From Leptonema illini DSM 21528 (GTDB lineage: Bacteria > Spirochaetota > Leptospiria > Leptospirales > Leptonemataceae): a stretch of 64,000 bases of DNA. The stretch lies in assembly GCF_000243335.1 (NCBI RefSeq), contig NZ_JH597773.1, forward strand, positions 562,489-626,488, in the 5' to 3' direction. A program made the position numbers and the translations under genes. This document shows positions 1-64,000 of this stretch, in pieces (position 1 is the first letter of the stretch; each line of letters opens with the position of its first letter). The notes under the pieces are model-generated. The model did not search any database and had not been told where the DNA came from. It was given only the letters and a program-made list of their open reading frames with translations.

Positions 1-2212
1 GCCCTTCCTGTTCTTCAAGCGCCGCCTTCTCTTCGGTCAGATAACGACGGCGTCGATCCCTTGACTTCTTCGAAAGAATCAGATATCGCACCTTTTCTCC
101 TGGCTGCAGCTCGATGCCCATCTCGGCAAGCTGTTCCAGAGAAAGAGAGCTCGCCCCATCGACGGTGTATTCGTCCACAGAGCGACTCACCGTACGACGC
201 AGAAGCAGATCTCTCCAGGGGATTTCACTGTTATAAAGACGCTCTTTCCATATACGATAGAGTTCATCCATCGTCGGATGAAGCGCCCTGAGATCGGCGA
301 TCGTTTCAGCCGTCGCCATCACATCGAGCATCTGCTGCTGCACATGCCGCAAGAAGTCCGGAGTGTCGCGGCGCCGGACCTGAATGCCGCGCATCTTCAT
401 TGTGCCGTCGGTGAAACGCCCGAAGTAACGGTTGGCGACAGGAAGACGCTCGTCCTGACGTGAAGATAAAAAGACGATCCAGGAGTACTCTCCTTCCAGA
501 GACATCTCCACCGATGTCGCCGCAGTAATCGCATCACAGAGCTCCTGCAGCTGCTGCCCGTGACCGGTAGGGCCTGCTACGGGATGAACCGTTGGATCAT
601 CAAACGGTGACTCTTTCTGCAAGAAGAGGCAATCGGTAATAGCATGCAGCACTCTGTATCCTCTCTGTTCAGAGATGCGTTTGGCGCGAAGCAGCTTCTG
701 TCTTCCGAAGGCGGTGACGGCTTCATGGCTTTCGAGCCGCCCGAACTTGGCATTGCGATAACCGAGATAGCCGAAGCAGGTTACAAGCAACCACTTCAAG
801 GCATCCTGTCTCTGATGGGCACGTTCCCGCTCTTCTGCCGTCGGCGCATGCTTCTTCTGATGCTTCAGGTAACGTCGGAGTTCCAGTATCGGCGCAAGTG
901 ATAGCGGGACGATCCCCTTGCGACGACGGCATACGGGAAAATGCGCCTCGGGTACACGATCGCAATCCGCATAGGACGGCGCGCAGCAGGAGCAGAGAAC
1001 CGTCTCAGGAGAGAGGTTATGGTGGACCATAATCGTCGGATACATCTGGCTGAAATCGATCTGAATGACGTTCTCTCGAACGTTTGTTTCGCGTATGTCG
1101 GGCTCATAGACGAGACCTCCTTTATCGGATGTAATCAGTTCAAGGGCGCTTCGCGGCTCTTCGCTGTGACTTTTCTGCCAGGGGACGAGATAGTTCTGCT
1201 TCAGAGCGACGGCGGTTTGAATCATCGTCATGGCCGCCCCCGTGGAGGAGCGCGCCATCCTCTGCACGGGAATACAGGACAGGCGCGAGAGCTGAATCAC
1301 TCCCTCAAGCCCGCTCTCGCGATGCACGAAAGAGTTGTGGCGGTCGATATGCCACCGCCCCTGTAACGGATAAGACGGCGCACGAAAGATCATGCTGCCG
1401 TAGGTGAAATAGCTGCGCCCTTCTGTGATAATCTTGCGGTTCAGTGCCATCTCGCCTGCGGTGATGCGATCGGCCTGCAAAGGGATCTTCTGTTCTTTTG
1501 CATGTTTGAAAAGAGCAGGAAATATGGTACGATCTCCGTATTCCGAAAGGATGACGTCGGGGTCGTTACGATAAAAGAAGTCGTTGAAACGATGGATCAT
1601 GCGCACCGGGTTATCCGTAGGCACCTCGATCTGCTCGGCGCCCGATTCAAGCAGCAGAGCGTTGCCGCGAAGACCGAATCGATGACTGGCGGCCAGAGAC
1701 AGATAGGCCGTGCGAAGCGGCACCACCGGATACTCGATCGCGGCGGCATCTTCAAGCATGCTTCCGTCAAGCAGATCGAGTCGCTGTTCTTGCTCATTCC
1801 ATTCGCACTGCAGTCTCAGGCGAGCCATGGGAATCCAGCGGCGATGAAGCAGATAGAGCGTCGGCAATTCAACGTCGCTATGATAGATCTCGATACGCTC
1901 GAAAAAGGCATAGAGTTTACGGTGAACCGTTCTGAGAAAAGAAGGTTTTGCAAACGTATAACACACTACGGGCATAACATGACCCGTGTAGAAGTGTATG
2001 CGTTCCGTTCGCTCGGGCGAACAGGCGAGTACGCCGAGAACCTGAAGCCTGCGGGTCAGTCTGTCAATCACGGCGGCATCGCCATGCACGTAGATGGACG
2101 GCTGAAAACGATCGCAGATCAGATGCGTGCGACCGGTATCATCTCGCATCCAGAGCAGCATGACGTCTTCTCTGTTCTGAAGATCAAACAGATGTCCTTC
2201 TATGGTTATCAT
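1..2212 (-). CDS. PolB2-type family B DNA polymerase, C-terminal end outside window
   Basis: The reading frame opens at 2212 and is still open at base 1 (737 codons visible), so the C-terminus is missing. Motif A is IDFSQMYPTI (Asp386), motif B runs from Lys473 (KWLLVTCFGYLGYRNAKFG), and the motif C equivalent is HAITDCLFLQ around Asp527. Motif C keeps only the second of the two usual aspartates (YxDTDS becomes ITDC). The proofreading domain is recognisable (NDPDVILSEYGD) but I see no ExoI D-I-E motif, so exonuclease activity is doubtful. This altered pattern is that of the archaeal and bacterial PolB2 subfamily, once predicted inactive and more recently linked to damage bypass in archaea. 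The start codon overlaps the stop of the preceding gene (ATGA), so the two are translationally coupled. Family is well supported; activity is inference. Confidence 0.85.
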   Translation of the reverse strand, partial: MITIEGHLFDLQNREDVMLLWMRDDTGRTHLICDRFQPSIYVHGDAAVIDRLTRRLQVLGVLACSPERTERIHFYTGHVMPVVCYTFAKPSFLRTVHRKLYAFFERIEIYHSDVELPTLYLLHRRWIPMARLRLQCEWNEQEQRLDLLDGSMLEDAAAIEYPVVPLRTAYLSLAASHRFGLRGNALLLESGAEQIEVPTDNPVRMIHRFNDFFYRNDPDVILSEYGDRTIFPALFKHAKEQKIPLQADRITAGEMALNRKIITEGRSYFTYGSMIFRAPSYPLQGRWHIDRHNSFVHRESGLEGVIQLSRLSCIPVQRMARSSTGAAMTMIQTAVALKQNYLVPWQKSHSEEPRSALELITSDKGGLVYEPDIRETNVRENVIQIDFSQMYPTIMVHHNLSPETVLCSCCAPSYADCDRVPEAHFPVCRRRKGIVPLSLAPILELRRYLKHQKKHAPTAEERERAHQRQDALKWLLVTCFGYLGYRNAKFGRLESHEAVTAFGRQKLLRAKRISEQRGYRVLHAITDCLFLQKESPFDDPTVHPVAGPTGHGQQLQELCDAITAATSVEMSLEGEYSWIVFLSSRQDERLPVANRYFGRFTDGTMKMRGIQVRRRDTPDFLRHVQQQMLDVMATAETIADLRALHPTMDELYRIWKERLYNSEIPWRDLLLRRTVSRSVDEYTVDGASSLSLEQLAEMGIELQPGEKVRYLILSKKSRDRRRRYLTEEKAALEEQEG

Positions 2213-2562
2213 ACATCGGTAACATCTTCCGGACTGCTTGCCTCTACAGAGTTCCCTTCGGCGCTTACCTCAGAGCTTCCCGGCGGATTTCCCTCAGAGC
2301 TTTTCAGAGAGTCTTTCAGCCTCTGTAGCTCTCGCTTCATTCTGCTGAGCTGGCGCTGCTGCTCTATAAGAATCGAAAGCATAACCGGATCAGAGGGATT
2401 CGGAAAGGCCGCCATGACGCCGGCCTGTACATGCAACTTCGCATAAAGCATCAGATCATCGAAAAGATGCTGATCTTCTCTTCGCAGAGAGGCGCGGAAC
2501 TTGCGGAATCGATCCCTTACCTTCTCAAGCTGCCATGAGTAGGCGGCGACGGTGCGTCCCAT
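2209..2562 (-). CDS. Small helical protein of the PolB2 cassette
   Basis: 117 residues starting at MGRTVAAYSW. I chose this start because an AGGAGGG Shine-Dalgarno lies just upstream; the frame stays open to 2664 but the extra N-terminus has no ribosome site. The protein is charged and mostly helical (LRREDQHLFDDLMLYAKLH, then a predicted coiled region IEQQRQLSRMKRELQRLKDSL) with a Ser/Glu-rich tail. It has no enzymatic motif that I recognise. Small proteins of this look (RTV..Y...LE, followed by a LMLSILLxQQ-like stretch) are familiar to me as genes directly upstream of bacterial PolB2. Its 3' end overlaps the polymerase start by four bases, which implies roughly equimolar synthesis and a role as polymerase accessory subunit. 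That role is inferred. Confidence 0.7.
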   Translation of the reverse strand: MGRTVAAYSWQLEKVRDRFRKFRASLRREDQHLFDDLMLYAKLHVQAGVMAAFPNPSDPVMLSILIEQQRQLSRMKRELQRLKDSLKSSEGNPPGSSEVSAEGNSVEASSPEDVTDV

Positions 2563-3332
2563 AAAGCCCTCCTGTCGAATGCCGCGTCTTTCTCTGTTTG
2601 CTTCAGACGCGGGCGCATGATGTCGGATGTTACACGTGAAGAAGAGCGACCGGTCACCCTCCACACAGAAGCGGCAAGCGCTTCAAGCTCGGGAAAGATC
2701 GCCTTGAAAGAAGGATGAGAGTAATGCTCCCTCTCCACGATAAGAAAAGGGGAGGCGGTGGAGCGCAATCGAGCGACCATGCGCCTCAACAAAAAGAGCC
2801 CCTCCTCTTCGCCGACGTCGCCATCAAAGAACTGCTTCATCGGAGCAAGCAGAACCGTTAAAGGACGCCGTTCTTTCTCAGCCCTGGCGATGGCTTCGAG
2901 TATATGATACGGGGTAAACACCCTCTGCACCAGGATCGCCGCAAGCAGCACATCTGGATTCACGTCCCGACGCAAGGCCTCATCCACCAGGCGAAACACA
3001 TCAAGTCGGATGGCGCAATCAATGACCAGCACAGGCATGTCTCGCAGAGCAAGGTCTGCAATCCACAGATGAGAGACGTCTGTGGGAAAGCTCTCCCCCG
3101 AAAGAAGGGCGACCCCTTCTGGAGGCCATGACTTCGGGAGCCACAGCCCTGAGCGTCGTGATTCTGAGAGCCACGATTCTGAAAGCCTTGCCTCTGAAGG
3201 CGACGGGTCGAGAGCAGAAGGCAGCGCAGAACGGGATGAAGCCGGAGGCATAAGCACAATCATCTGAATACTTATCAAAAGACAAGCAAATTTACGACGC
3301 CAGATTTTCTCTGCACGAATTTTTTGTGACAT
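2517..3332 (-). CDS. RecA-like protein without P-loop, first gene of the PolB2 cassette
   Basis: 271 residues. Residues about 75-215 carry the RecA/RadA-like pattern found in proteins encoded next to PolB2: a strand ending VALLSGE, then PVLVIDCAIRLDVFRLVDEA, VQRVFTPYHILEAI, and LTVLLAPMKQFFDGDVGEEE as a Walker B-like strand. Where a Walker A loop (GxxxxGKT/S) should follow LSGE the sequence is SFPTDVSH, so ATP binding by the usual route seems lost. Residues about 45-72 are a degenerate Ser/Trp/Leu repeat (SESWLSES type) encoded by imperfect tandem DNA repeats. A hydrophobic stretch near residue 18 may be a chance feature. The 3' end overlaps the next gene by 46 bases. The upstream start has no clear ribosome site, so the true start may be internal. 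Confidence 0.55.
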   Translation of the reverse strand: MSQKIRAEKIWRRKFACLLISIQMIVLMPPASSRSALPSALDPSPSEARLSESWLSESRRSGLWLPKSWPPEGVALLSGESFPTDVSHLWIADLALRDMPVLVIDCAIRLDVFRLVDEALRRDVNPDVLLAAILVQRVFTPYHILEAIARAEKERRPLTVLLAPMKQFFDGDVGEEEGLFLLRRMVARLRSTASPFLIVEREHYSHPSFKAIFPELEALAASVWRVTGRSSSRVTSDIMRPRLKQTEKDAAFDRRALWDAPSPPTHGSLRR

Positions 3333-3368
3333 TGCAAAGGCACCGGCTCAGTCTGGTGAGACAACCCC

Positions 3369-4121
3369 ATGCTCAAAAATCACAGACTTCGACTCATCAC
3401 ATTTGCCGGCCTGTTCGCTGCTCTCGCCACCGGCGCCGTCCTGCTCACTCCTGTTCTCTATGATCGCGGATGGCTTCAGTTCAACCATCCCGACAAAGAA
3501 CGCTTTCCCGTCCGCGGCCTTGATGTCTCTCATCATCAGGGAGTCATCGACTGGCCGCTGGTCGGCCGCTCTGAGTACCGCTTCGTCTATATCAAGGCCA
3601 CAGAAGGCGGCGATTTCACCGATCCACAATTTCACCGGAACTGGAAAGCAAGCGAAGAGGCCGGACTGATTCGTGGAGCCTACCATTTCTATACTCTCTG
3701 TCGGCCCGGAAGGGATCAGGCCGAGCATCTTATACGAACCGTGCCCGGGGCTCACATGCTTCCGCCGGCCATCGATCTGGAATTCGGCGGCAACTGCTCG
3801 AAACGCCCCGCCAGAGATGAATTCAATCGGGAACTGAATCAATTCCTGGACATGATACGGACCCACTACGGCTCAGAGCCGATCCTCTATACGACAGAGG
3901 AATTCTTTAAGGCCTATGGAGATCCCTCATGGATGAAGCGACTCTGGATACGCGACATCTTCTTCGAGCCCGATGATTTTCCGGGTTGGATCTTCTGGCA
4001 GTATTATTCAAGGGCCTCCGTTCCGGGCATTAACGGCCCGGTCGATGTCAATGTATTCTATGGAACAGAGGCCGATCTGCATGGCCTTATCTTACAAGAA
4101 AAGATAGACAACGATCGCTGA
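3369..4121 (+). CDS. GH25 family lysozyme (membrane-anchored or exported)
   Basis: 250 residues. An N-terminal hydrophobic segment (residues about 8-30) acts as signal anchor or signal peptide. The rest is a glycoside hydrolase family 25 domain: RGLDVSHHQGVIDW, FVYIKATEGG, GAYHFY, PAIDLEF and WQYYS are the family landmarks, with the aspartates of the first block and the D-x-E of the fourth as catalytic candidates. GH25 enzymes cut the beta-1,4 bond between N-acetylmuramate and N-acetylglucosamine, so the likely role is peptidoglycan remodelling in the periplasm. The gene is divergent from the PolB2 cassette with only 36 bases between the starts, and lies 18 bases before nth. Confidence 0.93.
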   Translation: MLKNHRLRLITFAGLFAALATGAVLLTPVLYDRGWLQFNHPDKERFPVRGLDVSHHQGVIDWPLVGRSEYRFVYIKATEGGDFTDPQFHRNWKASEEAGLIRGAYHFYTLCRPGRDQAEHLIRTVPGAHMLPPAIDLEFGGNCSKRPARDEFNRELNQFLDMIRTHYGSEPILYTTEEFFKAYGDPSWMKRLWIRDIFFEPDDFPGWIFWQYYSRASVPGINGPVDVNVFYGTEADLHGLILQEKIDNDR

Positions 4122-4139
4122 ACGGTAGCAGACTGCACT

Positions 4140-4775
4140 ATGTCGCTTTTCTCGACGAACTGGAACGACCACTTCGCCCGACTTAACGAGCGTTACGGAA
4201 AACGCAAACATCCGCTTGAGTATCGGAACCTGTATCAGCTGATGATCATGACCATACTCTCGGCCAGAGATTCGGATAAACACATCAATCAGGTAGCGCC
4301 GCCGTTTTTTGACGCCTATCCCCGCCTGAGCGATCTGGCCCGTGCAAAGCCGCGTGATCTGCATCCGTTACTTCGCGGAGTCACGAACTACGAAAAGAAG
4401 TGCGAATGGATCTGCGAGACGGCAAAGCAGATCGGATCGGACGACAAGATCCCGCTCACACTTGAGGGCCTTGTTGAGATGAAAGGCATCGGACGCAAAA
4501 CGGCGCTTGTCATACTCCGGGAGATCGGCAAGCCGGGAAAAGGCATCATCGTCGATCTGCATGTCGAGCGCATCGTCCCGCGGCTTGGACTCGGCGAAGG
4601 AACGCCTGTGAAGATCGAGAAGGCACTTATGGGAACGCTTGATCCGGCGCTCTGGGCCGATGCCGGAATGTCGCTCTCCTTTCTCGGGCGTGAGATCTGT
4701 CGCCCCACAAATCCGAAATGCCCCGATTGCATCTTCGTCGACGTCTGCCCCTACTTCCAGAACCGGAAGACGTGA
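4140..4775 (+). CDS. nth: Endonuclease III-like DNA glycosylase
   Basis: 211 residues, the usual length. The helix-hairpin-helix is MKGIGRKTALVIL with the catalytic lysine in GRKTA. The GPD segment gives IIVDLHVERIVPRLGL with the catalytic aspartate. The C-terminus has the 4Fe-4S loop with spacing C-x6-C-x2-C-x5-C (CRPTNPKCPDCIFVDVCPYF). The enzyme removes oxidised pyrimidines and nicks the resulting abasic site in base excision repair. It sits directly after the lysozyme gene and 30 bases before nadA in the same direction; the three may be cotranscribed but have no functional link that I can see. Confidence 0.93.
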   Translation: MSLFSTNWNDHFARLNERYGKRKHPLEYRNLYQLMIMTILSARDSDKHINQVAPPFFDAYPRLSDLARAKPRDLHPLLRGVTNYEKKCEWICETAKQIGSDDKIPLTLEGLVEMKGIGRKTALVILREIGKPGKGIIVDLHVERIVPRLGLGEGTPVKIEKALMGTLDPALWADAGMSLSFLGREICRPTNPKCPDCIFVDVCPYFQNRKT

Positions 4776-4805
4776 TTTCAAAGACTTCTTTAAGAAAAGG
4801 CAACT

Positions 4806-5861
4806 GTGCCGGTTTTTGAGATGCCCTGTGAAAACAGGCCGTTTCTATCTTGTCAGCGGAGTTTCGATTGGTTTCTTGAACTCATGCAGGCCATGACAGA
4901 CCTTGATGAGATCCGACAGACGCTCGAAAAGACGATGATGCCGCATGAGCTCGAAGAGGCCATGCCGCTGATCGAAGAAATCCAGCGTCTTAAGCGCGAA
5001 AAAAACGCCGTCGTTCTCGGCCATAATTACATGACGCCTGCCGTCTTTTATGGCTGCTCGGATTTTATCGGCGACTCTCTCGGTCTGGCCCGCAAGGCCG
5101 CCGATACGGAGGCCGACATCATCCTCTTTAACGGCGTGCATTTCATGGCCGAAACGGCCAGCATCCTCAATCCCGATAAAAAGGTTCTCATCGCCGACCC
5201 TGAAGCCGGATGCTCGCTCGCCGAAAGCATCACCGGAGCCGACGTGCGCGCCATGAAGGCGCAGTATCCGGGCGTTCCCGTCGTTACGTACGTGAACTGT
5301 TCGGCCGAGGTGAAGGCCGAAACCGACATCTGTTGCACAAGCGCCAATGCCCTGAAAGTCATCGAAAGCCTGCCCGATGATACGATCCTCTTTCTGCCCG
5401 ACGCCTATCTTGCAAAGAATATGCAGCTTCAAACGAAGAAGAAGCTCATCCCCTATGAAAAAGGGAAGTGCATGGTTCACGAACAGTACACGGGCGAAGA
5501 TATCGCTTATTTTCGCAAGCAGTTCGACGATCTGCTTGTGATCGCTCATCCTGAATGCGATACCGACGTAACGCAGGCCAGCGACTTCAGCGGAAGCACC
5601 TCGCAGATGGAAGGCTTCATCGCCCGAAGCTCGAATAAAAACGTATTGCTCGTCACCGAATGCAGCATGGCCGATAACCTGCGCTCCGTTTTTCCAGACC
5701 GTATGTTTGTGGGCACCTGCCACACATGTCCGCATATGAAGAAGATCACGCTTCGCAAGGTGCGTGACGCCCTGCTCTTCGAACAGTTCGAGGTGCGCGT
5801 TCCCGAAGACATCCGCGTGCGAGCCGTGAAATCCGTAGAACGCATGATCGCCATCGGCTGA
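4806..5861 (+). CDS. nadA: Quinolinate synthase NadA
   Basis: Up to 351 residues from a GTG at 4806 that follows an AAAAGG sequence; an ATG inside (about 4884, [10 protein letters not shown]) would match the common family N-terminus better, so the start is uncertain. Three cluster cysteines are in place: [33 protein letters not shown], and [19 protein letters not shown] and [11 protein letters not shown] are further NadA signatures. The enzyme condenses iminoaspartate with dihydroxyacetone phosphate to quinolinate for NAD synthesis. No nadB or nadC is in the window. An IS110 element has inserted a few dozen bases beyond the stop codon. Confidence 0.95.
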
Positions 5862-5936
5862 TAGTCTGGAAGACCGGCAGAGTTAACCGCAGAGATGGCC
5901 ATGAAAAGCAAGTAGACGGTGCAAAGTTCTGATGTA

Positions 5937-6073
5937 CTTCCAGTTCGACGGGGCTGGAAGGCCGGTGGCAGGTTGTTCTGCGAAGTGGGACTTGTGATCC
6001 CGGCTCAGAGATTAACCTAAACCGGCCACCGAACTTCCATATGAGGTGCCGAGAGGAAAGCTCGGATGACCTC
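5937..6073 (+). ncRNA. Bridge-RNA-like structured leader of the IS110 element
   Basis: Three consecutive stem-loops are visible by hand folding. First, CTTCCAG (5937-5943) pairs perfectly with CTGGAAG (5954-5960). Second, CCGGT/AGGTT (5962-5974) pairs with AACCT/ACCGG (6014-6025), with an internal loop and a GGGA/TCCC hairpin inside. Third, GAGGT and CCGAG (6043-6053) pair with CTCGG and ACCTC (6061-6073), again with an internal loop. IS110 recombinases of the canonical group use a bridge RNA encoded between the left end and the transposase gene, built from a 5' hairpin and two loops that read target and donor DNA. Position and shape fit; which loop reads which DNA is not resolved. Confidence 0.6.
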
Positions 6074-6156
6074 GAATAGGAGACTGGTGTACAAATCAGA
6101 GCTTGTCAAGCCCTTCCTGCTCCTTCGTTACTACGAATGAAGAGAGGTGATGGAGT

Positions 6157-7239
6157 ATGGATACGAACAAACCGGTAGTCGGAATCGATCTGAGCAAAAG
6201 AACCCTTGAAGCAGTCCGGGTTACGGGCGAACGAATCGAGCGGTTTTCCGGGAAAACAGATGATCAGGGGCTCCGAACCCTTGAAAAATGGCTGAAAAAA
6301 GGCGAGACCGTCGTTCTGGAAGCCGGTAGTCAGGCCTTTCGCATTGCTCGACGGCTGGCTAAAAATATCGGCTGCGACATGATCGTGTTGAATCCCGGCG
6401 ATGTTGCCGTCATCTATGACTCTTTGAAAAAGACGGATAAAGAAGACGCTCTGAAACTGGCCCGGCTGGCGCAGCGCCATCCCCGGGAAGAGTTGCCGAC
6501 CGTGGAAATTCCGACAGAGAAGCAGGAAGTAATCCGTCGACTCTCTACCGAACAGGCGCACTGGAGCGAGATGATCAGCATGAGTAAGAATCGTCTCCAT
6601 TCCGTATTCGTCGAAGCAGGAATTGTTCATCTCACAAGAAGCCACCTGAGTCGACGAGAAAACAGGCAGGAAGCGTTTGAATCACTTCCAGAGGTCTATC
6701 AGGCTGAGGCTTCCCGGCTGATGCGAGATATCGACCACATGGAAGGGTTAGTTGAAGAGCTGGAAGAGCAGATTCGAGGCGCATTAAAAGAGAATCTGGA
6801 TTATACATCCCTTGTCATGTCGATGCCCGGTGTCGGTCCTATCCTTGCGCTGGCTTTGCTCGGTTATCTCGGCGATGGGAAAAGGTTTTCCAGCGCCAAA
6901 CAGGTGGGCTTCTTTGTGGGCCTTGTGCCGAAGGTCCAGATATCCGGAACGATGGTGCATTACGGACATATCGTTCACACGGGATGCAAGCCTATCCGAC
7001 GAGTCATTATCCAGGCCGCATGGGCATTGACCCGATCCAATGAAGGCGGAGATCTGCGGGCCTTTTACCAGCGACTCTATCCCATCAAAGGGAAGAAAAA
7101 GGCCATCGTCGCAGTTGCTCGAAAGATGACCGAGATCCTGTATCTCATGGTGAGGAACGGTGAGTTTTATCGGCATTCAAACCCTGTTAATCTGAAGAAG
7201 AAACTGAAATACTACGGTCTGCACAGTGCAGCCGCTTGA
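6157..7239 (+). CDS. IS110-family transposase (DEDD recombinase)
   Basis: 360 residues, full length. The N-terminal RuvC-like domain keeps the four acids: Asp11 in VVGIDLSK, Glu55 in VVLEAGSQ, and Asp94/Asp97 in KKTDKEDALKLA. The C-terminal transposase_20 domain has SMPGVGPILALALLGYLGD and FVGLVPKVQISG, the latter holding the serine expected to act as nucleophile. A GGTGATGGAGT sequence just before the ATG serves as ribosome site. No frameshift or stop is present, so the enzyme should be active. It moves its element with a bridge RNA guide (see 5937-6073). Confidence 0.93.
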   Translation: MDTNKPVVGIDLSKRTLEAVRVTGERIERFSGKTDDQGLRTLEKWLKKGETVVLEAGSQAFRIARRLAKNIGCDMIVLNPGDVAVIYDSLKKTDKEDALKLARLAQRHPREELPTVEIPTEKQEVIRRLSTEQAHWSEMISMSKNRLHSVFVEAGIVHLTRSHLSRRENRQEAFESLPEVYQAEASRLMRDIDHMEGLVEELEEQIRGALKENLDYTSLVMSMPGVGPILALALLGYLGDGKRFSSAKQVGFFVGLVPKVQISGTMVHYGHIVHTGCKPIRRVIIQAAWALTRSNEGGDLRAFYQRLYPIKGKKKAIVAVARKMTEILYLMVRNGEFYRHSNPVNLKKKLKYYGLHSAAA

Positions 7240-7311
7240 AAAGGAATCGCCTGATTAAAAAAATTGGGTCGGAGTGTGGGAGGGGCTTGACTATGGTCAT
7301 GTAACATAGGA

Positions 7312-7437
7312 GGTCGCAGAGGTCGCAGAGGTCGCAGAGGTCGCAGAGGTCGCAGAGGTCGCAGAGGTCGCAGAGGTCGCAGAGGTCGCAGAGGTCGCAG
7401 AGGTCGCAGAGGTCGCAGAGGTCGCAGAGGTCGCAGA
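7312..7437 (+). repeat. Perfect 9-bp tandem repeat, 14 units
   Basis: The unit GGTCGCAGA is repeated fourteen times without a mismatch (126 bases). It appears to have grown from the GAGGTCGCGGAG core of the dispersed repeat family that fills the following 500 bases, because the array runs directly into AGAACACTGAGAAGACC, the normal continuation of that family. Nine bases is three codons, so the array is open in several frames (Cys-Asp-Leu on the minus strand), but no start, ribosome site or homologous protein supports translation. Unit number is likely to vary between strains. Confidence 0.95.
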
Positions 7438-8006
7438 GAACACTGAGAAGACCGGAGAGGAGATAGGGATAAGAACGGTTTCTCCTATCTTCTTCTTTCA
7501 CGCCTTTCGCGATAAAAAAAAATTCTTACCCTTCTCTCCGCGCCCGCTGAGCCCTCCGCGGTTAAACCTCTTTGCTGTGAGAAAAAACAGAACAATTCAC
7601 CACAGAGAACGCTGAGGTCGCGGAGAAATCCAGAAGGAAAGTCGGGAGAAGCGATAGGGTTTCAATATCGCTACCGTTAGATTCTCCGATTTTTCTTCTT
7701 TCTCGATTTTCGCGTATTTCGCGGTAAGCAAATCCTTTTGACCGCGAAAAGCGTGAAATACGCGAAAACGATCCGAAATAGAGAAGCGTTCGCGTGCGGA
7801 AAGGCCTTACCCCACTCCTCCTCTCCGCGCCCTCAGAGCCCTCCGCGGTTAAACCTCTTTGCTGCGATGCTGCGAGAAAAATCAGAACAATCCACCACAG
7901 AGGTCGCGGAGAACACAGAGAAGACCTGAGAGAGAAGAATCTGAACCGGCGGCCTTTTCCTCTTGGTCTTCTTTCGTACTTTGCGCGACAGAAAACCCAT
8001 TTACCA
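7438..8006. repeat. Dispersed palindromic repeat block, left copy, next to intron 1
   Basis: No gene here. The block alternates two self-complementary modules. One pairs CGCGTATTTCGCGGT with ACCGCGAAAAGCGTGAAATACGCG around an AAGCAAATCCTTTTG loop (about 7705-7766). The other pairs CTCCGCGCCCTCAGAGCCCTCCGCGG with CCACAGAGGTCGCGGAG (about 7818-7915). About 7627-7935 recurs at 9960-10258 with near identity, so this is a direct duplication on both sides of intron 1. The last bases before 8007 (CATTTACCA) belong to a third module interrupted by the intron. Such modules could form long hairpins in DNA or RNA. Confidence 0.85.
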
Positions 8007-9944
<1,938 letters not shown>

Positions 9945-10745
9945 CGGAGGCACGGAGGAAATCTAATAGGAAAGTCGGGAGAAGCGATAGGGTTTCAATA
10001 TCGCTACCGTTAGATTCTCCGATTTTTCTTCTTTCGTGATTTTCGCGTATTTCGCGGTAAGCAAATCCTTTTGACCGCGAAAAGCGCGAAATACGCGAAA
10101 ACGATCCGAAATGGAGAAGCGTTCGCGTGCGGAAAGGCCCTACCCCACTCTTCTTCTCCGCGTCCTCTGAGCCCTCCGCGGTTAAACCTCTTTGCTGCGA
10201 TGCTACGAGAAAAAAAGAAAAATCTACCGCAGAGGTCGCGGAGAACACGGAGACGATTAAAAAGGTAGGTATGAGGTAGACTTCCCATTCTTTCCTCTTT
10301 CGTGCTTTTCGTGTATTTCGTGGAAAGCACTCTTACTCTTCTTTCTGTCTTTCTCCGTTGTTATTCCTTCTTCTCTCCTTTCGCTTACAAGAAAGCCATA
10401 AGAGTGTAGACCACGGAGACACGGAGGAAAGATACGATCGATAAACAAATCAAAGGCCCTCGATTTCTTTCGCGCCTTTCGTGTATTTCGCGGTAAAAAA
10501 CTCTTACCCTTCTCTCCGCGCCCTCTGAGCCCTCCGCGGTTAAATCTCTTTGCTGCGATGTTACGAGAAAAAAAGAAAAATCTACCGCAGAGGTCGCGGA
10601 GAACACGGAGAGGATAAAAAAGGGTAGGTATGAGGAGGACTTCCCCTCCTTTCCTCTTTCGCGCTTTTCGCGTATTTCGTGGAAAAAAGGATCTGTTTCT
10701 CCGCCGATTCTCTCCATTTTTCCCGTGACAGGCATAAAAAACGCT
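9945..10745. repeat. Dispersed palindromic repeat block, right of intron 1
   Basis: About 800 bases without a gene. 9960-10258 repeats 7627-7935 almost exactly, including GAAGCGATAGGGTTTCAATATCGCTACCG, which itself contains a 7-bp hairpin (AGCGATA/TATCGCT). Further shorter copies follow: the GCGTATTTCG module at about 10300, 10470 and 10665, and the CTCTCCGCGCCCTCTGAGCCCTCCGCGG module with its AATCTACCGCAGAGGTCGCGGAG partner at about 10155-10245 and 10520-10605. All apparent open frames in this stretch (Cys- and Arg-rich) are by-products of the repeats. The promoter of the thioesterase operon must lie in its last 100 bases. Confidence 0.85.
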
Positions 10746-10752
10746 CGCCAAA

Positions 10753-10786
10753 GTGCATATACACACCATAATCAGTGTATATGCAC
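10753..10786 (+). promoter_or_regulatory. Perfect 12-bp inverted repeat over the thioesterase start
   Basis: GTGCATATACAC (10753-10764) is the exact reverse complement of GTGTATATGCAC (10775-10786), with the 10-base spacer ACCATAATCA. The right arm contains the ATG (10781) of the thioesterase gene, and a GTG at 10775. This geometry (long AT-centred dyad) is typical of MarR-type operators, and a MarR regulator is the second gene of the operon, so autoregulation is a natural inference. As RNA it would be a hairpin that hides the start codon, so translational control is a second possibility. Confidence 0.7.
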
Positions 10787-11326
10787 ACAACAGTAGAACA
10801 ACCCGCCTCCAATGAGGTAGCCCTGTTCCAGATCATCGGCGAGCTTGAAAAGCATCCCGAATCCCTGCACCGCATCCGCTTCAAGGATTGCGACCCGTTC
10901 GGCCACCTGCACAACGCTCGCTACGTCGACTACGTAATGGAGGCTCGCGAGGAGCACCTGAGAAACCATTACACGCTCGATCTGCAACGGCATGCCGAAG
11001 TCACCGGACATGGTTGGGTCGCGCGCAGTTCTCAGCAGGTTTTTTTACGGCCCGCTCGCTGGAACGAAGATGTCTGGATTCAGACGGCCATCCTCGATAC
11101 GACCCCTTCGGGCATGAAGGTTGAGGCCGTCATGCGCAGCGTGGATCGCAGTATCGTTCATGCGGCCGTCTGGATGGAATTCTCTTATATTGATCTGAAG
11201 CGGGGGCTGCCCATCCGACACGAGCCCGAATTTCGTGAATTCGTCGATTCTCTTCAAATCGAGAAAGGATTCCGGCTTTCCCTGCCTGAGGAGCGTATAA
11301 AATCGTTCCGAAGCAGGCGGGAATGA
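10781..11326 (+). CDS. Acyl-CoA thioesterase, 4HBT/YbgC-like hot-dog protein
   Basis: 181 residues from ATG 10781 (a GTG two codons earlier is possible). The hot-dog signature RIRFKDCDPFGHLHNARYVDYVMEAREEHL holds the Asp-x-x-Gly-His-x-x-Asn catalytic block of 4-hydroxybenzoyl-CoA thioesterase relatives. The C-terminal 40 residues extend past the usual YbgC length. It probably hydrolyses acyl-CoA or acyl-ACP thioesters; the substrate cannot be read. No Shine-Dalgarno is visible because the start lies in an inverted repeat, so initiation may be leaderless. It heads an operon with overlapping MarR and TRIC genes. Confidence 0.85.
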   Translation: MHTTVEQPASNEVALFQIIGELEKHPESLHRIRFKDCDPFGHLHNARYVDYVMEAREEHLRNHYTLDLQRHAEVTGHGWVARSSQQVFLRPARWNEDVWIQTAILDTTPSGMKVEAVMRSVDRSIVHAAVWMEFSYIDLKRGLPIRHEPEFREFVDSLQIEKGFRLSLPEERIKSFRSRRE

Positions 11327-11754
11327 GCGACGATAGATTTTTTCTTCTCTGTATCAACCACAACCTGAAGCGGACGGCCAGGGCGACGACGCAGGCCTTC
11401 GATACGGCCCTGCGTCCGCACGGATTACGCATCGGGCAGTTCAACGCCCTTGCCGCTCTGCGTCAGCTTGGCGACCTGACGCTTAAAGAAATGGGAGAGT
11501 TCCTCGGCCTTGATCGCACGACCCTGCTCCGTTCAATCGAGCCTCTTACAGAAAGAGGCCTGATAGAGCGTGAAAAAGAAGGGCGTCGCGTTATCCTTCG
11601 TATGACGCCCGAAGGACGCAATCTCTTTCGCAAGACATTCCCCGTATGGCGTCAGACGCAGGAGGCCATGCTTGACGCCTTCGGTCGCGAACGCTGGGAG
11701 GCGATGAAGCGAGACTGTCATGACCTCGAACGCATCGCTCAGGAGACGAAATGA
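11323..11754 (+). CDS. MarR-family transcriptional regulator
   Basis: 143 residues. The winged helix-turn-helix is LTLKEMGEFLGLDRTTLLRSIEPLTERGLIEREKEGRRVILRMTPEG, with the Asp/Arg-rich wing EKEGRRV. Flanking helices form the dimer domain. Its ATG overlaps the thioesterase stop (ATGA), and its own stop overlaps the next start in the same way, so all three genes are translationally coupled. It is the obvious candidate to bind the 34-base dyad at 10753-10786 and repress its own operon. The ligand is unknown; a fatty acyl or aromatic acid would fit the thioesterase neighbour. Confidence 0.9.
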   Translation: MSDDRFFLLCINHNLKRTARATTQAFDTALRPHGLRIGQFNALAALRQLGDLTLKEMGEFLGLDRTTLLRSIEPLTERGLIEREKEGRRVILRMTPEGRNLFRKTFPVWRQTQEAMLDAFGRERWEAMKRDCHDLERIAQETK

Positions 11755-12416
11755 TTCGCCCCGGCGACGTTTTCCTGCTCGCCGACAACGTCGGCATCGC
11801 CGCCTTTGCCATCACCGGAATGCTCACGGGCATACGACACAGGCTCGATATTATCGGGATTTTGACGGCGGGCTATCTCACCGCCTTCGGCGGCGGCATC
11901 ATGCGCGATGCTATGATCGGGCGTATCCCCTACGTTTTCCAGGATCCGGTACCGTCGTCCGTTGCGACGATCTCCGTTCTTCTTGTTCTGGCCTTTTACT
12001 TTATAAAGAAACGTCGCGCCTCTCGCATAGAACAGAGTCGGATAACGATCTTCTTCGACGCCATCGGCCTGTCCTCTTTTTCGATTGCGGCCGCTCTGCT
12101 TGCTATCGACAGGGACCTGAATCTTTTCGGAGTCGTATGGATCGCCTTTATAACGGCCACCGGAGGCGGCATGGTGCGCGATATGCTTTTGAACCGCGTT
12201 CCGAAGCTGCTTTTTACGGAGTTCTACGGAACGATCTCAATCCTCATAGGCCTTCTGCTTTATTTGTTATCGAGATACGACCTGCATAGAAACGAGGGCG
12301 TGTTGATCGTAATTTTTGTTAGTAGCGTTCTTCTACGTCTGGCCGCTTACCGGTGGAACTGGTCGCTTCCCGTACCGGATAGCTCCGGTAGCACCGACGA
12401 CAGATCTGAGAATTGA
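11751..12416 (+). CDS. TRIC-family membrane protein (UPF0126/YicG-like)
   Basis: 221 residues with six to seven membrane segments. The two internally similar halves show the family signature: GYLTAFGGGIMRDAMIGRIP in the first half and ITATGGGMVRDMLLNRVP in the second. Family members have been described as trimeric cation channels and, for some bacterial ones, as glycine transporters. The gene is third in the thioesterase-MarR operon. Its last 70 bases overlap the 3' end of the convergent phosphatase gene (12347-13033), so the two C-termini are encoded on opposite strands of the same DNA. Confidence 0.9.
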   Translation: MIRPGDVFLLADNVGIAAFAITGMLTGIRHRLDIIGILTAGYLTAFGGGIMRDAMIGRIPYVFQDPVPSSVATISVLLVLAFYFIKKRRASRIEQSRITIFFDAIGLSSFSIAAALLAIDRDLNLFGVVWIAFITATGGGMVRDMLLNRVPKLLFTEFYGTISILIGLLLYLLSRYDLHRNEGVLIVIFVSSVLLRLAAYRWNWSLPVPDSSGSTDDRSEN

Positions 12417-13033
12417 GCGATGACTGCATCGGGGCTTTCTTCGCCTCGAATGCCGAAACCGTACTCGCAGAAGATCGTTTTAACTCCGGCACGCCGTCCC
12501 GCTTCGAGATCGGTATGATGATCGCCGATCATTACCATCTGCCCTGGTTCTCTTTCCAGGGTTTGAGCGATACTGAGAAGTCCCTCGGGGCAGGGCTTCA
12601 AGCAGGGGCCGTCGCCACCGACAACGATCTCAAAAAATGGAAGCAGACCGAGCTTTTCGAGAATGATAACCGAGGCGGCGCGATACTTATTCGTAAGCAC
12701 GGCCATGCGATAGCGGGATTTCAAGCGTTCGAGCGTCTCCATTACGCCGGCATACGCCTCGGTCAAGTCGGTACAATGTTCGGTATAGTGCTCCCTGAAC
12801 GCAGCCAGAGTCACGTCAAGCTCTTCGCCTTCGGCCTCATCGCCCGTTAACTCCGGAAAGCAGCGCTGAACAAGCTGACGGGCTCCGTCTCCAAGGTGCG
12901 AGCGAATCAATGCAATATCGAGAGCGGGAAGACCTCTGCTTTCTCTCGTGAAATTGATCGAGGCGGCGATATCTCCCGAAGAATCGACGAGAGTTCCGTC
13001 AAGATCGAAAACAAGCAGCTGTAACTCAGACAT
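12347..13033 (-). CDS. HAD phosphatase, phosphoglycolate phosphatase-like
   Basis: 228 residues from MSELQ (an ATG three codons earlier is possible). HAD motif I is FDLDGTLVDS, motif II lies in AVLTNKY, the motif III lysine is in GDGPCLKPCPEG, and motif IV is MIGDHHTDLEAGRRAG. The helical cap of the Gph type is present (residues about 20-90). It probably dephosphorylates phosphoglycolate formed in DNA repair, or another small phosphate ester. Its start overlaps the last codons of the channel gene, so these two are cotranscribed. The 3' end overlaps the TRIC gene on the other strand by 70 bases. Confidence 0.88.
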   Translation of the reverse strand: MSELQLLVFDLDGTLVDSSGDIAASINFTRESRGLPALDIALIRSHLGDGARQLVQRCFPELTGDEAEGEELDVTLAAFREHYTEHCTDLTEAYAGVMETLERLKSRYRMAVLTNKYRAASVIILEKLGLLPFFEIVVGGDGPCLKPCPEGLLSIAQTLEREPGQMVMIGDHHTDLEAGRRAGVKTIFCEYGFGIRGEESPDAVIAQFSDLSSVLPELSGTGSDQFHR

Positions 13034-14375
13034 CCGATGCATGCCCCTCCGCTACGGCATCGTGCGGTCGACTGCTGCGTTCCTCGGCAAAGGCTACGAC
13101 CTTCTTCTTGAATTCAGGATAACGACGTAGAACGCGATCGAAGGTCGATCTATCGAGATAATACAGGTCGCAATACTCCGCCGCTCGCGCGCTGGCCGTT
13201 CGCGGTTGATGAAAAAGCAGAGCCATCTCGCCGAAGAAATCCCCTTCGCCAAGCGTCGCCTTTATCTCGATATCGTCGACCGTCAGAATCTCCACCCGCC
13301 CTTTCGAAACGAAATACATTCGCTCACCGAGTTCTCCGCGACGGAATACATAGTCGCCCGGAGTGTAAACGACCGGCCGCAGCTCGACGACAAGCTCTCT
13401 GATAAATTCGTTAGACGATCCTCTGAAAATCGGAACCTTTTCCAGGATCTCCATATTCAGATGGATGACGACGTCGGCCTTTAGAGAATCGGGTAGATCG
13501 GTGATGACGGATAGCTCATCGTACCCGCGACGGCTTTCCCACAGGTAGTTGTAGTAATTACGGATCCGAGATTGAAGACGCGGCGGGATGTTACGATACC
13601 GCATAAACGCCGTAACCTGTTCCATCTTCTCCTGATGATGCGCTCGCGCTACGTCGAGGTTCGCAATCATGGTGGCGATGTTACCGATCAGGTAACCATA
13701 GACGCCAACGCCGAGAACCATGACGGCCATCGTATAGATGAGCTGAACGGCATTGGTGCGGTCGGGCGTGATGTCACCGTAGCCCACTGTAGCAATCGTC
13801 GTAAGACACCAATACAGAGCGTTCAAATAGTCAAGCAGCGGATCGCCGGTAGAGCCGACGATGGCCAGCCAGCCGCAGGAAACCCAGTGAGCGGCCATGA
13901 GAATCCAGTAGGCCAGGATACTCATACGCAACAGGCCCGGATGAAGCGTCGACTGCCTTTGAATGGTTCGCAGAATCCCGGCCAGATGAAACAGCCGAAG
14001 AACACGAACCATTCGCACCAGACGCGAGATGCGCTGCGCAAGTAGCGCAGGCAATCCAAGTGGCCCGGCCAGAAGAAAGATCAGATCAAACGGCAACGCC
14101 GCCAGAAAATCAGGAACGAACCATGATTTCATGTAACGCCGTCTGACCTCCGAACGATCGACGATCAATCGCCCCTGCTCGGACTGCACGGTATAAAACT
14201 GCAGAACGACATCGACGAGAAATATTGCGGCAAGAAGAGAGTCGGCGACGAAGATCCATCCCTTTGCCGTATAACCAAAAACGAGACGTAACGGCACCTC
14301 AATCGCCGCGAAGGTTACGGCGAAGAGGATGAAACCATCCCATGCATGCTTCCATCGGTTATCAGGATAGATCAA
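13026..14375 (-). CDS. Cyclic-nucleotide-gated potassium channel, SthK/LliK type
   Basis: 449 residues. Six membrane segments lie within residues about 10-225. S4 is RLVRMVRVLRLFHL with arginines at every third position. The pore helix and filter are CLTTIATVGYGDITP, a potassium filter. A C-linker (about 240-310) leads to a cyclic-nucleotide-binding domain (about 315-430) with the phosphate-binding cassette GDFFGEMALLFHQPRTASARA; the RTA motif contacts the cyclic phosphate. This architecture is that of the spirochaete channels SthK and LliK, which are models for eukaryotic CNG and HCN channels. It shares its transcript with the HAD phosphatase downstream. cAMP gating is inferred from the family. 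Confidence 0.93.
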   Translation of the reverse strand: MIYPDNRWKHAWDGFILFAVTFAAIEVPLRLVFGYTAKGWIFVADSLLAAIFLVDVVLQFYTVQSEQGRLIVDRSEVRRRYMKSWFVPDFLAALPFDLIFLLAGPLGLPALLAQRISRLVRMVRVLRLFHLAGILRTIQRQSTLHPGLLRMSILAYWILMAAHWVSCGWLAIVGSTGDPLLDYLNALYWCLTTIATVGYGDITPDRTNAVQLIYTMAVMVLGVGVYGYLIGNIATMIANLDVARAHHQEKMEQVTAFMRYRNIPPRLQSRIRNYYNYLWESRRGYDELSVITDLPDSLKADVVIHLNMEILEKVPIFRGSSNEFIRELVVELRPVVYTPGDYVFRRGELGERMYFVSKGRVEILTVDDIEIKATLGEGDFFGEMALLFHQPRTASARAAEYCDLYYLDRSTFDRVLRRYPEFKKKVVAFAEERSSRPHDAVAEGHASDV

Positions 14376-14384
14376 AGCAACAAC

Positions 14385-15515
14385 TCACCGCTGATTCTGA
14401 AAGGGACGCAGCTCTTCAATACCCTTCATCTGAAGATCTGAAGAGATGGTGGCATCGGCAAGCATTCTGTCGCGCAGCTCGACGATCTCTTTCTCACATT
14501 CTTCGTCGAGCCTGTAGCCGTTTTCATAGATAAGTCGGATGGTCTGCTCGGCCGACGATCCCTTTACGTTCAGATAACCCGAAACGAAAAGCGAGTTGGC
14601 GACGCGCAGCCCCTCGCCCTGACGATCGCCCAGATAAACCTCGCGACCGGCCGCCATGCGGATCTCGGCCGATGGGTTAGCCATACGGAATACGGAGAGG
14701 ATTTTCAGGCAGTCGTCGGCGGTAAGGCTTTCGGGATTTTTCACCGCATGACCTTCGACGGGCAGAAAGAAGTTTACGGGAATGGAGGCCGCACCGAGTC
14801 GATTCAGCTCGAAGGCGACGTTTACAAGATCGGCGCGACTTTCACCCATGCCGGCGATGACTCCGCTGCAGAGCGAGATGCCGCGCGAAGAAACGTGTTC
14901 CAGCGTGTTCAGGCGATCCTGATAGGAGTGCGTCGTGGCGATCTCTCCGTAATGAGACTCTGACGTGTTCAGGTTATGGTTATAACGATCAAGACCGGCG
15001 TCGGCGAGAATGCGAGCCGTTTCGGGATCATTGATGAGCCCGGCACTCAGACAGACCTTCATGCCGAGCTCATCGTTGATACGTTTGATCAGCTCGGCAT
15101 ATTTTTCGGCCATACGCGGCGAGGTTCCGCGACCGGCTGTGACGAGGCAGTAGCGATGCGCTCCGCTCTTTTTTGCCGCCTTAGCCTCTTCCATGATTTC
15201 GTCTTCGGGTTTCGTCTGGTAAACCGGAACTCCCTCTGCCGATTTGCGCTGAGCGCAATAGCCGCAATCCTCGGCGCAGTTTCCGTTACGAATGTTATTC
15301 AGGATATGAACGAGAACGCGATTCTCATGAAAATGACGCCGTATCATTTCACCTATACGAAGCACGTCTTCGGTGGCGATGTCGGGGCTTTCCAGAATAG
15401 CAAGAGCAAGCTCACGATCAATCAGACCGGAACGCAGCGCTGGATCTGAGTTCAGACGCTCCCGGACGCGTGTTTCGAGGGACTGAAGGGCTTCACCGGA
15501 AAGAAGGGCGGACAT
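14385..15515 (-). CDS. bioB: Biotin synthase
   Basis: 376 residues from MSALLSGEAL; the frame continues 24 codons upstream but that part would overlap the divergent gene at 15567 and lacks family similarity. The radical SAM cluster is CAEDCGYCAQ (C-x3-C-x2-C). RYNHNLNTSESHY and IPVNFFLPVEGHA are BioB signatures; the conserved arginine for the 2Fe-2S cluster is in EIRMAAGRE. The enzyme inserts sulfur into dethiobiotin. bioA is 26 kb away in this window, so the biotin genes are scattered. The start is 52 bases from the divergent aminotransferase gene; that gap must hold both promoters. Confidence 0.95.
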   Translation of the reverse strand: MSALLSGEALQSLETRVRERLNSDPALRSGLIDRELALAILESPDIATEDVLRIGEMIRRHFHENRVLVHILNNIRNGNCAEDCGYCAQRKSAEGVPVYQTKPEDEIMEEAKAAKKSGAHRYCLVTAGRGTSPRMAEKYAELIKRINDELGMKVCLSAGLINDPETARILADAGLDRYNHNLNTSESHYGEIATTHSYQDRLNTLEHVSSRGISLCSGVIAGMGESRADLVNVAFELNRLGAASIPVNFFLPVEGHAVKNPESLTADDCLKILSVFRMANPSAEIRMAAGREVYLGDRQGEGLRVANSLFVSGYLNVKGSSAEQTIRLIYENGYRLDEECEKEIVELRDRMLADATISSDLQMKGIEELRPFQNQR

Positions 15516-15566
15516 GGATTCGAAAAAAACGCTGTCCGTGCAGCCGCAAGTACTTTTAAGAGACCT

Positions 15567-16742
15567 ATGTCCGAAGGCCTTTCTCACAGACAGAGCTGGA
15601 ATTATCTGAATTTTTGCGGCGTTTCACCGCTGTATGATCCGGCCCGTATGGCCGCCCACCGTTTCGATGAACGCCATTCGCTTCAGGGGGCGCTTGTCTT
15701 CGCCGAATACCCGGACGTCCTGGGCGAGCTGCGACAATCGGCAGGCCGGCTGCTGCATACGGATGCGAACAATCTGTCGTTCGTCAAGAATACGGCAGAA
15801 GGCCTATCTATGATTGCCGCCGGATATCCGTTACAGGCAGGCGACGAGATCGTCAGCTACGTGCACGAATACCCCTCGAACCATTATCCCTGGCTCGTTC
15901 AGGAACATAGAGGCGCCACGCTCAAGCTCATTCAGAACAGAGCATACGGGCTTCTTGCCTGCGACGATAGCATCACACTGCCAGGGCCGTGCAGCTTTTC
16001 GCTTGAAGATATCGATGCATTGGTAACGCCGCGCACGAAGATCATCTCTATCAGCCATGTGCAGTTCACGTCGGGCTTTGCCGTCGACCTGAAACAGCTC
16101 GGCGCTTATTGTAAAGAGCGAAATATCGACCTCGTCGTCGACGCCGCTCAGAGCCTCGGTGCGCTTCCGCTGTATCCCGAGATGTGGAATATCTCGGCGA
16201 TTGCCGCATCGGGCTGGAAGTGGCTGCTTGGCCCGATCGGCTGCGGGCTGCTCTATACATCCCCTGCCTTTCGCGAGAAGATTCAGACGGTCATGACGGG
16301 CGCCGATCTGATGAAGCAGGGCCAGGATTATCTGAATCACACATGGAATCCATATACGGACGGACGCAAATTCGAGTACAGTACCTCGCCCGTTTCTCTT
16401 GCCGTCGCTCTCAAGGTCTGCATCGACGAGCTGCCTCTTCAGAATACCATCGAAGGAGTGCGCGATCATATCTTCGCCATGCAGGACGTCTTTATTGAAT
16501 TGCTGGATCGCTCTTCATTGGCTGGAATAAAAGAGAAGATACGTCCGCTCTGCTTTCAGCCCGAGCACCGATCAGGCATACTCTCGCTTATCGTTCCCGA
16601 TCCCGATACTGCTTCACGCAAGCTGCGCGATAAGGGTATTGTCTGCACCGTGCGCGGAGGTTATCTGCGACTGGCTCCGCATCTGCCGACGACGGCTTCA
16701 GATATTGAGCGGTTTTTCAGTGCGCTGGCTTCAACTGTTTGA
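15567..16742 (+). CDS. Class V PLP aminotransferase, cysteine desulfurase-like
   Basis: 391 residues. The fold-type I class V pattern is complete: SFVKNTAEGLSMIAAGY near the cofactor phosphate, ISISHVQFTSGF, LVVDAAQSLGALPL with the cofactor-binding aspartate, and the Schiff-base lysine in ASGWKWLLGPIGCGLLY. The C-terminal small domain ends with RGGYLRLAPHLPTT. The active-site cysteine loop of true IscS/SufS proteins is not evident, so desulfurase activity is not assured; an aminotransferase or isopenicillin-epimerase-like lyase is as likely. It is divergent from bioB; a role in sulfur supply to biotin synthase is possible but only an idea. Confidence 0.85.
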   Translation: MSEGLSHRQSWNYLNFCGVSPLYDPARMAAHRFDERHSLQGALVFAEYPDVLGELRQSAGRLLHTDANNLSFVKNTAEGLSMIAAGYPLQAGDEIVSYVHEYPSNHYPWLVQEHRGATLKLIQNRAYGLLACDDSITLPGPCSFSLEDIDALVTPRTKIISISHVQFTSGFAVDLKQLGAYCKERNIDLVVDAAQSLGALPLYPEMWNISAIAASGWKWLLGPIGCGLLYTSPAFREKIQTVMTGADLMKQGQDYLNHTWNPYTDGRKFEYSTSPVSLAVALKVCIDELPLQNTIEGVRDHIFAMQDVFIELLDRSSLAGIKEKIRPLCFQPEHRSGILSLIVPDPDTASRKLRDKGIVCTVRGGYLRLAPHLPTTASDIERFFSALASTV

Positions 16743-16821
16743 AAGCCGTCCCCGAAATCGCTTCTCTGGAACTGGTTTCTTCTCTCGTTGCTCCGGCAGC
16801 CCGGCGACAGACCGGCCGACG

Positions 16822-17298
16822 TTAGCCGGCCTGTTCTTCACATGCGCTGAGATTGTCGACAAGCTTCTGCAATACCCGGCGACACGTCTCCATATCTTTC
16901 TCGGCAATGCCTTCGCGCGCCTCCACACGAATCTCAGAGAGTTGCTTCTGGATCGTACTCAACGTGGAACGCCCGAAGTCGGTGAGCTGCACGAAGTTGT
17001 TGCGTCGATCTTCGATCGTGCTTGTTCGCTGGATCAGTCCCTTGCGTTCCATGCCCGAGACCAGCCTTGAGATGCCCGTCTTGTCTTTAAACATTCGGTC
17101 GGCAAGATCCTGTTGATTCACCTGCGATTCACATCCGAGCATCACGAGAATCAGGCATTGTTCACTTGTCAGTTCCATGCCGCAGCTGGCCATCCTGCGA
17201 TTGAGTCGCCTTCGCATGGAGTAATGCGCCCTGCCGAGCAGGTATCCGAGTGGATCGGACGTCTGAGGAGGTTCTGGTTGCATGGAACGACTTTTCAT
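16822..17298 (-). CDS. MarR-family transcriptional regulator
   Basis: 158 residues. The DNA-binding wing is VNQQDLADRMFKDKTGISRLVSGMERKGLIQRTSTIEDRRNNFVQLTDFGRS, a textbook MarR helix-turn-helix plus wing with the DRR motif. An AGGAG lies 12 bases before the start. The gene sits alone, convergent with the aminotransferase at 15567 and downstream of the glycan operon on the same strand. An imperfect dyad at 17327-17355 in front of it is a possible operator. Its ligand and targets cannot be read. Confidence 0.9.
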   Translation of the reverse strand: MKSRSMQPEPPQTSDPLGYLLGRAHYSMRRRLNRRMASCGMELTSEQCLILVMLGCESQVNQQDLADRMFKDKTGISRLVSGMERKGLIQRTSTIEDRRNNFVQLTDFGRSTLSTIQKQLSEIRVEAREGIAEKDMETCRRVLQKLVDNLSACEEQAG

Positions 17299-17326
17299 CG
17301 GGTTATCAATCTCCTGTCAATCGGGA

Positions 17327-17355
17327 TTCGGAACCCGAGCCATCCCGGGTCCGAA
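17327..17355 (-). promoter_or_regulatory. Inverted repeat upstream of the MarR gene
   Basis: TTCGGAACCCG (17327-17337) pairs with CGGGTCCGAA (17346-17355) with one bulged base and an eight-base loop. It lies in the 65 bases between the GT2 gene and the MarR gene. No T-run follows on either strand, so an operator for the MarR protein is a better guess than a terminator. Confidence 0.4.
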
Positions 17356-17363
17356 CTCAGGGA

Positions 17364-18572
17364 TCAGGCCGTTAATCCCCTTTCCCATGTAAAATTCTTG
17401 TTCAGATAGTAGTTATTCACCGTAGCGAACAGGATTCCGATCAGGTTGGCCCCATAACTGGCCGCCTGGGCCGGAATCTGATCGGGAGTAACGGCAAGAA
17501 GCAGGTTCCAGACGGAGACCTGAATCAAAAACCCATACAACGCCACGACGTGAAATTTTCCAAATCCTGCCAGATTGGACGTAAATCCCGTGCGTTTCCT
17601 GTCTTTAAAGGTCCAGGAGTTATTGGCCATATAATTAAAATACACGCTTAACTCGAAACCGATCAGGACGGCAAGTGACGGTCTCAAAAGCGTGCCGCGC
17701 TGATATTCAAGGCCGAACAGCGCGGTGGCCAGAAACTGCCCCAGAAGGTTCACAAGAACTCCCGCCGAACCGATCAGGGCATAGCGAAAGAACGTGGTCG
17801 AAAGCGTCCGTCCGAGACGGATCTCAACCAGCGCAAAAATATATTGCAAGATAACCGCTCCGTCCAGCTTCGTCTGACCGTGCATCCGATTACGAAAGCG
17901 ATAGCCGACCTCACGCACCTCGCGTCCTTTTGCTCTTGCGAGAATCTCAAGCAGGATCTTGAATCCTTTCGGGTTTAACCGATCGGCAATCTGTTCAAAG
18001 GTCTCTCTTCTAACTCCGAAGAATCCGCTCATCGGGTCATTCACTCCGACAGGTAGCATGATTTTCGCCATCATCGTAGCGGCAAGGCTCATCATCTTGC
18101 GAATCCACGACATCTCTCCATAGCTTCCGCTTTCGGCCATGCGCGAACCGACGACGATTTCGGCGTTCTGTAACTCCTGCACCATGCGCGGGATCACCGA
18201 CTCGTCATGCTGAAGATCGGAATCCATGACGATAAAATGCCGTCCGCCTGCTGATGCCATGCCGGTAACGACAGCCGACGATAATCCTCTCTCATCGATG
18301 CGACGGATCAGACGCAGACGGTGATCGGTCATGGCCATCTGCCGCACCATATCGTAGGTATGATCGGGCGAGTTGTCGTCGACGACGATCAATTCAAAAC
18401 TGAGATGCGCCTCTTCAAAAAGTCGAATCAGCGTCGGAATCAGAATGCTCAGATTCTCTCTTTCGTTATACGTGGGAAGTATGACAGACACGTCTACAGC
18501 ATGACGGTTCCGCTGTTTTCCCGGAAAATATTCCCGCCTGAATAGCGGCTTGCGTTCCTTGAGCTCCTGCAT
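17364..18572 (-). CDS. DPM-like glycosyltransferase (GT2) fused to GtrA domain
   Basis: 402 residues. Residues 25-260 form a GT2 domain: VSVILPTYNERENL, IVVDDNSPDHTY, FIVMDSDLQHDESV with the metal-binding D-x-D equivalent, and a GVNDPMSGFFGVRRE acceptor segment as in dolichol-phosphate mannose synthase. Residues 265-400 form a GtrA-like domain with four membrane segments, ending NYYLNKNFTWER. Such proteins load a sugar on undecaprenyl phosphate and flip or present it for a GT-C transferase. An ArnT-like GT-C transferase is two genes upstream, so the operon likely decorates an envelope glycan. The sugar is not readable. Confidence 0.92.
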   Translation of the reverse strand: MQELKERKPLFRREYFPGKQRNRHAVDVSVILPTYNERENLSILIPTLIRLFEEAHLSFELIVVDDNSPDHTYDMVRQMAMTDHRLRLIRRIDERGLSSAVVTGMASAGGRHFIVMDSDLQHDESVIPRMVQELQNAEIVVGSRMAESGSYGEMSWIRKMMSLAATMMAKIMLPVGVNDPMSGFFGVRRETFEQIADRLNPKGFKILLEILARAKGREVREVGYRFRNRMHGQTKLDGAVILQYIFALVEIRLGRTLSTTFFRYALIGSAGVLVNLLGQFLATALFGLEYQRGTLLRPSLAVLIGFELSVYFNYMANNSWTFKDRKRTGFTSNLAGFGKFHVVALYGFLIQVSVWNLLLAVTPDQIPAQAASYGANLIGILFATVNNYYLNKNFTWERGLTA

Positions 18573-18624
18573 ATTTTTCTCCTCTCTGTTTCAGGGGGTC
18601 GCCGTGTGTAACAGGCGACTCTGT

Positions 18625-19029
18625 TTATCTAATACAGCCCGATAACAATCTGCATTGCTCCGGACCGCTCTTTTCATTACGTAAGATCGTTTCGCAGGAA
18701 GCCAGTTTACCTGAATGCTTTCTGCATCCTGTATAACATGCCGATCGGACGGCCCGCTTCGTTGCTTCGTCCCTGCCCTGCAGAGCGTCTGCCTGACAGT
18801 AAAGAAGTGCATCGCAGAAACGGCCACAGAGCAGATCGGCGTCTTCCTTAGAATAGTGCGTTTGCTCAGTGGCTTCGCCTTTTTCGGTCGGTATAAGCTT
18901 GTACGAGGCCACGGCCAATACACCGACCGCTATCAGAATTACCGGCAGAAAGCGCCAGAGCTTCGAATTTTGAAATCGAATCGTCCACTGCGTAAGATCT
19001 GAAGATTGATCGCCCGTATGCCGGCTCAT
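18625..19029 (-). CDS. Small membrane-anchored Cys-rich protein
   Basis: 134 residues. One membrane segment (LWRFLPVILIAVGVLAVASY, residues about 25-44) is followed by an exported domain with eight cysteines, spaced in pairs such as CGRFCDALLYC and CYTGCRKHSGKLASC. The pattern suggests four disulfides in a helical periplasmic domain. I do not recognise a named family. It shares the four-base ATGA overlap with the ArnT-like gene before it and precedes the DPM-like gene by 52 bases, so it is part of the glycan operon and may act as a scaffold or assembly factor there. Confidence 0.7.
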   Translation of the reverse strand: MSRHTGDQSSDLTQWTIRFQNSKLWRFLPVILIAVGVLAVASYKLIPTEKGEATEQTHYSKEDADLLCGRFCDALLYCQADALQGRDEATKRAVRSACYTGCRKHSGKLASCETILRNEKSGPEQCRLLSGCIR

Positions 19030-20690
19030 TGTGAGGCCTCCTTCACAGGCGCATACAGCACGCTCCTGCCTTCAAACGGAAGCCGCCAGTCAGGCGAAGA
19101 GACTGAAGAGCGCAGAGAAGAAAAACCGGGAAAGTCAATCGGTCGGATGCTCCAGTGTGACCACTCGGCCAGGCGAGCATACCCGGCTGGAGCAGACACA
19201 TCCTCCTGTAATACAACGACGGCTCTTTCGCCGTCTGCACAGTGGATGCGCTCTTCTATTGAGGCATGGGCGATATCGCTATTAGGTATAAGCAACTGTA
19301 ATTCAAAGACATCCCACCAGTTACGACTTACAAGACAGACGCCCTGCCCCTTTAGAAGGGATGCCTGCTCTGCAGGAAGAATCGGACGGGTAACGGCAGG
19401 CAACAGGCCAAATTGCATGACCAGCATGATCACCGCCGGAGCAAGAAGATGCATGCCTCCCCACTTCCAGTCGCTCAAACCAGAAGAGGCTGCCATCCAA
19501 CCGGCACAGACTCCCGCGAGAAGTAATAGAGATAGCAAAACCGCCAGATAGGTCGAGGCAAAGAGAAAGAGTGCGATCGAAAGAAGAAGAGCCAGAACGG
19601 CGCTCTGAACAAAAAGCAGCCATCCGGCAATGCGATCTTCTTTACGAAACGAAAGGCCCACGGCGACAAAAACAAGCGGAAGGACGGGAACCACATAATA
19701 GGGGTCCTTGCGATCGGGCAGAAGGTGAAGCAGCGTTATAAGGATGGCAGCCACAAAAAAAACACGCGCCGTGTACGCAGCTGGCCCTCTTACAGGGTGT
19801 AGAAACGAACGTCCGGCAATCCAGAGAACAGGAAGCGTAAACGGCAACAGATAGAGTAGCCATCCTCCGAAGATGCGCATCATCGGCTGGTTATCCGCCG
19901 CGAACTTGCCTGCATTCTCGACGACGAAAAAGAACCAGAGCGTTCCAGTGTGACCGTTTGCGGCCAGGGCTACGACCCAGATCAACGGTACAATGAACGA
20001 CGCCAGGCTGAAAACGATGCCGTCCTTCAAGAAGCTGAGTAGCATTTCTCGCATGCGAGGCGTGTTATTCAGAGCACCCGGCGACCAGAGTCGCATCCCG
20101 GCCTGCGAGAGGAAAAGCAACGCTGCATAAACATGGAAGAGTGGTCCTTTATAAAGGAAAGCGATGCCTGTCAGGAACCCTGCCAGAGCCATAAACGCCA
20201 TGCCCTTCTGGATGCGCCAATGCCGGACGAAAGAATAAGCGACCGCCGTCAAAAAGAAGGCCATCGGCAAATCCATCATCAGCAGACGTCCGAATTTGAA
20301 GGCTGCCAGCGAAACAAGAAAGGCGGCCGTAGTAAGAAGGCTTCGCGCAAGAGAGAGCGCATGCAGCCGTGCAATCAGGAATAGAAAGACGGCCGTTCCT
20401 GCGCCAAGCAGGGCAACGACAGAACGGTCAGCCAGAAGGGATCTACCGAATAAGGATTCGCCGAGCATCCCCATCCAGAAAAGCAACGGCGGCTTATACG
20501 AGTTCGGTTGCTGCGTGAGCTGCGGCATGAGAATCGAGCCGGCATCAAGGCTCTCACGCACGGTGGCGATATGCATGACCTCATCGCCCTGCCGCAGCAG
20601 GTTGAGGCCTTCCGCTCCGGGAAGCAGGAGCGTGCTTCCGGCTACAAAAATGGCCAGCGCAATCAATCTCTCTTTCGCCCGGGACGACAT
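19026..20690 (-). CDS. ArnT-like GT-C glycosyltransferase (PMT superfamily)
   Basis: 554 residues with an estimated 11-12 membrane segments. The first periplasmic loop has RQGDEVMHIATVRESLDAG, containing the catalytic acid pair of the GT-C fold, followed by NSYKPPLLFWMGMLGESLFGRS, the PMT-2/ArnT signature (KPPLxxW). The C-terminal 150 residues form a soluble periplasmic domain. Such enzymes transfer a sugar from a polyprenyl phosphate to lipid A, a protein or a glycan; the DPM-like/GtrA protein of the same operon could supply the lipid-linked donor. Acceptor unknown. Confidence 0.88.
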   Translation of the reverse strand: MSSRAKERLIALAIFVAGSTLLLPGAEGLNLLRQGDEVMHIATVRESLDAGSILMPQLTQQPNSYKPPLLFWMGMLGESLFGRSLLADRSVVALLGAGTAVFLFLIARLHALSLARSLLTTAAFLVSLAAFKFGRLLMMDLPMAFFLTAVAYSFVRHWRIQKGMAFMALAGFLTGIAFLYKGPLFHVYAALLFLSQAGMRLWSPGALNNTPRMREMLLSFLKDGIVFSLASFIVPLIWVVALAANGHTGTLWFFFVVENAGKFAADNQPMMRIFGGWLLYLLPFTLPVLWIAGRSFLHPVRGPAAYTARVFFVAAILITLLHLLPDRKDPYYVVPVLPLVFVAVGLSFRKEDRIAGWLLFVQSAVLALLLSIALFLFASTYLAVLLSLLLLAGVCAGWMAASSGLSDWKWGGMHLLAPAVIMLVMQFGLLPAVTRPILPAEQASLLKGQGVCLVSRNWWDVFELQLLIPNSDIAHASIEERIHCADGERAVVVLQEDVSAPAGYARLAEWSHWSIRPIDFPGFSSLRSSVSSPDWRLPFEGRSVLYAPVKEASQ

Positions 20691-20795
20691 GCTCCTGTAA
20701 GGAAAATGAAACTGCCGCCGGCGTCAACAGATTTAGGTTGCAGGTGCAACTTTTTCAAAAAAAACTGAATACACTGAATGCATTGAACGGCCGGT

Positions 20796-21917
20796 TCAGA
20801 CCTGCAGGCTCTTTCGAAAACGCAATGATCCGTAGCTCAAAAAAGCAACGGCAAAGCCGGTCAGCACCAGAATATTCGGCCAGACCTGCTCCCACCCGCT
20901 CCCTTTCAGAAAAATCTCACGCTGTGCGCGCAGGGCATACCGCATGGGGTTGAGCAACGTTCCGTATTGAACGGCCTGCGGCATGTTCTCGAGCGGGAAA
21001 AAGAAATCCGAAAGTATAATAAAAGGAAAGAGAACGGCAAAGACCGTCATCATCGCCTGCTGCTGCGTCTGGCTGATCGTCGAGATAAAAAGGCCCATAC
21101 CGAGCATGGCGAGGATATAGGCGAGGTTCAACACGACAAGCGCCGACAGCGAACCGGCAAGCGGAATCTGAAAGATGAGCATTCCAATACCCGTAGCGAT
21201 GGCCGCGTCGACGGCGGCAATTACCGCATAGGGGATGGTCTTGCCGAGCATCAGCTCCCATCCGCGGATGGGCGAGACGACAAGCTGTTCGAAGGTGCCG
21301 CGTTCTTTTTCGCGGGTGATGCCCATCGCCGTGAGCATCGTCGTGATGACCGTGAGGATCATGGCGATGATGCCCGGCACCATATAATGCGATGAGACCA
21401 GGGCCTGATTATAAAGCACCCTTGTCTCGATGTGAAGCGGATGCACGGACGGACGCAGGCCTGAAACGGCGGCAGGCATCGCCTTTTCAGCCGTGCTGTT
21501 TAAGATGCGCAGCAGATAGCCCATTGCAATCGTCGCCGAGTTGCCATCTGACCCGTCGAGCATGAGCTGAACCTGCGCCTTTGCATCGGCCGAGCGAAAG
21601 TGGCCTTCGAGTCCGGGCGGGATGACGATCACGATACGCGCACGGTTCTGCATCAGAGCGCTGACGCCATAGTTAACATCGCCGGTGATTTCGGTAACGT
21701 GAAAATAATCTCCGCGGCTGACGGCCGAGAAGATCTCACGCGAAAGGCCCGATCGATCCTGGTCGACGATGATGGTGCGCAGGTTCCGCACCTCATTATC
21801 CGTAGCGACGCCGAACAGGATCATCTGCAACACGGGCACGGCAAAGATAATCAGAAGCATTCGTTTGTCGCGAAACGTCTGAATCCATTCTTTCATGATG
21901 ATGGCACGCAGAGTCAT
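20796..21917 (-). CDS. ABC-2 exporter permease, second subunit (YbhR-like)
   Basis: 373 residues. One N-terminal membrane segment (MLLIIFAVPVLQMILFGVA), a periplasmic domain of about 150 residues, and five C-terminal segments, the arrangement of YbhR/YhhJ-type ABC-2 permeases. ITREKERGTFEQLVVSPIRGWELMLGKTIPY is the coupling helix that faces the ATPase. Its start overlaps the stop of the sister permease by one base. The two permeases should form a heterodimer with the two ATPases upstream. It is the last gene of the exporter operon. Confidence 0.9.
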   Translation of the reverse strand: MTLRAIIMKEWIQTFRDKRMLLIIFAVPVLQMILFGVATDNEVRNLRTIIVDQDRSGLSREIFSAVSRGDYFHVTEITGDVNYGVSALMQNRARIVIVIPPGLEGHFRSADAKAQVQLMLDGSDGNSATIAMGYLLRILNSTAEKAMPAAVSGLRPSVHPLHIETRVLYNQALVSSHYMVPGIIAMILTVITTMLTAMGITREKERGTFEQLVVSPIRGWELMLGKTIPYAVIAAVDAAIATGIGMLIFQIPLAGSLSALVVLNLAYILAMLGMGLFISTISQTQQQAMMTVFAVLFPFIILSDFFFPLENMPQAVQYGTLLNPMRYALRAQREIFLKGSGWEQVWPNILVLTGFAVAFLSYGSLRFRKSLQV

Positions 21918-23059
21918 CAGGCCACCCTCTTCACGGTTTTGCGAGTCGCCACAAAGAGAACAAAGGCGGCAAAAAGAGCAAGAAAGACAAGCTCAAGCAC
22001 GTAGGCCTCCGGGCCGGTGCCTTTCAGGAATAACGTGCGCAACACGACGAGAAAGTATTTCGCCGGCACTATATAAGTAATCATGCGAATGATGGCAGGC
22101 ATGCTCTCTATTGGAAAAACAAAATTTGAAAGGATAATACCGGGAAGCATCGTCGCCACAAAGGCCGCCTGCATCGCCGGCAGCTGACTTTTCATCACGC
22201 TCGACAGCATCATGCCGAGGCCAAGCGTTCCCGTCGCGAAAAGCACGGCGCCCGGAAGCAGCCAGATCGGATTCCCGCGAAACGGTATGCCGAATACGAC
22301 GACGGAGAGCACGGCCGTCATCGTCGTCTGCAAGACGCTTATGCCGATGTAGGGGATGATCTTACCGATGATGATCTCGTAGGGGCGCACAGGCGTGGCG
22401 ATGAGCTGCTCCATCGTTCCCCTCTCCCACTCGCGGGCGATGACAAGCGAGGTTAACAGAGCGGCAAGAATGGCCGTCGTCAGGGCGATGATACCGGGCA
22501 GTATATAAAAGCGGCTTTTCAGCTCGGGATTAAAGTAGATGAGCGGAGCGGGTGAAAGGCGTGCGACTCTCATGTCGGCTAACCCGGACCTGTTCAGGCC
22601 GTCTTTCATGATCGACTCGGAATACCGCGCAGCGCCAAGCAGAAGATAGTTCTGACCGACCGTCGCCGCGTTATTATCGCTTCCGTCAAGGAGCGCCTGT
22701 ATCTCGGGCTGATCCCCTCGACGGATGCTTCGGGCAAATCCTTCAGGAATAAAGACGCCTATCTTGATCTGACCGTTATCAAGGGCAGTCATTAAACCGG
22801 AGTCGGTCGTTTCGTATCGCTCCAATCGAAACCATCCCCCTGCCGTAAGGTGGGCGATAAAGGATCGGCTCTCTTCTGTGCGGTCGCGATCGACGACGCC
22901 CATGCGTATGCCGTCGATATCAAAGTCTACGGCATAGCCGAAGATGAGGATCATCACAACGGGAAGAATAAAGGCCAGGTAAAGCGTGCGAAAATCACGC
23001 CGGATGTGAATCCACTCTTTCCAGGCCATCGCATAGATACGCTCCAGTGTCGCCTTCAT
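21917..23059 (-). CDS. ABC-2 exporter permease, first subunit (YbhS-like)
   Basis: 380 residues with the same layout as its neighbour: LYLAFILPVVMILIFGYAVDF at the N-terminus, a periplasmic domain, then five membrane segments. The coupling motif is IAREWERGTMEQLIATPVRPYEIIIGKIIPY. ABC-2 permeases of this kind move drugs, dyes or lipids out through a TolC-type duct when joined with a periplasmic adaptor. The ATPase gene before it overlaps by four bases. Confidence 0.9.
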   Translation of the reverse strand: MKATLERIYAMAWKEWIHIRRDFRTLYLAFILPVVMILIFGYAVDFDIDGIRMGVVDRDRTEESRSFIAHLTAGGWFRLERYETTDSGLMTALDNGQIKIGVFIPEGFARSIRRGDQPEIQALLDGSDNNAATVGQNYLLLGAARYSESIMKDGLNRSGLADMRVARLSPAPLIYFNPELKSRFYILPGIIALTTAILAALLTSLVIAREWERGTMEQLIATPVRPYEIIIGKIIPYIGISVLQTTMTAVLSVVVFGIPFRGNPIWLLPGAVLFATGTLGLGMMLSSVMKSQLPAMQAAFVATMLPGIILSNFVFPIESMPAIIRMITYIVPAKYFLVVLRTLFLKGTGPEAYVLELVFLALFAAFVLFVATRKTVKRVA

Positions 23060-23973
23060 GCCTGCGCCCTGCCTATTACATAAACGAACACGTCTTCAAG
23101 AGATGCAGGAACGACGCGCACCTCGCATCCCTTCTCTCGCAGGGCTCGTTGAAAACTTAGCGCCTTTCCCTTAACGACAACATGATAGCCCCGACCGAAG
23201 GGATCGATGCGAACGATCTCATCGCTACGCTGCCTCCATGATTCAAGCAGAGCGCCGACGCTCTCGCCTCCGTGAATCTCAAGCACGGGCCCTGGCAGAA
23301 TCGTCGCTCGAAGTGCGGATGGGCTATCAAGGGCGTCGATGCGACCCCGATTCATAAGGGCGATGCGGTCGCACTGCTCCACTTCGTCCATATAGTGGCT
23401 TGTCACGAAAACCGTGCGTCCGCGCTCCTTCATCTCGCGGATCAAATCCCAGAACATACGACGCGACGCCGGATCGACGCCGGCTGTCGGCTCATCGAGA
23501 AAGATCAGCCGCGGATCGTGAATCAACGAACAGCTGAGCGCAAGGCGCTGCTTGACGCCGCCCGGAAGTTTATCCGTGCGCATGCGACGATCTGACTCAA
23601 GCCCCGTTTCCTGCAGAATCTGATTCTTACGCCGGCGCAGCGGATCGCCTGCAAGGCCGCGAATACCGGCGGCGAAATTGATGTTCTCTTCGACGGTTAA
23701 ATCTCCGTATAACGAAAACCGCTGTGACATGTAGCCGATGCTCTGTTTGACGCCTCCCGGGTTTTCGGCGATATCGATACCGAGAACGCGTGCGCGCCCG
23801 GAGCTTGGAGGTAGAATACCGCACAGCATGCGGATCGTCGTCGACTTACCGGCGCCGTTTGCACCGAGAAAGCCGAAGATCTCGCCGGCCTGCACATCGA
23901 ACGAGATGTCATCGACGGCGCGAAAGGAGCCGAAGTGGCGGCTGAGATTCTCAACAAGCACGGCCCGATTCAT
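23056..23973 (-). CDS. ABC transporter ATPase (YbhF C-half-like)
   Basis: 305 residues. Walker A is FGFLGANGAGKSTTIRML, the signature loop is LPGGVKQRLALSCSLIHD and Walker B is RLIFLDEPTAGVDP, followed by the H-loop VFVTSHYMDE. All catalytic residues are intact. In Escherichia coli the exporter YbhF has two such ATPase domains in one chain; here they are two genes (with 23970-24887) that overlap by four bases. The C-terminal 70 residues form the regulatory tail common in ABC-2 ATPases. Confidence 0.93.
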   Translation of the reverse strand: MNRAVLVENLSRHFGSFRAVDDISFDVQAGEIFGFLGANGAGKSTTIRMLCGILPPSSGRARVLGIDIAENPGGVKQSIGYMSQRFSLYGDLTVEENINFAAGIRGLAGDPLRRRKNQILQETGLESDRRMRTDKLPGGVKQRLALSCSLIHDPRLIFLDEPTAGVDPASRRMFWDLIREMKERGRTVFVTSHYMDEVEQCDRIALMNRGRIDALDSPSALRATILPGPVLEIHGGESVGALLESWRQRSDEIVRIDPFGRGYHVVVKGKALSFQRALREKGCEVRVVPASLEDVFVYVIGRAQA

Positions 23974-24887
23974 GCATGCTCCTTCTGGTACTGCACCAGC
24001 ATGAGCAGATCTTCGATGCCGGGGTGTGCAATCTTCATGCGCCGGACGGTCTTCTTGCTACCGGCAAATACGACGCGAATACCTTCGGGGGCAATAGCGG
24101 TTAAAGCTCCTTCGGGTAACTCACGTCGCAGGCGCTCCAGATCGTCGGCAGGCGTTCTCGTCTCGAAAACGAAAACACGGTTCTGCAGCTCGCGAAGCAG
24201 TCCGACCGGCGTCCCTTCGCGTAAAAGCATACCGTCATACATCAGACCGACACGATGACAGCGCTCGGCCTCGTCCATATAGGGTGTACTGACAAGCACG
24301 GCCACACCGTCGGCTGAAAGAGAGAAAAGCAGGGCCCACAGATCTCGACGCGAGACGGGATCGACACCGTTCGTCGGCTCATCCAGAAGAAGCAGATCGG
24401 GTCTGTGCAGAATCGAACAGGCGATGGCAAGCTTCTTGTACATGCCGCCTGAAAGGTCGCCGGCCTTTCTCTCTTTGAACTCCGAAAGCCTCACAAACTC
24501 CAGAAGCTCATCAATGCGTCGCTCCCGGTTTTTGTGAACGCCGAAGAGTCGCGCGAAAAAGGCAAGATTCTCGTACACGGTCAGATCGGTATACAGGCCG
24601 TAGAGCTGCGGCATATAGCCGATGCGCTCTTTGATACGATCGGGCTCTTTCGAGACGTCAAGGCCCATCACATGAATCGATCCTTCATCTGCGGCTAACG
24701 CTCCGGCAAGCAGCCTCATCGTCGTCGTCTTGCCAGCACCGTCCGGGCCGATCAGTCCGTAGATTTCGCCGCGTTCGACCGTCAGGCTTACATGCTCGAC
24801 GGCGCGAACATCGGCGAAGCGACGCGAGACATCCGACATGCTGATGACGGAGCGAGAATCGGCGCCTGTGATGATGCTTGTCGGCAC
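23970..24887 (-). CDS. ABC transporter ATPase (YbhF N-half-like)
   Basis: 305 residues, paralogous to the next gene. Walker A is YGLIGPDGAGKTTTMRLL, signature DLSGGMYKKLAIACSILHR, Walker B LLLLDEPTNGVDPVSRRD. The H-loop region reads VLVSTPYMDEAERC: the switch histidine (usually TSHYMDE) is Thr-Pro, so this domain may bind ATP without efficient hydrolysis, as in the degenerate site of many heterodimeric ABC exporters. That reading is inference from one substitution. The gene follows the membrane-fusion gene by 11 bases. Confidence 0.92.
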   Translation of the reverse strand: MPTSIITGADSRSVISMSDVSRRFADVRAVEHVSLTVERGEIYGLIGPDGAGKTTTMRLLAGALAADEGSIHVMGLDVSKEPDRIKERIGYMPQLYGLYTDLTVYENLAFFARLFGVHKNRERRIDELLEFVRLSEFKERKAGDLSGGMYKKLAIACSILHRPDLLLLDEPTNGVDPVSRRDLWALLFSLSADGVAVLVSTPYMDEAERCHRVGLMYDGMLLREGTPVGLLRELQNRVFVFETRTPADDLERLRRELPEGALTAIAPEGIRVVFAGSKKTVRRMKIAHPGIEDLLMLVQYQKEHA

Positions 24888-24898
24888 GGATGATACTC

Positions 24899-25789
24899 CT
24901 ATCTGCTCTGCCCCTGCGGGCGTCCCCCATCTGCTTCTCGCAGTGCGATGCGCGCATCGGCCGGCATGCCCGGCTTGAGGATGCGCTCGGAGTTATCCAG
25001 GCGAATGCGCACCTCGTATACAAGGCGCGCCCTCGCATCGGCCGTCTGTACGTTCTTCGGAGTGAATTCCGCTTCATCGGCAATGGATTCGATTATGCCC
25101 TCGAACTCCCGATCCAGTCCGTCGACTTTTACAAAGGCCTTTGCTCCCGTCTGTATCGAGTGCAGGTCGGGGCCAGGAAGATAGACGTTCAGGCGCACAG
25201 TCGAAAGATCGGCGACACTGAGAATGGCCGCTCCCGGAAGGGCTACCTCGCCGATCTCAAAATTTCGCGAAAGCACGACGCCGTCGACAGGCGCCAAAAG
25301 CGTGATCTCGCGCACCCTGCTTTTTGAACGACGCAGAGCGGCCTCAAGCTGACCCGACTGCGCCCGTGCCGCCTGCAATCTGGATAACGATACCTTCTCG
25401 CGAGTGAGCAGACGATCGAGATCCTGACGGGCCAGGCTGCCCGATCGAAACAGCTGCTCACCGCGCAGACGTTCTTTGCGGGCGTTCTCATAATCGGCCT
25501 GGGCCTGTGTGATGCCGCTTCGCGCCGCCTCCAGGCCTGACCGAGAAAAATCGACATCGGCCTCGATCTCCTCATTCTGTAAAAAGACCAGAGCGTCTCC
25601 TTTCGCAAAGCGATCGCCCTCGCGCACGGCGATTCCTGCGATACGCCCGGCATACAGAGGCGAGATGCGGATCTGATCGACCTCGATCGTTCCCGATCCG
25701 GCGACGGCGGCGCCGTTATCCGAGCAGGCCATCACGACGGGAAGCGGTAACAATAGCGAGACGAAACTGATTCTTCGAAATGGGCTCAT
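24899..25789 (-). CDS. HlyD/YbhG-type membrane fusion lipoprotein
   Basis: 296 residues. The N-terminus (LLLPLPVVMACSDN) ends in a lipobox-like MAC, so the protein is probably an inner-membrane lipoprotein. A barrel-sandwich half motif (ISPLYAGRIAGIAVREGDRFAKGDALVFL) is followed by a long coiled-coil hairpin (about residues 80-145) and the return strand LLAPVDGVVLSRNFEIGEVAL. Such adaptors join the ABC-2 permease to a TolC-type outer membrane channel. The TolC-like gene precedes it with a four-base overlap. Confidence 0.9.
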   Translation of the reverse strand: MSPFRRISFVSLLLPLPVVMACSDNGAAVAGSGTIEVDQIRISPLYAGRIAGIAVREGDRFAKGDALVFLQNEEIEADVDFSRSGLEAARSGITQAQADYENARKERLRGEQLFRSGSLARQDLDRLLTREKVSLSRLQAARAQSGQLEAALRRSKSRVREITLLAPVDGVVLSRNFEIGEVALPGAAILSVADLSTVRLNVYLPGPDLHSIQTGAKAFVKVDGLDREFEGIIESIADEAEFTPKNVQTADARARLVYEVRIRLDNSERILKPGMPADARIALREADGGRPQGQSR

Positions 25790-27207
25790 GGCTTGCTCTT
25801 GTTAAAGATCTCAAACTGGCCGGAGCTACGACCGCTCCAGCGCTCCCAGTCGGCGAGGTTTTCATAGAATTCCGCGGTGCTGCGCAGAAACTCCACCTCG
25901 CTTTTCAAAAGCAGCACCTCGGCGTCGAGCAGGCGACTCAGATCGATCGACCCGTTTTTGTGGGCCACCTGAGCCGCCTCAAGAGCAAGCTTCGCTCGCT
26001 CCACTCCGACCTTGCGTGATAGAATGGTGCGGCGTCCGCTTTCAATACGCTCGATTAATAGATCGTATTGCGCCTTCAGCGTTCGCTCAAGCTCGTCGGC
26101 CTGCAGAGCGGCGTTCTGCGCGTCGATCTTCGCTCTTTCATATACGGCCTCGGATCTGCCCGAATCAAAGATCGGATAACTCAACTGCAAGAAGGCGCTG
26201 TACTCGGTTCCGTATCTTTTATCGCCGAGATACGGGTTAACCTGAGCCGCCTTAACGCCCGTAACGACGGTGGGCAGACTCTCGGCCTTCTTCGCCTCGG
26301 CCGCCTCTTCGGACGCCCTGCGCTGAAAGGACACGGCCATCAGTCGGGCAAACTCGGGCTCTTCAGCTCGCAGAAGGGCGACGTCGAAATGCATCGCCTG
26401 CTCTGATGCACGCTGCAGATCACCGATCGGATCCGGAAGATCTTTCACATTGAGCAATATGGCAAACTGACGCAGCCCGGTGCGCTTGCGATCGGCGGCC
26501 TCATCGACGGCGATGCGAGCATCTTCCTCTTCGGCCTGCGCTCGCAGCAGCTCAAGACGTGCGATCGTTCCCGCCTTGAACGCACGATCGGCGTCGGCAG
26601 AGCGACGGCGATGACGATCAAGATTGTCGGTGGCCAGATGCTCCATCTCTTTTAGCAGAAGAATCGTCAGATAGGCCCGGCGCACATCAAACTGCACCGT
26701 GCGGCGACGATCAAGCAGAAGCCAGCGCGAGGCCTCTTTCATCTGCTTCGACGCCTCCTGTAAATGCGACCGGCGTCCGCCTTCATAGAGAATATAACGC
26801 AGCTGTGCGCCGTGACTGAACATATCGTTACGACCCATGTTCAGCTCAAGCGGAGCCATTCCAGGCAGGATCTCTTTACGCACTCCGGGGCGCGGATCGA
26901 TATGGGAATAGGAGCTGAACAGGCTGAGCTCCGGATACGAAAACGAGTCGGCAATCGCGCCGTCGAGCTCAGCCTTCTTGAGCTCGTTCTCCTGCACGCG
27001 CAGCGACGAGTTCGCCTTCCATCCCTGCTCGACGGCTTCGGCCAGCGACAGGCCTTCGCCGCTAAGAGCGAGCGGATGTGCGAAACATACGATAATGAAG
27101 AAAGCGGCAACAATCAGGAAGGCGTCTTTTCGCGAACGGCCGCCGCCATAATCGACGCCATCGTATCGCGATACTGAGCCGGATCGAGCTGCACGAATTT
27201 TTTCCAT
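25786..27207 (-). CDS. TolC-family outer membrane efflux protein
   Basis: About 474 residues from ATG 27207 (MEKIRAARSG). The start is uncertain. The signal peptide is KDAFLIVAAFFIIVCFAHPLALS, whose beginning falls at the stop of the upstream tetR frame, so translation may start nearer 27117 at a rare codon; the 27207 start would overlap tetR by 94 bases. LSLAEAVEQGWKANSSLRVQ is the OEP repeat start, and long helical stretches rich in Ala, Glu and Arg (about residues 200-300 and 400-470) form the periplasmic tunnel. It provides the outer membrane exit of the ABC-2 exporter. Confidence 0.85.
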   Translation of the reverse strand: MEKIRAARSGSVSRYDGVDYGGGRSRKDAFLIVAAFFIIVCFAHPLALSGEGLSLAEAVEQGWKANSSLRVQENELKKAELDGAIADSFSYPELSLFSSYSHIDPRPGVRKEILPGMAPLELNMGRNDMFSHGAQLRYILYEGGRRSHLQEASKQMKEASRWLLLDRRRTVQFDVRRAYLTILLLKEMEHLATDNLDRHRRRSADADRAFKAGTIARLELLRAQAEEEDARIAVDEAADRKRTGLRQFAILLNVKDLPDPIGDLQRASEQAMHFDVALLRAEEPEFARLMAVSFQRRASEEAAEAKKAESLPTVVTGVKAAQVNPYLGDKRYGTEYSAFLQLSYPIFDSGRSEAVYERAKIDAQNAALQADELERTLKAQYDLLIERIESGRRTILSRKVGVERAKLALEAAQVAHKNGSIDLSRLLDAEVLLLKSEVEFLRSTAEFYENLADWERWSGRSSGQFEIFNKSKP

Positions 27208-27755
27208 TCCAGAACCTCCTGAAAGAGGATGTATCCCATAATAGAACCCTGAATAATGCGAAAGAAAATATACGGATCGACGCTCGCATTTTTCATACGC
27301 GGCGTCATCGCTTCGGTTAACGGAATCCACAGCGTATCGTGAATCTGCCGAACGAATCTCTGTTTCTCGTCGTCGGGCAGCGTCATGAGCGAATTGAAAA
27401 CGATGCGAATCATATCGCGCAGACGTCCTTCGCGAGCGCTTCTTTCGAATAGATCGAAGACGTCTTTCAGGATCGCCTCAAGATCGTCGCCTTCGCGTTG
27501 CGCAATGAGCGATTTCATGACGACGTCGAGGTTGGATCCGACAATGCCCTGCACGAGAGCGCCGAGGATGGCCGTTTTGTTCTCGAAATGATGAAAGATC
27601 AGCCCCTCTGAGACGCCGGCCTGCCGGGCAATTGCCTTTGTCGTCGTGCCATGAAAGCCCTTCTCGGCAAAAAGAGAAAAGGCCGCCTCAAGGATCAGCT
27701 GGCGACTTTCCTGTGCATTCCGATCGTGCTTTCTGCCTGTCTTCGCCTCTTTCAA
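27114..27755 (-). CDS. TetR-family repressor of the exporter operon
   Basis: 213 residues from a TTG at 27755 that has a GGAGG six bases upstream. A GTG at 27836 keeps the frame but lies inside a dyad and has no ribosome site. The TetR helix-turn-helix is LFAEKGFHGTTTKAIARQAGVSEGLIFHHFENKTAILGAL. The C-terminal domain (about 150 residues) is the ligand-binding dimer domain. The gene is first in the transcript that continues into the TolC-like gene, resembling the cecR (ybiH)-ybhGFSR arrangement, so it probably represses the exporter until a toxic substrate binds. Confidence 0.88.
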   Translation of the reverse strand: MKEAKTGRKHDRNAQESRQLILEAAFSLFAEKGFHGTTTKAIARQAGVSEGLIFHHFENKTAILGALVQGIVGSNLDVVMKSLIAQREGDDLEAILKDVFDLFERSAREGRLRDMIRIVFNSLMTLPDDEKQRFVRQIHDTLWIPLTEAMTPRMKNASVDPYIFFRIIQGSIMGYILFQEVLEWKKFVQLDPAQYRDTMASIMAAAVREKTPS

Positions 27756-27823
27756 CTCCTGCCTCCGCCAAATCCCTGATTCACCCGACACAAATCCTGC
27801 GCAAACCGAGCAATCACTTTGTA

Positions 27824-27852
27824 ACTGATTAATCACTCAATAACGAATCAGT
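27824..27852. promoter_or_regulatory. Dyad upstream of tetR, candidate operator
   Basis: ACTGATT (27824-27830) and AATCAGT (27846-27852) are perfect reverse complements with a 15-base AT-rich centre. It lies 70-100 bases upstream of the preferred TTG start of the TetR gene, in the stretch that must hold the operon promoter. TetR repressors bind dyads of this span (roughly 29 bases here). Confidence 0.5.
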
Positions 27853-27899
27853 CAGAAGCTGTCTATTCTTTTTTCAGCCGAGAGTGGAGGATCTTACAA

Positions 27900-28725
27900 A
27901 GAATCCTTAAACGGGGGATTTTTTTTACCACAGAGGTCGCGGAGGGCACAGAGAAAACCAAGGCGATCTCCATTTCTCTCGCTTTATTCGCATATTTGGC
28001 GGATAGAAATCCATTTACCACGGAGACACGGAGAAAAGGCAGAAAGATAGGTATGAGATCCACTTCCCCTTTTTTCGCGCTTTTCGTGTATTTCGTGGAA
28101 AAAATCCATTCATCACTGAGGCACGGAGAAAAGGCACGATGGATGAGGCGATCAAGGGCTACAGATTTCTTGCGCGATTTTCGCGTATTTCGTGGTAAGA
28201 AAATCCTTTTGACCGCGAAAAGCGCGAAATACGCGAAAACAATCCGGATAAGAAAAGCGTTCGCGTTGCGGAAAGACCCCAACCCTCCTCTCCGCGTCCT
28301 CAGAGCCCTCCGAGGTTAACCTTCCTGATAGATAACACGAGAAAAAGCCAATCCACCGCAGAGGTCGCGAAGGACACAGAGAAGACCGGAGAGATCTCCT
28401 TCTCTCGCTTTATTCGCATATTTGGCGGACAGAAATCCATTCACCACGGAGACACGGAGAAAAGGCAGAAAGATAGGTACGAGATCCACTTCCCCTTTTT
28501 CGCGCTTTTCGTGTATTTCGTGGAAAAAATCCATTCATCACTGAGGCACGGAGAAAAGGCACGATGGATGAGGCGATCAAGGGCTACAGATTTCTTGCGC
28601 GATTTTCGCGTATTTCGTGGTAAGAAAATCCTTTTGACCGCGAGAAGCGCGAAATACGCGAAAACGATCCGGATAAGAAAAGCTTTCGCGTTGCGGAAAG
28701 ACCCCAACCCTCCTCTCCGCGCCCT
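27900..28725. repeat. Dispersed palindromic repeats with a tandem duplication of about 325 bases
   Basis: No gene here. About 27975-28300 and 28400-28725 are nearly identical copies at an offset of about 425 bases, differing at a handful of positions. Each copy holds three modules: TTTACCACGGAGACACGGAG, TTTCGTGTATTTCGTGG and the self-complementary GCGTATTTCGTGGT / ACCGCGAAAAGCGCGAAATACGCG pair. The second copy stops at CTCCGCGCCCT, exactly where intron 2 begins; the first copy continues through CAGAGCCCTCCGAGG. Open frames in this stretch are repeat by-products. Confidence 0.85.
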
Positions 28726-30639
28726 GTAGAGTAGAGAGGGTGCCGGAAATCCGGCAGCCCTCCCCCTCGTCAAACCGGACGTGCAGATTTCCCGCATCCG
28801 GCTTTCACGAATACCTGTTTCACTGCGTTAAGCATAGGATAGGAATTGCAGCCCCTGTTTCCTCAAATAGGAATTCCAGGTGTCACCCTCCGGGAGCTTC
28901 GTCTTACGCTGGCTTTTCCTCGTGAGGAATTTCCAGAATTTCAGATGGAGATAGTAGTTTACTTCGCTGTAGGCTCTCTTGCGGTATCCCACTGCGAAGT
29001 AGTTATCCCATCCTCTGAGCGTGCGATTCAGCTCTGCGATGGCCTGATCCACCGGTTTATAGGAGTTCCTGTAGGAGAGGAATTCGTGTATTTTCCCTTT
29101 TAGATTCTTGACGGATTTCTTTGACGGATAAACATTCAGGCATAGATAGTTCCTGTGATGGATTCCTTTTTCGTACCGGAAGGAGAAGCCGAGGAAATCA
29201 AGAATCGGGCCTGTCGTTCGCAGATCGACCCACCTTGTTTTCTCTCTGTTTATCGTCAGACGGAATCGTGTTTCAAGTAGATCCTCAAGATGATGGATCA
29301 TCTCTTTCATCGGTTCCTTCATCAAGATCACGAAGTCATCCGCATAGCGTACAATGGATGCCTGAATCTTCCTGCTCGTAGTCATGGCATGGAAGTATTT
29401 CTCGAAGTGATGGAGGTAGATGTTGGCGAGAAGCGGCGAGATGACGCCTCCCTGAGGCGTGCCTATCGTGCTTTTGTGCCATTTCTTCTTTCCATTCTCA
29501 TCGACATCCACTATCGTCGCTTTCAACCACATACGAAGCAGCTTCAAAACGGATCGATCAACGATTCTTCTCTCGACTGCCTTCATGAGATTGTCATGCG
29601 GGATGGTATCGAAATAACCCTTCAGATCCGCGTCATAGACAACACGCTTGCCTCCTTTCAGTTCAGACCGTATCGCTTCAACGGCATCATGTGCCGAACG
29701 ACCCGGTCGGAAACCGTAAGAGGTGTCCAGAAAATCCGCCTCGAAGATCGGTTCGATGATCAGGAGGACGGCCATCTGGATAACGCGGTCTTTGATGGTG
29801 GGGATTCCAAGGGGTCTTTTCCGACCATCCTTCTTCGGAATGTACACGCGTTTAACAGGGTCCGGACGATACGTTGATTCTTTCAGGCTGATTAACAGTC
29901 CCTCAAGAAATCCATCCACACCGTCTTTTCTCTTTTCAATGTCCTCAAAGCTGATTCCGTCGATGCCCGGCGCACCCTTATTGGCCCTTACTCGTTTCCA
30001 CGCAGATTCAAGGGTGTCCTTCCTGAGCACATGGCCGTACAGCGAGTAGAATCGAAACTTTGCTTCCGCTTTTGCTTTGTGAAAGAGCTTCGTTCTCAAA
30101 AGAGAGAGGTCCGCAGAGAGTCCCCACTGGTTTAGCGGGCAGTAGTCTGCATTTTCCGTAGTAGTTTCCAATCGGTCTTTCTCCTCATCTGAATCAGCTT
30201 GTATTCGTCAAGCCTCCTTCGCTCCATCGGAGTTACCCGACTTCGACGCTACTATGAAGCTCTCCGACTTCCCTTCCTGACCGCCCGACGGTTATTCATT
30301 CCCGCCGGACGTTTGCTGGCGCATCAGGAGGGATCTCCCAGGTTCCTCGCGTTCGCCTTACATGCGCGCTGTCCTCCAAGACCCCGGATAGCTCCGTGGC
30401 GGTGAGCGATTGTTGACCGCTCACGGATGGCAGGCTTCACCATCACGGACAGGTTGGCCGCTATCAGTTGAGTAACGAGGCTGAATAGGTTCGCTTTCGC
30501 TACGGCTCGCATGTTCATTTCCCGTGGCTTCGGCCTTTCGGTTGCCCTATGACCGCACGGTTCCTTAACCGCCGAACAATCAATTAGCGGTCCAGGGACG
30601 TTTCACCCTGGTGGCTCACACAGGCTTATCCTGGCGCAC
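28726..30639 (-). mobile_element. Group II intron 2 (1914 bases), class C-like
   Basis: The 5' end GTGCGCCAGGATAAGC is at 30639 and the 3' end CACCCTCTCTACTCTAC at 28726. Domains V and VI (about 28740-28805) match intron 1 except for two bases in the domain VI loop. The flanks join as CTCCGCGCCCT plus CCGAGCCCTCAGTGG on the plus strand, which rebuilds the dispersed repeat module CTCCGCGCCCTCTGAGCCCTCCGCGG in slightly decayed form. So this intron also sits inside a repeat copy, but in a different module from intron 1. The 460 bases between 30172 and 30639 are domain I-III RNA. Confidence 0.85.
28828..30171 (-). CDS. ltrA: Group II intron reverse transcriptase/maturase
   Basis: 447 residues inside intron 2. 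Blocks match the protein of intron 1 in order: GIPTIKDRVIQMAVLLIIEP, YDADLKGYFDTIP, IGTPQGGVISPLLANIYLHHFE, catalytic SIVRYADDFVILMK and ILDFLGFSFRYEKG, then a maturase thumb ending RGWDNYFAVGYRKRAY. There is no endonuclease domain. Conservation with the first copy is strong in the catalytic blocks and weak elsewhere, so these are sister lineages and not a recent duplication. The reading frame is intact. Confidence 0.93.
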   Translation of the reverse strand: METTTENADYCPLNQWGLSADLSLLRTKLFHKAKAEAKFRFYSLYGHVLRKDTLESAWKRVRANKGAPGIDGISFEDIEKRKDGVDGFLEGLLISLKESTYRPDPVKRVYIPKKDGRKRPLGIPTIKDRVIQMAVLLIIEPIFEADFLDTSYGFRPGRSAHDAVEAIRSELKGGKRVVYDADLKGYFDTIPHDNLMKAVERRIVDRSVLKLLRMWLKATIVDVDENGKKKWHKSTIGTPQGGVISPLLANIYLHHFEKYFHAMTTSRKIQASIVRYADDFVILMKEPMKEMIHHLEDLLETRFRLTINREKTRWVDLRTTGPILDFLGFSFRYEKGIHHRNYLCLNVYPSKKSVKNLKGKIHEFLSYRNSYKPVDQAIAELNRTLRGWDNYFAVGYRKRAYSEVNYYLHLKFWKFLTRKSQRKTKLPEGDTWNSYLRKQGLQFLSYA

Positions 30640-30873
30640 CCGAGCCCTCAGTGGTTTATTTCTCCGCGGTTTATCTCTCCCCGACTTTCTCCTGCCTCCG
30701 TGGTCCATTCTCCTGGTTTTCCCCCGTGCCGCCTCTCCGTAATTCCCCCTCCCGGCTTTACCTCCGCGTCCTCCGAGCCCTCTGCGGTTTACTTCTGCTT
30801 TTTCGCCATTCGCCTCCCCTTATTCCCGCTCTCAGATTGCTTGCCTGGCGAAGCCCCGGAAAAGAATGAGGCC
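30640..30873. repeat. Decayed dispersed repeats and promoter region of the amidotransferase
   Basis: Starts with CCGAGCCCTCAGTGG, the right exon flank of intron 2, and goes on with TTTCTCCGCGGTTTATCTCTCC, CTGCCTCCGTGGTCC and CTCCGCGTCCTCCGAGCCCTCTGCGGTTTAC. These are worn copies of the repeat modules. The open frame running from 30700 into the amidotransferase gene reflects this low-complexity pyrimidine-rich strand and is not taken as coding. Confidence 0.65.
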
Positions 30874-31563
30874 ATGCCTTCTCTCCATATTATCCAGCAT
30901 GTTCCGTTTGAACCGGCCGGCATCCTGCCAGATCTCGCTCGCCGGCGGGGCTGGTCGGTCTCCGTAACCGAACAGTTTTCTGGCGATATGCTGCCTCAGG
31001 TCGAAAAAATCGACCGCCTGATCGTCATGGGCGGACCGATGGGCACAAAGGACGAGGCGGAGTTCCCCTACCTGACTGCCGAGAAGGCCTTTATCAGGGC
31101 TGCGATCGCCCGGGGCACGCCCGTGCTTGGCATCTGTCTTGGAGCACAGCTTCTCGCCGAGACGCTTGGCGCCACCGTGCGGCCCAACGGACAGAAAGAG
31201 ATCGGATTCTTTTCCGTTCAGAAAACCGACGCCGCTCGTAGCAGCCGCTTCTTTGCCGATTTTCCCGATACGTTCACCCCGCTTCACTGGCATGGCGATA
31301 CGTTCAGCCTGCCCGACGGAGCGACACAGATCGCCCGAACAGACGTCTGCGAACAGCAGGCCTTTGAGTTCGGTCCGCATATCGGATTGCAGTTTCATCT
31401 GGAGATGACGCCCGAGCTGCTTGCAGGATTGATCGAGAATGCCCGGTACGAACTTGTCGCTGCGCCCTTCATCATGTCAGAGGCTGAGCTTAAAGAAAAG
31501 GCCGGCCTGTTAAAGGATGCGCATGCGCTGATGGTACGGCTTTTCGAACGCTGGCTGGAGTGA
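30874..31563 (+). CDS. Class I glutamine amidotransferase domain protein
   Basis: 229 residues from MPSLHIIQHV, which follows a GAGG; the longer frame upstream is repeat-derived. The type 1 amidotransferase triad is present: nucleophile Cys in LGICLGAQLLAE, His and Glu in LQFHLEMTPE. IVMGGPMGTKDEAEFPYL is the oxyanion-side loop. Free-standing proteins of this family (GuaA_N-like, YfeJ/GAT1) hydrolyse glutamine or gamma-glutamyl compounds; without a synthase partner nearby, the acceptor is unknown. The gene stands alone after the intron and before a convergent toxin-antitoxin pair. Confidence 0.88.
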   Translation: MPSLHIIQHVPFEPAGILPDLARRRGWSVSVTEQFSGDMLPQVEKIDRLIVMGGPMGTKDEAEFPYLTAEKAFIRAAIARGTPVLGICLGAQLLAETLGATVRPNGQKEIGFFSVQKTDAARSSRFFADFPDTFTPLHWHGDTFSLPDGATQIARTDVCEQQAFEFGPHIGLQFHLEMTPELLAGLIENARYELVAAPFIMSEAELKEKAGLLKDAHALMVRLFERWLE

Positions 31564-31585
31564 GCGAGGGCTGACGTTGCTTTGA

Positions 31586-31939
31586 TCAGTCTTCCGGCAG
31601 TCGAATGCGGATTCTATCGGGCGAGGCCGTAATGATGGCACGATTTTTCAGATCTACGGGATGCTTTTCAAGGATGCGCTTACAGAATGGTCCCTGTTCC
31701 GATGACTTAATGCCGGTAAGGCGAATGATGCCGGCATGCAAGACTCCGTACACAATCGCCAGTTCTCCGAAATCCTTATCAAGAGTAACAAGAACGGCGT
31801 CGTTCTCGAAGGCGTATCTGAGCATTTCTTTATCGCCCGGGTCACGGCCCCATTCTACAGCCCATACGACCTCGAGTCCTTTACTGCGAAGATAATGGAC
31901 AGCGGACCTTCCTATACAGGAATCAAGAAGCAGTTTCAT
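31586..31939 (-). CDS. DUF5615 PIN-like toxin
   Basis: 117 residues. The N-terminal MKLLLDSCIGRSAVHYLRSKG, then GDKEMLRYAFENDAVLVTLDKDFGELA, gives the acidic residues (Asp6, the GD pair and LVTLDKDF) of the Mut7-C/DUF5615 branch of PIN-like nucleases. Proteins of this family pair with DUF433 antitoxins, as here (gene 31954-32190 lies 14 bases upstream on the same strand). RNA cleavage is inferred from the fold. Confidence 0.85.
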   Translation of the reverse strand: MKLLLDSCIGRSAVHYLRSKGLEVVWAVEWGRDPGDKEMLRYAFENDAVLVTLDKDFGELAIVYGVLHAGIIRLTGIKSSEQGPFCKRILEKHPVDLKNRAIITASPDRIRIRLPED

Positions 31940-31953
31940 TGCATACGGAGGCG

Positions 31954-32190
31954 TCAGACTGTGATTTCGACCCGTTCATGCGCAACCATTCTGTGTGCGT
32001 AGGCAAGGCATGCCAGGATGTCTTCTTTCTCCAGATAAGGGTATGCATCAAGAAGAGATTCGATGCTATCTCCGGCGACAAGCATGCCGAGGATATGTTC
32101 TACGGCAATTCTGTGCCCCCGAATGATCGGCTTTCCCGAGAAGATATCAGGATTGAAGGTGATGCGTTTCAGAAGTTCCTGTTCTTTCAT
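31954..32190 (-). CDS. DUF433 antitoxin
   Basis: 78 residues from MKEQELLKRI, with an AGGGAG upstream; the frame is open 23 codons further but without support. ITFNPDIFSGKPIIRGHRIAVEHILGMLVAGDSIESLLDAYPYLEKEDILACLAYA is the whole DUF433 helix-turn-helix pattern (VFSGKPCIRGTRI-like). The protein likely binds DNA upstream of itself and neutralises the DUF5615 toxin. The pair is compact, with antitoxin first, as is normal for type II systems. Confidence 0.88.
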   Translation of the reverse strand: MKEQELLKRITFNPDIFSGKPIIRGHRIAVEHILGMLVAGDSIESLLDAYPYLEKEDILACLAYAHRMVAHERVEITV

Positions 32191-32368
32191 GCTTTCATTC
32201 TCCCTGTAAACCAGTCTCTCGATGGTGAGGCATTCATCATTAAACCGCATATCGAGCAAGTCTCAAGTTTTTTTCTCGTTTCACGTGCAAACCGGGCGAC
32301 ATTTTGCCGGCCAGAATCCCGCCGGGCCTCGTTTTTTTTGCTGGACGAGGAAAGCGATCTGCGTCTGA

Positions 32369-32399
32369 TTGGACATATACCCCATAGGGGTATATGTCC
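32369..32399 (+). promoter_or_regulatory. 13-bp perfect inverted repeat over a promoter, CsoR/CstR-like operator
   Basis: GGACATATACCCC (32371-32383) and GGGGTATATGTCC (32387-32399) are exact reverse complements around ATA. Short C and G runs flanked by an AT-rich dyad are a hallmark of operators of the CsoR/RcnR/CstR repressor family, which sense copper, nickel/cobalt, formaldehyde or persulfide. A possible -35 TTGGAC (32369-32374) and -10 TATATG (32391-32396) with a 16-base spacer lie within the dyad, so a bound repressor would block transcription of the Trx-TrxR fusion gene 19 bases downstream. No CsoR-type gene is in the window. Confidence 0.75.
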
Positions 32400-32417
32400 C
32401 GGATTCAGGAGGATCAC

Positions 32418-33758
32418 ATGGCAGAGCATCGTTTTATTCAAGAGATTCAGGCGTCGCAGTATGAGGCCCTTGTGGTCGGCGCAAAAGGGCCGGTCATCCT
32501 TGACTTCTATTCAGAGGATTGTGTTCCCTGCGAAGCGCTCGCTTCGAAGTTTGAGAGCCTCGCCGATCTTTTCGGTGAAGAGATCCGCTTTTATAAAATC
32601 TTTCGTCAACAGAACCGGGAGCTGGCCACAGAGCTCGGTGTGCGTTCCTCGCCGACCCTGATCTTCTATCGCGACGGTCAGGAGGTCGGACGTCGACTTA
32701 CGGGCGCCATCCGCAAAAAGGACATCGTTGAACAGATTGGCCAGCTGATTCCGGCCGACGCCTTTAATCGCCTCTACGCAAAGCGTTCGTCGTCTACGCG
32801 GGAGGTCGACGTGGCCATTCTTGGCGGCGGCCCTGCCGGGCTGACGGCAGCGCTTTATGCGGCGCAGGCCCGGCTTAACGTGCTTGTAATCGATCAGGAT
32901 CTGACCGGCGGACAGGTGAAGACGACGCATATGATCTCGAACTATCCGGGAACGGGCGGACCTGTATCGGGATGGGAGCTTTCAGAAAAGATGCTGCGTC
33001 AGGTGCAGGAAGCGGGCGCCGACGTTATCGCCGCCGTCGACGTTACGATGGCGAAGCTGAAATCGGGCGAGAGCGTTATCCGAATTGACGATGAGATCGA
33101 AGTGCATGCCCGATCCGTCATCCTCGCTACGGGCGCCGAGCCGCGAAGCCTGGGCGTGCCGGGCGAAAAAGAGTTCCGGGGACGCGGCATCTCGTATTGC
33201 GCCACCTGCGACGGTAAATACTACGACGGCAAAGAGGTCATCGTCATCGGCGGCGGCAATTCAGCCGTCGAAGAATCGATCTTTCTCACGAAGTTCGCTA
33301 CCAGGGTAACGATCGTGCATCAGTTCGATCATCTGCAGGCGAACAAACAGGCGCAGGAAGAGGCCTTCGCAAACGATCGCATCCGCTTTGTGTGGAACAG
33401 CGAGCCGCGCCGATTCGAGCAACTCGCGGACGGACGTATGAAGCTCAGCGTCGAAAACGTCAAGACGGGAGAGACGGATGAGATGATCACCGACGGCGTC
33501 TTCGTCTTTGTCGGCATGGTTCCGAATCTGACGGGCATCGAATCCGACGTGCCGATTGAGAAGAATCAATGGGGCTATGTTATCACCGACGAAGATATGG
33601 AGACGAACGTTCCGGGTATCTTTGCGATCGGTGACGTGCGGGCGAAAAAATATCGCCAGGCCGCCATTGCCGTCGGCGAAGGATGTATCGCCGCCATTGC
33701 CTGTGAAAAACGTCTTGAGGCGATGAAGCATAGCGAAAAAGAGCTTGCGAGCGTTTGA
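32418..33758 (+). CDS. Thioredoxin-thioredoxin reductase fusion
   Basis: 446 residues from MAEHRFIQEI, with AGGAGG six bases before the ATG. Residues 1-110 are a thioredoxin domain whose active site reads DCVPC (Cys35, Cys38) in place of WCGPC. Residues about 128-440 are a low-Mr thioredoxin reductase: FAD motif ILGGGPAGLTAALYA, redox pair CATC in ISYCATCDG, NADPH motif IVIGGGNSAVEES and C-terminal GIFAIGDVR. Known natural fusions mostly carry thioredoxin at the C-terminus; here the order is reversed. It sits under a CsoR/CstR-like operator and precedes the ArsM-like gene by 31 bases; thioredoxin/reductase is the known reductant of ArsM enzymes. Confidence 0.92.
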   Translation: MAEHRFIQEIQASQYEALVVGAKGPVILDFYSEDCVPCEALASKFESLADLFGEEIRFYKIFRQQNRELATELGVRSSPTLIFYRDGQEVGRRLTGAIRKKDIVEQIGQLIPADAFNRLYAKRSSSTREVDVAILGGGPAGLTAALYAAQARLNVLVIDQDLTGGQVKTTHMISNYPGTGGPVSGWELSEKMLRQVQEAGADVIAAVDVTMAKLKSGESVIRIDDEIEVHARSVILATGAEPRSLGVPGEKEFRGRGISYCATCDGKYYDGKEVIVIGGGNSAVEESIFLTKFATRVTIVHQFDHLQANKQAQEEAFANDRIRFVWNSEPRRFEQLADGRMKLSVENVKTGETDEMITDGVFVFVGMVPNLTGIESDVPIEKNQWGYVITDEDMETNVPGIFAIGDVRAKKYRQAAIAVGEGCIAAIACEKRLEAMKHSEKELASV

Positions 33759-33789
33759 TCGGCGCAAAGAGTCAGAGCAGGAATCACAG

Positions 33790-34431
33790 ATGTCGACACA
33801 AACGAACGAAGCCATTCAGGTACGATACGCCGCCGAAGCTACGACAGCGTGCTGTCTTTCTTGCGGCGGAGCGCTCGATCATGCAAAGCCGCAGCCCGGC
33901 GAGACGCTTGTCGATCTGGGCAGTGGCCGCGGCCTTGATGTTCTGAAGTCCGCTCGTATGGTCGGTGCAACGGGCCGTGCCATCGGCGTCGATATGACGT
34001 CGGCCATGCTTGAGGTGGCCCGCTCCAACGCGGCGAAGCTGAAGCTCGACAACGCTGAGTTTATTCAGGCTGAAATCGAATCCCTGCCGCTTCCCGACGC
34101 CTCCGTCGACGTCGTCATCTCGAACTGCACGATCAATCATGCTCCCGATAAGGCGAAGGTGTACGCCGAGATCCACCGTGTTCTCAAACCGGGTGGACGC
34201 TTCGTCGTATCGGACGTTCTGGCCGATAACGAGCTGCCCGAGCATATCAAGAACGATCCCGAGGCCATCGCCGCCTGTTACGGAGGCGCGATCACTGAAC
34301 AGCAGTATATCGACGCCATCGCCGCCGGCGGTTTTCGTGATCTCGAAATCCTCGAGAAAAGCGAGCCTTATGCGAAAGGCAAGGATCAGGTAATGGTGCG
34401 TTCGCTGACGCTGCGAGGCATTCGCCGTTGA
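33790..34431 (+). CDS. ArsM-like SAM methyltransferase
   Basis: 213 residues from MSTQTNEAIQ after an AGGA. The SAM-binding motif is LVDLGSGRGLDVLKSARMVG, followed by GVDMTSAMLEVAR, as in arsenite methyltransferases. Three cysteine positions match ArsM: an N-terminal CCLSCGGAL block just before the SAM motif, Cys in VVISNCTINHAPDKAKVY, and Cys in AACYGGAITEQQYI. So binding of trivalent arsenic or another thiophilic element is plausible. The protein is shorter than most ArsM, lacking the C-terminal domain. It lies between the Trx-TrxR gene and the peptide gene, and methylation of a peptide or metal(loid) ligand are the two candidate roles; neither is proved. Confidence 0.8.
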   Translation: MSTQTNEAIQVRYAAEATTACCLSCGGALDHAKPQPGETLVDLGSGRGLDVLKSARMVGATGRAIGVDMTSAMLEVARSNAAKLKLDNAEFIQAEIESLPLPDASVDVVISNCTINHAPDKAKVYAEIHRVLKPGGRFVVSDVLADNELPEHIKNDPEAIAACYGGAITEQQYIDAIAAGGFRDLEILEKSEPYAKGKDQVMVRSLTLRGIRR

Positions 34432-34436
34432 TCGAT

Positions 34437-34597
34437 CTTTTACAGCGTAAAAGAGAGACCAGAAGAATAAACAACTCTCAAGAACCGCCACGTATGGCGT
34501 TTTTGAGGAAATGCAAACGGGCATTATTTCGCCAGTCGGCGAGTATGCAACCGCTCGAAACAGAGCGGGGCTTGAAACAAAATAGAAGGAGGCTGAC
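34437..34597 (+). other. Hairpin-rich leader of the peptide gene
   Basis: Four hairpins follow in 130 bases: CTTTTAC/GTAAAAG (34437-34453), CTCAA-CGCCA/TGGCG-TTGAG (34477-34507), CGCC/GGCG near 34540, and CCGCTC/GAGCGG just before the Shine-Dalgarno AAGGAGG. The second is followed by a short pause before the coding region, not by a long T-run. I cannot match it to a known riboswitch. It could process or stabilise the peptide mRNA or act as attenuator. Confidence 0.45.
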
Positions 34598-34696
34598 ATG
34601 AAAGCCGTCACCACCATCAAACCGGTTGCCGCTCAAAAAACGGTAGCTCAGTGCTGTGCAAAAAACAGCAAGATTATCTCAGGCTGTCACGATTGA
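34598..34696 (+). CDS. 32-residue Cys-containing peptide, candidate RiPP precursor
   Basis: An ideal AGAAGGAGG Shine-Dalgarno lies seven bases before the ATG. The product has a lysine- and valine-rich first half and the C-terminal part AQCCAKNSKIISGCHD with three cysteines, a serine and a terminal His-Asp. A rho-independent terminator starts six bases after the stop, then the radical SAM/SPASM gene follows at 34818. Short peptide genes directly before a SPASM radical SAM protein are the standard layout of sactipeptide and related RiPP loci. I infer that the first half is leader and the Cys region core. It is too short for automatic gene finders and easily missed. Confidence 0.75.
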   Translation: MKAVTTIKPVAAQKTVAQCCAKNSKIISGCHD

Positions 34697-34701
34697 TTGC
34701 C

Positions 34702-34724
34702 GGCCCGGTTTTCCGGGCCTTTTT
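34702..34724 (+). terminator. Rho-independent terminator after the peptide gene
   Basis: GGCCCGG (34702-34708), TTTT loop, CCGGGCC (34713-34719), then five T. It would make most transcripts end after the peptide and let a minority read through into the maturase, the usual way to make much substrate and little enzyme. Confidence 0.9.
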
Positions 34725-34817
34725 CATCTTTCTATACGGCGATATTCACAGGAACGTCGTGCGGCTTAAAGCGATCGCTTCGCCACGACAGCGAGCAAAT
34801 TCCAGGACAGAAACACC

Positions 34818-36275
34818 ATGATACAATCACGTTATACATTCACCTTTGAAACGGAATCCGGCCGCTCGTTCATCATGAACTACCTGACCGGAGCGCTCGA
34901 CGAGCTCGAACCGCTCGAAAGACCCGAGCTCGAATCTCGTATGAAAGAAGGGAACTGGAACGACTACCATCTGACGCCGTATATGCTTGAGCGCGGGTAT
35001 CTCTTTGCCTCAGCCGGCGACGAAGAGTCGATGATCCAGGAGAAGTTCCTCGAGTTTCAGGATGAATACGACAGGACGGCCGTTCAGCTGATCTTCTCGA
35101 CGACCTATGTCTGTAACTTCTCGTGTGTGTACTGTTTTCAGGAAAGCTATAAAGAAGAATCGAAGATCCTGACCCCTGAAATCGTCGACGCCTTTTTCAG
35201 CTATGTGGAGCGCCGCTTCGGGAACGAGCCGGTGCGTCCGTATATTACGCTTTTCGGCGGCGAACCGCTTCTTGGCGCCGAGCGCTACAAGAAGAATCTG
35301 ATCTACATGCTTGAGAAGGCAAAAGAGCATGATATCGCCATCTGCATCGTGACCAACGGATACGAGTTGAGTAACTACGTGCCCGAGTTCCAGCGCATCG
35401 GCGTGAAGATTCGCGAGATTCAGGTTTCGATGGACGGCAGCCCTGAGATGCAGAACCACAGGCGTCCGACGGCGGGCGGCAAACCCACTTTTGATAGGGT
35501 CAGCGACGGCATCGATACGGCCCTTCGCGCCGGCTACCGCATCAATCTGCGTATGATCGTCGACCGCGATAACCTCGAATCGCTTGTGGAGCTCGCGAAC
35601 CACGCGCAGCAGTCCGGATGGATGGATTATCCGCAATCGCTCTTTGAAACGACGATCGGTCGCAACTACGAGTTGCATACCTGTCAGCCAAAGGCCAATC
35701 TCTATGATCGTACGACTCTCTGGCAGGACTTTGTCAGAGTGGCGAAGAAACATCCCATTCTCGCGAAGTTTCACCGACCGCAATTCCACGGCATGCGTTA
35801 CCTGAAAGAAAACGGATCGTTACCCATGCCGATCTTTGACGGATGCCCGGCCGGTAAAAAGGAATGGGCCTTCGACCTGAACGGCGACATCTTCGGCTGC
35901 ACGGCCTCTGTCGGTGTTGAGAAGTATCGCCTGGGCAACATCTTCGACGAAGATGCCGTGGCACAGCCCGTTGCCGCCGCACAGTTTGCCTGCACCGATA
36001 CGCTTGAGACGCCGTACAGCTCGCATTTCAGAGACGATCTGATGCAGCCCATCGCCAATCCCGACTCTCTGCCCGGTCCGGCCGAACAGGCCATACAGTG
36101 GGCCCGTCGCGACGTTCTCGCCATAGATCAATGCCGGCAGTGTCCGGTCAGCCTCAGCTGCGGCGGCGGATGCGGCGTACTGGCGGCAAACCGCACCGGC
36201 AAGATCCTCTCGACGGATTGCCGGCCGGTCAAAGACCTGGTCGCTCTCGGCGCCGACTTCTACGGAATCGGTTAA
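34818..36275 (+). CDS. Radical SAM/SPASM peptide maturase
   Basis: 485 residues. Residues 1-85 look like the small RRE-like or leader-contact domain common in these maturases (FIMNYLTGALDELEP, then LTPYMLERGYLF). The radical SAM cluster is CNFSCVYC (Cys99, Cys103, Cys106), followed by LFGGEPLL and the VSMDGSPEMQNHRRP strand. The SPASM domain has FDGCPAGKKEWAFDLNGDIFGC and CRQCPVSLSCGGGC, enough cysteines for two auxiliary clusters. Such enzymes make thioether or carbon-carbon crosslinks in ribosomal peptides. The peptide gene lies 121 bases upstream. The chemistry on this peptide cannot be predicted from sequence. Confidence 0.92.
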   Translation: MIQSRYTFTFETESGRSFIMNYLTGALDELEPLERPELESRMKEGNWNDYHLTPYMLERGYLFASAGDEESMIQEKFLEFQDEYDRTAVQLIFSTTYVCNFSCVYCFQESYKEESKILTPEIVDAFFSYVERRFGNEPVRPYITLFGGEPLLGAERYKKNLIYMLEKAKEHDIAICIVTNGYELSNYVPEFQRIGVKIREIQVSMDGSPEMQNHRRPTAGGKPTFDRVSDGIDTALRAGYRINLRMIVDRDNLESLVELANHAQQSGWMDYPQSLFETTIGRNYELHTCQPKANLYDRTTLWQDFVRVAKKHPILAKFHRPQFHGMRYLKENGSLPMPIFDGCPAGKKEWAFDLNGDIFGCTASVGVEKYRLGNIFDEDAVAQPVAAAQFACTDTLETPYSSHFRDDLMQPIANPDSLPGPAEQAIQWARRDVLAIDQCRQCPVSLSCGGGCGVLAANRTGKILSTDCRPVKDLVALGADFYGIG

Positions 36276-36284
36276 CCGCGATCG

Positions 36285-36334
36285 GCCATGATCGACGACT
36301 AACCGTCGCTCTTGCGATAATCGTCGATCATGGC
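36285..36334. other. 14-bp inverted repeat between two convergent genes
   Basis: GCCATGATCGACGA (36285-36298) and TCGTCGATCATGGC (36321-36334) are exact reverse complements with a 22-base loop. The right arm is coding sequence of the dehydratase C-terminus (AMIDDYR). As RNA from either side it forms a strong hairpin at the 3' end of both transcripts, without a T-run, so it may stop polymerase weakly or protect the ends. Confidence 0.7.
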
Positions 36335-37267
36335 GGCGAACAGCGCTCGAATGCTTTCGCCGCTTTTTGCTTCAAGCAGTCTCGCCAGATCGGCCTCAAA
36401 GCCTTCGGGGTTGCCGATCATCTTTACCTGGCGGATGCCCGGCACGTCGGTCGGACCGGTCGCCTCGCTATCGCGGTAGATCTCTTCACGCAGCTTCTCG
36501 CCCGGCCGCAGTCCTGTTACTCTGAGCTCGATGTCGACGTCGGGCATCTTCCCTTCGGCGAGGATCATCGCCCGCGCAAGATCGTAGATACGTACGGGCT
36601 CTCCCATATCAAGCAGATAGATCTCGCCGCTGCGCCCCATCTCGCCCGTCTTCATCACAAGCCGACAGGCCTGCCTGATGCTCATGAAGTAGCGCTCCAT
36701 GTCTTTATCGGTTACGGTGACGGGACCGCCGCGATCGATCTGCTCTTTAAAGAGGGGGATAACGCTTCCCGAGCTGCCAAGCACGTTGCCGAAGCGCACG
36801 GCCGTAAAGACGGTCTTTCCATGCTCCCTGTAATGATAGCAGAGCATCTCGCCGATACGCTTGCTTGCTCCCATCACCGAAGCAGGCTTCACCGCCTTAT
36901 CAGACGATATAAAGACGAAGCGCTCGACGCCGGCCTCGACGCTGAGCTCGATCAGGTTTTTCGTGCCGAGCACGTTCGTCTTGATCGCCTCGGTCGGATT
37001 CTCTTCCATGAGCGGTACATGTTTGAGAGCGGCGGCATGGAAGACGATGTCGGGTTTCTCCGCTACAAAAATGGAGGCCACGCGTTCTCTGTCGCGCAGA
37101 TCGGCCAGATACGACTTCGCAGGGAAACGCTGCAACGTCTGAAAGAGCAGATATTCAGAATGATCTATGAGAACGAGATTGCAGCCGGCCTCAGATAGAG
37201 CCTGCACAAGGCCCGAGCCGATCGAGCCGCCGGCGCCGGTCACAAGAATCTTTTTATTCGCGTACAA
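36299..37267 (-). CDS. CapD/FlaA1-type nucleotide-sugar 4,6-dehydratase
   Basis: 322 residues from a TTG at 37267 that has GGAGGGG just upstream; a TTG at 37327 also keeps the frame. The NAD motif is ILVTGAGGSIGSGL, followed by LADLRDRERV, AAALKHVPLMEENP (family hallmark), the catalytic FISSDKAVKPASVMGASKRIGE with a Met-Gly in place of the usual Tyr region, and FGNVLGSSGSVIPLF. This is the short soluble form without membrane domain. It converts UDP-N-acetylglucosamine to a 4-keto-6-deoxy sugar for surface glycans. It is convergent with the radical SAM gene and preceded by the lipoprotein terminator. Confidence 0.88.
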   Translation of the reverse strand: MYANKKILVTGAGGSIGSGLVQALSEAGCNLVLIDHSEYLLFQTLQRFPAKSYLADLRDRERVASIFVAEKPDIVFHAAALKHVPLMEENPTEAIKTNVLGTKNLIELSVEAGVERFVFISSDKAVKPASVMGASKRIGEMLCYHYREHGKTVFTAVRFGNVLGSSGSVIPLFKEQIDRGGPVTVTDKDMERYFMSIRQACRLVMKTGEMGRSGEIYLLDMGEPVRIYDLARAMILAEGKMPDVDIELRVTGLRPGEKLREEIYRDSEATGPTDVPGIRQVKMIGNPEGFEADLARLLEAKSGESIRALFAAMIDDYRKSDG

Positions 37268-37329
37268 TGCCCCTCCCGGATTAGCAACAACCCTGAAAGA
37301 GGTCAGCGTCAGGCATTCATCGGTCAAGT

Positions 37330-37359
37330 AAAAACGGCCCGCCTGGGCGAGCCGTTTTT
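37330..37359 (-). terminator. Rho-independent terminator, active in both directions
   Basis: AAAAACGGC (37330-37338) pairs with GCCGTTTTT (37351-37359), with CGCC/GGCG inside. On the minus strand it follows the lipoprotein gene 37394-37816 and closes its transcript before the dehydratase gene. Confidence 0.85.
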
Positions 37360-37393
37360 GAGCGTTATGAGCCCCGAGTACCGGGCTCTGAAG

Positions 37394-37816
37394 TCACTTC
37401 TTTTCGCGCTTCTCGGCGATCTCTGCAAACTTCTTACAAGATGCGGGCTGGCCTTCTTCAGACATCAGCTGCTGGCAGGATGTCTTTGTGATCTCTTCCA
37501 TGCACTGAATGGCGAGATCAAGCTCTTCTTTCGTGTATTGAACCTCGATCTTCTCGGGTTTTGCCGCGTCACCGGTTTCATTTACGCCATACTCTTTATA
37601 GCAGGCCTCTTTTCCGCCCATCATCGAACGGGCCATCTCGCGCTGTTCGGCCGGCATAGTCTGAAGCTGCTCATCGATGCACTCAAACATCTTCTCACAG
37701 ATCTTCTTACCTGTTTCTGCCATCTTCTCGGCCTGAGCGGCCGTCGGTTCGTTGCTCTTGCCGCATGAGCCAAGCGCTATTGCGGGAATAAGGGCAAGCA
37801 TCCAGATCTTCTTCAT
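37394..37816 (-). CDS. Small Cys-rich lipoprotein
   Basis: 140 residues from MKKIWMLALI, nine bases after AGGAG; the longer upstream frame has no support. The signal ends IALGSCGKS, a loose spirochaetal lipobox with Cys20 as lipidated residue. The mature part is helical, charged and has further cysteines (ICEKMFECIDEQL, EACYKEY, AIQCMEEITKTSCQQL, ASCKKF), suggesting paired disulfides in a helical bundle. I do not recognise a family with known function; Leptospiraceae carry many such proteins. It resembles in style the protein at 18625-19029. Confidence 0.8.
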   Translation of the reverse strand: MKKIWMLALIPAIALGSCGKSNEPTAAQAEKMAETGKKICEKMFECIDEQLQTMPAEQREMARSMMGGKEACYKEYGVNETGDAAKPEKIEVQYTKEELDLAIQCMEEITKTSCQQLMSEEGQPASCKKFAEIAEKREKK

Positions 37817-37914
37817 TGTCATTCTCTCCTGTTTTTTTAAAAGTAAGAATACATCCATAAACGAATAAACAGGCCTCATCAAATGACTCGAGCTCGACGG
37901 ATGCCTGTCGGCGT

Positions 37915-38349
37915 TCAATCAACGGGCGGAAGATCAAGCGGCATATCGGGATCGGCCTGGGCCTCGGAATCCCAGGCAAGGATAAATCGTGCGATAGGCG
38001 CCTCGAACTGATTGCCCTCGCTATCGCGCATGGCATAGCTGCCTTCCATGGTGCCCCATGAGGTATTGAGCGGACAGAAGCTTGTGTAGACGAAGCTTTC
38101 ACCCGGCTGAATAGTCGGCGTCTTGCCGACGACGCCCGGCCCGTTTACCTCTTCGCTTTCTCCATCGCCGTTGATGATGATCCAGTGACGCGAAAGCAGC
38201 TGAACGGGCGTCGATCGTTCGTTCGTAATCTCGATCGTATATGAGAAAAAAAAGCGATTCTCTTCGGGACGAGAATGCCCCGGAATATAGACGGGGTAGG
38301 TTCTGATGCGAACTCCGCTCTCGACGGCCGGCTGTTCTACCTGATTCAT
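37915..38349 (-). CDS. apaG: ApaG-domain protein
   Basis: 144 residues from MNQVEQPAVE. The DUF525/ApaG beta-sandwich is complete: RFFFSYTIEITNERSTPVQLLSRHWIIINGDGESEEVNGPGVVGKTPTIQPGESFVYTS, then GTMEGSYAM. ApaG proteins have been linked to Co/Mg efflux phenotypes and diadenosine tetraphosphate metabolism without a firm molecular role. The C-terminal extension ends in a proline-rich tail. The gene lies directly upstream of the lipoprotein gene on the same strand (98 bases between them). Confidence 0.9.
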   Translation of the reverse strand: MNQVEQPAVESGVRIRTYPVYIPGHSRPEENRFFFSYTIEITNERSTPVQLLSRHWIIINGDGESEEVNGPGVVGKTPTIQPGESFVYTSFCPLNTSWGTMEGSYAMRDSEGNQFEAPIARFILAWDSEAQADPDMPLDLPPVD

Positions 38350-38454
38350 GTTACTTTGACTCCGCACAGCATTCTACTTTGCATTCCGCCAGCGTCAACT
38401 CTTTCCCTGCAACGTTACTCTTGACAGAAGCGCAATCCTCTCCTTCTTATATTC

Positions 38455-39615
38455 GTGCTGCTCAGAAGGCCCGACTCGCTCGGGATCTATATTCACTTTC
38501 CCTATTGTCTTCAAAAGTGTCATTACTGTGACTTTTACTCCGTTCCCCTCGACGGTGAAGCACCGATCCGCGCCTTCCTTACAGGTATCGAACAGGAATG
38601 GCAGGCGCGATTTCCAGATTTTGAGTGCTTTTCCGCAGTCGATTCCGTCTTTTTCGGAGGAGGAACGTCCTCCCTGCTTCCGGCCTGGGCGCTCAGGCAG
38701 ATGCTCGATCTCTTTCAAGAACGGTTCTCATTCTCGCCCGATTGCGAGATCACACTCGAAGGAAACCCCGAAAACCTGACTGAACAGTATCTTGAAGAAC
38801 TCGCGCAAATCGGCATCACGCGCATCAACGCCGGCATCCAGACCTTCTCAGAAAGGCATCTGCGGACGATGAACCGTTTTTTCGACGCCGCCCGCTATGC
38901 CGACATGCTCGACATTCTCTGCCGGTCGCCCTTTCGCTCCAGAGGCGTCGATCTGATCTACGGCTTTCCAGGCCAGACCTTCGACGAATTCATGACCGAC
39001 CTTCATCGCGTCGCCACAGTCGGATTGGAGCATCTGTCGGTCTATTCTCTTACCGAAGAGGCAGGCACCGGTTATGCGACTCGCGTCCGTGACGGATCGA
39101 TGCCATCGCCCGACGAGGCGCTTCAGGAGCGGGTTTTCGAGACGCTTCCCTCCGTCATGTCGGATTATGGTTATACACTCTATGAAATATCAAACTATGC
39201 GAAGCCGGGATTCGAGTGCAGGCACAATCTGCGTTACTGGCTTTATGAACCGTATATGGGTCTCGGCCCTGGAGCACACGGCTTCGACGGACGATTCCGC
39301 TACGGCAACGTGCGCAATATCGACCGATGGAGCGCCCAGCCTGCTGCCGCCACAAAGAACGAACACGAGGTCGAAATCGATCTACCGCTCAACCTCTTTC
39401 GCTTAACGATCCCCTTTCGCCCTTCCTGGATGAAGCGTATTTTGAAAGAGAACGGAAGCCGGCGAGCCGACGACGTGCAGGCCTTCTTCGAAGAAGAAGC
39501 GAGTCTCGGTCATGGCTTTTTCGTCGACGACGACCTTTTTCAGTGGAACGAGGTCGGCCGGCTTCAACTCGACGGTATTATCGAACGATGGGTTCTGAAT
39601 CAGAAGGCGAAGTAA
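38455..39615 (+). CDS. hemW: HemW-like radical SAM heme chaperone
   Basis: 386 residues from a GTG. The cluster motif is YIHFPYCLQKCHYCDFYS (C-x3-C-x2-C, plus the Cys-Asp-Phe that separates this group), followed by FFGGGTSSLL, TLEGNPENL, RINAGIQTFSERHL and GVDLIYGFPGQT. YEISNYAKPGFECRHNLRYW is the HemW hallmark; the cysteine unique to true HemN is not seen. HemW moves heme into respiratory proteins and is not the coproporphyrinogen dehydrogenase it is often called. The last 16 bases overlap the convergent MBOAT gene. Confidence 0.92.
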   Translation: MLLRRPDSLGIYIHFPYCLQKCHYCDFYSVPLDGEAPIRAFLTGIEQEWQARFPDFECFSAVDSVFFGGGTSSLLPAWALRQMLDLFQERFSFSPDCEITLEGNPENLTEQYLEELAQIGITRINAGIQTFSERHLRTMNRFFDAARYADMLDILCRSPFRSRGVDLIYGFPGQTFDEFMTDLHRVATVGLEHLSVYSLTEEAGTGYATRVRDGSMPSPDEALQERVFETLPSVMSDYGYTLYEISNYAKPGFECRHNLRYWLYEPYMGLGPGAHGFDGRFRYGNVRNIDRWSAQPAAATKNEHEVEIDLPLNLFRLTIPFRPSWMKRILKENGSRRADDVQAFFEEEASLGHGFFVDDDLFQWNEVGRLQLDGIIERWVLNQKAK

Positions 39616-41027
39616 AGGAAGGCGCCGGCGACGTCTCCATACATGAAAATCAGTATGCCCGTGAGAAAGGTGCCGCAAACGATCGCAGCATTCTGTAAAA
39701 CAGGACGATCGACGATCCACTGCTTCACAGAATCATAATAACCGGGAATATTGGCCAGGAAAGCAAGAACCGTCAACGAAAGAGCCGCTCCGAATCCCGG
39801 AAGCGGAAGCCCTCGTTCCCAGAGCGCTACGCCTCGAAGCAGAGTCATACTCTGCTCCAGACCCGGCGCAGCAAAAAAAACGCCCGAGAACGCGAAGAGT
39901 CCGAAGGTATAACAGATTCGAAGAACGTTGAAGAAACGGCCTTCAGGCAGAAGTCGCACCTGCTTTAAACGCAGAGTTCTTTCGATGATCAGAACCGTGC
40001 CTATAAAAGCGCCCCAGATGAGCATATTCCAGGTAGCCCCGTGCCAGAATCCGCCAAGCGCCATCGTAATAAAAAGGTTAACAGAGGTCTGCCATTCGCC
40101 GCGACGTGAGCCGCCAAGCGGTATATAAATGTAGTCTCGAAGCCATGAAGACAGCGTGATGTGCCAGCGCGTCCACAGCTCCGACATGGATTTCGAGAAG
40201 AACGGGCCTTTAAAGTTTTCGGGCAGCTCATAACCGAGCAGCTTGCCCATGCCCCGCGCCATATCAGTATATCCCGAGAAGTCGGCAAAGATCTGCCCGA
40301 GAAAGGCGACGGGAAGAAGAAGATACACGGTAGCGTCGTAGCCGGCCGGATTCTGCCACGCTCCGGCGATCTCAGCACCGATGCGGTCGGCGATCAGGAT
40401 CTTCTTGATCGCTCCAAAAATCAAAAGCAGCATTCCCCGACGCAGGCGGTCGACGGTCAACGTCGGATTATCGATCTGCGGCAGGAAGTCCGTCGCTCGA
40501 AGAATCGGACCGGCAATAAACTGCGGGAAAAACAGGATAAAAACGGCAAAACGTCGAAAGTCGATGCGGTCGGCAATCGTTCCACGATAGCAGTCGACGA
40601 CGAAGGCGATCAATTGAAAGATATAAAAGCTGATGCCGATCGGCAGGATGATCTTCAGATTGTAGTCTTCAAGCAGATTCGCCCTGATATCGATAAGATA
40701 CGGAATTCCGAACAGGTTGCCGGCACTTGAGGCGAAGAGATAGAAGTATTTGAAGAACGCAAGGATCGAAAGGTCGAGACCGATGGCAAGCCAGAGCAGA
40801 GCCAGCGAAGGTCTGCCCTGTCCGCGCTGCTCGATCAACTTCATAGCCACAGCATAGTTCACGCCGAGCACGGTAATAAACATGATAAAGAAGGGAACGG
40901 AATACCAGGCATAAAAAAGCACGCTGGCGACGATAATCAGTGAGTGCTTGCCGCGAATGGGCAGGAACCAGTACAGAAGAAATACGAAGAGGAAGAGCAG
41001 AACGAATATGGTAGAATTGAATACCAT
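39600..41027 (-). CDS. MBOAT O-acyltransferase (AlgI-like)
   Basis: 475 residues with about 10-12 membrane segments. The MBOAT core is FPQFIAGPILRATDF, FADFSGYTDMARGMGKLLGYELPENF, SMSELWTRWHITLSSWLRDYIYIPLGG and the catalytic histidine in MALGGFWHGATWNMLIWGA. AlgI relatives pass acetyl groups across the inner membrane to surface polysaccharide, together with a periplasmic AlgJ/X-type esterase; no such partner is adjacent, so the acceptor is unknown. The gene stands alone with convergent hemW. Confidence 0.9.
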   Translation of the reverse strand: MVFNSTIFVLLFLFVFLLYWFLPIRGKHSLIIVASVLFYAWYSVPFFIMFITVLGVNYAVAMKLIEQRGQGRPSLALLWLAIGLDLSILAFFKYFYLFASSAGNLFGIPYLIDIRANLLEDYNLKIILPIGISFYIFQLIAFVVDCYRGTIADRIDFRRFAVFILFFPQFIAGPILRATDFLPQIDNPTLTVDRLRRGMLLLIFGAIKKILIADRIGAEIAGAWQNPAGYDATVYLLLPVAFLGQIFADFSGYTDMARGMGKLLGYELPENFKGPFFSKSMSELWTRWHITLSSWLRDYIYIPLGGSRRGEWQTSVNLFITMALGGFWHGATWNMLIWGAFIGTVLIIERTLRLKQVRLLPEGRFFNVLRICYTFGLFAFSGVFFAAPGLEQSMTLLRGVALWERGLPLPGFGAALSLTVLAFLANIPGYYDSVKQWIVDRPVLQNAAIVCGTFLTGILIFMYGDVAGAFLYFAF

Positions 41028-41113
41028 TTCCGTCAGATCGGCGTCGCCGGGCGCACTGTCAAGCCGGCCCTGTAATTCCTTGCCCTCCCGCTGCCATAGT
41101 AGAAATCGAGTTT

Positions 41114-41836
41114 ATGAGCATAGCGTGGATCACTGGAACAAGCTCAGGCCTCGGTGAAGGCTTCGTGAAGTCACTTCTGAGCACTCATCAGATCACAGGA
41201 TTCAGTCGGCGTCCGGGCAGCATCGTCGATGACCGTTACAGGCACATCACTCTTGACCTTGCCGATGTAGCGAGCATCCCCCGAATCATCGAACAGGCCG
41301 TCTCATCAGAGCCACAGCCCGTCGAGCTCGATCTGCTGATCCTGAATGCCGGTATACTCGGCCCGATTCGCGATCTGTACGGAACGCCGCTTGAAGAGAT
41401 CGAACAAACGATGATGGTGAACGTCTGGGCCAATAAAGTAATGATCGATACGCTTCTATCGCTTGAAGAACAGGGTAAGCTTCGCGGACCTTCGCGCATC
41501 CTGGCCATCAGCTCCGGAGCGTCGCAGAACGGCGCAAGAGGATGGAATGCCTATTCTATCTCAAAGGCAGCTCTTAACATGATGATTCAGCTCTATGCCG
41601 CCGAACGTCCGAATAAGAAATGGATATCGCTCGCGCCGGGCCTTGTTCACACGGCGATGCAGGATACGCTTGCAAAAGAAGATCCGCAGCGCTTCCCCGC
41701 TCTGAATCGGTTGCTTGCCGCTCGCGGCACGGCCGATATGCCCGACGGCGCAACGGCGGCACGACGTATCATCGACGCCCTTGATCGCATCTTCGCGTCA
41801 CCGAACGGCTCTTACGTCGACATCCGCAAGATCTGA
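41114..41836 (+). CDS. Short-chain dehydrogenase/reductase
   Basis: 240 residues. The cofactor motif is WITGTSSGLGEGF, followed by TLDLAD, LILNAGILGP (NAG motif), SRILAISSGASQNG with the catalytic serine and AYSISKAALNMM with Tyr-x3-Lys. The substrate loop after LAPGLVHTAMQ resembles that of sepiapterin reductase and benzil reductase relatives, so a carbonyl reductase with NADPH is likely. The last 25 bases overlap the convergent bioA gene. Confidence 0.9.
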   Translation: MSIAWITGTSSGLGEGFVKSLLSTHQITGFSRRPGSIVDDRYRHITLDLADVASIPRIIEQAVSSEPQPVELDLLILNAGILGPIRDLYGTPLEEIEQTMMVNVWANKVMIDTLLSLEEQGKLRGPSRILAISSGASQNGARGWNAYSISKAALNMMIQLYAAERPNKKWISLAPGLVHTAMQDTLAKEDPQRFPALNRLLAARGTADMPDGATAARRIIDALDRIFASPNGSYVDIRKI

Positions 41837-43179
41837 GGCAGACGCTTTACGAGTCGGCCAAGTGCATCATACATCTCTGCGATCTCTGCATCCGTTGCGA
41901 TAAAGGCCGGGCAGAGATAAACGGTTCCACCCAGCGGACGAATAAAGAGGCCTTCGTCAAGGGCGGCCTCGCTGATCTTCATAGAAACAGGCACGCCGTA
42001 CGGCAGATCGGCCGTAATATCAAAGGCGGCCACCGATCCCATGCATCGCGGACGACCCAGAAGCTCACCGGCCGATTGCATCAATGAGGCCAGCCCGCGC
42101 CGATGCAAGGCCTCGGTCTTTTGCAATCGATCGCCGATTTGCAGATTATCGTAAAGCGAGAGTGAGGCAAGGGCAGCCACACATCCGAGAGGGCTTCCCG
42201 TCATCGAATGTCCATGATAGAGCGTATGCATGCGATCATCGCTCAAGAAGCCTTCGTAAATACGCTCTGATGCAAGTGTGGCCGCGAAGGGCAGATAGCC
42301 GCCCGAGAGGCCTTTGGAGAGCGCTGCGATGTCGGGCCAGACACCGGCCCGTTCAAAGGCAAAATAAGGCCCCGTGCGCCCTGCTCCCGTGAAGACCTCG
42401 TCAGCTATTAGAATAGCTCCGTATCGATCACAGAGCTCTCTTGCCTTTTTCAGATATGCCGGCGAGTAGAAATTCATCCCGCCCGCTCCCTGGATCAGCG
42501 GCTCGAGCACAAGACAGCAGATGCGATCGCCGAATTGCTCGAAATGATTTTCCAGCGACAGTAAGGCCTGCTGCATCTCGGCAAGGCCAACGCCCTCGTC
42601 GTCAAGCCCCTGTTGCGAGCAGGAGGGCGCTGCAAGATGATCCACCGAAAAGAGAAGCGGTTCAAAGACGGTATGAAAGATGGATCGCGCCCCCGCTGCC
42701 ATCGCCCCGAACGTATCGCCATGATAGCCGTTTGCAAGGCAGACGATACGATCGCGAACCTCTCCCCTGTTTCTGAAAAACTGATAGGCCATCTTCAGAG
42801 CGATTTCCATCGCCGTCGAACCGTTATCCGAATAATACACGCGCGGCAGATGATGTGATGTGCGCTCACTCAATGCCTGTGCGAGTCGCAGACCGGGCTC
42901 ATGAACGAAGTTTGCGTAGATGACGTGTTCGAGCGTGGACGCCTGGTCGGCAAGCGCCCTGTTTATGGTGGCGTTGCAATGCCCGTAGGTATTCACCCAC
43001 CAGGAGCCGACTCCATCAATGACCCGCCTCCCCCCTGAAAGAGTGAGCCAGATTCCGCTGGCCTCTTCTACAAGCAGCGGCTCCGGAGCCAGCTTCATCT
43101 GTGTGAAGGGAAGCCAGGAATGACGGCTGTGAATGGTTCTCAGTTCTTTTATTCGAGAATCATCAAACGGCAATGACAT
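41812..43179 (-). CDS. bioA: Adenosylmethionine-8-amino-7-oxononanoate transaminase
   Basis: 455 residues from MSLPFDDSRI; the open frame continues 21 codons upstream but lacks family similarity. GIWLTLSGGRRVIDGVGSWWVNTYGH, then YYSDNGSTAMEIALKMAYQFF, is the BioA pattern. ILIADEVFTGAGRTG holds the cofactor aspartate and PDIAALSKGLSGGYLPFAAT the Schiff-base lysine. The enzyme makes 7,8-diaminopelargonate in biotin synthesis. bioB is at 14385-15515. Convergent overlap with the SDR gene covers 25 bases. Confidence 0.94.
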   Translation of the reverse strand: MSLPFDDSRIKELRTIHSRHSWLPFTQMKLAPEPLLVEEASGIWLTLSGGRRVIDGVGSWWVNTYGHCNATINRALADQASTLEHVIYANFVHEPGLRLAQALSERTSHHLPRVYYSDNGSTAMEIALKMAYQFFRNRGEVRDRIVCLANGYHGDTFGAMAAGARSIFHTVFEPLLFSVDHLAAPSCSQQGLDDEGVGLAEMQQALLSLENHFEQFGDRICCLVLEPLIQGAGGMNFYSPAYLKKARELCDRYGAILIADEVFTGAGRTGPYFAFERAGVWPDIAALSKGLSGGYLPFAATLASERIYEGFLSDDRMHTLYHGHSMTGSPLGCVAALASLSLYDNLQIGDRLQKTEALHRRGLASLMQSAGELLGRPRCMGSVAAFDITADLPYGVPVSMKISEAALDEGLFIRPLGGTVYLCPAFIATDAEIAEMYDALGRLVKRLPQILRMST

Positions 43180-43568
43180 AATACCGTTCTTCTCGAAGGG
43201 ACTATTCCGACAACATCGACCATGACGTAAGAGTAATGGCATGGCGCTTTTTCCTTTCTTTTTTTATATTGAACGGTAAGATGGCTTTCGGAGTCTGGTC
43301 GAGTCCCATGGTTCTTATTGAGCCCCTTTCGGGCCGCACAACGCCTTTTCCCATTCTTTCAGGGGTAATACCGGTTACTCATTCTCCTGTCTGTCGTTCT
43401 GCATGTGGCCTTTCTCAAAACACGTCCTTCATCAGTAAATTCAACAGTATTCCAGTAAAACGCGTGAACAGGGTCGGTAGCCCGACGGCCGCGCCATCTG
43501 CGCCCCTGAAGATGACCCGAAAAGGTCTTCGTCAAAGGCACCATCATATTTGAGAGGAGAGGATCTCA
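43180..43568. other. Intergenic region between bioA and korA
   Basis: 389 bases between divergent genes. A weak frame (43236-43553) has no ribosome site and no recognisable protein. GGTCGGTAGCCCGACGG near 43470 forms a small hairpin. The korA Shine-Dalgarno GAGAGGAGAGG is at the right end. Promoters for bioA and korA must lie here but I cannot place them securely. Confidence 0.6.
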
Positions 43569-45425
43569 ATGCAGGATTCCCAGACAACACGTAAGACAGA
43601 GAAGCTTCTCTCTGCCACCATTCGATTCTCGGGCGACTCCGGCGACGGAATGCAGCTCGTCGGCTCGCAGTTCACACAGGTTACCGGCATGGCCGGCAAC
43701 GATATGATGACATTTCCCGATTTTCCGGCTGAGATCCGCGCGCCGCAGGGCACGACGGCCGGAGTATCGGGCTTTCAGATTCATTTTGGCAGCACGCATA
43801 TCTACACGCCCGGCGAGAAGGTCGACGTGCTGGTGGCGATGAATCCGGCGGCGTTAAAGGCCAACATAAAGGATCTGAAGACAGGCGGCATCCTCATCGT
43901 TAACACAGACGAGTTCGACGATCGTAATCTCAAGAAGGTCGACTATGCGACGAGTCCGCTTGAAGATCCGGAGCTACAACAGAAATACCGGGTGATTCCC
44001 GTCCCGATCACCGAATCCACGCGACGTACTCTTGCGAATTCCGGCCTTTCTGCCCGCGACATGGACCGTTGCCGGAATATGTTTGCCCTCGGTATCGCTT
44101 ACTGGCTCTTTCAGCGCGATCCGGAGCCTACGGTCCGCTGGATTGAATCGAAGTTCGCAAAGAAGCCCGAGGTATCGCAGGCGAACGTCAGCGTGTTGAT
44201 GTCGGGTCATAGCTACGCCGAAACGATCGAGCTCTTTGAAACGCGCTACGAAGTGCACAGAGCACAATTCGCTCCTGGAACCTACCGTAATATCACCGGC
44301 AACACAGCCGTCGCTCTTGGCCTTATTACGGGCGCTCATCAGGCCGGCCTGCCCGCCCTGTATGCCGGGTACCCGATCACGCCGGCCTCTGACATCCTGC
44401 ATGAGCTCTCTCGTTACAAGAACTTCGGCGTGCGTACCTTCCAGGCCGAAGACGAGATTGCAGCCATGTGCGCAGCGATCGGCGCCTCGTATGGCGGAAC
44501 GATCGGCATGACGGGATCGTCCGGTCCGGGTATCGCACTTAAATCTGAGGCGATGAACCTTGCCATCATGACCGAGCTACCGGTCGTCATCGTCGACGTG
44601 CAGCGTGCCGGCCCGTCAACGGGTCTGCCGACAAAAACCGAGCAGGCCGATCTTTTACAGGTTATGTACGGTCGAAACGGAGAGTCACCGATGCCTGTGC
44701 TGGCGGCGGCAACACCGTCGGACGGCTTTACGATGGCCGTCGAAGCCGTTCGCATCGCCCTTGAATTCATGACACCCGTCGTGCTGCTGACCGACGGCTA
44801 TATTGCAAACGGTTCCGAGCCCTGGAAGCTTCCCGACATCGAAGCGCTGCCGAAGATCAAGAATCATCTCGTGTCTGAGTCGACGGATCGCTCCACGTTC
44901 AAGGCCTACTCCCGCGAAGAAGGCACGCTTGCCCGTCCGTGGGCGCCTCCAGGTCTTGCCGGCTTCGAGCACCGTATCGGAGGCCTTGAGAAAAACGAGG
45001 CCGGAAACATCAGCTATGATGGTGAAAACCACGAGCGTATGGTGAAGCAACGAGCCGAAAAGGTCGCACGCATCGCCGACGCCATTCCCGAACAGGACGT
45101 CTTTCCGTCGGCCGAGGGCGATGTGCTTGTCGTCGGATGGGGATCGACATACGGAGCGATCCGCGAAGCTGTCGAAAGACTGCGTGGCGAAGGGCATGCG
45201 ATCTCGCATGCTCACATCCGCTACATCAACCCCTTCCCGAAGAATCTTGAATCCATCCTGAAAGGATTCAAGAAGATCCTCGTTCCCGAAATCAACACCG
45301 GACAGCTCGCCTTCATCCTGCGAGGGCAGTTCCTCGTCGATGCACGTCCCTGCGGCCGCGTTACAGGTCGTCCGCTTTCCGTAGATGAGCTTGAAAATAC
45401 CTTCCGCGAAGCGCTGAAAGGTTGA
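43569..45425 (+). CDS. korA: 2-oxoacid:ferredoxin oxidoreductase, fused gamma-alpha subunit
   Basis: 618 residues. Residues 15-200 are the gamma domain (ATIRFSGDSGDGMQLVGSQF, FPDFPAEIRAPQGTTAGVSGFQIHFG). Residues about 230-600 are the alpha domain with YAGYPITPASDIL, FQAEDEIAAMCAAIGASYGG, TGSSGPGIALKSEAMNLA and QRAGPSTGLPTKTEQADL. This gamma-alpha fusion with a separate beta subunit (next gene, 13 bases on) and no ferredoxin-like subunit is the two-subunit form typical of 2-oxoglutarate oxidoreductase. It makes succinyl-CoA and reduced ferredoxin in an oxygen-tolerant TCA cycle. 2-Oxoglutarate preference is inferred. Confidence 0.93.
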   Translation: MQDSQTTRKTEKLLSATIRFSGDSGDGMQLVGSQFTQVTGMAGNDMMTFPDFPAEIRAPQGTTAGVSGFQIHFGSTHIYTPGEKVDVLVAMNPAALKANIKDLKTGGILIVNTDEFDDRNLKKVDYATSPLEDPELQQKYRVIPVPITESTRRTLANSGLSARDMDRCRNMFALGIAYWLFQRDPEPTVRWIESKFAKKPEVSQANVSVLMSGHSYAETIELFETRYEVHRAQFAPGTYRNITGNTAVALGLITGAHQAGLPALYAGYPITPASDILHELSRYKNFGVRTFQAEDEIAAMCAAIGASYGGTIGMTGSSGPGIALKSEAMNLAIMTELPVVIVDVQRAGPSTGLPTKTEQADLLQVMYGRNGESPMPVLAAATPSDGFTMAVEAVRIALEFMTPVVLLTDGYIANGSEPWKLPDIEALPKIKNHLVSESTDRSTFKAYSREEGTLARPWAPPGLAGFEHRIGGLEKNEAGNISYDGENHERMVKQRAEKVARIADAIPEQDVFPSAEGDVLVVGWGSTYGAIREAVERLRGEGHAISHAHIRYINPFPKNLESILKGFKKILVPEINTGQLAFILRGQFLVDARPCGRVTGRPLSVDELENTFREALKG

Positions 45426-45438
45426 GGAGAATACCATT

Positions 45439-46437
45439 ATGAGCCAGGTTCTAACGAAAAAGGATTTTTCCTCGGATCAGGAAGTACGATGGTGCCCGGG
45501 TTGCGGCGACTATGCCATCCTCTCGGCCGTGCAGAAGGTCATGCCCGAGCTGGGCATCCCGAAAGAAAAGATCGTCTTTGTGTCGGGCATCGGATGCTCT
45601 TCGCGATTCCCCTACTACATGAACACCTACGGATTCCATACGATTCACGGTCGAGCGCCGTCCATCGCATCGGGCCTGCGCATCATGCGTGAGGACCTCT
45701 CCGTATGGTTGATCACCGGCGACGGAGACTCGCTCTCCATCGGTGGAAATCACCTCATTCATGTGTTGCGTCGCAACGTAGACATGAACATTCTACTGTT
45801 CAATAACGAGATCTACGGTCTCACAAAAGGGCAGTATTCGCCCACATCGGCAAGAGGAACCGTCGCCAAGTCCACTCCGGAAGGATCGCTTGACACTCCC
45901 TTCTCGCCTGTTCGGGTCGCTCACGGCGCCGGCGGTTCTTTTATCGCTCGCGCAAACGACAAAGACATGAAGCTGATGGAAAACGTCTTTCGGCGTGCCC
46001 AGCAGCATCGCGGAACGTCGTTTATCGAGATCTTCCAGAACTGTGTGATCTTCAACAACGGCGTTTTCGATGACGTCACCGATCGCGAGCATCGAATCGA
46101 AAAGACCATCACGCTCGAGCACGGTCAGAAGATGCTTTTTGGCCGCGACAACGAAAAGGGATTGAGCCTCAAGGCCGGCCATTTCGAGGTTGTGAACGCC
46201 GCGACGAATGGCGATGAGGTTTCCGTCTTTAACGAGAACGATCCGGCGTTTTTGCATGCCTTCATACATGCCGAGCACAATCCAGAGATTCCGGTCGCGA
46301 TGGGCGTTCTCTACGCCGAAAGCCGGCCCGTTTATGAGGCCGATATAGAGCGCCAGGTAGCCGCTGTGACCGAGAAGAAAGGCCCCGGCGATCTTAAGAA
46401 GCTGCTTTACTCAGGAGAAATCTGGGATATCAAGTAA
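45439..46437 (+). CDS. korB: 2-oxoacid:ferredoxin oxidoreductase, beta subunit
   Basis: 332 residues. RWCPGCGDYAIL and GIGCSSRFPYYMNTYGFHTIHGRA bind the 4Fe-4S cluster, as in other beta subunits. The thiamine diphosphate motif is ITGDGDSLSIGGNHLIHVLRRN and NNEIYGLTKGQYSPTSARG. FIEIFQNCVIFNNG is close to 2-oxoglutarate-type enzymes. The C-terminal 100 residues are longer than the shortest homologues. The gene forms an operon with korA, and a strong terminator follows at 46539. Confidence 0.93.
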   Translation: MSQVLTKKDFSSDQEVRWCPGCGDYAILSAVQKVMPELGIPKEKIVFVSGIGCSSRFPYYMNTYGFHTIHGRAPSIASGLRIMREDLSVWLITGDGDSLSIGGNHLIHVLRRNVDMNILLFNNEIYGLTKGQYSPTSARGTVAKSTPEGSLDTPFSPVRVAHGAGGSFIARANDKDMKLMENVFRRAQQHRGTSFIEIFQNCVIFNNGVFDDVTDREHRIEKTITLEHGQKMLFGRDNEKGLSLKAGHFEVVNAATNGDEVSVFNENDPAFLHAFIHAEHNPEIPVAMGVLYAESRPVYEADIERQVAAVTEKKGPGDLKKLLYSGEIWDIK

Positions 46438-46538
46438 AGCTCAGCAATGAAGAACGCATTTCTTTAAGGAAAGCGAAACAGAAACCGGAAGAAGCGAAAA
46501 CGGGCTTTCTTCCATTTACTTACAGCTCAGCAAGACGG

Positions 46539-46615
46539 ATCTCCGGAGCTTTTTTCGGCTTATGGCCGACTCCGGGGATTTTTTTATAATTTAACGGACC
46601 AAAAAACCGTTTTTT
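46539..46615 (+). terminator. Tandem terminators between korB and speD
   Basis: ATCTCCGGAG (46539-46548) pairs with CTCCGGGGAT (46570-46579), with TCGGC/GCCGA inside, and is followed by seven T. A second, weaker hairpin AACGG/CCGTT (46593-46611) leads into TTTTTT. The first ends the kor transcript; the second lies close to the speD promoter and could be an attenuator. AT-rich DNA between them (TATAATTTAACGG) may hold a -10 element. Confidence 0.75.
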
Positions 46616-46682
46616 GATATACAGGAAAAAAAACGTATAGGTAACGTTCATTTTCAGTTCATAGCTGTAGGAGGCAAAATGA

Positions 46683-47114
46683 ATGGAAGACCCTCTTGGC
46701 GAACACTATATCATCGAGCTCTATGATTGCAATAAGAGCGTTCTGAACGACCTCGATGTTATACAGGGCACACTGCTGAGCGCGGCTGAAAGAGCCGGAG
46801 CAACGATTATCGACAGCCGGTTTCACCGGTTCGCACCCCAGGGCGTATCAGGGGTCATAGTCATCGCCGAATCCCATCTCAGTATCCACACATGGCCGGA
46901 ACTCGGTTATGCGGCACTGGATTTTTACACGTGCAACCATGATATGGATATAGAGAGTTCGATGAGAATGCTCACCGAAGCGTTTCAAGCTTCGGACTTC
47001 GTTGTGGAGTATATGCCAAGAGGCATCCTGAATCCTGCCCGTCGCAGAGAGCTCAGGCTGCAGGAAGTCAATTTTGACCATCTCAAACCTGTAACCGGAG
47101 GTGCAGCATGCTGA
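46683..47114 (+). CDS. speD: S-adenosylmethionine decarboxylase proenzyme
   Basis: 143 residues, prokaryotic class 1b size. The self-cleavage site is Glu63-Ser64 in IAESHLSIHTWPE, giving the pyruvoyl group; His69 and Cys84 complete the processing and catalytic set. GYAALDFYTCNHDMD is the strand with the cysteine. AGGAGG lies eight bases before this ATG; an out-of-frame ATG four bases earlier is too close. The product would decarboxylate SAM to supply aminopropyl groups, but no spermidine synthase gene is near. Its 3' end overlaps the SET-AdoMetDC fusion gene by seven bases. Confidence 0.92.
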   Translation: MEDPLGEHYIIELYDCNKSVLNDLDVIQGTLLSAAERAGATIIDSRFHRFAPQGVSGVIVIAESHLSIHTWPELGYAALDFYTCNHDMDIESSMRMLTEAFQASDFVVEYMPRGILNPARRRELRLQEVNFDHLKPVTGGAAC

Positions 47115-48007
47115 GAACCGCTACGAGCTCTTCCTACATCTCTCCGCTTGCGGAGGTGCGTGCCACAGGCAATATCGGCCGCGGCATGTTTGCTAAAGAG
47201 CATATTTCCAAAGACACCGTTGTCGTCGTTCGCGGCGGCAAGATCTACTCCGGCGCTGAACGCGAAGAGGCGTCTGACGATCTGCGCAGCTACATGATTC
47301 AGGTCGACGAAGATCTTTTCATGGGCCCGGAATCTCTCGACGCCGTCGAAGAGGCCGAATTCGTAAACCATTCGTGCGACCCGAATCTCGGCTTCCGCGG
47401 ACAGGTTACGCTTGTGGCCATGCGCGACATCATGCCGGGCGAAGAGCTTACGGTAGACTACGCCATGTCCGAAGCGCGTCAGCAGAACTTTGCATGCGAA
47501 TGTGGTTCTCGCCAGTGCCGCAGCATCGTTCGTGAAACGGACTATCTGCTTCCCGAGCTTCAGAAGCGCTATGACGGCTACTTCAGCCCGTACCTTGCGA
47601 AGAAAATGGATCTCAAGCCGCAGGATCTGGCGAAAAGCCTGGCCTTCGAAGAAACCGGCGCCTGGGGTCTTGTCACCGCTCTTGATCTGTCGGACTGCGA
47701 TCACGACATCATGCGCGACCGTGACGCCATCTACGCCTATACGGTAGAGCTGTGCAAGCGCATCGGAGTGAATCGTTTCGGCGAGCCTATCATCGTGCAC
47801 TTCGGCGCCGATGAGCGCGTTGCCGGCTATTCGCTCGTACAGCTGATTGAAACGTCGCTTGTTTCGGGACACTTCGCAAACCTGACGAATCGAATCTATC
47901 TCGATATCTTCAGCTGCGCCCATTATGATCCGACCGAAGTGATCGAGTTCTCGAAGAACTTCTTCAAGGCGGGCGGGCATAACGCGAAGGTTTACCTGAG
48001 ACACTGA
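47108..48007 (+). CDS. SET methyltransferase fused to an AdoMetDC-like domain
   Basis: 299 residues. Residues about 10-140 are a SET domain: GRGMFAKEHISKDTVVV, the pseudoknot NHSCDPN (87-93), GEELTVDYAM (111-120) and post-SET zinc ligands CECGSRQCRS. Residues about 186-299 resemble AdoMet decarboxylase: ETSLVSGHF and NRIYLDIFSC. Ser250, His255 and Cys270 have the same spacing (5 and 15) as Ser64, His69 and Cys84 of the adjacent SpeD, so pyruvoyl processing is possible, although the residue before the serine is Thr and not Glu. The start overlaps speD, hence coupling. A SET-domain substrate cannot be read. The fusion is visible directly; its function is unknown. Confidence 0.85.
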   Translation: MLRTATSSSYISPLAEVRATGNIGRGMFAKEHISKDTVVVVRGGKIYSGAEREEASDDLRSYMIQVDEDLFMGPESLDAVEEAEFVNHSCDPNLGFRGQVTLVAMRDIMPGEELTVDYAMSEARQQNFACECGSRQCRSIVRETDYLLPELQKRYDGYFSPYLAKKMDLKPQDLAKSLAFEETGAWGLVTALDLSDCDHDIMRDRDAIYAYTVELCKRIGVNRFGEPIIVHFGADERVAGYSLVQLIETSLVSGHFANLTNRIYLDIFSCAHYDPTEVIEFSKNFFKAGGHNAKVYLRH

Positions 48008-48068
48008 TTTTCAATCGATCAACGACAGGCCTTCTTCAAACTAAAGGAAGTCGGCCCTGTCGCCGCAA

Positions 48069-48096
48069 ACCCGCACACGACGTGCGGGTTTTTTTA
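48069..48096 (+). terminator. Rho-independent terminator after the SET fusion gene
   Basis: ACCCGCAC (48069-48076), loop ACGAC, GTGCGGGT (48082-48089), then a run of seven T. It closes the speD operon ahead of the DAHP synthase gene. Confidence 0.92.
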
Positions 48097-48141
48097 TTTA
48101 CCCCCTTCCTTCGTTTTGTTTTTCTGAAAACGGAGCCTTTC

Positions 48142-49209
48142 ATGATCATCCCAAGAGACCCCCATTTTACCGCCGACCAGCTCGCCGAAGTTCAGGCGAT
48201 CGTACACGAATTCGGCTGCACCATCACGCCCATTCCCGGACAAACGCGAAGCGTGTACGCTATCAAAGGCGATGAGCGTCATGAACTGATGATCAACCGT
48301 CTGGAGGGCCTCTCTTACGTTTCAAAGGTCGAGACCATACAGTCTCCCTACAAGCTGATGGATATGAAGTCGGGCCTTGCCGGTCACCGTATTCAGATCG
48401 GCGGCAAGACGCTTGCACAGGAATTGTTCGTCTGTGCCGGGCAATGCACCATAGATCCGAAGAACCCCGCATTCTTCATCGAAACGGCGCATGCGGTAAA
48501 AGAAGCCGGTGCCGACGTTATCCGCGGCGGCGTCTGGAAGCCGCGCACAAGTCCCCACGCCTATCAGGGTAGCTCCGAGGCCATCCATATTCTCATGCGC
48601 GCAAGAGAAGAAACCGGGCTTCCCGTGAACACCGAGGTCATGGACGAAGATCAGCTGCGTATCGCTCTTGATGCCGGCGTCGATATGATACAGGTCGGCG
48701 CTCGCAATGCGCTTAACTATTCTCTTCTAAAGAAGATCGGCGAATTGACTCGCGAATCCGGCACTCCCGTTTTACTGAAACGCGGCATGCATATGGGCCC
48801 GATCGATGAGTTCATCTGTGCCGCCGAGTACATCGTCGCAAACGGGAACCCGAACGTTATGTTCTGCCCGCGCGGCACCCTGCCGAACCTTGACGGATAT
48901 CGCAACCATCCCGACGAAAGCATTACGCCGCTGCTCAAACAGAAATCGTGGGCGCCCGTCGTCGTCGATCCTTCTCATTCGGTCGGCCGGGCCATCTACG
49001 TGCCTCATGCCGCCCTTTCCGCCGTATCGTATGGAGCCGACGGACTGGTCATCGAATCGCATGTCGATGCAAAGAAAGGGATCGGTGACGATCCGAAACA
49101 GGCTATTCACCCCGATGTACTGGCAAATCTTATAGCCGATGCTCGTGAGATCTACAGCCGGGCTCGACGCTACAGTCAGGCATATCTGGCGCAGCCAGCA
49201 ACGGTATAG
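48142..49209 (+). CDS. aroF: 3-deoxy-7-phosphoheptulonate (DAHP) synthase, type I-beta with regulatory domain
   Basis: 355 residues from MIIPRDPHFT, with GGAG before the ATG; upstream codons overlap the terminator. Residues 1-70 form the ferredoxin-like regulatory domain known from Thermotoga DAHP synthase. The barrel has FVCAGQCTIDPKNPAFF (the cysteine lies where GPC usually stands), VIRGGVWKPRTSPHAYQG, MIQVGARNALNY, VLLKRGM, and metal-binding CPRGTLPN, VVDPSHSVGR. Note AGQCTID in place of AGPCSVE. The enzyme starts the shikimate pathway from phosphoenolpyruvate and erythrose 4-phosphate. Feedback inhibition via the N-terminal domain is likely. Confidence 0.9.
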   Translation: MIIPRDPHFTADQLAEVQAIVHEFGCTITPIPGQTRSVYAIKGDERHELMINRLEGLSYVSKVETIQSPYKLMDMKSGLAGHRIQIGGKTLAQELFVCAGQCTIDPKNPAFFIETAHAVKEAGADVIRGGVWKPRTSPHAYQGSSEAIHILMRAREETGLPVNTEVMDEDQLRIALDAGVDMIQVGARNALNYSLLKKIGELTRESGTPVLLKRGMHMGPIDEFICAAEYIVANGNPNVMFCPRGTLPNLDGYRNHPDESITPLLKQKSWAPVVVDPSHSVGRAIYVPHAALSAVSYGADGLVIESHVDAKKGIGDDPKQAIHPDVLANLIADAREIYSRARRYSQAYLAQPATV

Positions 49210-49300
49210 AAGCCACCTGAATATTCAGTGTAAGCGTTCGTAAATGCTACTGTTGAGATAAATCTCGGGGCGCCCGATTAACAACCGTTCCCGATCTAAA

Positions 49301-49331
49301 AAAAAGCCCGCCATACTCTGGCGGGCTTTTT
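49301..49331. terminator. Bidirectional terminator between aroF and the PPDK-like gene
   Basis: AAAAAGCCCGCCA (49301-49313) and TGGCGGGCTTTTT (49319-49331) are exact reverse complements with a five-base loop, giving a U-run on both strands for these convergent genes. Confidence 0.93.
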
Positions 49332-49350
49332 CGGTTCCGATGCTCCGGGT

Positions 49351-51948
49351 TTACTGTGCCTTCGCCTTCTTCAGATTCAGTTGCGCCACGGCAAGCAGCG
49401 CAATCGGAATGTTATACGGCGACGTCGAAACATAGTCGAGCTCGGATTGCTCCATGCAGAACTCGATGTTCGACGGATCGGCGCCGTGCTCGCCGCAAAG
49501 CCCCAGCTTGAGGTCAGGCCGTGTGATGCGGCCGCGCTCTGCAGAGATGTAGATCAGCTCTTTTACGGAATCGCCGAGAACCTGGAACGGGTTGTTCGGA
49601 AGCAGGTCATACATCGTATAAGCCGGGAAGAAGGAGTTAATATCGTCACGGCTCAGACCGAACGTCGTCTGCGTCAGGTCGTTCGTTCCGTAACTGAAAA
49701 ACTCCGCGTGCTGGGCAAGATCACCCGAGGCAAGCGCCGCTGCCGGCAGCTCCACCATCGTTCCGACCTTGTAGTTCAGCTGCACGCCTTCCTGATGGAA
49801 GATCTCGCGAGCGATATCGCGAATTCCCTTGATGTACTGTCCTTCGATCTGCTTGCCATTCTTCAAGAAGCGCAGCTCGCTCGGGTTCATCACGATAGGG
49901 ATCATGATCTCAGGAACGATATCAACGCCTTCTTTCTTGAGGCGTGTGGCGGCCTCGAAAATCCCGCGCACCTGCATCTCATAGATCTCAGGATAGGTGA
50001 TGGCGACGCGACATCCGCGGTGGCCGAGCATGGGATTGAACTCATGCAGACGCTCGATGCGCTCCTGAATCTCTGCCTTCTCGGGTTTGATGCCTTTGTT
50101 CTGCAGATACTCAAGATACTCGGTGAGCGCCTCATCGTTACGCGGTAAGAACTCATGCAGCGGCGCATCCAGCAGTCGGATGGTCACCGGATACGGAGCC
50201 ATGATCTTGAAAAGATCATAGAAATCCCCTCGCTGCAGAGGTCGCAGGTCGTCGAGAACACGCACACGTTCGTCATACGAGCTTGACAGAATCATCTCGC
50301 GGAACCGCTGGATGCGATCCTCGGCGAAGAACATGTGCTCCGTGCGGCAAAGACCGATTCCGAACGCTCCCATTGTGCGGGCGACTTTCGCGTCACGACC
50401 GAGGTCGGCATTCGCTCTTACGACAAAATCGTCCTTAATAAAACGGCGCACGACTTCGATAAAATCGGTCAGACCGTTTGTATGGATGTCGGGGCTGATG
50501 AGCTTCGCCTTTCCTGTGTAGATCGTCGGATCACGATACACCGGCGCATCCATGGTCACATAGTCGCCTTCGTTAACACGAACACCATTATATTCGAAGA
50601 AGCGGTCGCCGATGCGAATGTCGGGATGTACGATGCTCACCTTGCCGAGCGATCGCGATACGACCGGAGCATGCGAGGAATATCCGCCCTCCGCCGAAAT
50701 AACGCCCTGCCCGACTTCGATGGCCTTCACGTCCTCGGCATACGACGCAGTCACGACGAGAACCATACGCGTATCTTCGCCTTTCTGGATGGCGTCTCTA
50801 TGCGCTTCCATGAGGCGGTCGGCATTAAAGAAAACACGACCTACGGCCGCTCCTGGAGCGCCGGTAATACCGCCGCGAATGGCAGGAATGCCGGCAAGCG
50901 ACTCTTCATCAACGACGGAATGCAGGAGCGTGGCAAGCTGGCCGGGCGGGATCTGCTCGACGACCCAGTCATCCTTCACCGTGCCCTCTTTCATGAGATC
51001 AAGCAGCGTGCGAATATGAGCCTGTGTGGACTTCTTATCGACCTCGGTCTGATTGATGATCCACAGCTTCTTCTTCTCGACGATGAACTTAACTTCGCGC
51101 AGCTCGCGGAACTTGCGTTCAATCGAGCGACCGATCTGCTGCAACCGGTTCAGGTACTCTCCATCAAGGGCCAGGATATCCTGTCCCTGTCGATCCAGCG
51201 TATAACTGTTGAGAAGAAAGCTTCCCTGAAGCCTGTCTTCACCCGAGATAATATTCCGCGTATAGTACATCCCGACCGAGGAATCCTCGCCGAGATTCCC
51301 GAAGACCATTCCCTGCACAAGAAGTGCCGGCGGATCTTCGGCGTCCATTTCAGCATTGTAATAGCGTTTCGCCAGGTTTTTCAGAATCACGACGAACTGC
51401 TGGAACGGATCATCGGGAACGTTATCGCGCCCGACGAGCTGCACCATTTCCTGTGCGCACTTCTTCATTCCTTCGACGTCGTCGCTGTATCGGGCTATGA
51501 TCTCGTCAAAACGCTCGTGCGCTATATCGAAGATCTTTGTTCCGATGGTGCGCAGCAGATAGCAGTATTCAAACCAGGCCGCCTTTTCGCCGATCAGCGT
51601 TGAGAAGCCTGGCATCGTCGTCGGTGAGAGGCCGACGTTAAACACTGTGGGGTAAAAAGGAAGACTCAGATTGGAGCTGACGACGATCTTGATGAGTAGC
51701 GGATTCGCCGCATCACCGAACTTACGACCGACGCCTTCTTCAATGCCGACAAGTCCTCGGCGCAGGGATTCAGAAAAATCTTTTGATGGCAGCTCGGGCG
51801 TAAGTCTGGAATCAATGACGAAGCCCGGCACAACCGGGATCTTCATTTCTGCCAGCTCAATGGCTCGTCGTCCGCGGCGACCGAGGCGCTCCATGTCTTC
51901 TTCGGCATAGGTCTCGCCTTTTTCGCTGAATGGATAAATTTCGGGCAT
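49351..51948 (-). CDS. Pyruvate phosphate dikinase-like protein with degraded nucleotide domain
   Basis: 865 residues, the usual PPDK length. The phosphohistidine domain has EGGYSSHAPVVSRSLG with the catalytic histidine. The PEP barrel is well kept: RANADLGRDAKVARTMGAFGIGLCRTEHMF, MLGHRGCRVAITYPEIY, GTNDLTQTTFGLSRDD and LGLCGEHGADPSN with the catalytic cysteine. In contrast the ATP-grasp half lacks expected residues: the KGANLAEM start reads ERLGRRGRRAIELAEM, the VSVRSGA strand reads IKIVVSSNL without arginine, and the LQTR element reads INQTEVDKK. ATP-dependent phosphate transfer may therefore be lost or changed, while PEP/pyruvate chemistry could remain. Family assignment is safe, the reaction is not. 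Confidence 0.8.
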   Translation of the reverse strand: MPEIYPFSEKGETYAEEDMERLGRRGRRAIELAEMKIPVVPGFVIDSRLTPELPSKDFSESLRRGLVGIEEGVGRKFGDAANPLLIKIVVSSNLSLPFYPTVFNVGLSPTTMPGFSTLIGEKAAWFEYCYLLRTIGTKIFDIAHERFDEIIARYSDDVEGMKKCAQEMVQLVGRDNVPDDPFQQFVVILKNLAKRYYNAEMDAEDPPALLVQGMVFGNLGEDSSVGMYYTRNIISGEDRLQGSFLLNSYTLDRQGQDILALDGEYLNRLQQIGRSIERKFRELREVKFIVEKKKLWIINQTEVDKKSTQAHIRTLLDLMKEGTVKDDWVVEQIPPGQLATLLHSVVDEESLAGIPAIRGGITGAPGAAVGRVFFNADRLMEAHRDAIQKGEDTRMVLVVTASYAEDVKAIEVGQGVISAEGGYSSHAPVVSRSLGKVSIVHPDIRIGDRFFEYNGVRVNEGDYVTMDAPVYRDPTIYTGKAKLISPDIHTNGLTDFIEVVRRFIKDDFVVRANADLGRDAKVARTMGAFGIGLCRTEHMFFAEDRIQRFREMILSSSYDERVRVLDDLRPLQRGDFYDLFKIMAPYPVTIRLLDAPLHEFLPRNDEALTEYLEYLQNKGIKPEKAEIQERIERLHEFNPMLGHRGCRVAITYPEIYEMQVRGIFEAATRLKKEGVDIVPEIMIPIVMNPSELRFLKNGKQIEGQYIKGIRDIAREIFHQEGVQLNYKVGTMVELPAAALASGDLAQHAEFFSYGTNDLTQTTFGLSRDDINSFFPAYTMYDLLPNNPFQVLGDSVKELIYISAERGRITRPDLKLGLCGEHGADPSNIEFCMEQSELDYVSTSPYNIPIALLAVAQLNLKKAKAQ

Positions 51949-52041
51949 ACCAACTCCTTAATGATCGGGTCCGGTGGTTTTGTTCACAGGATACTTATCG
52001 CGATGTAAGATCAAGAAAACTTTCAAAAAACTGGATAAAAA

Positions 52042-53118
52042 TTAATCCTTCTTTTCGTAGAGCGCCGAACAGTTCCGACCTCGGTCCTTGCACAGATAGA
52101 GAGCGTCATCGGCGTATTTTATCATCTCTTCGGAATTATTTATGACATCGTTATGATACGGAACGGACGTCACGCCAATCGATATGGTAATCGCCGCCTC
52201 TCTTCCGTCGATGGAGAAACGGTGTGCCTCGATGCTGGTGCGTATCTTTTCGGCGACAACCATGGCCCGTTCTTCTGTCGTATTGGGCATAAGCACGCAG
52301 AATTCTTCGCCCCCGTATCGACCGGCCATATCTTCTTCGCCTTCGTCACGCACGACGCGCAGAATCATTCCTGCAAGTTCAAGCAATGCACGATCGCCTC
52401 CCTGATGGCCGTATTCCGTGTTCACACGCTTGAAATGGTCGATATCAGACATAAGCAGCGCGAAAGGAGTTCCGAGGTTCCGATAACGTCGGAATTCCTC
52501 TTCAAGACGTGCGAGAAAATAATCCTTACGATAGAGCCCCGTCGCCTGATCGACGGTGGCCAGCTCATGCAGACGGGCGTTTTCGATCGCTATAGAGGCC
52601 TGATCAGCCATCACCTGTAAAATATGAAGGTCGTCCCGATCAAAGTTGCGGTTATCCGTTTTGTTGAGTACCTGAATCGTTCCCAGAATACGCTTCCTGA
52701 AAATCAACGGAACGCACATCATCGATCGTGTATGGAATCCCGACGACTGGTCGGCTTTGCGATAGAAGCGCGGATCGTTGGCGGCGTCTTCGACGAGCAC
52801 AGGCTCCCCTTTTTCGGCGACCCAGCCGGCAATCCCCTCGCCGATTTTTAGGCGTATTTTTTTGACGGCGTCGCTTTTTTCACCCTGAACGGTGAAGAAA
52901 TACAGCTCCTGAACGTCCTCGTCGACGAGCATCAACGACGACGCCTCGGCATCGGTCACATCGCGCGCCTTGGACATCAAACGTTCGAGAACGAGTTGCA
53001 GATCCAGGCTCGACGAAAGCGTCCGGTTCGCCTCAAGAACGAGGTAGAGCTTATCGATCTCCTGTTCAAGCCGATGAATTTTTTCTTCTGTATTTTCCAA
53101 ACGATGCACTCCGCTCAA
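52042..53118 (-). CDS. GAF-GGDEF diguanylate cyclase
   Basis: 358 residues. A short coiled coil (residues 5-35) leads to a GAF domain (about 40-185; IRLKIGEGIAGWVAEKGEPVLVEDAANDPRF, MMCVPLIFRKRILGTIQVLNK). Residues about 195-355 are a GGDEF domain: TGLYRKDYFLARLEEE, LLMSDIDHFKRVNTEYGHQGGD, and the active site RYGGEEFCVLMP. The signature is GGEEF, which is active in known enzymes. No RxxD inhibitory site precedes it at the usual distance. The protein makes cyclic di-GMP in response to a GAF ligand and is soluble. Confidence 0.93.
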   Translation of the reverse strand: MSGVHRLENTEEKIHRLEQEIDKLYLVLEANRTLSSSLDLQLVLERLMSKARDVTDAEASSLMLVDEDVQELYFFTVQGEKSDAVKKIRLKIGEGIAGWVAEKGEPVLVEDAANDPRFYRKADQSSGFHTRSMMCVPLIFRKRILGTIQVLNKTDNRNFDRDDLHILQVMADQASIAIENARLHELATVDQATGLYRKDYFLARLEEEFRRYRNLGTPFALLMSDIDHFKRVNTEYGHQGGDRALLELAGMILRVVRDEGEEDMAGRYGGEEFCVLMPNTTEERAMVVAEKIRTSIEAHRFSIDGREAAITISIGVTSVPYHNDVINNSEEMIKYADDALYLCKDRGRNCSALYEKKD

Positions 53119-53187
53119 AATAGGGAACCGTAACCCGGCCCTCTGTCAAACAAGAAAAAGACTTCCCCTTCTTCGCGAACGTGAAGA

Positions 53188-53502
53188 ATGGCACGTATGG
53201 AACCCTTTGGACCGGAACAGCTTCGTGAAATGATCGGAGGCCCTTCGCGCAACAGAGCCGAAGAATTCATGCATAAGGCCCGGGCCGGCCGGTCCCCTGA
53301 TCCTCGCAGTCCGGCAGGGCCGCCCGCCGGCGCTCCGATAAACGAAGTGGGCGCCCACCATGACGGCGCCATCCGCAACCATCTTGCCGGGCTCGTGCGG
53401 GCATTCTTACAGAGCGGCGATAAAGCGAAACTGCGAGAGCTTCTTGTGGAGCATCGTAATTTCATCGACGGCATCTTGAATCTCCTCGATTCGCAGAAAT
53501 AA
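53188..53502 (+). CDS. Small hypothetical protein
   Basis: 104 residues, starting at 53188 or at the ATG four codons on (MEPFGPEQLREMIG). The middle is rich in Pro, Gly and Ala (SPDPRSPAGPPAGAPI) and both ends are helical (RNHLAGLVRAFLQSGDKAKLRELLVEHRNFIDGILNLLD). No family is recognised. It starts 70 bases from the divergent cyclase gene, and its stop lies two bases from the end of the convergent LysM gene. Codon use fits neighbours, so I consider it real. Confidence 0.6.
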   Translation: MARMEPFGPEQLREMIGGPSRNRAEEFMHKARAGRSPDPRSPAGPPAGAPINEVGAHHDGAIRNHLAGLVRAFLQSGDKAKLRELLVEHRNFIDGILNLLDSQK

Positions 53503-53503
53503 T

Positions 53504-53902
53504 TCAGGGGATAGCAAATCCCAATTCTCTTAACGAGGCCTGAACCGCCGCATATCTCTGCCTGGATTTTGGCGTAACAGCCAGCCGCTTGATGTCGTCA
53601 GCTCGCTGCAGGATTGCCTGTTTGATTTCGGGTTTCTTTTCGCCTGCATAAACGCCCTTCAACACGTCGACCTGCCGCTCCAGGATGCCAATGCGCGCCA
53701 TATCGCGCCTGTACTCTTTCGCCGCAATGTCATAGATGTACTGCCCCGGCCCCACCTGTAAAAGACGGCCATCGGGCAGCACCAGCCGGTCCCCCGGAAG
53801 AACGAGATTCGGATCTTTTTCGGGCTGTTGCTCGGCAATCGGTGAAAAGCCGTTTTTTACGGCGAGCACGTTCGCATAGGCAAAGAGTTCGGCAGCCGTC
53901 AC
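53504..53902 (-). CDS. Protein with LysM-like segment, possibly fused by slippage to the gene before
   Basis: 132 residues from a GTG that has GGAG five bases upstream. NVLAVKNGFSPI and DPNLVLPGDRLVLPDGRLL look like the two ends of a LysM repeat, followed by a helical tail. There is no signal peptide. The frame is open upstream without a stop as far as an A9 run (54005-54013) in the end of the 750-residue protein gene, and a -1 shift there would join both products. Free translation from the GTG is the simpler reading. Partner of the cfpA-linked group. Confidence 0.55.
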   Translation of the reverse strand: MTAAELFAYANVLAVKNGFSPIAEQQPEKDPNLVLPGDRLVLPDGRLLQVGPGQYIYDIAAKEYRRDMARIGILERQVDVLKGVYAGEKKPEIKQAILQRADDIKRLAVTPKSRQRYAAVQASLRELGFAIP

Positions 53903-53985
53903 CTCGACTCCATCTTCGCCGGGAACCGGATGATCATTCTGCAGATCACCCGGTCTGGCCGGCGAGATAAGATCGGGATGGTCGC

Positions 53986-56238
53986 TTAAACCGCTATCTT
54001 CCCATTTTTTTTTACGTCGTTTGCGCTTCCTTCTACCAGCGACGGATCGAGCTGGCTCATTTCAGTGGATTTATCCGAACCGAAAAACCCGCTCACAGCT
54101 GAGAAGTCCACGCGACTCAATCCGAACCCGGCGGCCAGAAGAAGCCCGAGGCCCAAAAGGATCAAAGCGGCCTTACCCTGCATCGGTGTGCCCGGAACGG
54201 ACGGACGCTTTCCCGCGAAGAAACGATCCTTGAGCCCTGCAAACCAATCCACCATTTCAGGAATGCGAAGGGTTTGAACGACGACCCGCAGCCAGTAAGG
54301 AAGCTTCATGTAAAAAGGAAGGCCCTCTCGAGCATTTACATCGACGGCTCCCAGCTGCAACGCTTCAAAAAGGTGCTGCAAGCGCTGTCTTTCTCGACCA
54401 TGAAACAGTGCCTCTTCAAAGAGCTTCTCAATCATTTCAATGGCGGCACGGTCTTCGGCCGTTCCGACCTTATCGACGATCTTCTGCTGCGATTTCAGAT
54501 ACTTGCGGTATTCCTTTTCCATCTCGAGCACGCTATCAGGAGAAGGGGGGTACTCAATCTGAATGTGGAACTTTGGAGCCGCCTGATGAGCCAGCAATAC
54601 GGTGTAAAGCCCGTTCATAACGATGATATCGAATCGCAGCGTTCCGGTGTAAGCGTCAAGATCGCCGATACGCAGTTTCGAGGCGTTGAATCTCGAAGCG
54701 ACTTTTGCGGCCAGATCGATGACCGTACGATCTTCAACCGTGAGACGCGAAAGCGTTCGGTAAAGCGCATTCAGGATACCGGAAAGGTTAAGCAGCAGCA
54801 CCGGATCGCGGGGGACACGCTGCGTCCGGATGATATAGAGGCTGTCGCGAATCGCCGTCAGATCGGTCGCCATAGCGATATTGCCGATGATATCGAGAAT
54901 AGGGGCCTCAAACTCCGTGCCGGCAAGAACGGCTCGAGCGGCGTCGCTCCATTCATCGGTAGACAGAACCTGACGGAACTGATACTCACAGCCTGGAACG
55001 GCCGGATATTGCCCCTGCCCCAGGCTCAGTTTTTTCCACGCCTTTTCGGCGATCATACCGCGGCTGAGTAGCGTCGCCTGAGCGGCTCCCTCTTCTTTCA
55101 GCTGAGAGGCGTCGTCAACAACGGTCATCTCAAGGTCATAGGGGCCCTTTACAAAGTCAAAGGATCGAGAGGGCTTCGTTTTCAGGAATGGGAAGAGCAC
55201 CTGCACCGGATGCTCGGCATCCTCTCGCGTACGGAACACAAATGCGCCATGAGACCTGGTGCGGCTTTCAAAGAATGATACCGTCCTGGCCAGCGGCAGC
55301 GCTCCGCCTTCAGAGAAGAACTTCGGCTGTGCAAAGTTAAAGATCCGCTTCACCAGGCCGAGTTTTTCAGAGTCAGGAGCCGAAATTCCGACAACGCGTC
55401 CCGTAACATCGGCACGACGCATGAGCTCGATGAGACCTGGTTGATATACCGAGCCCGAAATTCCCATCGAAACACGATCAGGATCAATGCCGATTTCAAA
55501 AAGACGATAGTGATATTCTGGAACGGGCTCGTTGAAAAGCAGTGATCCGTTAAAGTTCCAGAGAGCGGAGCAATGCTCTTCAGAGGCAAACGGTATAAAA
55601 CCGAAGCCCTTTGAGGCCGGCTGCACGCTTTTCGCAAGCACCTTTGACATGAGAGCGTACTCGCGATCCATGCCCAGACGAGCGCGGAAGTAAGAGCCCG
55701 AATCAAGTACCTTGCTGCTGCCCACAGAAACCTGATAGTCTCCGGTGGCAAGATACGTGATCAGGCATTTGTTCTTCACATCTTCGCCGCGCTGCGGGGC
55801 CTGATAGACCTCGTATTTTACAGGCAGCTCAGTCGGCGCCTCGCCTTTTTTGCGATCCTGACCTTTCTCTCTGGCCTTCTCTCGATCCTCTTTCTCTTTC
55901 TGTTTGATGTAACCTTCGATATCGAAGTACCGGTTCAGCTGCGTCACACGCTCTTTGCTGCCAACGTAGGTCAGCTTTCCTGCGCCGAGATCGATGCCGG
56001 CGCGAAGCCAGGCATCTTCCACGCCGGTATTCCAGAGATGATTCTCGGGCAGTATGACATGTTCGATATAGGGAAGCAGATGAGCAGGAAGCTGAAAGCC
56101 CGCCCCGATCCTCGAGAACGGACGGACATCCTGTAAATGCAATCCCGTATAGATCAGAATCGTATCACGGTCGATCTGAAAGACTCGCTCCGTTCCCCGC
56201 AGTTCAAGGGGGTTGATTGTTTTATTTCTTTGTGCCAT
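53986..56238 (-). CDS. Large unknown protein with C-terminal membrane anchor
   Basis: 750 residues. I do not recognise a family. A charged Lys/Glu-rich stretch lies at residues about 112-135 (KQKEKEDREKAREKGQDRKK), a helical coiled region at about 575-640, and a single membrane segment at about 697-713 (AALILLGLGLLLAAGFGL), leaving a short tail beyond it. So most of the protein is cytoplasmic and tail-anchored, if topology follows the positive-inside rule. The start overlaps the VWA gene end by 17 bases. A run of nine A just before the stop could allow a slipped product joining the LysM-like frame. Confidence 0.75.
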   Translation of the reverse strand: MAQRNKTINPLELRGTERVFQIDRDTILIYTGLHLQDVRPFSRIGAGFQLPAHLLPYIEHVILPENHLWNTGVEDAWLRAGIDLGAGKLTYVGSKERVTQLNRYFDIEGYIKQKEKEDREKAREKGQDRKKGEAPTELPVKYEVYQAPQRGEDVKNKCLITYLATGDYQVSVGSSKVLDSGSYFRARLGMDREYALMSKVLAKSVQPASKGFGFIPFASEEHCSALWNFNGSLLFNEPVPEYHYRLFEIGIDPDRVSMGISGSVYQPGLIELMRRADVTGRVVGISAPDSEKLGLVKRIFNFAQPKFFSEGGALPLARTVSFFESRTRSHGAFVFRTREDAEHPVQVLFPFLKTKPSRSFDFVKGPYDLEMTVVDDASQLKEEGAAQATLLSRGMIAEKAWKKLSLGQGQYPAVPGCEYQFRQVLSTDEWSDAARAVLAGTEFEAPILDIIGNIAMATDLTAIRDSLYIIRTQRVPRDPVLLLNLSGILNALYRTLSRLTVEDRTVIDLAAKVASRFNASKLRIGDLDAYTGTLRFDIIVMNGLYTVLLAHQAAPKFHIQIEYPPSPDSVLEMEKEYRKYLKSQQKIVDKVGTAEDRAAIEMIEKLFEEALFHGRERQRLQHLFEALQLGAVDVNAREGLPFYMKLPYWLRVVVQTLRIPEMVDWFAGLKDRFFAGKRPSVPGTPMQGKAALILLGLGLLLAAGFGLSRVDFSAVSGFFGSDKSTEMSQLDPSLVEGSANDVKKNGKIAV

Positions 56239-57352
56239 GGCTGTACTCGAATGTGTAGTTAGCTATCCGGAATCGATCACCTGATGAAATGAAGCCTCTT
56301 TTTTTCTGTACGAGGAATTCCATACGCTGTAAATCCTTTTTAGCGAATCCAAAAAGAAAGTCTTTACCCGATCTCTTCGCCTTCAGGCGGATCTGTGCCG
56401 GGAAGGCGCTGTCCTTGATGCGGATGACGGCACCCGCCTGCGAACCGATCGTCAGATCGTCCCTGCGAAATTTATGCAGATTGACCTCACGGGCCATCGA
56501 CGGATGCTCTGTGGCCTCGTAAAAGGATAGGATGCCTTCCAGCGGTTTGATCGTTCGAAATGCGCGACGCAGAAGCAGCAGGAGCAGAAGTAGCGCCGCT
56601 GCGACACAACCCCAGACCCAGAGTGGCAGCGCCGTTGCCTTTGCCCATAGAGCCTGCCACCAGGGCGTTTCGGCGGGTGGGCGGGTCGCCTCTATGTCTT
56701 TCTTGACTTCGTCAAGACCTGCATCGGCGGCATCGGTGGGTTTCACGACTTTGACTTCAGTGGAAAGGTCCTTTAAATCTTCTTTCAGGCCCTCTTCGGC
56801 GGCAACGCTGGTTTTATCGCCGAGATGGACGTAAAAGATGTAAGGCTCCTGCACGGGAAGCTTCTCGGTCGCTTCATACTCTTTCAGCTCGACACGGTCC
56901 TTGCGCGATTTTCGGCCCGGACGCGGATCGTCGATTCCATCTGAAAGCACCACTATGTACTGCTTCGCCGACGAATTCGTCGAACGGGTGTTCTCTTTAA
57001 GATAAGCGATCAGCTGCTTGATGTCGGTATAAGCGCCCGAAGGCTTCAGATCAAGGATCGCTTTCTCCACCGTACGGCGATCCTCAGCGGATCGAATCGT
57101 ATATTCGCCGATCGTCTGCGGTTTTTCATCGAATTGCAGAAGATGAATGCGGTCTCCTTGGCGTGCAGACTCAAGCAGAGCGGGCAACTTCTCTTTTACT
57201 CGCTTCATCGTTCCGCTCGCCATCGAACCGGACGTATCGATCACAAGATAAAAATCAGCCGGTGGAACGACTTCTTTCTCCTTCTCTTTAGCACAGGAGA
57301 GTGTCATTAAGCCGGCGAGCAGCACGCTCAGTATTGCGTAAGACTGTTTCAC
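56222..57352 (-). CDS. VWA-domain lipoprotein with membrane segment and FHA-like tail
   Basis: 376 residues from a GTG at 57352 with GGAGGG upstream, giving a signal KQSYAILSVLLAGLMTLSC with lipobox; the longer ATG start would spoil it. Residues about 32-190 are a von Willebrand A domain with MIDAS motif DTSGSM and later LSDGIDDP. A strong membrane segment (WVWGCVAAALLLLLLLL, about 252-270) separates it from a C-terminal beta-rich region that resembles a degenerate FHA domain. Metal-dependent protein binding outside and a second contact inside are inferred. It belongs to the cfpA-linked group. Confidence 0.8.
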   Translation of the reverse strand: MKQSYAILSVLLAGLMTLSCAKEKEKEVVPPADFYLVIDTSGSMASGTMKRVKEKLPALLESARQGDRIHLLQFDEKPQTIGEYTIRSAEDRRTVEKAILDLKPSGAYTDIKQLIAYLKENTRSTNSSAKQYIVVLSDGIDDPRPGRKSRKDRVELKEYEATEKLPVQEPYIFYVHLGDKTSVAAEEGLKEDLKDLSTEVKVVKPTDAADAGLDEVKKDIEATRPPAETPWWQALWAKATALPLWVWGCVAAALLLLLLLLRRAFRTIKPLEGILSFYEATEHPSMAREVNLHKFRRDDLTIGSQAGAVIRIKDSAFPAQIRLKAKRSGKDFLFGFAKKDLQRMEFLVQKKRGFISSGDRFRIANYTFEYSHGTKK

Positions 57353-57440
57353 TGTATCCCTCCGGTGCTCCAGGTTGCGGGAGCTTTCTTTCTTCATATT
57401 TCAAGGACGACGGCAGAATACACTGCTCTTCGTAATCCTC

Positions 57441-58160
57441 TCAATACTCTCTGTATTCTTTCTGCATCTTCACGTACGACCGCGGATCAAAACCAAGGCT
57501 TCCATCGCGGTCGAGGTATTCGAGCATCAGTATATAAAACCACATCAATGTATCTTCGCCGGTTTCAATCCCGCGGTAGACTCCGCCGTTTTCCCAATCT
57601 TTAAGAATCAACCCCTGATCCATGACGACGATCATGTCCGTTTCGCGAGTGATCGGAATATCCTTCTCACGCGACGCGTCTTCAAGAGCGACTCTGTGCG
57701 ACAGAAGCGGTATGGACGATTTGTAGCTGAAAAGCACGGAATAAACGGGAACGATTGCATTCTCGTCGAGTTCACGATCAGCCGCATACATCGTCTTTAC
57801 GGCCTCGGTAAGCGCCGCATGATTCAAAACCTGCGCCGTGTTGAGATCGGTTTCAATGGTGATGAAGCTGTGCAGTTGATCGGCGAGCACATACCCGCCC
57901 GTCATTTCGAAAAACTTTTTGCACCATTTTTTGAAGATCAAAAGATCGCAGCTTTTATTGAGCAGATGTTTGCGGTTTCGAATTTTTCCGACCGCATACG
58001 AGAACCCGCCGGGCAGATGATCTTTGAAGAAATCATACAGCTCTTTGTAGACCCGAACATCTTTCTGCTTCGAAGGCAGCTGCACCCCCCGCTTCTCCAG
58101 ACGCTCGTGCAGCGCTCCCTGCAGCTGGCGGGATTGATCCAGAAAATAATCCGCGAACAT
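57441..58160 (-). CDS. Hypothetical protein, DUF6602-like
   Basis: 239 residues, soluble. RLEKRGVQLPSKQKDVRVYKELYDFFKDHLPGGFSYAVGKI followed by CDLLIFKKWCKKFF and FITIETDLNTAQVLNHAALTEAV has the order of DUF6602-type proteins, which are thought to have a nuclease-like fold (acid near CDLLIF and E in ITIETD). The catalytic Glu-x-Lys of nucleases reads ETD here, so activity is doubtful. The match is by eye and weak. It ends 89 bases before the VWA gene and follows its neighbour by eight bases. Confidence 0.55.
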   Translation of the reverse strand: MFADYFLDQSRQLQGALHERLEKRGVQLPSKQKDVRVYKELYDFFKDHLPGGFSYAVGKIRNRKHLLNKSCDLLIFKKWCKKFFEMTGGYVLADQLHSFITIETDLNTAQVLNHAALTEAVKTMYAADRELDENAIVPVYSVLFSYKSSIPLLSHRVALEDASREKDIPITRETDMIVVMDQGLILKDWENGGVYRGIETGEDTLMWFYILMLEYLDRDGSLGFDPRSYVKMQKEYREY

Positions 58161-58168
58161 TGTGCCTC

Positions 58169-59122
58169 TCAGAACAGGTTAAGGATTTTGTTGATATCCT
58201 TTTTAAGAAAGGCCTCAAATCTCGGTGAGGCCCCTTCGTAGAGATATCTCTGCAGTCGAGATACGCCCTTAATGTCGGACCCGGCAACCTGAAACATGAT
58301 CACTCCGCCATGCTTCACCTTTCCCCATTTGAAGAGGGAGTTCAAATCTTGAATTAGCTCGCCTTCATGATACACGATCACGCGACAGTTCGGATACTTC
58401 GCATGATAGGCTTCAATAATATTCTTCCAGGCCTCTACGTTTCCATTATGGAAAAGCTCGTTCGAAACCTGTACGGAGTATTTCGGCGTCATCTGCGACG
58501 CACGTGACGGTGCTGCGGGCGCCGCCGGAGCAGCCGGTGCTGCAGGAGCCTGACTGACCGGGGCGGCAGGTGCAGCTGGGGCCACCGGAGCCGGCTTCGG
58601 AGCTTCAACCATTACAAAGGCAGCATCCTCGCCGACGGACTTACCCGAAAGGACGGAGAAGAAGGCATCCAGTCCTTTGCGCGCAACATCGTTGCCGCCG
58701 TTCTTAGCACGCGCATATACGACGACGAGTTCGTCACGCTTCAATTCGTGGACACGCTGCCAGTGTTCAGGCCGCGCCGGGTTCACAAGCTGAATGCCGA
58801 ACGTTGGATGATAGTAGGCCGCTACAAGGTCAAGGGCGTTCCACTTCGAGAACTGCTCAGAAAGACTCGAAAAGGACGCTACGGTCTCGGGAAGATTCAT
58901 GGAGCGATACGGAAGGGCCGCACGGCTTACCAGGATGATATTCAGAATTGCGGGTACCTGATCGGCGTTGAGCGAACCGGCATCAAGCATGCCGTTCAGG
59001 ATATCGGCAAGGTTCTCTCCCTTCTCAAAACGGTCGACGATCGTCGTTGTGACGATCATATGCTTGAGTAGTCTGTTGTAGGCGACACGCTTTCCTGTGG
59101 CATGGAATATCTTGGCTTGCAA
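58169..59122 (-). CDS. Two-domain hypothetical protein with Pro-Ala linker
   Basis: 317 residues. An N-terminal helical domain (about 1-168), a linker of repeated Pro-Ala-Ala units (about 174-203) and a C-terminal domain (about 210-317) containing YSVQVSNELFHNGNVEAWKNIIEAYHAKYPNCRVIVYHEGELI and VKHGGVIMFQVAGSDIKGVSRLQRYLYEGAS. The second half looks like a small alpha/beta fold with FN-like repeats. No family is known to me. It lies 98 bases after cfpA, past two hairpins, and starts a run of five genes. Confidence 0.75.
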   Translation of the reverse strand: MQAKIFHATGKRVAYNRLLKHMIVTTTIVDRFEKGENLADILNGMLDAGSLNADQVPAILNIILVSRAALPYRSMNLPETVASFSSLSEQFSKWNALDLVAAYYHPTFGIQLVNPARPEHWQRVHELKRDELVVVYARAKNGGNDVARKGLDAFFSVLSGKSVGEDAAFVMVEAPKPAPVAPAAPAAPVSQAPAAPAAPAAPAAPSRASQMTPKYSVQVSNELFHNGNVEAWKNIIEAYHAKYPNCRVIVYHEGELIQDLNSLFKWGKVKHGGVIMFQVAGSDIKGVSRLQRYLYEGASPRFEAFLKKDINKILNLF

Positions 59123-59166
59123 CGTCTTGCTCCTGATTAGGTTTCGGGTATAAAAATGATAGCTTT

Positions 59167-59210
59167 TATGAACGAGATACGTTCATAAAAAAGGCCCGGC
59201 TGCCCGGGCC
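59167..59210 (-). terminator. Tandem hairpins and terminator after cfpA
   Basis: On the minus strand GGCCCGG (59210-59204) pairs with CCGGGCC (59199-59193), followed by six T. Next comes an 8-bp hairpin, TATGAACG/CGTTCATA (59186-59167). This should end most cfpA transcripts and let little through to the genes beyond. Confidence 0.88.
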
Positions 59211-59220
59211 CCTCGGAATT

Positions 59221-61260
59221 TCAGAGCTCTTTCAGCCCCATATCTTTCAATTTGTCGTCGTAGGACTTCGGCGTCACATCAGCCGATCCCCTCACTCCGC
59301 TTTCCTGGCTTGATGCAGGCTCAGACGGAAGCGATGGTGGGCTGTATGGCTCCGGCGACGATGAAGATTCGACGGTCTGCGACGCATACTGCGTGCTGAT
59401 CGCCTTATGGTGCGCATCTTCAGTGATCTCACCAAACGCCATCTCGGAATCATCACGTACGGTCGAACGACGACGCTTGAACGTTGCGAAGGCGGCATCA
59501 GCAAAGCCTTTAGATACGCCATGCAGGAACTCGTTCAGAACGTTCGCCATTCCCTTCATCATATACTGCTTGCGTTTGCTTGTGCTGATATCGACGTCCA
59601 GTACAAGGCCCGGCTGCAGGTGATGCGGGTTGATTTCGTAGATGAACTTGTTGAACTGCTGTTCGAGCAGGTTCAGACGCTCGTCGCAAACAACACGCTC
59701 TACGGGGTTCTGATAGCCATACATGGTCTGAAGGCGATCCTTCAGATGACGCAGACGCTGCGCTGTGTTACGAACCTCTACGGTGTAGGTACGGTTGTTT
59801 TTCTCGACGAAGGTGTTGATCTGATCACGGAAGCGCAGCTTGTCCCAGCGGATTTCGTCGGGGTCGCTCATCAGCTCGCCGCGGTCTTTCACCCAGCGCT
59901 TGGACATAATGTTGTTCGCCAGATCTTCGAAATCGAGAACGGTTTTCTTGAGACCGAAGAAAGACGATTTACGACGCTGATACAGTTCTTCAACGACGTC
60001 CCATACGGACTCGACTTCGCGTACGAAGGCTCCCATACGGGTATCATATACACGCTTCAGCTCACGAATCTGGGCCTGATCGAAGTAAACCAGACGGATT
60101 GCATAGCGTTCGTCGGGAAGCTGAGTTTCGTCCTCATCTTCGTATTCACGGATATAGCAATCGCGGGCGTTTTTCTTGTTATCACAGACCTGATAGCCGA
60201 GCTTCGACGTATCGAGAATGGATGTCAGCGTATTCACGGCCGTGTTAAAACCGCGGTTACGGATGTTTTCATCGTCGATGATCGCCTTGATCTGCTCGCG
60301 CATGTTCAAAGGATCGTAATCATCCTGATCGATTTCAGCGCGCAGTCCTTCGATTTTGTCGATGAACTTCTTCGCCAGGATCGAATAACGGCGCGAATTC
60401 GGATCGGAGTTGTTGTCGTCGGTGAAACGATCGACAGCCTTGATCTTCTCGAACATGATCTCGCCGTCGGTGAGTTCGGCGCGACCGGAGTCGATGATCT
60501 CTTCTTTCAACTTCTCGATCTCCCGCTCGATCAGCTCCTGGATATGGTTGGCCAGCGTGTCTTTCAACAGAAATTCAACAGTCGTCTGATAGTGGAAGAT
60601 CGGCGAAATCAGCTCGGAATCCAGTATGTTGATGGAAAGCTTGATGTCGGTTACGGTTTTCGGCTTGTACAGGTTATCTTTGAACACGCACTTAACGATG
60701 GAGTAGGCGTTTTCACCACGAACGAAGGCACCAACGTCGGTTTTCTGACGCAGGATGGAGTTCGTTTCGTTTTCGAGGTCGTTCATACCGCGCTGAATAT
60801 GGCCCTGAAGGTGACCGTACATGTTCACCATGGACTTTTCAACTTCACCGGTATTAAACTTGTCGGCACCGGCCAGCTTATCGAGGATCTCGACGATTTC
60901 ACGCGGAGTATATCGAGCAAGAGCGCGGAGTTCTTCTTTGTCGATGAAGTCCCGAACCTTCTTCACCATCTCGTCTTCAACCGTAACTGTGTAACGGTTG
61001 AACATGTTCACATAGGCCTGGTTGATGTAATTGTAGATCTTATCCTCGATCGAGGCCATGATATCTACGTCTTTTACTACTTCAGGGGGAAGCTTTGTCT
61101 GAATAAAATTTTTGACACGATTGCTCGTATCATCGATAATCTTTTTCGATTCCTGAATTTTATTCCGACCTTCCCAGACGAGCGACGTGCGGGAAGCCAC
61201 AGCACTGGGAATAATGGGATCCACCTTGTTAGGACTTTTGGGAAATTGACCCATCGCCAT
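59221..61260 (-). CDS. cfpA: Cytoplasmic filament protein CfpA
   Basis: 679 residues, matching the 678-residue CfpA of Treponema. The N-terminus FPKSPNKVDPIIPSAVASRTSLVWEGRNKI and the long charged helical body fit that family as I remember it. Repeated coiled-coil stretches (for example HIQELIEREIEKLKEEIIDSGR) and a Ser/Pro-rich tail (SSSSPEPYSPPSLPSEPASS) are visible. CfpA forms the ribbon of filaments under the cytoplasmic membrane of several spirochaetes, and its loss disturbs cell division in Treponema denticola. The gene has its own terminator and its opposite strand is open for 630 codons (see rejected items). Identification rests on length and pattern memory. Confidence 0.8.
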   Translation of the reverse strand: MAMGQFPKSPNKVDPIIPSAVASRTSLVWEGRNKIQESKKIIDDTSNRVKNFIQTKLPPEVVKDVDIMASIEDKIYNYINQAYVNMFNRYTVTVEDEMVKKVRDFIDKEELRALARYTPREIVEILDKLAGADKFNTGEVEKSMVNMYGHLQGHIQRGMNDLENETNSILRQKTDVGAFVRGENAYSIVKCVFKDNLYKPKTVTDIKLSINILDSELISPIFHYQTTVEFLLKDTLANHIQELIEREIEKLKEEIIDSGRAELTDGEIMFEKIKAVDRFTDDNNSDPNSRRYSILAKKFIDKIEGLRAEIDQDDYDPLNMREQIKAIIDDENIRNRGFNTAVNTLTSILDTSKLGYQVCDNKKNARDCYIREYEDEDETQLPDERYAIRLVYFDQAQIRELKRVYDTRMGAFVREVESVWDVVEELYQRRKSSFFGLKKTVLDFEDLANNIMSKRWVKDRGELMSDPDEIRWDKLRFRDQINTFVEKNNRTYTVEVRNTAQRLRHLKDRLQTMYGYQNPVERVVCDERLNLLEQQFNKFIYEINPHHLQPGLVLDVDISTSKRKQYMMKGMANVLNEFLHGVSKGFADAAFATFKRRRSTVRDDSEMAFGEITEDAHHKAISTQYASQTVESSSSPEPYSPPSLPSEPASSQESGVRGSADVTPKSYDDKLKDMGLKEL

Positions 61261-61584
61261 ACGATTCCTCCGATTCTTACCTTATCTCTATTCTACTGAT
61301 CTTCTGCCGTTTTTACTGGTCTGCTTGATTACTTCTGATGTTAGTATTTCAGATGCCCGTCGGGCGGATGTTTCAAGCGTATTCCGATTCCCTTACATTC
61401 CTGAGGTCTCGTTTTCCAGTTCAATCTGCCTCAGCGCCTCTCGTTCCCCCGACCGGCCATTTGCTTTCGCGTAACGCCTGTCGTTCGGTTGGAGAGTTGC
61501 ATCAACAAATCACTTTTAATGTCGTATATTAAACCACTGCAATTTTCCCTGCAAGAAAAAAAAATACGTTTTTGCAGAAAAAGC
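61261..61584. other. Intergenic region upstream of cfpA
   Basis: About 320 bases without a convincing gene. The right part (61500-61575) is AT-rich, with TTTAATGTCGTATATTAAAC and AAAAAAAAATACG, and may hold the cfpA promoter; the left part carries the cfpA ribosome site (GGAGGAATCG on the minus strand). A 64-codon frame at 61338 has no support. Confidence 0.6.
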
Positions 61585-61791
61585 CTAATCGCGAAATCGA
61601 TAGCCGGCTCTCTTTAACATCTGCCGCTCGCCCTCGCTGATCTGCTCGAAATCCACTCCCTGCTTAATACATTCAAGCGGGCTCATGTATCCCATCTCAT
61701 CGACATAAAGCCCTGGCATGCCCTTCTCTACGCGAATCTGCGCCTTCAACTTCCGATAACCATACATAATCGAGTGCATTTTCACAATCAT
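61585..61791 (-). CDS. Small hypothetical protein coupled to the amidohydrolase
   Basis: 68 residues. MHSIMYGYRKLKAQIRVEKGMPGLYVDEMGYMSPLECIKQGVDFEQISEGERQMLKRAGYRFRD is charged, has one cysteine and no membrane segment. The ATG overlaps the stop of the M20 gene (ATGA), so it is made with that enzyme. I recognise no family. Its regular codon use and tight coupling argue for a real gene. Confidence 0.6.
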   Translation of the reverse strand: MIVKMHSIMYGYRKLKAQIRVEKGMPGLYVDEMGYMSPLECIKQGVDFEQISEGERQMLKRAGYRFRD

Positions 61792-62972
61792 ACCGACATC
61801 CGTCGAAAAAAATCCCGCGAGAGAGCCGTCCAGAAGCCTATTCCGGTTTTCAGAAGGCTATCATTGAAGTCATAATTCGGATTATGAAGCGTGCACCCTC
61901 CTGCTTTCGGACCGTTGCCAAGCCAGACATACGAACCGGGCACCTTTTCCAGAAAGCAGGAAAAATCTTCGCTGCCGGTATCGGCCACGACGGGAAAGAC
62001 CACGTTCTCTTCTCCAACCAGGGCAACGGCCACGTCTCTGGCAAAGAGAGTTTCCTGTTCGCTGTTCACCGTCGCCGGATATCCTTCGGTTACGGCGAAG
62101 TCTATGCGTACATCGTACGCACTTTCGATCCCCGTCGTGATATGTCGCGTTCGCGAAAGCAACGACTCACGTGTCGCGCGATCAAACGTTCGTAATGTTC
62201 CGCGAAGCGAAACGCTATCGGGAAGAATGTTGTAGGCCTCTCCGCCGTGAATCGAGGTCACCGAAAGAACGGCCGGCTCCATCGGGCTCTTTCGCGACTG
62301 CATGGAATGTAACGCCTGCACCAGGGCCGACGAGGCAAGGATCGTATCGGATCCGTTCTGAGGCATCGCCGCATGCGCTCCCGTTCCGCGGATCGTTATA
62401 TCAAAGCGATCATAGGCGGCCATGATAGGGCCGATCTTTAATCCGAATACGCCTTCGCGCATGCCCGGCCAGTTATGCATGGCATAGATCGACTGTAATG
62501 GGAACCGATCGAGAAATCCTTCGTCAATCATGCGCCGCGCTCCGCCTTCGTTCTCTTCGGCGGGCTGGAATATAAAGCAGACTCTGCCGGATAACGGCGA
62601 TTGCCCGTGCAGTTGCGAGAGAACGCGAGCGGCGCCAAGCAGCATTGCCATGTGGCCGTCATGTCCGCAGGCATGCATCCGCATTGGTATCTGCGAGCGA
62701 TGCGCGAAGGTGTTATGCTCCTGCATCGGCAGGGCGTCGAGCTCGGCGCGAAGCCCGATCATGGGCCCGCCTTCACCGAGAACGGCGACGACACCCGTTC
62801 CGGCCAGACCTCTGTGAACTTGAAGATGTTCGTAGCTCTTGAGCGTTTCAGCCACATAGTCAGAGGTTTCGCGCTCTTCAAAGGCGATCTCGGGCCGCGA
62901 ATGCAGACGATGCCTGTAAACGACGGCCTGCTCTGCGGCCCGCGAAACTAACTGCTGCCAGTCTTTTTCCAT
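61788..62972 (-). CDS. M20 family amidohydrolase (N-acyl-amino-acid/hippurate hydrolase type)
   Basis: 394 residues. RHRLHSRPEIAFEE, MIGLRAELDALPMQEHNTFAHRS, MRMHACGHDGHMAMLLGAA and FIFQPAEENEGGA give the metal ligands and the catalytic glutamate of the dizinc amidohydrolases (HSxPE, DALP, CGHDGH, PAEE). The dimerisation domain is at about 185-300 (GTGAHAAMP) and DTGSEDFSCF supplies the last metal ligand. It removes acyl groups from amino acids or amino-acid conjugates. Followed by a four-base overlap with a small gene. Confidence 0.92.
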   Translation of the reverse strand: MEKDWQQLVSRAAEQAVVYRHRLHSRPEIAFEERETSDYVAETLKSYEHLQVHRGLAGTGVVAVLGEGGPMIGLRAELDALPMQEHNTFAHRSQIPMRMHACGHDGHMAMLLGAARVLSQLHGQSPLSGRVCFIFQPAEENEGGARRMIDEGFLDRFPLQSIYAMHNWPGMREGVFGLKIGPIMAAYDRFDITIRGTGAHAAMPQNGSDTILASSALVQALHSMQSRKSPMEPAVLSVTSIHGGEAYNILPDSVSLRGTLRTFDRATRESLLSRTRHITTGIESAYDVRIDFAVTEGYPATVNSEQETLFARDVAVALVGEENVVFPVVADTGSEDFSCFLEKVPGSYVWLGNGPKAGGCTLHNPNYDFNDSLLKTGIGFWTALSRDFFRRMSV

Positions 62973-63046
62973 TCCAACAATCTCGATTTATAAACCGGTC
63001 GAATCCATCCGCGATCAAACAATCTTCCACGACTTCCTCCTTTTAG

Positions 63047-63069
63047 CAGGCTGCTTTTTCAGCAGCCTG
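63047..63069. other. Hairpin between hydrolase and amidohydrolase genes
   Basis: CAGGCTGC (63047-63054) pairs with GCAGCCTG (63062-63069) around TTTTTCA. It lies after the end of the minus-strand hydrolase gene. No T-run follows on the minus strand, so it is a weak or factor-dependent terminator at best. Confidence 0.6.
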
Positions 63070-63104
63070 TTAGAGGAGCCCCTTCCGGGTTTCTGGACAG
63101 GTTC

Positions 63105-63950
63105 TTAACCTGGAAACCGCTTCTTTAACCAGTTCCCGAAAGTCGCATACACCTGCTCGCGAGCAGGCCTGACTTCGTTGAGGATTTCATGATACAACCC
63201 CTCGAAGCCCTGATAGGTACGATCCTCAGACCCGAGGCCGTCATAAAACCGTCGGCCGGCGGCTACGCTGACAACCTGATCGCCAAGGCCCTGACAGAGA
63301 AGCACGGGCAATCGAATGCGACCGGCTTCGGCGATGGCCTTATCCTGCGCCTTCAGGATCTCTGTGAACCAGCGCGCCGTGGCAATCTTGAATATCTTCG
63401 GATCGCTTGCGTAGGCCTGTACCAGCTCTTTATCCGTGCTGATCAGCGCCGGATCAAGTCCTGACGGAATCGAAAGGCCGGGTATGATCTTTGACATAAA
63501 AGCGCCGAGCTTCTGCTTCCAGGCCGGCACCGGCATACCTACGCCCATAAAAGGCCCCGAGAATACGGCCGCTTCAACCGGACGAGAGAACTCTCCGCGT
63601 TCCAGATAGCGGGCCAGCACAAGGCCGCCCATAGAATGCGCCCCGAGAACAAGCGGCGCTGGAGCCATGCCTTTCGACCAGTCGACAAGAGCCGAAAGAT
63701 CGGCCAGATACTCGTCGAAGCTGCGAATGAAGCCGCGCTTGCCTTCGGAGTCGCCGTGGCCGCGCAGGTCGAGAGCGACAAAGGAGTATTTGAGTCCGTT
63801 CAAATACCGGGCAAACTCATCATAACGGGTGCGATACTCTGCAAAACCGTGCACCCAGAGAACACAGGCTGACGGAGAGTCAACCTCCCATGCCGTGGCG
63901 CGAAGCTTCGTGCCGTCGGCGGATTTCAGATCAAAATGCCTTTCCCCCAT
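63105..63950 (-). CDS. Alpha/beta hydrolase, monoacylglycerol lipase-like
   Basis: 281 residues from MGERHFDLKS; the frame is open upstream to the window edge, so an earlier start is possible. VLWVHGFAEYRTRYDEFARYL is the oxyanion strand, LDLRGHGDSEGKRGFIRSFDEY and GAHSMGGLVLARYLE (nucleophile serine) match PldB/monoglyceride lipases, with the aspartate in LCQGLGDQVVS and histidine in GLYHEILNE. Likely cleaves monoacylglycerols or lysophospholipids. A possible upstream coding end lies at the window edge (63951-64000) but cannot be judged. Confidence 0.9.
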   Translation of the reverse strand: MGERHFDLKSADGTKLRATAWEVDSPSACVLWVHGFAEYRTRYDEFARYLNGLKYSFVALDLRGHGDSEGKRGFIRSFDEYLADLSALVDWSKGMAPAPLVLGAHSMGGLVLARYLERGEFSRPVEAAVFSGPFMGVGMPVPAWKQKLGAFMSKIIPGLSIPSGLDPALISTDKELVQAYASDPKIFKIATARWFTEILKAQDKAIAEAGRIRLPVLLCQGLGDQVVSVAAGRRFYDGLGSEDRTYQGFEGLYHEILNEVRPAREQVYATFGNWLKKRFPG

Positions 63951-64000
63951 AGGGATACGACGCTCGCGCAGATACCGATGCCAGTCTACCAGATTTTTCT

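Follow-up and report, generated by a model that had tools for sequence, protein, structure and literature searches.

A cassette of four genes, preceded by a dyad and lying wholly on the plus strand, occupies positions 32371-36275 of the window (the 64,000-nucleotide stretch of Leptonema illini DSM 21528 DNA that was analysed) and very probably encodes a system for the maturation of a ribosomal peptide (RiPP type). It would apparently be an undescribed class among the radical SAM peptides, in which an ArsM-like methyltransferase and thioredoxin partners are constant. All five elements proposed by the first-pass annotation, a dyad with perfect 13-bp arms, a thioredoxin-thioredoxin reductase (Trx-TrxR) fusion, an ArsM-like methyltransferase, a Cys peptide and a SPASM protein, are present where it had placed them. 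The genes run in a single direction with the short gaps that it described, except around the peptide, where 166 nt precede and 121 nt follow the gene. An Rfam scan across the region gave no match. The same annotation knew of no RiPP class with these genes, and this still stands: no described family matched, and a search of open-access papers for an arsenic RiPP or for the gene set of the cassette found no description.

The precursor-type peptide is 32 amino acids long (MKAVTTIKPVAAQKTVAQCCAKNSKIISGCHD, followed by a stop codon; 34598-34696, plus strand) and is the same gene at every cassette for which there is enough sequence. A variable, basic leader precedes a near-invariant core made of the C-terminal 16 residues (AQCCAKNSKIISGCHD; 34646-34693, plus strand). 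The C-terminus AQCC[AST]Kx[ST]xxxxGCHD-COOH is found in 29 of 29 distinct cores from about 20 families; A, Q, C, C, K, G, C, H and D are invariant and position 8 is either Ser or Thr, ten core positions being essentially fixed. Distant families encode the same peptide at the same position by synonymous codons, and the Pfam and NCBIfam HMM libraries hold no family that the peptide matches. No selenocysteine was seen in the peptide: the TGA following GCHD is a stop codon, because relatives have TAA or TAG there. Directly 3' of the peptide gene lies a strong RNA hairpin with a T run (34702-34724, plus strand), a candidate attenuator or terminator. The hairpin after the peptide stop is locus-specific; a fold z ≤ -2 occurs within 60 nt past the stop at 25 of 37 loci. 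It fits an arrangement in which a precursor expressed at a high level is followed by an enzyme expressed at a lower one.

The last gene of the cassette (34818-36275, plus strand) encodes a radical SAM/SPASM protein of 485 amino acids, with a CX3CX2C motif at 35112-35135 and seven SPASM cysteines within 35844-36227. Cys99, Cys103 and Cys106 of the former and Cys343, 361, 439, 442, 448, 452 and 468 of the latter are invariant in 15 homologues. The N-terminal domain of this maturase (34818-35081, plus strand) is built of three strands and helices in the AlphaFold model m6dc8aca38035 (E7-11, E17-21, E26-30, H35-44, H53-59, H66-85; pLDDT about 77-93), from which we infer a domain resembling a RiPP recognition element (RRE). 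The closest fold to the maturase model is CteB (PDB codes 5wgg and 5why; E 2.4e-12 for 5wgg), an enzyme known to carry an RRE and also the best PDB sequence match. The cassette has in common with the CteB/SCIFF maturases (TIGR03974) and the ranthipeptides the radical SAM and SPASM domains and the adjoining Cys precursor, and its predicted N-terminal domain would resemble theirs. However, identity to CteB in the fold alignment is 17%, the precursor is unlike SCIFF, the TIGR03974 score of 84 bits is below the cut-off of 425, and the methyltransferase and Trx-TrxR are constant partners here. The top NCBIfam scores, 105-107 bits, are likewise far below their cut-offs (CefB, 107 against 600; TIGR04463, 105 against 525; PapB NF047865, 106 against 340), as is the score with the mycofactocin maturase model (57 against 265); other maturase homologues likewise stay below the CefB and TIGR04463 cut-offs.

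Among 393 Spirochaetota genomes the maturase occurs in 36, the peptide pattern in 37 (once per genome) and the fusion profile in 37, nearly all of these being cassette genomes, while the short methyltransferase is found in the same set. With the peptide pattern in 37 of 393 genomes and its reversed form in 0, a chance reading frame is ruled out. Mismatches in gene set between genomes fall mostly at contig ends, three being real exceptions, and wherever the contig extends far enough, the peptide adjoins the maturase. The pairwise identities of the three enzymes correlate (r = 0.73-0.87 over 28 loci), to which shared ancestry contributes. Scanning genome contigs with a single sequence gave seven loci, which correspond to Spirochaetota genomes. 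The first-pass annotation had reasoned that the cluster would be accidental if close maturase homologues lacked a short peptide nearby or if methyltransferase and maturase never co-occurred; neither situation arose, since close and distant homologues of the maturase alike have the Cys peptide, and the methyltransferase and the maturase do occur together.

The second gene (33790-34431, plus strand) encodes a short ArsM-like methyltransferase of 213 amino acids that keeps the As(III)-binding cysteines of ArsM, Cys25, Cys113 and Cys163; these are present in 33, 34 and 34, respectively, of 34 cassette methyltransferases. ArsM works through the three cysteines kept here (PMC12608789). The protein scores 231 bits with the ArsM model NF008823 (cut-off 263) over profile positions 56-239 of 272, and is not full length. 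Identity to plasmid ArsMs (NF008823/PRK11873) is about 47% across the common part, but the cassette enzyme is without some 45 N-terminal residues, including the CC pairs, and without part of the C-terminus; the Cys pairs that 10 full ArsMs carry near the N-terminus are missing from the cassette methyltransferases. The active site is also altered, with NCxxNH in the cassette against NCVxNL in ArsM and C[YW][AG]G against C[VIL]SGA, changes that may reflect a different substrate. In the tree, the cassette methyltransferases form a monophyletic clade of their own, an offshoot of ArsM. The DVU_1556 family (NF045667) has an equally short methyltransferase (213 positions), with a distant similarity of 95 bits that falls below its cut-off of 155 and is much weaker than the ArsM match. 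Two full-length ArsMs are encoded elsewhere in the source genome, so the cassette is unnecessary for ordinary arsenic methylation.

The first gene (32418-33758, plus strand) encodes the Trx-TrxR fusion of 446 amino acids, which matches the Thioredoxin and TRX_reduct models and carries the active-site motifs CVPC (thioredoxin) and CATC (reductase). The activity of AS3MT, the ArsM orthologue, is strongly increased with Trx, TrxR and NADPH (PMC12608789), and arsT, a thioredoxin reductase gene, is a member of ars gene sets (PMC12108572). One cassette has an ArsP permease gene 263 bp upstream, and another lies inside a full ars island with ArsR, ACR3-like, ArsC-like, a second ArsM and ArsP. Together with the three ArsM cysteines, the ArsP or ars genes at these two cassettes suggest a role in arsenic handling.

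We judge that the system on balance handles a soft element, arsenic or sulfur; that the element is arsenic specifically is plausible, though somewhat short of even. The complete reading that we favour, a RiPP-type peptide with an ArsM-like enzyme acting on As(III) and recycling by Trx-TrxR, has about an even chance of being correct. Gene content, co-occurrence, conservation and domain assignment are read from the sequence, and we infer the modification of the peptide, the bond, the element, and the substrate or carrier role of the peptide for the methyltransferase. In the proposed mechanism, the precursor would consist of the variable basic leader and the fixed 16-residue C-terminus, and the maturase would use its RRE-like N-terminus to dock on the leader. 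A radical-made bond, by analogy with CteB a thioether, would most likely be put into the core, and the mature peptide, a small thiol ligand or cofactor, would not leave the cell. It would present arsenic(III), the favoured element, to be methylated by the truncated ArsM-like enzyme, while the Trx-TrxR fusion would recycle disulfides. More tentatively, and in our estimation rather doubtfully, the modified three-Cys peptide might bind As(III) and substitute in trans for the lost Cys-rich N-terminus of the ArsM-like enzyme, arsenic being methylated on the peptide itself. If arsenic is the element, the cassette would represent a new mode of metalloid detoxification via a made-to-measure peptide, and if the peptide is an arsenic cofactor or carrier, it would be the first known ribosomal peptide made for arsenic handling.

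Arsenic genes stand beside only 2 of about 38 cassettes. Cassette flanks contain no recurrent transporter or exporter, peptidase, immunity gene, client oxidoreductase or fifth constant gene; partly recurrent neighbours are MarR (6 loci), DUF5714 (4), DUF1847 (3) and DsbD/thioredoxin-like genes. Points that speak against the reading favoured here are the small number of ars-flanked cassettes, the two other ArsMs, the altered active site, the lack of a recurrent peptidase or exporter, and a cassette genome (G027) that is without the fusion.

Just 5' of the first gene lies the dyad (32371-32399), a 13-bp perfect inverted repeat with a 3-bp spacer (GGACATATACCCC-ATA-GGGGTATATGTCC; 0 mismatches). 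The window contains one copy of its core pattern, where 0.04 are expected, and its mismatch-free form has one copy genome-wide. The dyad had been described as covering a promoter; the repeat is indeed there, while a consensus scan gave no promoter match. We consider it a candidate operator of the CsoR/CstR type. Related dyads of the TATACC type stand 5' of the cassettes in relatives with a CsoR-family protein, and none was seen at the cassettes of relatives without one. The sole CsoR-family (PF02583) protein of the genome, encoded at a distance from the cassette, has two Cys residues and a Gln replacing the His ligand, as in the persulfide-sensing CstR. Its closest NCBIfam relations are distant matches to RicR and FrmR, and judging by these residues it leans towards CstR rather than towards a copper sensor. 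Near-perfect copies of the operator precede two lipoprotein genes, one for a rhodanese and one for a Tll0287-like protein; rhodaneses are repressed by known CstRs (PMC10318464). A TACC...GGTA-type operator, a two-Cys His-less regulator and a rhodanese gene with the same operator are common to CstR regulons and to this genome, whereas here the regulator gene is far from the cassette and the pairing of regulator with operator is a co-occurrence of sequences.

The regulator and operator evidence favours reactive sulfur at least as much as arsenic. The cassette might accordingly be seen as a RiPP-type system for reactive sulfur, whose peptide carries or senses persulfide, whose methyltransferase S-methylates sulfide or persulfide thiols and whose repressor is CstR-like, which would establish a new peptide link within persulfide biology. 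DsrE-type genes next to two cassettes agree with this. Nevertheless, we hold it to be rather unlikely: the methyltransferase is clearly an ArsM-family protein and retains the three cysteines, the dyad and the CsoR-family gene are both absent from many of the cassettes and genomes compared, and neither DsrE nor rhodanese is a constant partner.

Mycofactocin and PQQ derive from a short precursor with a nearly fixed C-terminal core, present once per genome, and involve a SPASM enzyme and a dedicated oxidoreductase. The cassette would, by analogy, resemble these in precursor form, single copy, SPASM enzyme and oxidoreductase partner. That the peptide barely varies suggests that it probably serves as a tool of the cell and not as a weapon, as do the few cofactors known to derive from peptides. 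Its near-invariant core, fixed C-terminus, single copy and dedicated reductase follow the pattern of a cofactor and not of an antibiotic, and the mature peptide could be a redox cofactor recycled by Trx-TrxR, with methylation structural and no metalloid involved. Such a role is unlikely, as it leaves unexplained the recruitment of a three-Cys metalloid methyltransferase and the ars neighbours; moreover, the precursor has no sequence in common with those of mycofactocin or PQQ, no dedicated peptidase or dehydrogenases were seen at the cassettes, and no client oxidoreductase recurs in the flanks.

The three cysteines of the peptide would suit trigonal coordination of As(III), and the methyltransferase has lost its N-terminal Cys pairs; an unmodified thiol chaperone that passes As(III) to the methyltransferase, the radical enzyme having another substrate, might be imagined on these grounds. 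This is improbable, for the maturase, with its SPASM domain and RRE-like N-terminus, is the most constant neighbour of the peptide and is related to enzymes that mature peptides. Among RiPPs of the SPASM type, many act as antibiotics or signals. A secreted product with an antimicrobial or signalling function is even less probable here, given a core that is near-constant over about 20 families and flanks that lack a recurrent gene for a transporter, a protease or immunity. Accidental neighbourhood, or a peptide frame that is not a gene, has practically no probability: the peptide is just 32 amino acids long and absent from both HMM libraries tried, but the co-occurrence counts, the synonymous codons, the distant families and the zero count of the reversed pattern exclude it.

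No copy of the peptide was found on plasmids or phages, and viral contigs gave neither the peptide pattern nor a maturase-profile match. The relatives carried by plasmids and phages are distant SPASM proteins, ordinary ArsM or Trx/TrxR only. A plasmid locus of the CefA/TIGR04463 type is another system, having a large precursor with Cys at every fifth position and a radical SAM C-methyltransferase.

Five elements lie on the plus strand between positions 32371 and 36275 of the window, a 64-kb part of a spirochaete genome of 4.5 Mb whose near relatives are labelled Leptospiraceae: a perfect 13-bp dyad, a thioredoxin–thioredoxin reductase (Trx-TrxR) fusion, an ArsM-like methyltransferase (213 AAs), a peptide of 32 AAs (MKAVTTIKPVAAQKTVAQCCAKNSKIISGCHD) and a radical SAM/SPASM protein (485 AAs). 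This matches the parts list and single direction of the first-pass annotation, which had also placed the dyad over a promoter; the dyad stands, while the promoter was not confirmed by a consensus scan.

The first relatives inspected carry an identical gene set, with a short gene of identical 16-residue ending between methyltransferase and maturase; L032 is the sole locus where the peptide gene lies elsewhere on the stretch. The in-depth search covered Spirochaetota, 393 genomes of which were surveyed by four separate queries (maturase, peptide DNA pattern, Trx-TrxR and short methyltransferase). The maturase profile identified 36 genomes from 28 genera and about 20 families (labels being database codes). 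The peptide pattern, which fixes most invariant core residues so that variants outside it would escape, matched exactly once in each of 37 genomes, and its reversed form in none of the 393. The Trx-TrxR profile was found in 37 genomes and the short methyltransferase profile in the same genome set, mostly scoring clearly above full-length ArsMs. SPASM homologues, an ArsM-like gene and a short Cys peptide, the recurrence of which had been proposed as a check, are found together in this survey. In cassettes found by the maturase, independently of the pattern, the peptide was present in all with enough sequence. Contig ends cut the cassette in G102, G028, G220, G007 and G095, and abut the cassette or the fusion in G036, G044, G113 and G087. 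The real exceptions among disagreeing genomes are G027, with complete methyltransferase, peptide and maturase genes without the fusion; G244, with the fusion only; and G077 (L178, G077:C37:5291-6213), where the methyltransferase is directly followed by the last 76 residues of TrxR, and the peptide, the maturase and most of the fusion are missing, apparently the remnant of a deleted cassette.

Among 29 distinct cores (the last 16 residues), A1, Q2, C3, C4, K6, G13, C14, H15 and D16 are invariant, position 8 is S or T, and the stop codon immediately follows D16 in every case. As codons vary freely between loci while these residues are fixed, selection acts on the protein. The leader is basic, variable in length and sequence, often starts with M[KR][ST][LVI], and in some cases bears an additional CC. 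A strong, locus-specific hairpin usually lies directly 3' of the peptide stop (GGCCCGG-TTTT-CCGGGCC-TTTTT in the window); its folding reaches z <= -2 at 25 of the 37 loci, and the median z is -3.2. Hairpins raising the precursor above the downstream enzyme are common in peptide operons, and we take this one as a putative attenuator or RNA-stabilising stem that would yield more precursor than maturase.

The CX3CX2C motif and seven C-terminal cysteines are invariant among the maturase homologues compared. In the AlphaFold model (pTM 0.76, cluster-binding loops weak) the N-terminus forms an RRE-like domain of three strands and helices, and the best solved-structure matches are CteB, TigE and SuiB. 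Since, in addition, no NCBIfam model came near its cut-off, it is a SPASM peptide maturase outside any named family. By analogy, the modification predicted for the core is most likely a thioether. RiPPs with SPASM enzymes are already known as a kind. The gene set, the peptide and the methyltransferase subfamily gave nothing at cut-off in Pfam or NCBIfam and no match in the open-access literature searched, in agreement with the first-pass statement that no described RiPP class has these genes. The modification, the element handled and the cassette function are predicted from sequence.

ArsM is the nearest family of the cassette methyltransferase (about 47% identical to plasmid ArsMs). Alignment of 34 cassette methyltransferases with ten full-length ArsMs confirmed that the three cysteines holding As(III) in ArsM (PMC12608789) are kept, as first noticed in the window. 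In contrast to ArsM, the cassette enzymes, which group in a single clade (support 0.755), lack the N-terminal stretch bearing CC pairs; N116 is followed by H, and the third Cys in most of them by Y or W. The window's genome encodes two full-length ArsMs in addition. The CC...C of the peptide might replace the Cys-rich N-terminus that the methyltransferase has lost, an idea we thought worth testing. The cassette Trx-TrxR, a dedicated fusion, carries CxPC and CATC motifs. Arsenic methylation by AS3MT draws its reducing power from thioredoxin/thioredoxin reductase (PMC12608789), and ars genes include a thioredoxin reductase, arsT (PMC12108572); the fusion could equally hold peptide thiols reduced. 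At L182 (G064:C1:571500-574500) and L183 (G287:C1:181500-183500), each a full-length ArsM gene, an in-frame TGA takes the very position of the third catalytic cysteine (UVGGA); these genes probably encode the selenoprotein ArsM (UxxG) that PMC13188914 lists.

The element handled may, tentatively, be arsenic: besides the three ArsM cysteines, an ArsP permease fragment lies 263 bp upstream of one cassette (L035), and another (L032) lies inside an ars island. Reactive sulfur, a less likely alternative, is suggested by the dyad before the cassette and its candidate regulator. CstR has two cysteines and lacks the His of copper sensors; the genome's sole CsoR-family protein likewise has two cysteines, with Q at that His position. 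Dyad copies with 1 mismatch (G000:C1:361352 and G000:C1:737606; L044, L045) stand ahead of two lipoprotein genes, one encoding a rhodanese and the other Tll0287-like, and rhodaneses belong to CstR regulons (PMC10318464). Two cassettes also adjoin DsrE genes.

The dyad-bearing genes are a candidate small regulon of this CsoR-family protein. Six relatives encoding a CsoR-family protein (G002, G014, G017, G020, G027, G028) have a related TATACC-type dyad ahead of the cassette; none was seen in five relatives without one (G005, G034, G036, G038, G040; upstream DNA partial in G036 and G038). Since the His is retained in the regulators of G027 and G028, lineages may respond to different signals. Cassettes of other families have a MarR gene instead of the CsoR-type dyad, probably as local regulator; in six cassettes (L082, L083, L085, L086, L088, L092) this small gene immediately precedes the methyltransferase. 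The Cys-containing DUF5714 (L033, L075, L076, L077) and DUF1847 (L085, L090, L093) proteins are encoded next to the cassette in some lineages and may be accessory parts. In the window, a group II intron-type reverse transcriptase reading frame (28828-30171, minus strand) adjoins repeats at 27863-28800 that encode one phrase (FLPRNTRKSRKKSVALDRLIHRAFSPCLSDEWIFSTKYTKSAKK) in two ORFs and look like repeated non-coding DNA.

Follow-up and report, generated by a model that had tools for sequence, protein, structure and literature searches.

A four-gene run containing a short peptide gene

In the stretch of DNA analysed here (64,000 nucleotides of the Leptonema illini DSM 21528 genome, hereafter the window), a plus-strand run of four genes is bounded on both sides by minus-strand genes. 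The run begins with a thioredoxin-thioredoxin reductase (Trx-TrxR) fusion (32394-33758, 454 aa, with CVPC and CATC motifs in its sequence), followed by a short ArsM-like methyltransferase (33790-34431, 213 aa), a 32-codon open reading frame (ORF) at 34598-34696 and, 121 bp downstream of the latter, a radical SAM (rSAM)/SPASM enzyme (34818-36275, 485 aa). The upstream border is a DUF5615/DUF433 pair (31586-32259), which we take to be a toxin-antitoxin-like association, and the downstream border a polysaccharide-biosynthesis dehydratase-like gene. Elsewhere in the window, the end of a group II intron (RF00029) and its reverse transcriptase/maturase lie at 28726-30171; near-identical repeated ORF stretches (27863-28319 and 28441-28797) flank the group II intron region.

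The peptide gene, small enough for gene callers to miss, encodes MKAVTTIKPVAAQKTVAQCCAKNSKIISGCHD and ends with a TGA codon (34694-34696). Translation of the ORF and comparison with its homologues divide the product into a variable leader, comprising about residues 1-16, and a conserved core, AQCCAKNSKIISGCHD; a search with the core pattern returned no second match in the same genome. A ribosome-binding site (AAGGAGG, 34586-34592, plus strand) stands 5 nt before the ATG, and the stop codon is followed by a terminator-like hairpin on the same strand (GGCCCGG-TTTT-CCGGGCC, 34702-34719, seven G-C pairs) and a TTTTT run that reaches 34724. A preliminary description of this sequence had reported a 32-codon peptide gene, a well-spaced AAGGAGG and a hairpin with a T-run after the stop, all of which are present; only the distance from stop to stem needs correction, from six bases to 5. 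Taken alone, the hairpin is weak evidence, because 9 terminator-like sites were counted in 5.2 kb compared with 6.2 expected from shuffling, the hairpin after the peptide gene being listed first among them.

The 166 nt upstream of the peptide gene (34432-34597, plus strand) fold strongly (z -4.63 versus shuffles) and contain four hairpins, one of which is terminator-like (34486-34499), along with a weak promoter-like match at 34439-34468 on the plus strand. We rejected a conserved RNA structure in this region, since the length of the gap between the methyltransferase and peptide genes is not kept among relatives: its median is 55 nt (77 loci), and in three loci (L032, L047 and L048) it measures 10-13 nt. 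A known RNA element 5' or 3' of the peptide gene was likewise rejected, as Rfam gave nothing relevant there.

The peptide is conserved alongside the radical SAM/SPASM enzyme

A scan of named genome contigs yielded 512 relatives of the rSAM enzyme, of which the best 80 were examined. Adding the window and five more loci (L032, L043, L044, L045 and L046) gives a set of 86 loci, mutually related and not phylogenetically independent. Loci L033-L042 were excluded as the same records as L047-L056, and the weak rSAM paralogues at L018-L031, near which no such peptide was found, were excluded from the counts. In 85 of the 86 loci, a short peptide ending in AQCC(A/S)KxSxxxxGCHD followed by the stop codon accompanies the homologous rSAM/SPASM enzyme. 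The single locus without it (L061) begins at the rSAM gene on a contig edge, and the peptide is encoded on another contig of the same genome. A broken peptide frame beside an intact maturase, which the preliminary description had named as the observation that would speak against the gene, was thus absent from the set. A search for the rSAM enzyme in 61 whole genomes gave 15 strong matches and one contig-end fragment (G028), and in all 16 of these genomes the peptide lies near the match, with G057 having it about 2 kb off on the opposite strand. In two of the 86 loci (L044 and L075), the peptide and rSAM genes are on different strands. As for gene starts, the 24-aa peptide at L066 is an artefact of start scoring, an upstream ATG fitting instead, and the start assigned at L099 is probably too early.

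The 77 distinct peptides among these loci share a 16-residue C-terminus, A-[QL]-C-C-[AS]-K-x-S-x-x-x-x-G-C-H-D, in which nine of the 16 residues are invariant in all 77 (A-16, C-14, C-13, K-11, S-9, G-4, C-3, H-2 and D-1, counted from the end). The first half of the peptide is variable, except for a start resembling MKSLxKK. Both the conservation of the cysteines and the leader-like variation of the first half, raised in the preliminary description, were therefore borne out. Over all pairs of cores, synonymous change is saturated (pS 0.885), and non-synonymous change is scarce (pN 0.135). In a wider pattern search a few cores carry Thr in place of Ser, so the Ser position is not absolute beyond the 77 peptides. 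Selenocysteine variants were considered and rejected: the search pattern allowed a stop codon at the last Cys, none was seen, and all cores carry Cys.

We reject a chance ORF in view of the conservation of the peptide across homologous loci and genomes. The occurrence in 85 of 86 loci, the pS and pN of the core and the recurrent, sequence-divergent hairpins described below together place the ORF above chance, and on this comparative evidence we regard the peptide gene as confirmed. Its product has a variable leader and a conserved core, as do the precursors of ribosomally synthesized and post-translationally modified peptides (RiPPs), and in the same 85 loci it is a gene-encoded candidate precursor beside a modification enzyme.

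The coupling of peptide and enzyme extends to 296 spirochaete genomes, in which the peptide pattern and the rSAM enzyme (E at most 1e-50) were each found in 33 genomes, 32 of them in common. In the one genome with the peptide only (G028), the rSAM gene is cut by a contig end, and in the one with the rSAM only (G102), the match is a fragment stopping at a contig end; a reversed-pattern control gave 0 matches in the 296 genomes. The methyltransferase (E at most 1e-30) was matched in 51 of the 296, including all 33 peptide genomes, and the 18 others mostly encode longer ArsM proteins. In G007, which has a methyltransferase match without the peptide, the locus is truncated at a contig end, and G077 (locus L165) holds a relic operon, in which the methyltransferase is intact and a deletion has taken the peptide core, the rSAM gene and most of the Trx-TrxR gene, so that the beginning of the peptide gene is now joined to the 3' end of the Trx-TrxR gene. 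The peptide pattern was also found in 5 of 296 genomes sampled around a Bacteroidales member. Overall, the putative operon is shared by several phyla, with members in spirochaetes, Bacteroidota, Ignavibacteria, Myxococcota and Deltaproteobacteria.

The enzyme resembles thioether-forming RiPP maturases

The 485-aa enzyme carries the radical SAM motif CX3CX2C (C99/C103/C106) and seven SPASM cysteines (C343, C361, C439, C442, C448, C452 and C468); this motif and the full seven-Cys set, which characterize the maturases of thioether RiPPs such as sactipeptides and ranthipeptides, are invariant in 50 sequences. The nearest solved chain is CteB, both by sequence profile (E 1.4e-26) and by fold comparison (Z 27.1, rmsd 4.0 over 396 residues, using a model of residues 4-485). 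The NCBIfam models for RiPP maturases all score below their cut-offs on the enzyme: the best is CefB (NF038107, 107 bits versus a cut-off of 600), followed by PapB (NF047865, 106/340), TIGR04463 (105/525), Clo7bot (TIGR04334, 86/600) and SCIFF (TIGR03974, 84/425).

Modelled alone, residues 1-87 form three strands and three helices (pLDDT 93). The top 14 chains returned for this domain by VIA-align all belong to RiPP enzymes, chiefly RRE-bearing ones (Z 3.8-5.5), and include TbiB1, TigE, ThcOx, McbB, lasso B1, MccB, the PbtF RRE and CteB; the Z scores for the RREs are modest (about 5), and Foldseek gave no significant match for the domain (E-values above 0.1). We predict from the model that the domain is an RRE-like winged helix, as found in RiPP enzymes. 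An RRE binds the leader peptide; a leader-core precursor is therefore to be expected beside the maturase, and the ORF looks like one.

Compared with known systems, the enzyme is most like CteB of the thioether RiPP system CteB/CteA (PDB 5WGG, 5WHY), which also combines rSAM, SPASM and an N-terminal RRE, but the two are only about 18% identical across the structural alignment. Unlike CteA, the precursor here ends in AQCC(A/S)K...GCHD, and its operon also encodes the ArsM-like methyltransferase and the fused Trx-TrxR. PapB and CefB, which provide the best NCBIfam scores, remain far below their cut-offs, and in contrast to the PapA/PapB ranthipeptide class, the peptide has no repeated CX3D or Cys-every-fifth motif but a single C-X-D at its end. 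PapB is a distant relative; according to PMC9413430, it joins Cys to Asp or Glu and accepts Cys-Xn-Asp with n = 0-6, so that a C-X-D crosslink would be chemically plausible here as well.

The window peptide matches no NCBIfam or Pfam model, and a Bacteroidales peptide no NCBIfam model. A description of the motif or operon was not found in the open-licence full-text literature (rSAM atlases in subscription journals could contain one), and no matching cluster was seen in the portion covered of a Bacteroidales RiPP mining study (PMC10352776). The peptide operon thus appears to be a new family, apparently unnamed, within the rSAM/SPASM RiPPs.

A terminator-like hairpin recurs after the peptide gene

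The preliminary description had placed a terminator of its own between the peptide gene and the maturase gene, and the relatives bear this out. Within a fixed 75-nt window after the peptide stop codon, 29 of 83 loci have a terminator-like hairpin, compared with 5.2 expected from shuffles; by the simple rule used, the other 54 have none. These hairpins mostly begin 5-19 nt past the stop, and their sequences differ between loci. When the gaps between the peptide and rSAM genes were used instead, a hairpin was found in 27 of 63 versus 4.5 expected (the 63 being what remains of 85 loci after setting aside 22: 2 with the genes on opposite strands, 2 without an rSAM start and 18 with gaps that are too short). 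At two control junctions, hairpins numbered 2 in 47 (methyltransferase to peptide, 0.84 expected) and 3 in 33 (rSAM to Trx, 0.50 expected). The recurrent hairpin supports the layout put forward in the preliminary description, in which a short, abundant mRNA and limited readthrough would yield much peptide and little enzyme.

A methyltransferase, a thioredoxin system and the wider neighbourhood

The order methyltransferase-peptide-rSAM is kept in relatives, and the Trx-TrxR fusion (counted if at least 380 aa long and within 4.5 kb) is near in 70 of 82 loci. According to PMC3877260, residues C72, C174 and C224 of CmArsM bind As(III). Cysteines C25, C113 and C163 of the operon methyltransferase align with these, and in a family of 79 sequences they are present in 75 (the rest having gaps), 78 and 79, respectively; the operon enzyme thus retains the three As(III)-binding cysteines of ArsM. 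It shares them with CmArsM/AS3MT but, at 213 aa, is shorter than the canonical enzymes and sits with the peptide operon. Against NF008823 (PRK11873) it scores 231.1 bits, short of the cut-off of 263. The window's genome has two more ArsM copies, both long and located elsewhere. Many of the operon methyltransferases of Bacteroidota end in a Cys-rich tail (e.g., CCCC or CGCGC); one or more Cys occur among the final 14 residues in 47 of the 79 sequences but not in the window copy. In three spirochaete genomes (G064, G075 and G287), the reading frames of ArsM-like proteins continue through a single in-frame TGA, and these proteins are possibly selenoproteins.

We also considered 141 neighbouring ORFs (on the same strand, 110-700 aa long and no more than 2.6 kb away, with up to three taken per locus), among which DUF302 was found in 22, Thioredoxin in 21, DUF1847 in 9 and ABC_tran in 2. 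Read from these families, the neighbourhood is a thiol-redox context with no recurrent exporter. No dedicated leader protease that would cleave the precursor was seen. A defence system was rejected, as PADLOC gave superfamily matches only (viperin for the rSAM enzyme and mads_2 for the methyltransferase). In 18 mostly Bacteroidota loci (including L057, L058, L060, L063 and L064), a transposase-type ORF lies near the operon on the opposite strand; we call it IS1595-like, a name that we presume from its sequence, without a family match.

Discussion

The preliminary description named neither a RiPP function nor the wider operon. We propose that the ORF encodes the precursor of a RiPP matured by the adjacent radical SAM/SPASM enzyme, a reading to which we assign a probability of about 0.88 because of the conservation of the core, the coupling to the rSAM enzyme, the RRE-like domain, the conserved partners and the recurrent terminator. 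In such a pathway, the Trx-TrxR, methyltransferase, peptide and rSAM genes would form one operon, and the terminator after the peptide gene would end most transcripts, providing many peptides per enzyme. The leader would dock on the N-terminal RRE, whose fold is predicted, and the enzyme, with the help of SAM and a pair of auxiliary Fe-S clusters, would crosslink at least one of the three invariant cysteines, the C-terminal C-H-D being a possible site. The crosslink would most likely be a thioether, as in CteB and PapB, and by analogy with these enzymes we moderately favour thioether chemistry on the peptide. The ArsM-like methyltransferase and Trx-TrxR may then act with the product, the former methylating either the peptide product or a metalloid bound to the thiols of that product, and the latter keeping the peptide thiols reduced.

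The product probably stays inside the cell and, instead of acting against competitors, performs a conserved task in thiol-redox or metalloid chemistry. Since the core does not vary from phylum to phylum and no exporter recurs nearby, we advance tentatively, at somewhat less than even odds, a function inside the cell that involves thiols or metalloids. A more specific version is speculative and rather unlikely as it stands: the crosslinked Cys-Cys...Cys-His peptide could serve inside the cell as a dedicated thiol ligand or cofactor, delivering a trivalent metalloid or another soft ion to its ArsM-like partner and being recycled by Trx-TrxR. In that case it would stand in for glutathione, as a gene-encoded molecule, in the methyl chemistry of metalloids or sulfur.

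The same maturase could also produce an exported antimicrobial or signal, i.e., a bacteriocin or quorum peptide, and its relatives in NCBIfam and the PDB do include sactipeptide and ranthipeptide enzymes. However, peptides of competition usually diversify, whereas the present core stays invariant in four or more phyla; moreover, ABC_tran is scarce (2 of 141 neighbours) and the 25 commonest neighbour families contain no export peptidase, which makes export improbable. We consider equally improbable a redox cofactor precursor like PqqA or MftA, from which the core would be excised to yield a small molecule. Precursors of this type show cross-phylum invariance at the C-terminus, as does the extreme C-terminus here, and no exporter recurs beside the operon, but the 25 commonest neighbour families include neither an excision peptidase nor a dedicated dehydrogenase. 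Mycofactocin and PQQ likewise are intracellular RiPPs with a conserved C-terminal core in distant bacteria, and their accessory enzymes differ from those of the operon. An unmodified, metallothionein-like metal-binding mini-protein, with the rSAM gene adjacent for another reason, would accord with the three Cys and one His that are invariant and with the ArsM-like and Trx-TrxR neighbours; nevertheless, the strict one-to-one co-occurrence with the rSAM enzyme and its RRE-like domain point to a maturation substrate, rendering this reading quite improbable. Least probable is a regulatory upstream ORF or attenuator leader that senses cysteine through its adjacent Cys codons and controls the rSAM gene through the recurrent hairpin directly past its stop, since the protein is conserved to its last residue (G-C-H-D) despite saturated synonymous change, the simple rule detects no hairpin in 54 of 83 loci, and in L044 and L075 the peptide lies on the other strand.

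Returning to the RiPP precursor reading, RiPPs do not usually keep a core nearly unchanged from one phylum to the next, as is the case here, and such conservation speaks for a basic function in the cell. A single scan found 512 relatives of the rSAM enzyme, the best 80 of which were examined, and several hundred bacterial genomes may carry the operon. The constant association of a presumably modified, Cys-rich peptide with a thioredoxin system and an enzyme resembling arsenite methyltransferases leads to a testable hypothesis, namely that the peptide's thiols take part in metalloid or sulfur chemistry.
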